Origin: a virus
IMG/VR virus record: IMGVR_UViG_3300004369_000161
Coordinates: 1 to 22,760 of that record
DNA: 22,760 nt
Strand: one strand, 5' to 3'
Shown here: positions 1-22,760 of the stretch, in pieces
Numbering within the stretch: position 1 is the first letter of the stretch
How the letters are laid out: the number at the start of each line of letters is the position of its first letter
Program-made: the position numbers and the translations under genes
The notes under the pieces: generated by a model
What the model saw: the letters and a program-made list of their open reading frames with translations, nothing else
Databases searched by the model: none
Told to the model about the DNA's origin: nothing

Positions 1-159
1 GAACATTTCATCAAAGAGAGGAGTTTCCTGAAAACGTTGCTGGTCATAAGCATCACGAACAGCAAAGATTTCGTGCTCAACCATACGAACCTCAGCACGT
101 TTCATTTCAAGTTTGTGACGCAATTCGTAGAGTTTCTGATTACGTTCGGTGATGGTCAT
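1..159 (-). CDS. Small conserved-type protein, N-terminal part (runs off left edge)
   Basis: I do not recognise this gene. Reading the minus strand from the ATG at 157-159 gives 53 open residues beginning MTITERNQKLYELRHKLEMK, and the frame is still open at base 1. The visible part is highly charged with heptad-like spacing of Leu, Val and Ile, so it is probably an alpha-helical or coiled-coil segment. The start is supported by an AAAGGA Shine-Dalgarno-like sequence about 12 bases upstream, inside a leader motif shared with the gene at 4456-4917. It is separated from the upstream gene by a structured 70-base gap, so it is probably transcribed from its own promoter. Function unknown. Confidence 0.75.
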   Translation of the reverse strand, partial: MTITERNQKLYELRHKLEMKRAEVRMVEHEIFAVRDAYDQQRFQETPLFDEMF

Positions 160-173
160 TTGAGGTGTGTTCC

Positions 174-191
174 TTTGACTCTTTAATAATA
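174..191 (-). promoter_or_regulatory. Putative promoter/leader with shared AGTCAAA motif (copy A)
   Basis: On the minus strand this reads TATTATTAAAGAGTCAAA, followed by GGAA and then the ATG at 159. The 15-base string AAAGAGTCAAAGGAA recurs exactly in front of the gene starting at 4917, and a weaker copy precedes the gene at 1505. The AAGGA part can serve as ribosome-binding site and the AT-rich part as a -10 box. No convincing -35 box is visible. Confidence 0.4.
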
Positions 192-195
192 CACG

Positions 196-236
196 CCTGA
201 GACCCCTCTACAAGCGCCTGTAGACCACTTCTCAGG
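196..236 (-). other. Nested stem-loop at the 3' end of the nucleotidyltransferase-like gene
   Basis: A perfect 7-bp outer stem (196-202 with 230-236, CCTGAGA/TCTCAGG) encloses a perfect 5-bp inner hairpin (208-212 with 219-223) with a 6-base loop. The stop codon of the upstream gene (232-234) lies inside the outer stem. No T-run follows on the minus strand, so it is not a standard intrinsic terminator. It may be a transcript-end stabiliser or processing structure. Confidence 0.4.
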
Positions 237-1113
237 TCGTCCACCGCTTAGGCATGGTAAAGTTTGCTTTTGCAAAAACTTCGCGATCTACGAGTTTAGT
301 TTGCATACCATTTTGACCATGGATAACAAAACCTTCCTGCTTTACTTTCAGTCCTTGAATAGAAGCTACAGGGCAATCTGTGATGATGAAAGAGTCAATA
401 AGATCCTCTTTCATCTCGATCAGGATGAGATAAAGGTCAGCAAGTTTCGGACAATCGAAGATCAACGTCAGCATTTCATACGTCAAAAGTTTACCTTCAC
501 GGATAAAAGCATTGATGATTTTCTTACAACATGCAGCAGTTCTTTCATCCAAGAACTTTACATCTTCGGTCTTGAATATGGGTGCTTCATCATCATACTT
601 AACGTAATCTACAGAAGGTTGAACCCACTTTACTTTCTGATTATCTTCAAGAAGTTCTGTGAAAGGTTTAGCAACAGCCTTACGCAGATCATCCTCAGCA
701 AAGTATTCTGTATGAGGTGCAATAATGATCTTTTGTGTTACAAACTCGGGAAACGAGTAAGTAATCGTGTTGGGAGTAAAAGTACGATCATTGCCCCAAC
801 CAATAAAATCCCCTTGCAAGATAGAATCTGTGCGAGGAAGAAAATTAAAACAAGCGTGAAGAATATCCGCAACCTCTTCGACATAATGCTCGTCAATTTC
901 TTCGTGAGAGTGTGCAATGCGAATCTTTTTCTTGTTAAAGACTGCTTTAGTCCCAACAAAAAATGTACCTGTAGCAGGATCTTTGCCCCACACAATAGCA
1001 GGAGCACCGTCCATTTTGACGGAAACTTGATCAAAATTGTAGAGCAATTCTACAACAGACAGATCACCCGTAAGGATCATGTCTTCAGGATGTTCGATGT
1101 GAATGTTTTTCAT
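232..1113 (-). CDS. Conserved cyanophage protein with RNA-ligase-like nucleotidyltransferase motifs
   Basis: The 293-residue protein carries what look like the ordered motifs of the covalent nucleotidyltransferase (RNA/DNA ligase and capping enzyme) superfamily. A candidate motif I is K33-M-D-G36, whose Lys would accept AMP. A motif III-like LQGDFIGWG is at 99-107, a motif IV-like EGFVIHG at 260-266, and a motif V-like Lys at 273. A conserved-looking block FFVGTKAVFNK (51-61) follows motif I. I recall close relatives in T4-like cyanophages annotated as hypothetical proteins or as a domain of unknown function (possibly DUF6267). The length fits a small RNA ligase, but motif V is weak and no motif VI is seen, so activity is an inference. 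The gene follows a 54-base gap and starts at ATG 1111-1113 with AGGA very close upstream. Confidence 0.75.
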   Translation of the reverse strand: MKNIHIEHPEDMILTGDLSVVELLYNFDQVSVKMDGAPAIVWGKDPATGTFFVGTKAVFNKKKIRIAHSHEEIDEHYVEEVADILHACFNFLPRTDSILQGDFIGWGNDRTFTPNTITYSFPEFVTQKIIIAPHTEYFAEDDLRKAVAKPFTELLEDNQKVKWVQPSVDYVKYDDEAPIFKTEDVKFLDERTAACCKKIINAFIREGKLLTYEMLTLIFDCPKLADLYLILIEMKEDLIDSFIITDCPVASIQGLKVKQEGFVIHGQNGMQTKLVDREVFAKANFTMPKRWTT

Positions 1114-1159
1114 GATCCTACTATTGCACAGAATGGGACAAAAATCAAGGGGTTTTAGA

Positions 1160-1175
1160 CCAGTTCCTCAACTGG
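1160..1175 (-). other. Short perfect hairpin at gene end (CCAGTT-loop-AACTGG)
   Basis: A perfect 6-bp inverted repeat with a 4-base loop straddles the stop codon (1168-1170) of the 66-residue gene. No T-run follows. A near copy (CAGTT, 4-base loop, AACTG) lies at 3758-3771, just after the stop of the gene at 3773. A role as transcript 3'-end structure is inferred from these matching positions. Confidence 0.4.
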
Positions 1176-1368
1176 CTGGTTTCTGGTTAGACTCATCTTT
1201 TTGTTGGAATTGAAGTCGTTGAATGGCGTAAAGTTTATCAATTACAACATCCCAAAATTCAAACTCATCGTCATCTTCTTGAGACTGTTGATAATCACGA
1301 AGAAAGTGGATGAGAGACATCCACTCAAGTTCGTCTAGTTGATCCTGTTTTGGAATTGGTAAAGACAT
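1168..1368 (-). CDS. Small acidic hypothetical protein (66 aa)
   Basis: I do not recognise this protein. It is 66 residues, begins MSLPIPKQDQLDELEWMSLI, and has an acidic stretch (EDDDEFEFWD, residues 31-40) followed by a probable amphipathic helix. Its ATG shares one base with the TGA stop of the upstream 45-residue gene (TGATG), so the two are probably translationally coupled, and a GGAG lies about 10 bases before that ATG. A hairpin overlaps its stop codon. No catalytic motif, signal peptide or membrane segment is visible. It fits the class of small acidic accessory proteins that phages make early, but no function can be assigned. Confidence 0.7.
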   Translation of the reverse strand: MSLPIPKQDQLDELEWMSLIHFLRDYQQSQEDDDEFEFWDVVIDKLYAIQRLQFQQKDESNQKPAS

Positions 1369-1505
1369 CAGTAATCGTAATCTCCATTGATATACTCATT
1401 TAGGTCGAACTTTTTTTCAGGATCTTCCTCATCAAGGAATTGATTGATGTCCTCATCAGTGAGATCAAGAATTTCGCCAGGAAAATCAATGAAAAAGTCG
1501 TTCAT
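1368..1505 (-). CDS. Very small acidic hypothetical protein (45 aa)
   Basis: The frame is open further upstream, but I place the start at ATG 1503-1505 because that lies just after the methyltransferase stop (1525-1527), whereas longer versions overlap that gene. The 45-residue product begins MNDFFIDFPGEILDL and is very acidic (about 15 Asp/Glu), ending in NGDYDY. It has no recognised domain. An AGTCAAA element and a TATATT box precede the start, like those before the genes at 159 and 4917. The TGATG junction couples it to the next gene. A DNA-mimic or adaptor role is possible from its charge alone, but that is speculation. Confidence 0.6.
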   Translation of the reverse strand: MNDFFIDFPGEILDLTDEDINQFLDEEDPEKKFDLNEYINGDYDY

Positions 1506-1513
1506 GTGGTTTG

Positions 1514-1532
1514 TTTGACTGAAGTCAATATA
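1514..1532 (-). promoter_or_regulatory. Putative promoter/leader with AGTCAAA motif (copy C)
   Basis: The minus strand reads TATATT, six bases, then AGTCAAA, with the ATG of the 45-residue gene 8 bases further on. The arrangement matches the leader of the gene at 4917 (TATATT, five bases, AGTCAAA). It overlaps the stop codon of the methyltransferase gene. The GGAA of the other copies is replaced by CAAA, so it is the weakest of the three. Confidence 0.3.
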
Positions 1533-2499
1533 ATGCCTCAGCAAGGGCATTTGTCGATTTGGTGGACAGCTCATCGATTGTCTCTTGTGCAATGCTGATA
1601 GCATCGGGATTCACGTCCATTGTGATGCAATTCCGACCCAGTTCCATTGCCGCGATTGCTGTTGTTCCTGATCCACAGAAAGGATCCAGAACCCATCCGC
1701 CCGACTCAGATGATGCTTTTATGATACGTTGTAACAATTTCAAGGGTTTTTGTGTGGGATACTTACGCTTATTCTTCTCACTTCTGCTGATAAAGTATAC
1801 ATCATCCCATAGATTCTGCACGGGAACACCTTTAGACTCATGAGAATAGATTTTTTTGTAGATATTGTTTGCACCGTAGTGCAACAGGTCTTGCGCGTCC
1901 AGTTCTTCGAGTTTTTCCCTTGTTATACGGAACCCATAAACAGGATTGTAACCTTTGTATTCAAATCTAGCGCATGGTCTACTCTTTTCCCCTGTTACTT
2001 TCGCCAAAGCATAGTAACCAACATCGTCCTTATTCTTGAAACTATTTGCAGCATAGACAGGATCGAGTGAAGTATATTCAACCTCAAAATATGGACTGCC
2101 TTTTCTAAACACCAGGATTGAATCCACGATGTTACCCCAACCATTCTTGATGTTATTCTTCGGTCCAGATCTCTTCCAAGAGATATTTGTATAGAAAGAA
2201 TCTCTGATCTTTCGATCTATTTTAGACATCACAAGTGCATTGCCCATGAAGTTATTGTGGGCATACATCCATCCATTCTTGTTAAGTTTAGCCCAGCATG
2301 AGTTTATTACATTTGCATACCAATCTGTATAATCATCAAAAGATTCCCATTTATCTGAGAATCCTTTCTGCTGTCCATCTTCCTCTTGCATGGTAAAATC
2401 CCGCTGCAATCCGAACGGAGGATCCATATAAACCAGATCAAATGTCTGGTCTATAGAATCAATCTCCTCAACAGGTTTTTGAAGGATAGTTACACTCAT
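1525..2499 (-). CDS. DNA methyltransferase, beta-class amino-methyltransferase (adenine-N6 or cytosine-N4)
   Basis: The protein transfers a methyl group from S-adenosylmethionine to an exocyclic amino group in DNA. The 324 residues carry the catalytic motif IV as DPPF (26-29) near the N-terminus and the AdoMet-binding motif I as DPFCGSGTT (272-280) near the C-terminus, preceded by the motif X region YPTQKPLKLL. Order IV, target-recognition region, X, I defines the beta class of amino-methyltransferases. The middle (about 100-235) is the likely target-recognition region, and its sequence specificity cannot be read by eye. The start (ATG 2497-2499) lies 8 bases after the helicase stop, so the two form one transcription unit. 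No restriction endonuclease is adjacent, which fits an orphan phage methyltransferase used for genome protection or regulation. Confidence 0.92.
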   Translation of the reverse strand: MSVTILQKPVEEIDSIDQTFDLVYMDPPFGLQRDFTMQEEDGQQKGFSDKWESFDDYTDWYANVINSCWAKLNKNGWMYAHNNFMGNALVMSKIDRKIRDSFYTNISWKRSGPKNNIKNGWGNIVDSILVFRKGSPYFEVEYTSLDPVYAANSFKNKDDVGYYALAKVTGEKSRPCARFEYKGYNPVYGFRITREKLEELDAQDLLHYGANNIYKKIYSHESKGVPVQNLWDDVYFISRSEKNKRKYPTQKPLKLLQRIIKASSESGGWVLDPFCGSGTTAIAAMELGRNCITMDVNPDAISIAQETIDELSTKSTNALAEALY

Positions 2500-2507
2500 A
2501 GTTATAC

Positions 2508-3698
2508 TTAGCGGCGAATTTCAGACACAGCTGGGAGTCCCTTTTGGAAGACAGTATCAACAACTGCTTGAACTTTACGGGCGGTAGAGATACCAACTTT
2601 ATCATAAGTTGGGATGCAAACCAATCCAAAAGTCTTGGATCTATCACCGAGTCTGATAACTCGTCCAATAGACTGGCTAATACCTATAAAGTCCATGTTA
2701 CGCATGAAAATGACTGCCTCCAAACCTGAAACGTTGATACCTTCGGACAGAATAGAGTGATGCAGAACAACAAACTTCTTCTCAGAATCTTTGCCCCAAG
2801 CGTTCAGAGTATTGAAAAACTCTTCACGATTGACTTTCTTACCGTCAATGATTGCACCAGTCTTAGATGTAATCGTCATCCAAGAATATCCGCGCTGAGC
2901 AAGTTCAACGCAGAACTGAGACTGAGAAATAAGGTTGATAATCTGCTTGGTTGTGCGAGCACAAATCAGAGTCTTGTCGATGTTGTTATCATCGATAGTC
3001 TCAAGCAGATTAGTGCAGTCATCAGCAAACATAACCTTACGACCTTTGATAATAGGCAGTTGCTTGACTACAACTTTAGGAGGAAGAATGTAACCACCTT
3101 CAACCAACTCAGGAGCAGGAACATTGACCAGAACCTGACCATAAACAGCACCATCATTCATGCCTGGCTTAGAAACAGTCAGGGAATGTTTTGGAGTTGC
3201 AGTGTAGAAGTAGCAACGATCTGCTTCAGAAGCAAAAAACTCAGTCGCAGGGAAAAAGTTACGCTGAACGCTGTTATGTGCTTCGTCAAAGTAGATCGTA
3301 TTGACCTCAATATCTGCCTGACGAACACGATCAAGCGAATTGTAGGTGGTGAAGATGATAACATTCTCACCAGCAGTGCGAGCAGTGTTAGCAAACATGT
3401 GAATTTTGTCTGCTTTAGTTGTAGAATAGTGCTGAGTTTCACCACTATGAACGTGCATCACATGTGTGTTAGCAGTATCAATAATCTCCAGAAACTCGCT
3501 GCAAAGTTGCTCAGCAAGAAGGATACGCGGAGCAACAACAACAGTCGTGGTGCCGTTGTTGATAGAATCGTGACGATCCCGAGTATCAACAATCATGGTG
3601 AGAGTTTTACCACCACCAGTAGGAACAATAATTTGACCTTTGTTATACTTTTGCATCCGAGCAACGATGCGATCTTGGTGAGGGCGAAGCGTGAGCAT
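2508..3698 (-). CDS. SF2 DEAD/DEAH-type helicase (ATP-dependent)
   Basis: This is an ATP-driven nucleic-acid translocase of superfamily 2. Of the 396 residues, RPHQDRIV (5-12) resembles a Q-motif, PTGGGKT (26-32) is Walker A, DEAH (138-141) is Walker B, TATP (166-169) is motif III, SEGINVSGLEAVIF (318-331) is motif V and QSIGRVIRLG (342-351) is motif VI with arginine fingers. Both RecA-like domains are complete, but no nuclease or accessory domain is attached, so it is smaller than type I or III restriction subunits and than T4 UvsW. It could be a UvsW-like recombination or branch-migration helicase or a second phage helicase. The gene lies directly behind a terminator and a TATAAT box, and it heads the unit that includes the methyltransferase. 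The start has no clear Shine-Dalgarno sequence. Confidence 0.92.
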   Translation of the reverse strand: MLTLRPHQDRIVARMQKYNKGQIIVPTGGGKTLTMIVDTRDRHDSINNGTTTVVVAPRILLAEQLCSEFLEIIDTANTHVMHVHSGETQHYSTTKADKIHMFANTARTAGENVIIFTTYNSLDRVRQADIEVNTIYFDEAHNSVQRNFFPATEFFASEADRCYFYTATPKHSLTVSKPGMNDGAVYGQVLVNVPAPELVEGGYILPPKVVVKQLPIIKGRKVMFADDCTNLLETIDDNNIDKTLICARTTKQIINLISQSQFCVELAQRGYSWMTITSKTGAIIDGKKVNREEFFNTLNAWGKDSEKKFVVLHHSILSEGINVSGLEAVIFMRNMDFIGISQSIGRVIRLGDRSKTFGLVCIPTYDKVGISTARKVQAVVDTVFQKGLPAVSEIRR

Positions 3699-3718
3699 TG
3701 CTTTGTGTCGTTAGAACT

Positions 3719-3724
3719 ATTATA
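3719..3724 (-). promoter_or_regulatory. Putative sigma70-type -10 box for the helicase unit
   Basis: A perfect TATAAT lies on the minus strand 20 bases before the helicase ATG, immediately downstream of the terminator at 3728-3753. A possible -35 (TTGTGA, 4 of 6) lies 18 bases upstream within the terminator stem. After the box, GACACAAAGCA resembles the shared leader motif GAGTCAAAGGA. Host-polymerase early or middle expression is inferred. Confidence 0.5.
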
Positions 3725-3727
3725 CAC

Positions 3728-3753
3728 AAAAAAACCCCCCTTTCACAAGGGGG
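3728..3753 (-). terminator. Rho-independent terminator
   Basis: On the minus strand a perfect 7-bp stem (CCCCCTT/AAGGGGG, 4-base loop) is followed by G and seven T. It lies about 20 bases after the stop of the 96-residue membrane protein gene and so ends the four-gene unit starting at 4917. A separate CAGTT/AACTG hairpin (3758-3771) sits between the stop codon and this terminator. Confidence 0.88.
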
Positions 3754-3772
3754 TGGACAGTTCACCAACTGG

Positions 3773-4063
3773 TTACTTAAATATATTCCAAAGCAACCAA
3801 ATTGCACCGCCAAGTAAAAACCAAGGCCAATAAGCAAAGAATAAAACTATACCAAAGAGAACAGCGATTGTCCCCCATCCAATACCACTGGAGCTAGAAC
3901 CACCAGAAAACATACCAACCTCACGAAGATTGCGGATGTATTGAACATCACCATAGATTGTACGAATTTGTCTCTCTGCTCCATGAAATGTTGAAGCTTC
4001 AACTTCTACGCCGATTTCTCCAACACTGGAATCAGGGAAAACATCTGCTCTCCAAGTACCCAT
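3773..4063 (-). CDS. Small membrane protein (96 aa), function unknown
   Basis: The 96-residue product has a soluble N-terminal part (1-50, with VEVEASTFHGAERQIRTIYG at 20-39) and a Gly/Ser linker GGSSSSGIG (54-62). A strongly hydrophobic C-terminal stretch at about 63-95 contains several Trp and Phe. That stretch is long enough for one long or two closely spaced transmembrane helices, with WPWF in the middle as a possible turn. No signal peptide or catalytic motif is visible. It is the last gene of the 4917-3773 unit, starting one base after the previous stop, and is followed by a strong terminator. A host-membrane role is inferred from the hydrophobic tail only. Confidence 0.8.
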   Translation of the reverse strand: MGTWRADVFPDSSVGEIGVEVEASTFHGAERQIRTIYGDVQYIRNLREVGMFSGGSSSSGIGWGTIAVLFGIVLFFAYWPWFLLGGAIWLLWNIFK

Positions 4064-4064
4064 C

Positions 4065-4253
4065 TTAAGAATTAGGACGTGCGAGGTTTTCTACTATTTC
4101 TATATTAGCATAAGTTTCAGAATATGCTAAATCCCAAAGTTGATTGAGAATTTCATCATATTCTTTGTAATCTGATCCATCAACAATACTGTTCACCTGT
4201 TGTTTGCGAACAGCATCATAGACAAGTTTCCACTGGTGATGATTAAGTTTCAT
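4065..4253 (-). CDS. Small hypothetical protein (62 aa)
   Basis: I place the start at ATG 4251-4253 because it overlaps the upstream stop in the common ATGA arrangement and has AGGA about 9 bases upstream. A longer GTG-start version would overlap the previous gene by about 30 bases. The product begins MKLNHHQWKLVYDAVRKQQV, is helical in appearance and mildly acidic at its C-terminal end, and shows no recognised domain. It is the third of four coupled genes. Phages of this group often carry such short helical proteins, but function is unknown. Confidence 0.75.
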   Translation of the reverse strand: MKLNHHQWKLVYDAVRKQQVNSIVDGSDYKEYDEILNQLWDLAYSETYANIEIVENLARPNS

Positions 4254-4456
4254 TGGATTTTTCCTGTGAATTTGTAACACTTATACTTTGGTTCATATCT
4301 ATCGACATACTTTTGTGCATGTTCGATACAAGTAAACCAGCAGCGTTTTTCTTCTGTTTTATCTTCAAGAAAGATAGGAAATGTTCCTGGATGAGGAAAC
4401 AACTCCTTCTTTCTTGAATTTGATACTTTGATCTCTGGTTTTTTCTTTTTTCTCAT
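4250..4456 (-). CDS. Small basic hypothetical protein (68 aa)
   Basis: The start at ATG 4454-4456 shares one base with the stop of the upstream gene (TAATG). A longer frame reaching 4486 would overlap that gene and is less likely. The 68-residue protein starts with a very basic tail (MRKKKKPEIKVSNSRKKE), then has aromatic and Cys residues (CWFTCIEHAQKYVDRY) and ends KCYKFTGKIQ. The three Cys and one His could bind metal, but they do not form a standard zinc-finger spacing. The N-terminal charge suggests nucleic-acid contact; this is inference. It is the second gene of the coupled unit. Confidence 0.75.
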   Translation of the reverse strand: MRKKKKPEIKVSNSRKKELFPHPGTFPIFLEDKTEEKRCWFTCIEHAQKYVDRYEPKYKCYKFTGKIQ

Positions 4457-4917
4457 TACTTCATGTAAAGATAACCACCTGCCCAATCAGCATTTTCCAG
4501 CAACCATTCACGATCACTAATGATACGCAAATCGTAACGAACACCCTTAGCAGGAGACTTCCAGCTGGCAGACTTATACAGTTCGCCAGTCTTCTTGTCT
4601 ACGAAAGCATGAACAGAACGCTGACCACCACCATTAACAAGAATGATCTTGTGATACTTCCTACCGCTCTCGATCACATAATCGATGGGGCAACGACCGC
4701 TCTGAAGATCAGCAATACATGCTTTGTGATACTGAATACCAGTCTCAGTATTACCTTCTAGACGAGCAAGGGAACGCTGATGACCACGAACAGCGGTCTC
4801 AATATAGTTCTGACGCAGAGCATCGGTCAGAATATAGCACCACTTGATCACATTGAGTTGGATAGTGTTACGGGCGTCTTGCTGGGCGACGAACTGGGCG
4901 AAGGTGGCGGTGGTCAT
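4456..4917 (-). CDS. Conserved phage protein of unknown function (153 aa)
   Basis: I chose ATG 4915-4917 over the TTG two codons upstream because the GGAA of the leader lies at normal spacing. The 153-residue protein begins MTTATFAQFVAQQDARNTIQ. Its C-terminal half has the pattern VHAFVDKKTGELYKSASWKS followed by PAKGVRYDL, which I recall from small proteins conserved across many tailed phages and annotated as hypothetical. It is probably soluble; no membrane segment or catalytic signature is seen. It heads a four-gene unit (4917-3773) preceded by a promoter-like leader and by the terminator of the previous gene. Family membership is fairly sure; function is unknown. Confidence 0.88.
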   Translation of the reverse strand: MTTATFAQFVAQQDARNTIQLNVIKWCYILTDALRQNYIETAVRGHQRSLARLEGNTETGIQYHKACIADLQSGRCPIDYVIESGRKYHKIILVNGGGQRSVHAFVDKKTGELYKSASWKSPAKGVRYDLRIISDREWLLENADWAGGYLYMK

Positions 4918-4923
4918 GTGCAA

Positions 4924-4945
4924 TTCCTTTGACTCTTTTAATATA
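4924..4945 (-). promoter_or_regulatory. Putative promoter/leader with AAAGAGTCAAAGGAA motif (copy B)
   Basis: The minus strand reads TATATTAAAAGAGTCAAAGG, then AA, ending 6 bases before the ATG at 4917. It sits between the terminator at 4950-4975 and the 153-residue gene, which is where a promoter is needed. The 15-base core is identical to the leader of the gene starting at 159. No good -35 box is visible. Confidence 0.5.
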
Positions 4946-4949
4946 CATG

Positions 4950-4975
4950 AAAAAGAGGAGCATGGTTGCTCCTCT
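4950..4975 (-). terminator. Rho-independent terminator
   Basis: A perfect 9-bp stem (AGAGGAGCA/TGCTCCTCT) with a 4-base loop is followed on the minus strand by a run of five T that overlaps the stem end. It lies 8 bases after the stop of the 51-residue gene (4984) and ends that transcript. Confidence 0.88.
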
Positions 4976-4983
4976 GTGCCACT

Positions 4984-5139
4984 TCAATGATCGTCCGTTA
5001 CGAGTTTCCTAACTAGATGTTCTGCCCAATCTTCCATCTTATCAGGGTGAATTGCCCTTAATCCAGATTCTTTTACAGCCTTTTCCATCGAATCGATTTC
5101 TTCTTTTTTGAGAGAACGCTCGTCCCGTTTGAAGCTCAT
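4984..5139 (-). CDS. Small hypothetical protein (51 aa)
   Basis: This short gene runs from ATG 5137-5139 to TGA 4984-4986 and encodes 51 residues beginning MSFKRDERSLKKEEIDSMEK and ending VRKLVTDDH. It is highly charged and probably all-helical, with no recognised domain. Reality is supported by its position: a TATAAT box lies 27 bases upstream and a strong terminator 8 bases downstream, so it looks like a self-contained one-gene unit. No clear Shine-Dalgarno sequence is present. Function unknown. Confidence 0.7.
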   Translation of the reverse strand: MSFKRDERSLKKEEIDSMEKAVKESGLRAIHPDKMEDWAEHLVRKLVTDDH

Positions 5140-5165
5140 AGATTAGTAATTGTTTACTACAATAT

Positions 5166-5171
5166 ATTATA
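5166..5171 (-). promoter_or_regulatory. Putative sigma70-type -10 box
   Basis: A perfect TATAAT on the minus strand lies 26 bases before the ATG of the 51-residue gene, within the 79-base gap after the gene at 5219. No strong -35 box is visible. Its position at the head of a terminator-bounded gene supports it. Confidence 0.45.
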
Positions 5172-5218
5172 CGCGATCCCTAACAGATGTGTGGGTTTCT
5201 TAATAATCTCTTCAGAGT

Positions 5219-5449
5219 TTATTCATCATCGTTAAAGAAGTTACCAAACATACCACTATCACCCATCTGACGGTTTTCTAGTTTATCCATAACAGAATCC
5301 ATCGTGATAATAGTATCAATTTTGTTGATAAGTTCTGCAATAACTCCACAAACTACTGGACGTTCTTGACGTGCAGCATATGCTAAAGCATTGCGAAGAT
5401 TTGATTCTGCTTCACGAAGAGAAGTTTCTACTGATTTTGAAAGAGCCAT
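5219..5449 (-). CDS. Small conserved cyanophage protein, function unknown (76 aa)
   Basis: The 76-residue protein begins MALSKSVETSLREAESNLRN and continues with ALAYAARQERPVVCGVIAEL, ending in an acidic tail FFNDDE. I recall near-identical small proteins in marine T4-like cyanophages, all of unknown function. It appears to be two amphipathic helices with a Met/Gly-rich end. It starts two bases after the stop of the upstream oxygenase gene and is the last gene before the 79-base gap that holds the next promoter, so it probably ends the late unit. No catalytic motif is visible. Confidence 0.85.
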   Translation of the reverse strand: MALSKSVETSLREAESNLRNALAYAARQERPVVCGVIAELINKIDTIITMDSVMDKLENRQMGDSGMFGNFFNDDE

Positions 5450-5451
5450 AG

Positions 5452-6237
5452 TTAAATTAAGTCGGAAAGTCTTTTGTAGCGTTTTGCTTTTGCTAGTTGA
5501 TTCATTATATCATTTCTATCATCAATCTGTCCATTATCATCAACATCATCTTCATCTATACGCAATTTGTATGAACTTTGCTCTCCATCATAAACAACAG
5601 GAGAGTCTGGATGATTATCTACAATGTCCTTATATTCAATCCATCCTGTAGCAATATATTTTGTTTTAGTATAAACAGGATTTCCTCTATGAGGATGAGT
5701 GAAATGAGCAGGCCAAATAACTAAAGTTCCTTTTTTTGGTTTAACCCGAACACCTTGAAATAAAAATTCTGTCTCACCTTCACCTTCGGGAATATCATTT
5801 AAGTATAAAATCCAAGCAAGAACTCTTGATACTTCAGTTATACAATCAACTTCATAATGCCAAATATGATAACCTCCTTGAGGATAAGTCTTTTGTAGTT
5901 TTGTCCAGGGATTACAGTAATTGTTTATTTTAATATATTCTAATGAAAAATATTTCTGCTTATATAAATCAAAAGCTTCAAATAACCCATCGTTTATTTC
6001 ATCATACCACATTGTTTCCTCTAAACGATCTAAGTTTAAACAAAAATCATTTCTTTTCATGTTTCCGCCATAATTTTCTGGTGTACCCCAAACGGCAGGA
6101 ACTATTTCACCATCATTCTCCACAATTTTTGTTTTATTTCTTTCATGCTCATCAAACAAATTTAACAATTCATCACAAAATTCACCATCAAAAGCATTTT
6201 CATAGATACCAATAAATTGATTATATTCTTGCTTCAT
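5452..6237 (-). CDS. 2-oxoglutarate/Fe(II)-dependent oxygenase (prolyl-4-hydroxylase-like)
   Basis: The family couples oxidation of 2-oxoglutarate to hydroxylation of a substrate, often a protein side chain. The 261 residues show the double-stranded beta-helix signature: H127-Y-E129 as the HxE/D iron ligands, then LYLNDIPEGEGETEF (144-158), VKPKKGTLVIWPAHFTH (165-181) and distal His 181. Lys193 or a nearby residue is a candidate for binding 2-oxoglutarate. Glu replaces the more usual Asp, which is tolerated in some members. The C-terminus (about 208-261) is an acidic, Asp-rich tail (DEDDVDDNGQIDDRND) outside the core. The ATG shares one base with the upstream oxygenase stop (TAATG), so the two are coupled. 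Substrate unknown; neighbouring fibre proteins are candidates by position only. Confidence 0.88.
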   Translation of the reverse strand: MKQEYNQFIGIYENAFDGEFCDELLNLFDEHERNKTKIVENDGEIVPAVWGTPENYGGNMKRNDFCLNLDRLEETMWYDEINDGLFEAFDLYKQKYFSLEYIKINNYCNPWTKLQKTYPQGGYHIWHYEVDCITEVSRVLAWILYLNDIPEGEGETEFLFQGVRVKPKKGTLVIWPAHFTHPHRGNPVYTKTKYIATGWIEYKDIVDNHPDSPVVYDGEQSSYKLRIDEDDVDDNGQIDDRNDIMNQLAKAKRYKRLSDLI

Positions 6238-7670
6238 TATACTAACCAGGTAATAATATTATATCTATTCCCTTTAGTGACGGGCATAACTTCATGAGGA
6301 TACATGAAACTAGATGGGAACATTAAGATGTCTCCTTTTCTAAGTTTAATTTTAATCTTTCTACCAAAGAAAGCAAATTCCCCACCTTCATAATCATCAT
6401 TCAAGCAAATACTACAAGAAATAACTCTTGGATTTTGCTTAAAGTGATCTGTATGTTGAACATAGAATTGTCCTTCTCTATATCTCAAAAGTTCGTATCC
6501 AGTATCTTCTTCAATACAAAGACCTTCTTCTGGTGCAAATTGCTTTTCATACATATCAAGAGCAATATGAACGCAATTATATATTTCAGAGTCTAATCTT
6601 AAACGATAATCATGATTTTGAGCGATAATATCTTTGCAAGAAATACCAATAACATCACAATTTCTGGAGTTTTGATCTAATCCACCGCCAGTCATAGCGT
6701 GTCCCCAAAGATCAGTTGTGACGTACTCATTTAATATCTTATCACAAAGTTTCTCGGGAAGAATAGATTTATATACTTTAATATAATGATCAAGAGAAGG
6801 AATACCTGATTCTGCTTTACTATTCTCATCATCAAAACGGACAAAAGGAGAATCTTCGGGAGAAGAATCTTCTTCAATTAGAGTTACTGACTTTTCTTTT
6901 TTCTTTTTAAAAATACTTTCTTTTTTTGAAAGAATCTTAAGAATGTCGCTTTCGGTTTCTAATTTCATTTCAGTTACTGGGTCTGGAAGATCATTAAAGT
7001 TACTATTTTCTAAATCATCTTTATTGCACAAATATCCTTTAGCATACTTGTTAATTAGATTTTCAGGTACTGGTTTATCATTTTTTATTTCATCAACAAG
7101 AGCATCTATAATTACTCTTTCTCTCCTTGAAGAAGATTTATCTTTATCAAAATAAAATTCCCTACAAGGACCATTACTTCTTACATAATGTAGAAAAAAC
7201 TGTGCATACCAACTACCTTCAAATTCGTCTCTCCAATGAGGAGCTACGCATCCAAGATAAACCATCGCATCTCCAGGTTCTAGATTTACACAATGTGAGT
7301 TTCCATTTACATTTTCAACCCAAATTGACCAATCTTTATCACCACCTAGATTAAGAGTTAATGATATTTCACATGCTGGTCTATCTTTATGTTTTTCAAG
7401 AACAGATCCTTCTTTGTATATTCTACCATAAGTATATGTTGGAAGAACAGTTTCTCCAATAGCATTACTAACTTCAGGAGTAAGTTCGCATAAAAGTTCT
7501 AGTGCTTTTTTATAATTATAAACTGAGTGAGAATTTTCAGCTTGAGGATCACCAGCAAAGTTGATATCTTCAGAATCATCTTTGAAAGATAATCCAAGAT
7601 CGATTGCTTCTTCTCTATTTACCAGTTGTTTTAATACCAAAAAATTATTTTTTATTAGTTCATCATTCAC
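6237..7670 (-). CDS. Fused protein with two 2-oxoglutarate/Fe(II) oxygenase domains
   Basis: I place the start at GTG 7668-7670 because GAGG lies at ideal spacing upstream and no in-frame ATG is close; a TTG 15 bases further up is the alternative. The 477-residue product has two separate oxygenase folds. The N-terminal domain (1-180) has H94-K-D96, distal His 145 and the block LTLNLGGDKDWSIWVEN. The C-terminal domain (about 290-477) has H406-T-D408, SICLNDDYEGGEFAFFGR, a GDILMFPSSFMYPHEV block with His 459, and Arg 469 as 2-oxoglutarate ligand, like classic prolyl-4-hydroxylases. Between them is a low-complexity linker with KKKKEK near 255 and acidic/Ser-rich DSSPEDSP. The domains differ clearly, so this is a fusion rather than a recent internal duplication. 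Substrate unknown. Confidence 0.88.
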   Translation of the reverse strand: MNDELIKNNFLVLKQLVNREEAIDLGLSFKDDSEDINFAGDPQAENSHSVYNYKKALELLCELTPEVSNAIGETVLPTYTYGRIYKEGSVLEKHKDRPACEISLTLNLGGDKDWSIWVENVNGNSHCVNLEPGDAMVYLGCVAPHWRDEFEGSWYAQFFLHYVRSNGPCREFYFDKDKSSSRRERVIIDALVDEIKNDKPVPENLINKYAKGYLCNKDDLENSNFNDLPDPVTEMKLETESDILKILSKKESIFKKKKEKSVTLIEEDSSPEDSPFVRFDDENSKAESGIPSLDHYIKVYKSILPEKLCDKILNEYVTTDLWGHAMTGGGLDQNSRNCDVIGISCKDIIAQNHDYRLRLDSEIYNCVHIALDMYEKQFAPEEGLCIEEDTGYELLRYREGQFYVQHTDHFKQNPRVISCSICLNDDYEGGEFAFFGRKIKIKLRKGDILMFPSSFMYPHEVMPVTKGNRYNIITWLV

Positions 7671-7687
7671 TTTAACACCTCTCAAAA

Positions 7688-9118
7688 TTATTCAGTCATT
7701 ATATCTTCTAATAGAGCTTTTAATTCTGGATTACCCATAACTTGTTGATAGGTTAATCCATATTTACCACAAAAATCTTGTACTTTTTTGAGTTGAGAGA
7801 ACCAACCAAGAATTTCAGCAACAGGGAAGTTTGCAATATCAAGATCAGGATCTCTTGCTATTTGATTTAACAATAGCAGAGGATCAGTATTTTCAGCAAC
7901 TCTACTTATAATTTCAGTATTTTTTTGAATTAGTTGCTCTTGAAGATCTTTTTGATACTGTTCTTCTGCTAACTTAATAGCAGCATCTCTTGCTCTATCT
8001 TCATATAGATTAGATTCTATAACATCTCTTTCAATTTGAAGAAGTCTATTAAATTCATCCTTTTCTCTTTCTAGGAGTTCTGACTGGAGATCAACATTTT
8101 GTTTCCGAATCTCATGTTCTTTTTCTATCAATGCAACTCTTTCTGATTCTGCTTTCAGTTCACGATCCATAATTTCTTTTTGAGATTGCAAATATTCAAT
8201 TTGTTTCTGATAACTATCTATTGCTAATTCATGACTGCGAATAAAGTCTTCTTTTTCTCTTTCTCTTCTTTCTTCTCCAAGACGATGTTCTTCTGCAGCT
8301 CTTGCACTTTCTAATTCAATTTCGTTTCTTCTATTAGTTAATTCTATAGATTTAAGTTCAACATCTTGCTGTTGAAGTTCAAGATCTTCTTGTGCTCTGC
8401 TAACTTGACTTAGATACTCACGTCTTTGAGATTCTAAGAGTTCTCTTTCTTCATTGATTATGCTATCAACAGATTGTTTTCTCTCTTCAATTTCTCTTAA
8501 TTGATTTTCAAACACAGAATTTAATTGCTCTTGCTTAGCAGCAATTTCATTATTAAGTGAATTTAATTGTTCTCTCTCTTCCCGCATTGCAGCAAATGCA
8601 GTTTCTTCTCTTAGGCTAATTTCAGCATCAATTCTTGCTTTTTGAATTTCTTTTTCTTTAAGTTCTCTCTCGATTTGTAGATTTCTTTCCCTATCGTAAA
8701 TTTGATCTAGTAATTCTTGCTCACGTCTTTCTTTTTCTCTAGCTACTTCAGCAATTCTTCTATTTTCTTCAGCAGTTTCCCTGATCTTTTTCATCAGTTC
8801 TTGCTTTTCTATTTCAGCTTGAGCACGGGAATCAATTTCATCTTGCAACTGTTGCCTTGCTGCTTCTTCTTTTTGAATTCTAATTTGTTCAATTTTTGGT
8901 ATTTCTTTAAAGAAATAGTCAATATAAGGTTGAGCAATATCTATAGATGTTAATTTTTCATTTGGATCTGTAGTGACCCATTCTAACTCACCATGATCAT
9001 CATACCATTGAATAGCATGAATATGATTGTCATCAAAATTCCATTCTTCATCACTAACGGTTAATTGTCTACCATCAACAGTAATTTTTTTATCAGGTGG
9101 AACTATAGTTACTCTCAT
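7688..9118 (-). CDS. Long coiled-coil protein, probable virion structural protein
   Basis: The 476-residue protein has three parts. Residues 1-70 form a beta-rich head (MRVTIVPPDKKITVDGRQLT, then HAIQWYDDHGELEW) of a type I recall at the N-terminus of proteins encoded near tail fibres in marine myoviruses. Residues about 75-400 are an almost uninterrupted, Glu/Arg/Gln-rich helix with heptad spacing, so a long coiled coil is expected. Residues about 410-476 form a small globular end with LLLLNQIARDPDLDI and YGLTYQQVMGNPEL. The ATG shares one base with the upstream stop (TAATG). A perfect late promoter sits 29 bases upstream, followed by a GGAG ribosome-binding site, so it can be expressed apart from the upstream gene. 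A fibre, spike or tether role is inferred. Confidence 0.8.
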   Translation of the reverse strand: MRVTIVPPDKKITVDGRQLTVSDEEWNFDDNHIHAIQWYDDHGELEWVTTDPNEKLTSIDIAQPYIDYFFKEIPKIEQIRIQKEEAARQQLQDEIDSRAQAEIEKQELMKKIRETAEENRRIAEVAREKERREQELLDQIYDRERNLQIERELKEKEIQKARIDAEISLREETAFAAMREEREQLNSLNNEIAAKQEQLNSVFENQLREIEERKQSVDSIINEERELLESQRREYLSQVSRAQEDLELQQQDVELKSIELTNRRNEIELESARAAEEHRLGEERREREKEDFIRSHELAIDSYQKQIEYLQSQKEIMDRELKAESERVALIEKEHEIRKQNVDLQSELLEREKDEFNRLLQIERDVIESNLYEDRARDAAIKLAEEQYQKDLQEQLIQKNTEIISRVAENTDPLLLLNQIARDPDLDIANFPVAEILGWFSQLKKVQDFCGKYGLTYQQVMGNPELKALLEDIMTE

Positions 9119-9480
9119 TATAGGTTTTCTCCAGAATCGGTGTTGTTATTTATAGAATTGGGAATAAATTTTTGCTGTTTTTCTTCTACAACACGAACAT
9201 TCTGTGTTGCTGAAAACATATTTGCGGCAGCTTCAAGAATATTTATATTTGTCTGGTTTGCTTTTACCATTTCATTTCTAAATGATTCTACAGCAGCACC
9301 AGTTCCACGTTGTTGTTGCGAATTTTCAATCAAAAGCATAGGAAGAAACTGAATAGAACATGCCCATTCATCTACTTGTTGCCCTGTATTGGGATTATGA
9401 CCCATAACATGAGTGTAAAATGCACACTTATGTTCTACACAATTTTTACGAATCAATGGACACCACTTACCTGCTGCCAT
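9118..9480 (-). CDS. Cys-containing conserved phage protein (120 aa), function unknown
   Basis: The 120-residue protein begins MAAGKWCPLIRKNCVEHKCA and continues FYTHVMGHNPNTG...EWACSI. Cys at 7, 14, 19 and 41 form a compact set that could bind zinc or an iron-sulfur cluster. I recall proteins with the pattern CPL.RK.C.EHKCA.Y...G.NP.TG....W.CS in many unrelated tailed phages, always of unknown function. The C-terminal half (about 60-120) is polar and low in hydrophobics. The gene has a strong GAGGT ribosome-binding site and a TATAAT box in the short upstream gap, and it is followed directly by the coiled-coil gene. A metal-binding role is inferred from the Cys pattern alone. Confidence 0.85.
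   Translation of the reverse strand: MAAGKWCPLIRKNCVEHKCAFYTHVMGHNPNTGQQVDEWACSIQFLPMLLIENSQQQRGTGAAVESFRNEMVKANQTNINILEAAANMFSATQNVRVVEEKQQKFIPNSINNNTDSGENL
9147..9155 (-). promoter_or_regulatory. T4-type late promoter (CTATAAATA)
   Basis: A perfect TATAAATA preceded by C lies on the minus strand, 28 bases before the ATG of the coiled-coil gene, inside the 3' end of the preceding gene. A GGAG ribosome-binding site lies between it and the ATG. It matches the T4 late promoter consensus exactly and has spacing like the three variants found at 11640, 13383 and 22475. Confidence 0.75.
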
Positions 9481-9502
9481 AATTTACCTCACTAGTTTTT
9501 TA

Positions 9503-9508
9503 ATTATA
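9503..9508 (-). promoter_or_regulatory. Possible -10 box (TATAAT)
   Basis: A TATAAT hexamer lies on the minus strand in the 35-base gap before the Cys-containing gene, with a weak TTGCAG at -35 distance inside the preceding gene. AT-rich DNA yields such hexamers by chance, so this is a weak call. Confidence 0.25.
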
Positions 9509-9515
9509 CACTTAT

Positions 9516-11069
9516 TTAATCAATACTGCAAACAATAACATCAATATACTGAAGTCGAAGAATAAATCCAGAAGGAAAAGTAAGATCATATTCATCACCA
9601 ATTAACGTACCATGATTATGAGTTCCTCCGCCAATAGCACCAACTAATGAAGTATTTGGTGCGTCTGTACCAACTTCACGAGCTTCACCACCAGGAACAA
9701 GTAGTGGTTGTCGATATGCAGAACTGTTAATAACTGGGTTTTGATTAGTAGATGGAGATCTTGCAATTGTTCTTCTATTTGCTACGACCTGAGTAATAGC
9801 TTGAACATTTGTGTTAGCAACTACTCTTGTAGTATTAGGTTGTTGCGTTGTTGTAGGTCTTCTTCTGTTTGCTGTTATTTGAACTGGATTAGGTTCTCGC
9901 GTTGTTGTAGGTCTTCTTCTGTTTCTAGTTGCTTGTCTTCCTTCTTGTGTTGTTTGAGGAAACTGCGCCACCTCCTGACGGTTTTGTTGTCTATTTTGAG
10001 GATTTTGTCTATTTTGAGGATTTGGCTGTGGGACAGGTTGTTGCTCGCTGTTGGGATTTTGGAATGATCTTGGATTTTGTCCTGTTGATCTTGGTGTTTG
10101 ACCACCTTGAGTTGTATTGGGATTTTGTCTATTAAAAGAATTTGGTGATCTAATTCTAGTACTGCGTGGTGATCGCGCACGGATGCGACCACGTCTTCTA
10201 CCTCTTCGACTTGTGGGGATTCTTAGTCTTCTATTTCCACCTCGAGGGCTTCGCCTATTAATTGGATTAGGTTGTCTTCTGTTGTCCTGACTTCTTCTAT
10301 TTTCGGGTTGTGATCTATTTACAGGCTGTGGGACAGGTTGTTGAACCGTAGTACTTTGCGGTACTCTTGTAGTATTTGGTTGTCTTCTATCTTGTCTTCT
10401 ATTGAGATCTCTACGGTTTACAAGTCCTTGGAGTGGTTCTCGAGTTGTTTGTGGATTTTGTCGGTTATCCGTCGAACGACGGTTTTCAGTTACTTGAGTT
10501 GTTTGTGGATTCTGAACATTTAAAAGGGCTCTTCTGTTTACTGGTTGTTGATATGCAGAAGGTTGTTGATATACAGATGGTTCTCTAGTTTGTCTGGGTT
10601 GCTGATATGCTGTTTGAACATTATTACTAATTCTTTCACTATAAAATCTCGTTGCAGGAGTTTGATAAAAAGTTGGAACTGGTGGACCAGATTCTACGTT
10701 AGTAGAACCTCCCGCACCATGAGAATGACCAGCCATCTGACTGATACTAATTGTAGTATTCTCAATAGAACCAACCGCAGTAAAAGGACCATCAGGAGAG
10801 ACTGGAATAGCTGTTGTAGTAAATACAGTTTCAAGATTGGGTTCAACAGTATTCACGAAGTTTCCACCAGATCCAGACACAACTTGAATAGCAGAACCCC
10901 CAAGATCAACAGGGGAACCTAATACTACTTTTGATGTTACTTTTGTCCAACCAGTAGGAGCTGCCGCTTGATAAAAAATCATTTGTTTACCTTGCGGAAC
11001 TATTCCATAGAAACTATTAAGAACGGAGCTGTCTCCAAATTGAATACCCGATGCTTGTAAAATAGCCAT
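9516..11069 (-). CDS. Tail-fibre/collar-type protein with a long Arg/Gln/Asn/Pro/Thr-rich insertion
   Basis: The ends of this 517-residue protein match the 174-residue neighbour at 11089-11613. Shared elements are the PTGWTKVTSK-type block near 38-47, VVSGSGGNF near 63-71, HSHGAGG (115-121), APNTSLVGA (470-478), HNHG (484-487) and the C-terminal LQYIDVIVC. HxH motifs of this kind bind metal in short-fibre and fibre-tip domains of T4 gp12 and gp37. Where the sibling has about 25 residues, this protein has about 340 (roughly 125-465) of low-complexity sequence. By hand count, residues 151-460 hold about 57 Arg and 38 Pro, with no Lys and few acidic residues, and a core of RGRRRGRIRARSPRSTR. The insertion is probably disordered. 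Good AAGGAG lies upstream. Most likely an adhesin or fibre tip; the role of the insertion is unknown. Confidence 0.85.
   Translation of the reverse strand: MAILQASGIQFGDSSVLNSFYGIVPQGKQMIFYQAAAPTGWTKVTSKVVLGSPVDLGGSAIQVVSGSGGNFVNTVEPNLETVFTTTAIPVSPDGPFTAVGSIENTTISISQMAGHSHGAGGSTNVESGPPVPTFYQTPATRFYSERISNNVQTAYQQPRQTREPSVYQQPSAYQQPVNRRALLNVQNPQTTQVTENRRSTDNRQNPQTTREPLQGLVNRRDLNRRQDRRQPNTTRVPQSTTVQQPVPQPVNRSQPENRRSQDNRRQPNPINRRSPRGGNRRLRIPTSRRGRRRGRIRARSPRSTRIRSPNSFNRQNPNTTQGGQTPRSTGQNPRSFQNPNSEQQPVPQPNPQNRQNPQNRQQNRQEVAQFPQTTQEGRQATRNRRRPTTTREPNPVQITANRRRPTTTQQPNTTRVVANTNVQAITQVVANRRTIARSPSTNQNPVINSSAYRQPLLVPGGEAREVGTDAPNTSLVGAIGGGTHNHGTLIGDEYDLTFPSGFILRLQYIDVIVCSID
9845..9924 (-). repeat. 26-bp perfect direct repeat, two copies 54 bases apart, within the fibre gene
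   Basis: Copies lie at 9845-9870 and 9899-9924. They encode NRRRPTTT in the low-complexity insertion, and the 54-base spacing keeps the reading frame. They suggest expansion by duplication or slippage rather than a regulatory site. Confidence 0.8.
9990..10025 (-). repeat. 18-bp tandem repeat (two units, 17/18 identical) within the fibre gene
   Basis: Units at 9990-10007 and 10008-10025 encode the repeated peptide NPQNRQ in the insertion. Unit length is a multiple of three, so copy-number change would preserve the frame. Confidence 0.8.
10024..10343 (-). repeat. 20-bp perfect direct repeat, copies exactly 300 bases apart, within the fibre gene
   Basis: Copies at 10024-10043 and 10324-10343 encode QQPVPQP twice in the insertion. 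The distance is a multiple of three. Recombination between them would delete 100 residues in frame. Confidence 0.8.
10543..10578 (-). repeat. 18-bp tandem repeat (two units, 16/18 identical) within the fibre gene
   Basis: Units at 10543-10560 and 10561-10578 encode (S/V)-(A/V)-Y-Q-Q-P type hexapeptides, and a third degenerate AYQQP lies just upstream in the protein. Frame-preserving unit length again suggests slippage growth of the insertion. Confidence 0.7.
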
Positions 11070-11088
11070 TTAAATTATTTTCTCCTTA

Positions 11089-11613
11089 TCAATTAAAACG
11101 ACAAAGAATTACATCGATATATTGAACTGCTAAGTCTACACTAGCACTCCAAGGTACATTAGCTCCAGTAAATGGATGAGTGTGTGGTTGATTACCACCA
11201 ACTGATGATGTATTTGGAGCAGAATCTTGTGCTGCTCTTACAGTTACTCCAGGTCCAGGTCTAACAAAAACTTGACCTCCAGCTCCGTGAGCGTGAGAAG
11301 GTAATTCAGATTCAATTAAAGTATGTCCACCAACAGTTCCTCCAGTTGTAACACTTCCACTAACAGGAATTGTGTTAAAAACAGCTGTAAAGGGAGATCC
11401 TCCTGGTCCAGAAGCTCCACCAGATCCAAATCCACCACCAGTTCCAGATACAACTCTGAGTGCTTTATTATTGTGAGTTGTTATTTTTGTCCATCCAGTA
11501 GGAGCAGCAGACTCAAAAAACACAGTAACACTATTCTGCTCAATAATATCATACTTTGAGTCTAATTGAGTAGCATCGGAAAATAAAATACCATCAACAT
11601 TTAATACAGACAT
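11089..11613 (-). CDS. Tail-fibre/collar-type structural protein with HxH motifs (174 aa)
   Basis: This is the compact form of the family to which the 517-residue neighbour belongs. It begins MSVLNVDGILFSDATQLDSK, then has APTGWTKITTHNNKALRVVS (36-55), a Gly-rich segment, SHAHGAGG, APNTSSVGG, PHTHPF and a C-terminal VQYIDVILC. The HAH and HTH motifs resemble the metal-coordinating HxH elements of T4-type short and long fibre tips, so a trimeric receptor-binding or collar domain is likely. About 200 residues or fewer is usual for this family as I recall it in cyanophages. A GATAAATA late promoter lies 26 bases upstream, and AGGT precedes the ATG. The next gene starts 19 bases after its stop. 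Confidence 0.85.
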   Translation of the reverse strand: MSVLNVDGILFSDATQLDSKYDIIEQNSVTVFFESAAPTGWTKITTHNNKALRVVSGTGGGFGSGGASGPGGSPFTAVFNTIPVSGSVTTGGTVGGHTLIESELPSHAHGAGGQVFVRPGPGVTVRAAQDSAPNTSSVGGNQPHTHPFTGANVPWSASVDLAVQYIDVILCRFN

Positions 11614-11639
11614 TTATCGTTCGACCTAATAGTTTTGAT

Positions 11640-11647
11640 TATTTATC
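11640..11647 (-). promoter_or_regulatory. T4-type late promoter variant (GATAAATA)
   Basis: GATAAATA (7 of 8 to TATAAATA) lies on the minus strand in the 39-base gap before the 174-residue fibre-type gene, 26 bases upstream of its ATG, with AGGT between. The same variant precedes the 2007-residue structural gene. Confidence 0.65.
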
Positions 11648-11652
11648 ATGAT

Positions 11653-12306
11653 TTAAACAGCACACATATTAAAAGAAATTGAAATTCTATCTCTACCAGT
11701 TTTGTTAGGCGCAACATAATGTAAAAAATGTGCAGGGAAAGCAACCATGAGACCAGTTTCTAACTGAACTTCATAATGACACTGATCACTTGTACCATTA
11801 AAAGTATCCAAGAATAAAGAAGGATCATGCCTGACCAGATACAAGTCTCCCATGTCTTCTTCATGAATAGGATAATAGACAACTATAATATCAGTTTTTG
11901 GATGACTGTGAAGAACATTATAATCGTTACCTGAATTTATATTTACCCAAAGATGTGCAGATTCTTGATCATAAACACATAAAGATCCCATATCTTTAGA
12001 GCATTCATTAGTAAATTTTACTGCTCTACATCCAATATCATAAATGTATTTTAAATCATGTCGAAAAATAGCATCCGTTAAATTACGAACGCCACTCTGC
12101 CATCCACCAACATTTGACCTCTGTACTCCATCAGAATCAAGTTTTTCTCGATAAACATAACAATCTTCGATTATTTCATCATTATTTATTTCATTAGGAA
12201 AAGCAGTCCAAACTTTAGTTGGAAATATTATTTCTGAAACACAATCATCGAAAGTAATACTATCATAATCAGGTTCTTTCGCTCCTCTATGTGCATGACT
12301 AGTCAT
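11653..12306 (-). CDS. 2-oxoglutarate/Fe(II) oxygenase-like protein (HxH type)
   Basis: I chose ATG 12304-12306, which has GGAG 8 bases upstream and overlaps the upstream stop by 8 bases; a GTG 21 bases earlier is less likely. The 217-residue protein shows the late-family beta-helix pattern NVLHSHPKTDIIVVYYP with H133-S-H135 as iron ligands, then GLMVAFPAHFLHYVAP (185-200) with His 193 or 196 as distal ligand. DRISISFNM follows, with Arg 207 as a probable 2-oxoglutarate contact. An HxH in place of HxD, and the ending SISFN, match the putative oxygenase family I know as TIGR02466/PF13759. Activity and substrate are unproven. It lies immediately before the fibre-type genes. Confidence 0.8.
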   Translation of the reverse strand: MTSHAHRGAKEPDYDSITFDDCVSEIIFPTKVWTAFPNEINNDEIIEDCYVYREKLDSDGVQRSNVGGWQSGVRNLTDAIFRHDLKYIYDIGCRAVKFTNECSKDMGSLCVYDQESAHLWVNINSGNDYNVLHSHPKTDIIVVYYPIHEEDMGDLYLVRHDPSLFLDTFNGTSDQCHYEVQLETGLMVAFPAHFLHYVAPNKTGRDRISISFNMCAV

Positions 12307-12994
12307 TGTCTTTACTCCACTCTTCACTTGTAAAAAATAACACTTGATTAACCCTCACTTCATCAAACCATCGATCATTTTCTATAGCCATTCCATGTTC
12401 ATATTTAAATCCATCAAAAGCAACCATTCTGTTATACTTAGATTTGAAAGCGGCAATTCTCTTCCAATAAGATTTATCAACCCACGGTCTCATATGCTCG
12501 GAAACAGTATTTTGAACTGTATCTGGTTTTAATTCCCTATACAAGTTTGTACCAAGTTCAGTACCATCTTCGCACTTGTTTAGATAAACAATCGCATTAT
12601 ATCCACCATCACAGTGAGGCCACCACCAATTATTTTTATAATCATTTATTTCTCTAGATTTTTCATCTTTGAAAAAAATAGTGTGATTAGTAACTAGATT
12701 TCCTCTATCAAATGTTTTTTGACCAAAAACATCAGAAAGTGCATCATGAAGTTCTGAAAGACTCGAGGTGGGAACATTGTCCCACCTTCTATCTTCAAAA
12801 TACTTATTATTATAAGTCTTTTTCATAAATTCTTCATCACGTTCATCATGTTTCCAGAGAGGTGGTTTTTCTTTTGTTATGTGTTCATAAACTTTATCAG
12901 GATACTTATAAAAATTATCCATCCAATATATTTTAGAATCTTCAAAAGACTCTACACGCATATTGGATAGATCGTTATATTCCCAGATGTTCAT
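12299..12994 (-). CDS. 2-oxoglutarate/Fe(II) oxygenase-like protein (HxD type)
   Basis: The 231-residue protein has NNWWWPHCDGGYNAIVYLNK (121-140) with H127-C-D129 as candidate iron ligands, GTELGTNLY (144-152) as the following strand, and NRMVAFDGFKYEHGM (188-202) with His 200 as distal ligand. Arg 214 in VRVNQVLFF is the likely 2-oxoglutarate contact. The pattern resembles a family of phage and bacterial proteins once called DUF6445, thought to be oxygenase-related. The first 100 residues (Tyr, Trp and charged) have no recognised match. Its stop overlaps the start of the next oxygenase-like gene by 8 bases, so the two are coupled. The substrate is unknown. Confidence 0.78.
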   Translation of the reverse strand: MNIWEYNDLSNMRVESFEDSKIYWMDNFYKYPDKVYEHITKEKPPLWKHDERDEEFMKKTYNNKYFEDRRWDNVPTSSLSELHDALSDVFGQKTFDRGNLVTNHTIFFKDEKSREINDYKNNWWWPHCDGGYNAIVYLNKCEDGTELGTNLYRELKPDTVQNTVSEHMRPWVDKSYWKRIAAFKSKYNRMVAFDGFKYEHGMAIENDRWFDEVRVNQVLFFTSEEWSKDND

Positions 12995-13017
12995 AATGAA
13001 AAACTAATTACCTTAAT

Positions 13018-13359
13018 TTATTTTTTTGATTTTCTCAGTCTTTTTCCCTTAATAATACCTTTCTTTTTATTTTTAAGTTTTAGTTTACTCTTAGTTTTCT
13101 TTGCAATAGGATTTAAACTCTGTTTTTCAATCCTTAGATTTCTAAAAGACTGTCTTATAAGTGCAAAAGCATCCTTATCATCCATATCAGAAGATACAGC
13201 GGTAGATACTTCTTTATGAAAGGATTCGAGAGCCTCCCTCAGTCGAGATTTAGTAGCAACTTTTTCAGTAACTTGCTCGGTCTCTGCAACAGGAAGAGGA
13301 CTGTTGATTGTAACATTTCCATCTTGTTCGGATGAAACATTAGTGTTTTCTTCGGTCAT
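13018..13359 (-). CDS. Small protein with acidic head and Lys-rich tail (113 aa)
   Basis: I place the start at ATG 13357-13359, since it follows a late promoter by 23 bases and GGAA lies upstream; an open extension to 13416 would overlap the neighbouring gene. Residues 1-33 are acidic and Thr/Ser-rich (MTEENTNVSSEQDGNVTINS), 35-80 look helical, and 84-113 are strongly basic with about 16 Lys and Arg (AKKTKSKLKLKNKKKGIIKG). No known domain is recognised. The basic tail suggests binding to DNA or to a negatively charged surface, and late expression suggests a virion or packaging-stage protein. Both are inferences from composition and promoter. Confidence 0.75.
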   Translation of the reverse strand: MTEENTNVSSEQDGNVTINSPLPVAETEQVTEKVATKSRLREALESFHKEVSTAVSSDMDDKDAFALIRQSFRNLRIEKQSLNPIAKKTKSKLKLKNKKKGIIKGKRLRKSKK

Positions 13360-13381
13360 AATAAGTTTCCAAAAGGATAAC

Positions 13382-13579
13382 CTATTTATTATACAATTCA
13401 TCAATCTTTTTTTCAAGCCTAAGAATTTCTCCTCTTAAAAAAACTTGATTATCTTCTACTCTATCAATTCTTTCGTTAAGACATCTAACCCAGTCATACA
13501 GAGTAGCTTCATGCTCCCACGTTAGTTCTGGTTGAGGATCAATTAACATATAAAATATTTTTTTTATTTTTTTAAGCAT
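13382..13579 (-). CDS. Small hypothetical protein with basic N-terminus and C-terminal helix (65 aa)
   Basis: The start at ATG 13577-13579 is preferred because GAGAG lies 9 bases upstream; an ATG nine bases earlier is the alternative. The 65-residue protein begins MLKKIKKIFYMLIDPQPELT, where the first 14 residues could be a short amphipathic or membrane-contacting helix. Residues about 32-65 form a heptad-like helix (LNERIDRVEDNQVFLRGEIL). The pattern LYDWVRCLNERID suggests a conserved small phage protein, but I cannot name it. It overlaps the upstream oxygenase gene by 8 bases. Its stop TAG lies inside the late promoter of the next gene. Confidence 0.7.
   Translation of the reverse strand: MLKKIKKIFYMLIDPQPELTWEHEATLYDWVRCLNERIDRVEDNQVFLRGEILRLEKKIDELYNK
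13383..13390 (-). promoter_or_regulatory. T4-type late promoter variant (AATAAATA)
   Basis: AATAAATA (7 of 8) on the minus strand lies 23 bases before the ATG of the acidic/Lys-rich gene, with GGAA between. It overlaps the stop codon of the upstream gene, as the promoter at 22475 also does. Confidence 0.5.
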
Positions 13580-14156
13580 AAAATACATCTCTCATTTTAT
13601 TTCTTGATATACAGAATCCAAATACCCATAAAATTCTATTTGTTAATCCTCTAGTTAAAGTTACTCTATGTTTCACTTCAGAAACTGGATAACATAATAG
13701 ATCTCCAGGATCTACATCATATTCAATTCCATCAATTACTGTAATACCACCACTATCAGATTTTTTAGTTATGATATTACAGTGCATCGTGCATGTATTT
13801 TCATAATAAATGGGATCAATGTGCTCTTCTATCAATCCTTTCCCAAATCCTATTCCATTAACTATTCCATTATAAAATGGTGGAGGAAATTTGAATTCAT
13901 CTAATTTTAATTCTTTTATGATTCTGTCTTGTATCATATAAGATACAAGTGGATAATCTATTTTAACATCAGTATTAGTATAGTTTTGATGTTGCTTTAA
14001 CCTAGTTGTAAATCTACTTCTAGGGTGATGAGAATCCATATTAGGATCATGATACTGATGTGGATTCTCTTTAAAATTAGAAAGCGACCACCAATTTAAT
14101 ATACCAATCTCTGTATTATCTGCAAATTTCTTTATTACTTTAACTAGATTCTTCAT
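13572..14156 (-). CDS. 2-oxoglutarate/Fe(II) oxygenase (HxD type, 194 aa)
   Basis: The 194-residue protein has the compact form of a 2-oxoglutarate oxygenase. Signature elements are GKGLIEEHIDPIYY (106-118) with H112-I-D114, then GGITVIDGIEYDVDPGDLLC (136-155), SEVKHRVTLTRG with distal His 163, and Arg 174 in LTNRILWVFGF as the probable 2-oxoglutarate ligand. The VDPGDLLCYP block is typical of the family. Its N-terminal 60 residues are Asn/His-rich (NPHQYHDPNMDSHHPRSRF). The start overlaps the stop of the upstream gene by 17 bases, and no clear ribosome-binding site is seen, so translational coupling is likely. Substrate unknown. Confidence 0.82.
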   Translation of the reverse strand: MKNLVKVIKKFADNTEIGILNWWSLSNFKENPHQYHDPNMDSHHPRSRFTTRLKQHQNYTNTDVKIDYPLVSYMIQDRIIKELKLDEFKFPPPFYNGIVNGIGFGKGLIEEHIDPIYYENTCTMHCNIITKKSDSGGITVIDGIEYDVDPGDLLCYPVSEVKHRVTLTRGLTNRILWVFGFCISRNKMRDVFYA

Positions 14157-14805
14157 TCGAATTTGTAGAAACTTTTATATTAAAAGAAATAGTAATTTTA
14201 CCAGATTTTACAGGTGGAACATGATGAGGCAAAGCACCAGGAAATAATATAATATTTCCTTCACCAATATCAAATTCTTTTGACTCAGACTCACTGAAAG
14301 TATGTTTACCTTCAACAGTGAATATTGAATTTTGATCGAAAAAATAAGTATTTGAATAATTTGGATCATCCAAGATATAAATTCCAGAGAACTCATAAGG
14401 ACGATGTACATGGATATCTTGATAATGTCCAGTGTCGTACTTATTATACCAAATATCTACAAGTTCAGACTTAATAAAATAATTAAAATCTAAATCATCA
14501 ATTTGATTTTGATCAGCAAGTGTGTTGAGCATCTCATTAAAAGCTACCCAAATAGCATCAACTAATTCTGGATGTGTGAATAGATCATTATTGATGGTAG
14601 AAATATTTTCATCATAACAATGAAATGAAGATACCATATCGCATCCCCAATTACTCATCTTCAAATAAGTTTCCTTATTTTTATACAGATCAGTTTCAAT
14701 CATTGGAAGCACTTTACTTTTTATTTCCTCATGATTATTTGGTTTTCTCCAAAAAATAAATGGGGAGGGGAAAAAGCAAATTCCACCTTTAGCTTTCTCG
14801 GTCAT
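14140..14805 (-). CDS. 2-oxoglutarate/Fe(II) oxygenase-like protein, tandem paralogue 2 (HxH type)
   Basis: The start is ATG 14803-14805; a TTG two codons upstream is unlikely. The 221-residue protein shares an ordered set of blocks with the gene at 14789-15436: SPFIFWRKPNNHEEIKSK (14-31), LVDIWYNKYDTGHYQDIHVH (115-134) with H132-V-H134 as iron ligands, SGIYILDDPN, FDIGEGNIILFPGALPHHVP with His 194/195, and GKITISFN. HxH followed by SG(V/I)Y and the ISFN ending match the putative oxygenase family TIGR02466/PF13759. The gene overlaps both neighbours by exactly 17 bases. Function in the phage is unknown. Confidence 0.82.
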   Translation of the reverse strand: MTEKAKGGICFFPSPFIFWRKPNNHEEIKSKVLPMIETDLYKNKETYLKMSNWGCDMVSSFHCYDENISTINNDLFTHPELVDAIWVAFNEMLNTLADQNQIDDLDFNYFIKSELVDIWYNKYDTGHYQDIHVHRPYEFSGIYILDDPNYSNTYFFDQNSIFTVEGKHTFSESESKEFDIGEGNIILFPGALPHHVPPVKSGKITISFNIKVSTNSNEESS

Positions 14806-15436
14806 AATCAAAATTAAACGAAAGAGTAATTTTTTTGTTTTTTACAGAAGGAACATAATGTGGTAATCTGGAAGGAAAAAATAAGATATATCCCTCTCCA
14901 ATTCCCAGTTCTCTAGAATTTGACTTTCTAAAACAATTTTTTGTATCGGATCCAAAGACAGGATTTTCGTTAAACCAATATGTATTATTGGGTTCCAAAT
15001 CATCCAATACATAAACTCCAGAAAATAAGCAGGTATCATGATTATGAGCTTCCTGATATTCTCCTATCTCATAATAATTATACCACAAATCATCTAACAC
15101 AGCATTGTGATATTCTTCATATTCGATTTTACTGATCTTATCAGTTTTCAATAGACCGTCGAGCATTGAATAATATGATTCCCATATTGTGCTTGATACA
15201 AGATTATCATCAAGAATATCTGTTATCAAATCATAACTCGTTGTATCCTTACCAAATATAGAAGACGTACAACAATCTTCATCCCAAGTTTTGGAAGATA
15301 ATTTCTTTAATGTATTTTTATTTTTTTCATAATCATCAACGATTGGTTGTAACCATTTTTGTTTTATCTCATCATGGTTTTCTACTTTTTTCCAAGAAAC
15401 AAAAGGACTAGAAAAATGAAAAAAACTTGTCGTCAT
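14789..15436 (-). CDS. 2-oxoglutarate/Fe(II) oxygenase-like protein, tandem paralogue 1 (HxH type)
   Basis: The 215-residue protein is clearly homologous along its length to its downstream neighbour. Matching blocks are SPFVSWKKVENHDEIKQK (10-27), LDDLWYNYYEIGEYQEAHNH (114-133) with H131-N-H133, SGVYVLDDLE, GIGEGYILFFPSRLPHYVP with His 193, and KKITLSFN. Two adjacent Cys (CC near 55-56) are absent from the paralogue. Iron binding by HxH plus the distal His is expected from the family; the reaction is unknown. Its ATG overlaps the upstream stop as ATGA, and its 3' end overlaps the next gene by 17 bases. Confidence 0.82.
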   Translation of the reverse strand: MTTSFFHFSSPFVSWKKVENHDEIKQKWLQPIVDDYEKNKNTLKKLSSKTWDEDCCTSSIFGKDTTSYDLITDILDDNLVSSTIWESYYSMLDGLLKTDKISKIEYEEYHNAVLDDLWYNYYEIGEYQEAHNHDTCLFSGVYVLDDLEPNNTYWFNENPVFGSDTKNCFRKSNSRELGIGEGYILFFPSRLPHYVPSVKNKKITLSFNFDYDRES

Positions 15437-16146
15437 GCTATAACCTCATTTCCACCACTTGTAACGACTTTCATATTCCAAGAGCAAATTAAACGTTCTT
15501 CATCAGATACATTTGGTATCGTATAATGAACGATTGGAGAAGGAAAACAAAGGAGAGATCCTTCCTCAACAAAATCTGGAATATATTCAGAATTGCATCC
15601 AAAAAAAGATGTAAAGAAAGGATTTATGAAAACAGTTGGTCTGTGTTTGCTATTGTTAAAATTCACATATAAAACACAACTATAACCAGTCGGTCCATGT
15701 GTGTGCGGTCCATGAAAAGATCCACCAGAAGCTCCTTCAAACCAAGAATTATTCATTTCAAAATAAAAGTTTGTATCGTCATCAGAACAATACTCATCAA
15801 AATCAAAATCGTTAAAACTATTTTCACATAAAAGCATGTTCTCAAGAACCACAATCTCTTCTTCTAAGATATTGAATAGATCTTTACTATAACAACTACC
15901 ACTCGCTCCATTATAATGGTAATCCGTAGTAACATCTAATCTATCACCTTTTCTTGCATTTTGCCTTGAATTATTATGCAATCTAAGAAGTTTTTGTTTT
16001 TTATTTTTCCAGTCACGAACTTTTACATGAGTTAAAGGAACCTGAAATGCAGAATATAGAAAATCACCTTCATCATTAAATGGTTCTACTTCTTGAATAT
16101 GTTCATTTTTTCTATGTTTATACGCATGAATGATAATATCACTCAT
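15433..16146 (-). CDS. 2-oxoglutarate/Fe(II) oxygenase-like protein (HxH type, divergent)
   Basis: The 237-residue protein is a more distant member of the same HxH group. FHGPHTHGPTGYSCVLYVNF (144-163) provides H148-T-H150, GSLLCFPSPIVHYTIP (196-211) provides distal His 207, and ERLICSWNM gives Arg 218 as a probable 2-oxoglutarate contact. An N-terminal extension (about 1-70) is basic and His-rich in places (HAYKHRKNEH; WKNKKQKLLRLHNNSRQNAR) and has no match that I recognise. ATGA contacts link it to the genes on both sides. The substrate is unknown. Confidence 0.78.
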   Translation of the reverse strand: MSDIIIHAYKHRKNEHIQEVEPFNDEGDFLYSAFQVPLTHVKVRDWKNKKQKLLRLHNNSRQNARKGDRLDVTTDYHYNGASGSCYSKDLFNILEEEIVVLENMLLCENSFNDFDFDEYCSDDDTNFYFEMNNSWFEGASGGSFHGPHTHGPTGYSCVLYVNFNNSKHRPTVFINPFFTSFFGCNSEYIPDFVEEGSLLCFPSPIVHYTIPNVSDEERLICSWNMKVVTSGGNEVIA

Positions 16147-16340
16147 TTTTCAATTCTCCAATGTTCATTACCATTTTTAGGAACCCAAAAAAAGTATTTT
16201 TTATTTAATGATGCAAGAAAAAGCATATCATTTTCTTCAGACTCTACCTCACAAGAATGAAAAAGTTCCATCTCATTAGCAAATCTGTTTTTTGCTTTCC
16301 GCGAGATCGGACTTACACACACAAACTTTTTCTTAGACAT
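16143..16340 (-). CDS. Small conserved phage-type protein (65 aa)
   Basis: The start is placed at ATG 16338-16340, because a TATAAT box at 16364-16369 would put the transcription start close to or beyond the alternative ATG at 16361. The 65-residue product begins MSKKKFVCVSPISRKAKNRF and ends with FFWVPKNGNEHWRIEK. It is basic at the N-terminus and has the look of a small beta-rich domain of 60-70 residues. I recall similar VP..GNEHW.IEK endings in small cyanophage proteins of unknown function. It leads the run of overlapping oxygenase genes, coupled through an ATGA overlap. Confidence 0.75.
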   Translation of the reverse strand: MSKKKFVCVSPISRKAKNRFANEMELFHSCEVESEENDMLFLASLNKKYFFWVPKNGNEHWRIEK

Positions 16341-16363
16341 ATTTAGTGGATGTGAACCCATAT

Positions 16364-16369
16364 ATTATA
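16364..16369 (-). promoter_or_regulatory. Possible -10 box (TATAAT) for the small-protein/oxygenase unit
   Basis: TATAAT lies on the minus strand in the 79-base gap after the 2007-residue gene, 23 bases before the ATG at 16340. No -35 box is evident. Position at the head of a long overlapping gene run supports it. Confidence 0.4.
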
Positions 16370-16373
16370 ACAC

Positions 16374-16391
16374 CCCCGTCAAGAGACGGAG
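16374..16391 (-). other. Hairpin after the large structural gene (possible weak terminator)
   Basis: A 7-bp stem (CTCCGTC with GACGGGG, one G-U pair) with a 4-base loop follows the stop of the 2007-residue gene by about 30 bases on the minus strand. The following sequence (GTGTTATAATA) has no real T-run, so it may be a partial terminator or 3'-end stabiliser. Confidence 0.4.
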
Positions 16392-16419
16392 ATGTGAAGG
16401 AGACAGTTTTTAATCCGTC

Positions 16420-19400
16420 TTAATCGTCATAATCAAATAGAGCTGCTCCTCTATATCTACTTCCACCATCATCAGTAACAAACATGAATAAATGAGTTTT
16501 TGAAGTGTTGATAATTGGAGCTTGATCCTCTGGGAACTTAACCTCAGAAGGCCAAGTAATTGTACCAGAAGTATGAGTAACTTCTAAAGTAAATCCATAA
16601 ACAACACCACTAGGTGCATTCTCAAATGTAAATGTAGTATTTCCATTTACGGTTACTGTGAAATAATTACCTTCAGAGCAATCAACTACCGTTGATGTTC
16701 CTAGTCCAACAATGTTTTGATCAACTGGAGCAAGGATAGACAACTGATTATTAACAGTAAGATTATCAGTCTGAATAGTTGGTAAAGTAGAAATACCAAT
16801 AGAGTTAATGTTTGCTACTGTAGAGATACTTCCAGTAATAGAAGCATTTCCAGAAGCAGTAACGTCAACAGAAGTTAGATTCTGTAAATTAACATCTCCA
16901 TTGAAAGTAACTGTATCATCATTATAGGGGTGAGAGAATACAACGAAGTTTACACCAGAAGATCTTCTATAATAAGAAACAGTATCTGCTTCTTCACTAA
17001 TTGCAAAAGAAGGAGAAAGGTTTCCATTATAGGAAATACCACCACCTCTTTCTGCTCTAGATCCTATCTGAATGTATCCAGTTCCCTGAACATTACCATA
17101 TGCTTCAAATCCTGCGTTATTATTATCACCACTTAGAACTTTAATTGTTCTATTTGTAGAATCTGATGTGCTACCAGCAGAAATGCTTCCTGCAAAATTA
17201 GCAGTTGTATTTGTAAATGTGGTAGTGTTTAATTCAGTAGCAATAATTGTACCAGAAACGGTTGCTGTATCAACTTCAAGACCATTGAATACCTGAATAC
17301 CTTCTCTAAATACTGCATCATCATAGAATGTAGAAACTCCAGTAGTTGCAATAAATCCACCATTAGAGAATAATGTTTCATTAGAAACTATATTATTATT
17401 AAACGTAGAAACTCCAGAAACAATCAAGAATTCTGGTTCAACAGAACTAGAATAGAATGTAAGTGTTCCAACTCCAGAATTAGCATCAACTGTTCCTGTA
17501 ATTGAAACACCTGTTCCTGCGAAGTTGATATTTGTTGCAATACCTAGATAAGTTCCACCGTAAGTTGTAAGTCCAACGTTCTTGGATAGTGGTAATCCTT
17601 GATCAGAAAGTAATCCAAAATCTTCCCAAATATTATCAGCAGTGTAAACCCATCCAAGAGTTCCACCACTATCGGGTTGAGAGTTAATAACAACATCTCC
17701 AGGGTTTCCAGCAGCAGTTGGTTTAGTTGGGGAGTTTGTATACTTTCTAGAGATTTTATTCTCACCTTGCATGAAGAGAGACTTCAATTCAACACCATCA
17801 TCTGAAGAAGATGTTAGTTTCTTATTCAGAATTACTGGTCCATCAAATTCAGAAGTAATGTTTTGCTCAGGACCACCTTCAACTTTTAGTGATCTTGTAA
17901 TAGTAATTTCGGATGATACTTGAGCATCAAATCCTGCCTGATTACCTGTAGTAACATCTTGACCAGTAATGGTAATAATAGGAGCATCAAATACATCTTC
18001 TCTACCAGTTGTAGAGTTGAGTTTCTTATTACCAATGAAGAAGTTACCATCACTATCCATCGCAGTAAATGCAACGAGACCACCATTCTGCTTGTTAGCC
18101 TGTGCAATAAAGATCTCTCTTTGATCAAGAACTCTATCTTGTCTTTCAGGTAGACCTGTAGAATAGTTACCAGGACCATATCCAAGATATTCAAAAGTGT
18201 GTCCAGATGCACGAATAATGGAATTTCTTCTCAACTCCATTGGAAGTGGTTTGATTTTTCTAACAACAGAATTAGCATCATGTAGAGATCTCTTAGTTCC
18301 AAGAGATCCTCTAAAGACAGTTATAGGATTACCATCAACACTTTCTTTAATTCTGAAAATTTCATCATCGATCTGTAAATAATCACCAAGTTCTAAATCA
18401 TAATTTGTTATGTCGGTAATTCTAATGGTTGTCGCATCTTCAGATGTTATAGCATTTTGCAATTCTGCACTTATTCCATCATAAATCTCAAATAATCTAC
18501 CACCAACATTTTGATCTAAGATGTTAACAAGTCCAGCTCTAGAAACAAAACCATTTCTATATGCATAAATTGTTCCTAAAGCATCTGGTACTGTTGTTCC
18601 AACTCCAACATTAACTTCAAAAGAATTCTGACCTGTAACTCTGGTAATAATGTGATTTTTATTATACCCAGAGTAGTTAGCACCGCTAAGTCGAATCTTG
18701 TTGTCTTCGGATAATCCATGATTGTTAACCGAGGTAAAACTTACAACACCAGTGATATTATTATAAGATAGAGAAGAAATACCAATGGTGGGTCCAAGTA
18801 AATAAGCTTTTGATTTAAGTAAATCAGTTGCACCAACACCAATTGAATTGATTCCTGATAACGTATCTACAGATTCAACAAAAATTTGCTTATCACTTTG
18901 AGTTGTGATACCAGTAATACGATAAAGAGTGTTATATTGCTTATAAGAATCTCCAATGTCTGTAATATACAGAGTGTCTCCCGTATTATCGTAAATAGAA
19001 TCAACCGTTACAACAGCAGTAGAGAATCCTGCTGTTGTTGCAGTTCCAGTTACCTGTAACTCATCGCCAACGGAATATCCTTGACCACCATCTATAATTT
19101 TAATTCCAGTTAATGATCCAGTTCCATCAATAGATACTACACATGTAGCATTTGTACCATAAACTGTTGCAGAAGATCCTGTTAAAGTTGCATTATAGAT
19201 AAGAGTTCCACTTCCAGAACCATAACCAGCACCAGGACTATCAATACTTACTTTAGTAATTCTATTAAGTCCATGCTCAACTTCTGTAAAGATTGTGTGA
19301 GCAATACCAGTACCAGTTGTAGTAGCTGTAGAAACAATATCAGTTATTGCAATACCAATATTAATATCATCATATAATCTAGTAACAGATTCTTTTGTGA

Positions 19401-22400
19401 TGCTCTTCTGCACATCATTAACAATAACATTACCAATTAAATTAGATTCTGAAAAACAAGTTGCAGCGTCTGGATCCGATTGTGGGTTATCCTTGTTTAT
19501 CTGGGGATATAAGAACTGAACAGGTTGAACATACCTATCACTATTAAACGGCGAAACAATAGGTTTATTTGAAGCAATCAATAAAATTAAGTGATAGACA
19601 CCATCTTGCTCATCCTGAATGTATCTCTGAATTTCTTCTGAGCGATAGATTACATATGTTCCAGGGAGTTCATACTTAGAGAAATTAGGTAGATTAGAAT
19701 CTCTTGTTGAAGGATCACTAGTAAATGTACCAGGATCTGTAGTTAATTCGTAAGTAAATGTTTTCTTATTAGGAATTGTACTTGCAAAGAATATACCATT
19801 AAATCCTACAGCATCCTCTCCTGTAGTATTACCAGTACTCTTTATAGATTTAACTTGTACAGTATCACCAACAGTCAAATTATGAGGAATTTCTGTTGTT
19901 ACTGTTACTGTATTTGTTGACCAAACAGCGTTTGCAATGAACCTGGGATTTCTAAGTTCTGCACTATCATTTAGAACTTTTGAAGAAATACTATAATACT
20001 TTTCATTTTCAGTATCTGATCCAGTTACATCAGCTGATTCTTGAAGAACATATCCTTCAATCGGAGGTCTGGACCTAATAGGATTATCTTTTGGAATTAC
20101 ATATCTTACTCGATAAATTCTATCTAAGAGTCCTCTAGTATCAGGAGTTCTTGTGAAATATGATCTTGGAGTAGCGTCTGAAGTTAAATTAGCAATCAAA
20201 CCGTAGAGATCATTATTAGAGGTTTCTGCAGAAACAGAAATGTACCACTGTTGATTAGAAGCATCCCATTGAATAGGATGTCCAGTATCTCCAGGTTTTT
20301 TATCAGATACTCTTGAAACAACTTTTACAGTACTTGTCTCATTAGAATATATTGTAGATTCTTGACCAATTACTGCATCATTTAGTGTTTTTGCAACTTG
20401 AATTTGATTTGCAGATAAATCTTCAGTGATTGCATAATAAATTTGACCATTGATCAATCCATCTGGAATGTGTCCAGTATCACTTAAAATTCTTATAGAT
20501 TCGCCAGTTTCAAATGTATGATTTTCTGTAAATGTAATGATATTGGATGAAATCTCATTAGAAATACCATTCGACTTTTTAGTTACAGTAAACTCTTTTT
20601 CATAAGAAGTTTCTGTACCAGGCATCACAATCTTCGCAGAATATGTAGATGTGATACCTGCGTTAAAAATATCAACTTTTATTGTATCGTCTGGTTTTGC
20701 ACCTAGTCTATATCCATCAATAATACTAGTAGGTTTAATAGTCTCTATATTTTGTTCATAAAGATATAAAGTAGAAGTTGTTCCAACACCAGCAGTTCTT
20801 GTTACATCAAGAGAAACAAATTCAACGTTTACATCATCAGAAATATTTTCTTGTGGTGGAATAACATGAGTAATATATCCAACGTCATCTCTTTGGAATG
20901 CTTCTGCACGGAATCCTCGAGCAACAAGAGATTTTGCACCAAAGTTAGAGTTAGAGTTGGTGATAGAAAGATCTCCACCGGATTCAGCTAAGAAATGAAC
21001 TGCATAACCAATACCAAAGACAGAAACAACCTGAATGATTGCATTATTGCTTGCCTTGATATGATAGTTTTCATAAGAAGGTTTATATCTCGCATTTGAA
21101 TCACTAAACAGGTTTGCTACTGTTGTAGAGTCTTCATATGTTCCTGTGGTATCATTATACTTGATAAAGGCATTATTATCTTTTTGCAGACCAATTCCAG
21201 TGAACTGAGCCACAACCATTGACTTAAATCCATCTGCTTTATCACCATCAGCGTGCATACCGCACACGCCATAAACGGATCTTAGAGATACGTTAAAGAT
21301 ATATGGTGATGCTGAAGTAACAGTATCAGTAACAATAGTAAGTGTTGCACCAGCAATATCAGAAATAGATGGTAAAGGAGTTAATGGAGAAGAAGTTGCT
21401 TTATATTCTATTTCAGTATCACTGTTCTTTTCACTAATAACAAACTGTCCAGTATATCCATTTACAGAAACATTTGAAATTTGAATTGGAGTGTCTACAT
21501 CCAATCCATCAAGAGTTTCGGTAAGAGTTACTGTAATAATATTAGAAGATGTTTCTCCATCACCTGCTCTAATACTAGAAATTCCAACTGTAGCACCTCT
21601 AGATCCTACAATTCTATATTCATCAATTTTAGTTTCAATGTCTAGTGGATCACCAACAGTCTCTGGTTCAATTTCTCTACCAGAAGTAGTACCATAGACA
21701 TCACCAATTTTCTGATAGTAGATATCAAGATCAGAAGTTTCAGATTCGTAAATTAAAAATTCATCATTGATATTAACTGCATTCTTACCATCGGCATACT
21801 CAAAGCAAGTAAGCTTATGGTGAGAGAAATTAGGAATAAATGTGTTAGTAGTGTAATCTTTATAACAAATCGCATTTGGATCAGCATCAAATAAAGTAAA
21901 CTGCCACATGTAACATGCACCAGTTACACGGAAAATAGCGGATCTTTCAATATCATCATTTTCTGGATCAGGAACATATCTTGGTCTGATCTTTGTCTTT
22001 CTTAGATCAAGACCAACAATAGAAGTACCACGGGGGACAATAACACCACCATAAACACTATTAAGTTTGTAAAGAATGTTGTCTTCAGATAATAAATCAA
22101 AATTAGTATTTCTACCAAGAGGAGAAAGATTGTTTGTTAACTCTCCAGCTCTTGTGAAGTATTCGCCACTAACTTCCGATGTAAGAAATCCTGGTCTATT
22201 ATCAACAATATGCTCACCAGGATACAGCAAGATTGTTGTTTTTCCGAATCTATCGTTTTCTCTTCCTTCCTGATAAGAGAATCTAGCAGACTCCATCAGT
22301 GCTCTTTGAATAGTTTTGAAGGGTCTTGCTAAGGAGTTACCCTGATTTTCAACACTATCCGTAGAGTTTAAACTGGAAGGATCTACATAAAGGATTTCTC

Positions 22401-22443
22401 CTTTGGTATTCTTGAGAAAATTATCTAAGCGACTAAGACCCAT
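16420..22443 (-). CDS. Very large virion structural protein, tail-fibre/baseplate type (2007 aa)
   Basis: The N-terminus (MGLSRLDNFLKNTKGEILYV, then RPFKTIQRALMESARFSYQ and a GEYFTRAGELTNNLSPLGRN block, 1-250) is a highly conserved start of a very large structural protein in marine T4-like cyanophages. Residues about 450-530 look like a beta-helix region. The middle is beta-rich with repeats of the form H-x-L-x-x-G-(D/E)-x-(V/I) near 643, 851 and 1245, and Gly-rich stretches near 1075 and 1123. Many GVST/GIST motifs follow about 1600. The last 90 residues (VDCSEGNYFTVTVNG, then THTSGTITWPSEV and HLFMFVTDDGGSRYRGAALF) match a C-terminal domain found on cyanophage tail fibres. A GATAAATA late promoter lies 31 bases upstream. 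It is most likely a baseplate-attached fibre or side structure; exact place in the virion is unknown. Confidence 0.88.
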   Translation of the reverse strand: MGLSRLDNFLKNTKGEILYVDPSSLNSTDSVENQGNSLARPFKTIQRALMESARFSYQEGRENDRFGKTTILLYPGEHIVDNRPGFLTSEVSGEYFTRAGELTNNLSPLGRNTNFDLLSEDNILYKLNSVYGGVIVPRGTSIVGLDLRKTKIRPRYVPDPENDDIERSAIFRVTGACYMWQFTLFDADPNAICYKDYTTNTFIPNFSHHKLTCFEYADGKNAVNINDEFLIYESETSDLDIYYQKIGDVYGTTSGREIEPETVGDPLDIETKIDEYRIVGSRGATVGISSIRAGDGETSSNIITVTLTETLDGLDVDTPIQISNVSVNGYTGQFVISEKNSDTEIEYKATSSPLTPLPSISDIAGATLTIVTDTVTSASPYIFNVSLRSVYGVCGMHADGDKADGFKSMVVAQFTGIGLQKDNNAFIKYNDTTGTYEDSTTVANLFSDSNARYKPSYENYHIKASNNAIIQVVSVFGIGYAVHFLAESGGDLSITNSNSNFGAKSLVARGFRAEAFQRDDVGYITHVIPPQENISDDVNVEFVSLDVTRTAGVGTTSTLYLYEQNIETIKPTSIIDGYRLGAKPDDTIKVDIFNAGITSTYSAKIVMPGTETSYEKEFTVTKKSNGISNEISSNIITFTENHTFETGESIRILSDTGHIPDGLINGQIYYAITEDLSANQIQVAKTLNDAVIGQESTIYSNETSTVKVVSRVSDKKPGDTGHPIQWDASNQQWYISVSAETSNNDLYGLIANLTSDATPRSYFTRTPDTRGLLDRIYRVRYVIPKDNPIRSRPPIEGYVLQESADVTGSDTENEKYYSISSKVLNDSAELRNPRFIANAVWSTNTVTVTTEIPHNLTVGDTVQVKSIKSTGNTTGEDAVGFNGIFFASTIPNKKTFTYELTTDPGTFTSDPSTRDSNLPNFSKYELPGTYVIYRSEEIQRYIQDEQDGVYHLILLIASNKPIVSPFNSDRYVQPVQFLYPQINKDNPQSDPDAATCFSESNLIGNVIVNDVQKSITKESVTRLYDDINIGIAITDIVSTATTTGTGIAHTIFTEVEHGLNRITKVSIDSPGAGYGSGSGTLIYNATLTGSSATVYGTNATCVVSIDGTGSLTGIKIIDGGQGYSVGDELQVTGTATTAGFSTAVVTVDSIYDNTGDTLYITDIGDSYKQYNTLYRITGITTQSDKQIFVESVDTLSGINSIGVGATDLLKSKAYLLGPTIGISSLSYNNITGVVSFTSVNNHGLSEDNKIRLSGANYSGYNKNHIITRVTGQNSFEVNVGVGTTVPDALGTIYAYRNGFVSRAGLVNILDQNVGGRLFEIYDGISAELQNAITSEDATTIRITDITNYDLELGDYLQIDDEIFRIKESVDGNPITVFRGSLGTKRSLHDANSVVRKIKPLPMELRRNSIIRASGHTFEYLGYGPGNYSTGLPERQDRVLDQREIFIAQANKQNGGLVAFTAMDSDGNFFIGNKKLNSTTGREDVFDAPIITITGQDVTTGNQAGFDAQVSSEITITRSLKVEGGPEQNITSEFDGPVILNKKLTSSSDDGVELKSLFMQGENKISRKYTNSPTKPTAAGNPGDVVINSQPDSGGTLGWVYTADNIWEDFGLLSDQGLPLSKNVGLTTYGGTYLGIATNINFAGTGVSITGTVDANSGVGTLTFYSSSVEPEFLIVSGVSTFNNNIVSNETLFSNGGFIATTGVSTFYDDAVFREGIQVFNGLEVDTATVSGTIIATELNTTTFTNTTANFAGSISAGSTSDSTNRTIKVLSGDNNNAGFEAYGNVQGTGYIQIGSRAERGGGISYNGNLSPSFAISEEADTVSYYRRSSGVNFVVFSHPYNDDTVTFNGDVNLQNLTSVDVTASGNASITGSISTVANINSIGISTLPTIQTDNLTVNNQLSILAPVDQNIVGLGTSTVVDCSEGNYFTVTVNGNTTFTFENAPSGVVYGFTLEVTHTSGTITWPSEVKFPEDQAPIINTSKTHLFMFVTDDGGSRYRGAALFDYDD

Positions 22444-22474
22444 TGTATTTCTCTGTTAATATTATTCTATGATC

Positions 22475-22482
22475 TATTTATC
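22475..22482 (-). promoter_or_regulatory. T4-type late promoter variant (GATAAATA)
   Basis: GATAAATA on the minus strand lies 31 bases before the ATG of the 2007-residue gene. It overlaps the stop codon of the upstream Mom-like gene (22478-22480). Confidence 0.65.
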
Positions 22483-22760
22483 GCTTCCATTTCTGAGGGT
22501 TCCACTTAATGTCTAATGTTTTATCAAACACTAGCATAAATCTATGCTTACGAGATCTATCTCTCCATTCGCCGTCTAAACCTTTTACAGAACCCCTAGA
22601 ATGCTTTGTTCCATCAGAATAATAGAAATCTTTTTTCTGATCCGTCAACCCGAAATAGTTGAAATTGCAAGCGCGGTAGATAGTTCCAGTGTGGTGAGCA
22701 GAGTCAGCGTAGCTAAGAATAGCACGAACAGTTGTATCATTTCTAAATCTCCTAATACAT
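22478..22760 (-). CDS. Mom-like DNA-modification protein (GNAT-related), C-terminal 93 residues
   Basis: The frame is open from the right edge to TAA 22478-22480 and gives 93 residues; the start is outside the window. The segment VRAILSYADSAHHTGTIYRA (11-30) followed by CNFNYFGLTD, with a Ser/Arg/Lys-His-Arg segment (RDRSRKHRFMLVF, 66-78), resembles the C-terminal half of the Mom family. Phage Mu Mom is an acyltransferase-fold protein that modifies adenine in DNA and blocks host restriction. The match is from pattern memory and no key residue is confirmed, so another GNAT-related phage protein is possible. The late promoter of the structural gene overlaps its stop. Together with the methyltransferase at 1525-2499 it suggests DNA protection. 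Confidence 0.6.
   Translation of the reverse strand, partial: CIRRFRNDTTVRAILSYADSAHHTGTIYRACNFNYFGLTDQKKDFYYSDGTKHSRGSVKGLDGEWRDRSRKHRFMLVFDKTLDIKWNPQKWKR

Follow-up and report, generated by a model that had tools for sequence, protein, structure and literature searches.

A degenerate hexapeptide repeat with an arginine-rich core interrupts a predicted cyanophage tail-fibre protein encoded among 2OG-Fe(II) oxygenase genes

Results

The window analysed here, a stretch of viral DNA of 22,760 nucleotides, carries two adjoining fibre genes on its minus strand, one encoding a protein of 517 residues (9516..11069) and the other a short paralogue of 174 residues (11089..11613). The aligned N-terminal ends of the two proteins are 37% identical over residues 1–132. 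HxH motifs are located at residues 115 and 484 of the 517-residue protein and at residues 107 and 144 of its neighbour; the distance between the motifs is 366 residues in the former versus 34 in the latter, a gain of approximately 330. The long protein has only these two HxH motifs, which bracket the insert, and none was found along the arms of the insert.

The 517-residue protein itself matched no family in Pfam or PHROGs, and nine of the 29 members of the insert family matched phrog_5795, named “tail protein”. The ends of the protein match both the short paralogue and the solved tail fibre 9qgo: the short-paralogue profile aligned with 9qgo over the collar, across the first HxH motif and on to the second (E = 4.5e-8), and the insert-bearing profile aligned at E = 3.1e-5. 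The collar region and the surroundings of both HxH motifs are shared with 9qgo, whereas 9qgo lacks the hexad insert and spaces the corresponding motifs about 50 residues apart. Judged from these matches, the 517-residue protein is a tail-fibre protein of the collar type. It belongs to a T4-like cyanophage and is probably homotrimeric, and its insert occupies the position expected of a distal tip. These results bear out the preliminary description of this DNA, which had proposed a fibre-type protein that aligns at its ends with the 174-residue neighbour and has gained a large insertion between its HSHG and HNHG motifs.

The insert (residues 118–458; 9696..10718, minus strand) contains 59 Arg, 41 Pro and no Lys, and its net charge is +45. 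Our recount of residues 151–460 gave 57 Arg, 38 Pro, 48 Gln, 37 Asn, 34 Thr and no Lys, in exact agreement with the earlier hand count for Arg, Pro and Lys. The Arg-rich core that had also been reported is real, with 15 Arg in the 36 residues from 276 to 311 (RGGNRRLRIPTSRRGRRRGRIRARSPRSTRIRSPNS; 10137..10244, minus strand).

The insert consists of degenerate six-residue repeats. Its identity at lag 6 gave z = 6.4, a value reached by none of 500 shuffles, and z was still 5.4 against tripeptide-block shuffles. Period 6 was absent (|z| ≤ 1.3) from the N- and C-terminal ends of the same protein and from seven other proteins of the window. Typical repeat units are YQQPxx, FRQPRN and NRRxxx. The repeat was present in all of the first ten homologues tested, which in combination gave z of about 20 at lag 6 and 17 at both lag 12 and lag 18; their hydrophobic residues were positively correlated at lag 2 and negatively at lags 1 and 3, the pattern of beta strands. 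The fibre gene still contains two tandem arrays of 18-bp units, making it plausible that the insert grew by duplication of a six-codon unit. The label “low-complexity” in the preliminary description understated the order of the sequence, and “protamine-like” is apt for the central core but not for the remainder of the insert.

Searches of viral contigs and phage records revealed about 30 distinct insert-bearing relatives, one of them in the cultured Synechococcus phage S-SCSM1; a further 80 or so loci, near-copies counted, have a pair of short fibres with no insert. Across the relatives, the insert is 252–358 residues long and contains 12–33% Arg, Lys is rare to absent, and the period is weaker in the most diverged members (lowest z, 2.7). 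Nine of the 26 proteins that were aligned have an insert of exactly 261 residues. In the S-SCSM1 subclade, to which these 261-residue inserts belong, insert identity equals or exceeds that of the N-terminal end. In the wider subclade of the window, the insert can diverge faster, as between L004 and L006 (59% identity in the insert versus 88% in the ends). Scans with insert-only peptides returned almost no matches beyond the query, and a generic DNA pattern of [QHR]QP at every sixth residue was discarded, as it returned mostly unrelated low-complexity proteins. On the evidence of these sequence searches, the insert belongs to no known domain. The preliminary description had asked whether an insertion of this kind recurs in many relatives as a known domain; it recurs with its composition in many relatives, but not as a known domain.

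The S-SCSM1 homologue, SSCSM1_245 (“short tail fiber protein”, MK867354), shares the gene order and insert position of the window locus, is surrounded in our scan by six related 2OG genes, and is 34% identical to the window protein over the matched parts. Its insert (261 residues, z at lag 6 of about 8, 29% Arg) is shorter than that of the window. Term searches of the S-SCSM1 paper (PMC9602691) found no mention of the insert. The GenBank notes of S-SCSM1 tag several structural proteins as virion proteins; SSCSM1_244, the short paralogue, is among them, and SSCSM1_245 is untagged. These tags presumably reflect the published mass spectrometry of S-SCSM1, which detected 45 proteins. SSCSM1_245 yields only six tryptic peptides of 7–30 residues and could therefore have been missed, so the missing tag is weak evidence.

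AlphaFold2 with the family alignment predicted that residues 139–196 (outgoing arm; 10482..10655, minus strand) and 395–452 (returning arm; 9714..9887, minus strand) of the window protein form an antiparallel hairpin of 58-residue strands, with block pLDDT of about 63–82. The pairing has a constant i+j of 591, so that the apex falls around residue 295, within the Arg-rich core. In the relative L150, the strands paired as four distinct ladders whose i+j values (485–487) agree on an apex at residue 243, next to the Arg core of that protein; pLDDT was lower than in the window protein, mostly below 65. Both models are monomeric, were built from 26–29 sequences, most of them in common, and are poor overall (mean pLDDT, 44–45; pTM, 0.17–0.18); the collar was not confidently modelled. 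Residues 196–395 of the window model had pLDDT below 50, leaving the central 200 or so residues unpredicted, and these may be disordered. Foldseek matched the model to no solved fold in the PDB, and its sole match in BFVD was the S-SCSM1 homologue.

Independent of the models, the peak of Arg density lies midway between the HxH motifs. Where the Arg peak is clear (22 sequences), the lengths of the N- and C-terminal arms around the peak co-vary (r = 0.96), with a mean asymmetry of 0.6 ± 7.5 residues over HxH-to-HxH lengths of 275–381; r falls to 0.33 over all 29 sequences, those with no clear peak included. Since the 22 sequences are related and not phylogenetically independent, the correlation is supportive rather than decisive. 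A register test for Pro opposite aromatic residues was not above shuffles for the window protein and L004 and was above them for the other seven proteins scanned. The window insert is also of higher polarity than beta-structured fibres usually are. A left-handed beta-helix was considered, given that period 18 is also strong; the AlphaFold2 models gave hairpins instead, although a helix could still be formed.

The window has eight genes of the 2OG-Fe(II) type, all on the minus strand, to either side of the fibre pair. Two lie at 5452..6237, with prolyl 4-hydroxylase 5c5t as its best solved match (E = 2.9e-5), and at 6237..7685 (PF13640), the one cluster member that also stands beside most insert-free fibre pairs. 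The others lie at 11653..12327 (PF13759), 12299..12994 (phrog_1644), 13572..14156, 14140..14811 (PF13759), 14789..15436 (PF13759) and 15433..16146 (phrog_81). Of six arrayed 2OG genes compared with Pfam, five gave a clear match to a PF13640 or PF13759 domain; the 12299 and 13572 genes are called 2OG-like from PHROG or S-SCSM1 annotation only, their S-SCSM1 homologues being annotated as 2OG-Fe(II). The 13572-type gene was found among phage records in S-SCSM1 only.

The 2OG genes are linked to the insert. Among loci with sufficient flank, 5–8 such genes were counted at 15 distinct insert-bearing loci versus 0–2 at 22 distinct insert-free loci. In a reciprocal search from the 13572..14156 enzyme, every cluster in which the second fibre gene is whole carries the insert; the exceptions were four less closely related enzymes with different gene neighbourhoods, where the available sequence includes no such fibre gene. 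In a tree built from the downstream enzyme that the loci share, all 26 insert-bearers formed one clade (support, 100/99). The association therefore counts as a single evolutionary event, and a repeated joint origin of the insert and the 2OG array found no support.

Several minor observations concern these genes. The 12299..12994 family occurs in 89 cyanophage records under the PHROG name “minor coat protein”, which is probably wrong, given its place within the 2OG array and its annotation as 2OG-Fe(II) in S-SCSM1. Residues 10–218 of the 6237..7685 protein match PHROGs named “ferrochelatase”, yet resemble a second 2OG domain. The more distant 13572-type enzymes stand alone in L354–L357, and the copy in L356/L357 lies amid genes that read as glycosyltransferase-like. 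In L008 (9427–10684) and L050 (3777–5034), two overlapping frames both match the 5452-type hydroxylase, reflecting a tandem copy or a frameshift. Upstream of the cluster, 16420–22443 encodes a tail-fibre protein of 2007 residues (phrog_529).

Discussion

Our analysis suggests that the insert of this fibre is a distal needle that contacts the receptor with a polycationic tip, a reading that includes the hairpin, the trimer and contact with LPS and that we prefer by a modest degree of confidence. The loop between the two HxH motifs would have grown, probably by duplication of an 18-bp unit, into a needle of hexapeptide repeats. One arm would run outward, the chain would turn within the Arg-rich core, and the second arm would return antiparallel to the first; this long hairpin with its apex at the core is a prediction of the AlphaFold2 models. 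In a trimer, the arms would form a six-stranded beta needle whose distal end bears about 15 Arg from each chain. The exposed Arg tip could then engage the cyanobacterium electrostatically through its anionic outer surface, either LPS or exopolysaccharide.

The tip of T4 gp37 offers an analogy. In gp37, an out-and-back needle extends between HxH motifs, and the head that contacts the receptor is distal. The HxH motifs and head domain of gp37 have been discussed previously (PMC11705849, PMC5221442); the top surface of the head contacts LPS, and replacement of Tyr953 by Arg broadened LPS recognition (PMC5221442). The insert resembles this tip in being sited between HxH motifs and, at the low overall confidence of the two models, in its predicted out-and-back beta needle. 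In contrast, the arms of the window protein have hexad repeats in place of HxH motifs, and its apex is Arg-rich. Repeated HxH iron sites of the gp37 type do not occur along the window needle, which has only the two flanking HxH motifs, and a profile comparison with gp37 by hhalign detected no sequence kinship (probability, 0.2%; E = 0.39). By analogy, the fibre may work like gp37, although the sequence does not support its being gp37.

In a rival reading that starts from the preliminary description, the insert is a disordered, positively charged loop on the receptor-binding tip that adheres without specificity to LPS, exopolysaccharide or nucleic acid. The extreme composition and the net charge of the insert, the low pLDDT of its central 200 or so residues and its faster divergence than the ends in pairs such as L004 and L006 are consistent with such a loop. 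However, the period of six with its strand-like alternation, the symmetry of the arms, the length fixed at 261 residues in nine diverged proteins and the conservation of the insert in the S-SCSM1 subclade argue for an ordered repeat, as do the paired strands of the AlphaFold2 models. We thus consider disorder of the whole insert unlikely; it may apply to the central part.

Two further explanations are less attractive. The alternation of Arg with Ser or Pro in the core would suit binding of nucleic acid or phage DNA in the manner of a protamine, for example in packaging or injection. This role is very improbable, as the insert is borne on a tail collar domain, its gene adjoins that of a tail-fibre paralogue, and its arms are hexad repeats rich in Gln, Asn, Pro and Thr. 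The two tandem arrays would also be expected if the insert were a functionless, neutral expansion of the 18-bp unit, but the insert has been kept across a deep clade with its length conserved in one subclade, Lys is nearly excluded, the core is Arg-rich and the repeats are in frame. We give neutral expansion scarcely any credence.

The needle reading is compatible with an added layer, in which the insert serves as a substrate array: its regularly spaced Pro residues (or Arg or Asn) would be hydroxylated in the course of infection by the 2OG-Fe(II) enzymes encoded nearby, stiffening the fibre or creating sites for glycosylation. We put this forward tentatively, as a proposal more likely wrong than right. 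The excess of 2OG genes at insert-bearing loci, the fact that a search from the 13572..14156 enzyme leads back to clusters with the insert in every case that covers the fibre locus, and the resemblance of the downstream 5452..6237 enzyme to prolyl 4-hydroxylases are in its favour. So is L131, in which two 2OG genes likewise lie downstream of an unrelated hexad protein of the FQQPYG type. Against it, the linkage is a single event in one clade, the 12299..12994 family is widespread in cyanophages, and L126 and L133, two contigs with FQQPY-type proteins, have no PF13640 or PF13759 gene. The support for hydroxylation of the insert is therefore circumstantial. Searches of the literature collection used here that paired tail fibres with phage prolyl hydroxylases or with proline hydroxylation found nothing pertinent. 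The fuller scheme, in which the phage finishes its own adhesin because its hydroxylase cluster modifies the hexapeptide needle into a hydroxylated, Arg-tipped receptor-binding fibre, is doubtful. Such a fibre would loosely resemble the hydroxyproline-rich adhesive and cell-wall proteins of eukaryotes.

This study describes what appears to be a new type of phage fibre tip, a hexapeptide-repeat needle with an Arg apex and a predicted hairpin, in a family of about 30 relatives that spans a deep clade of marine cyanophages and has one member in culture. It also bears on the 2OG genes of cyanophages. S-SCSM1 has 24 of them (PMC9602691), and the reason for such large sets of 2OG-Fe(II) oxygenases in some cyanophages, like the substrates of these enzymes, is an open question (PMC9602691). 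The co-occurrence of the enzyme cluster and the repeat makes this question testable; if true, hydroxylation of an adhesin would give the expansion of these genes a concrete substrate.

The FQQPYG-type proteins are different marine phage proteins, encoded at 1–310 and 945–3059 of L131, 7951–9330 of L126 and 1274–2692 of L133. They share six-residue Pro/aromatic repeats with the insert but are built on another scaffold, with no collar or HxH motif seen, and are not Arg-rich. A tblastn search with them gave no match among phage records. In L126, the gene of this type is followed by a radical SAM-SPASM gene.
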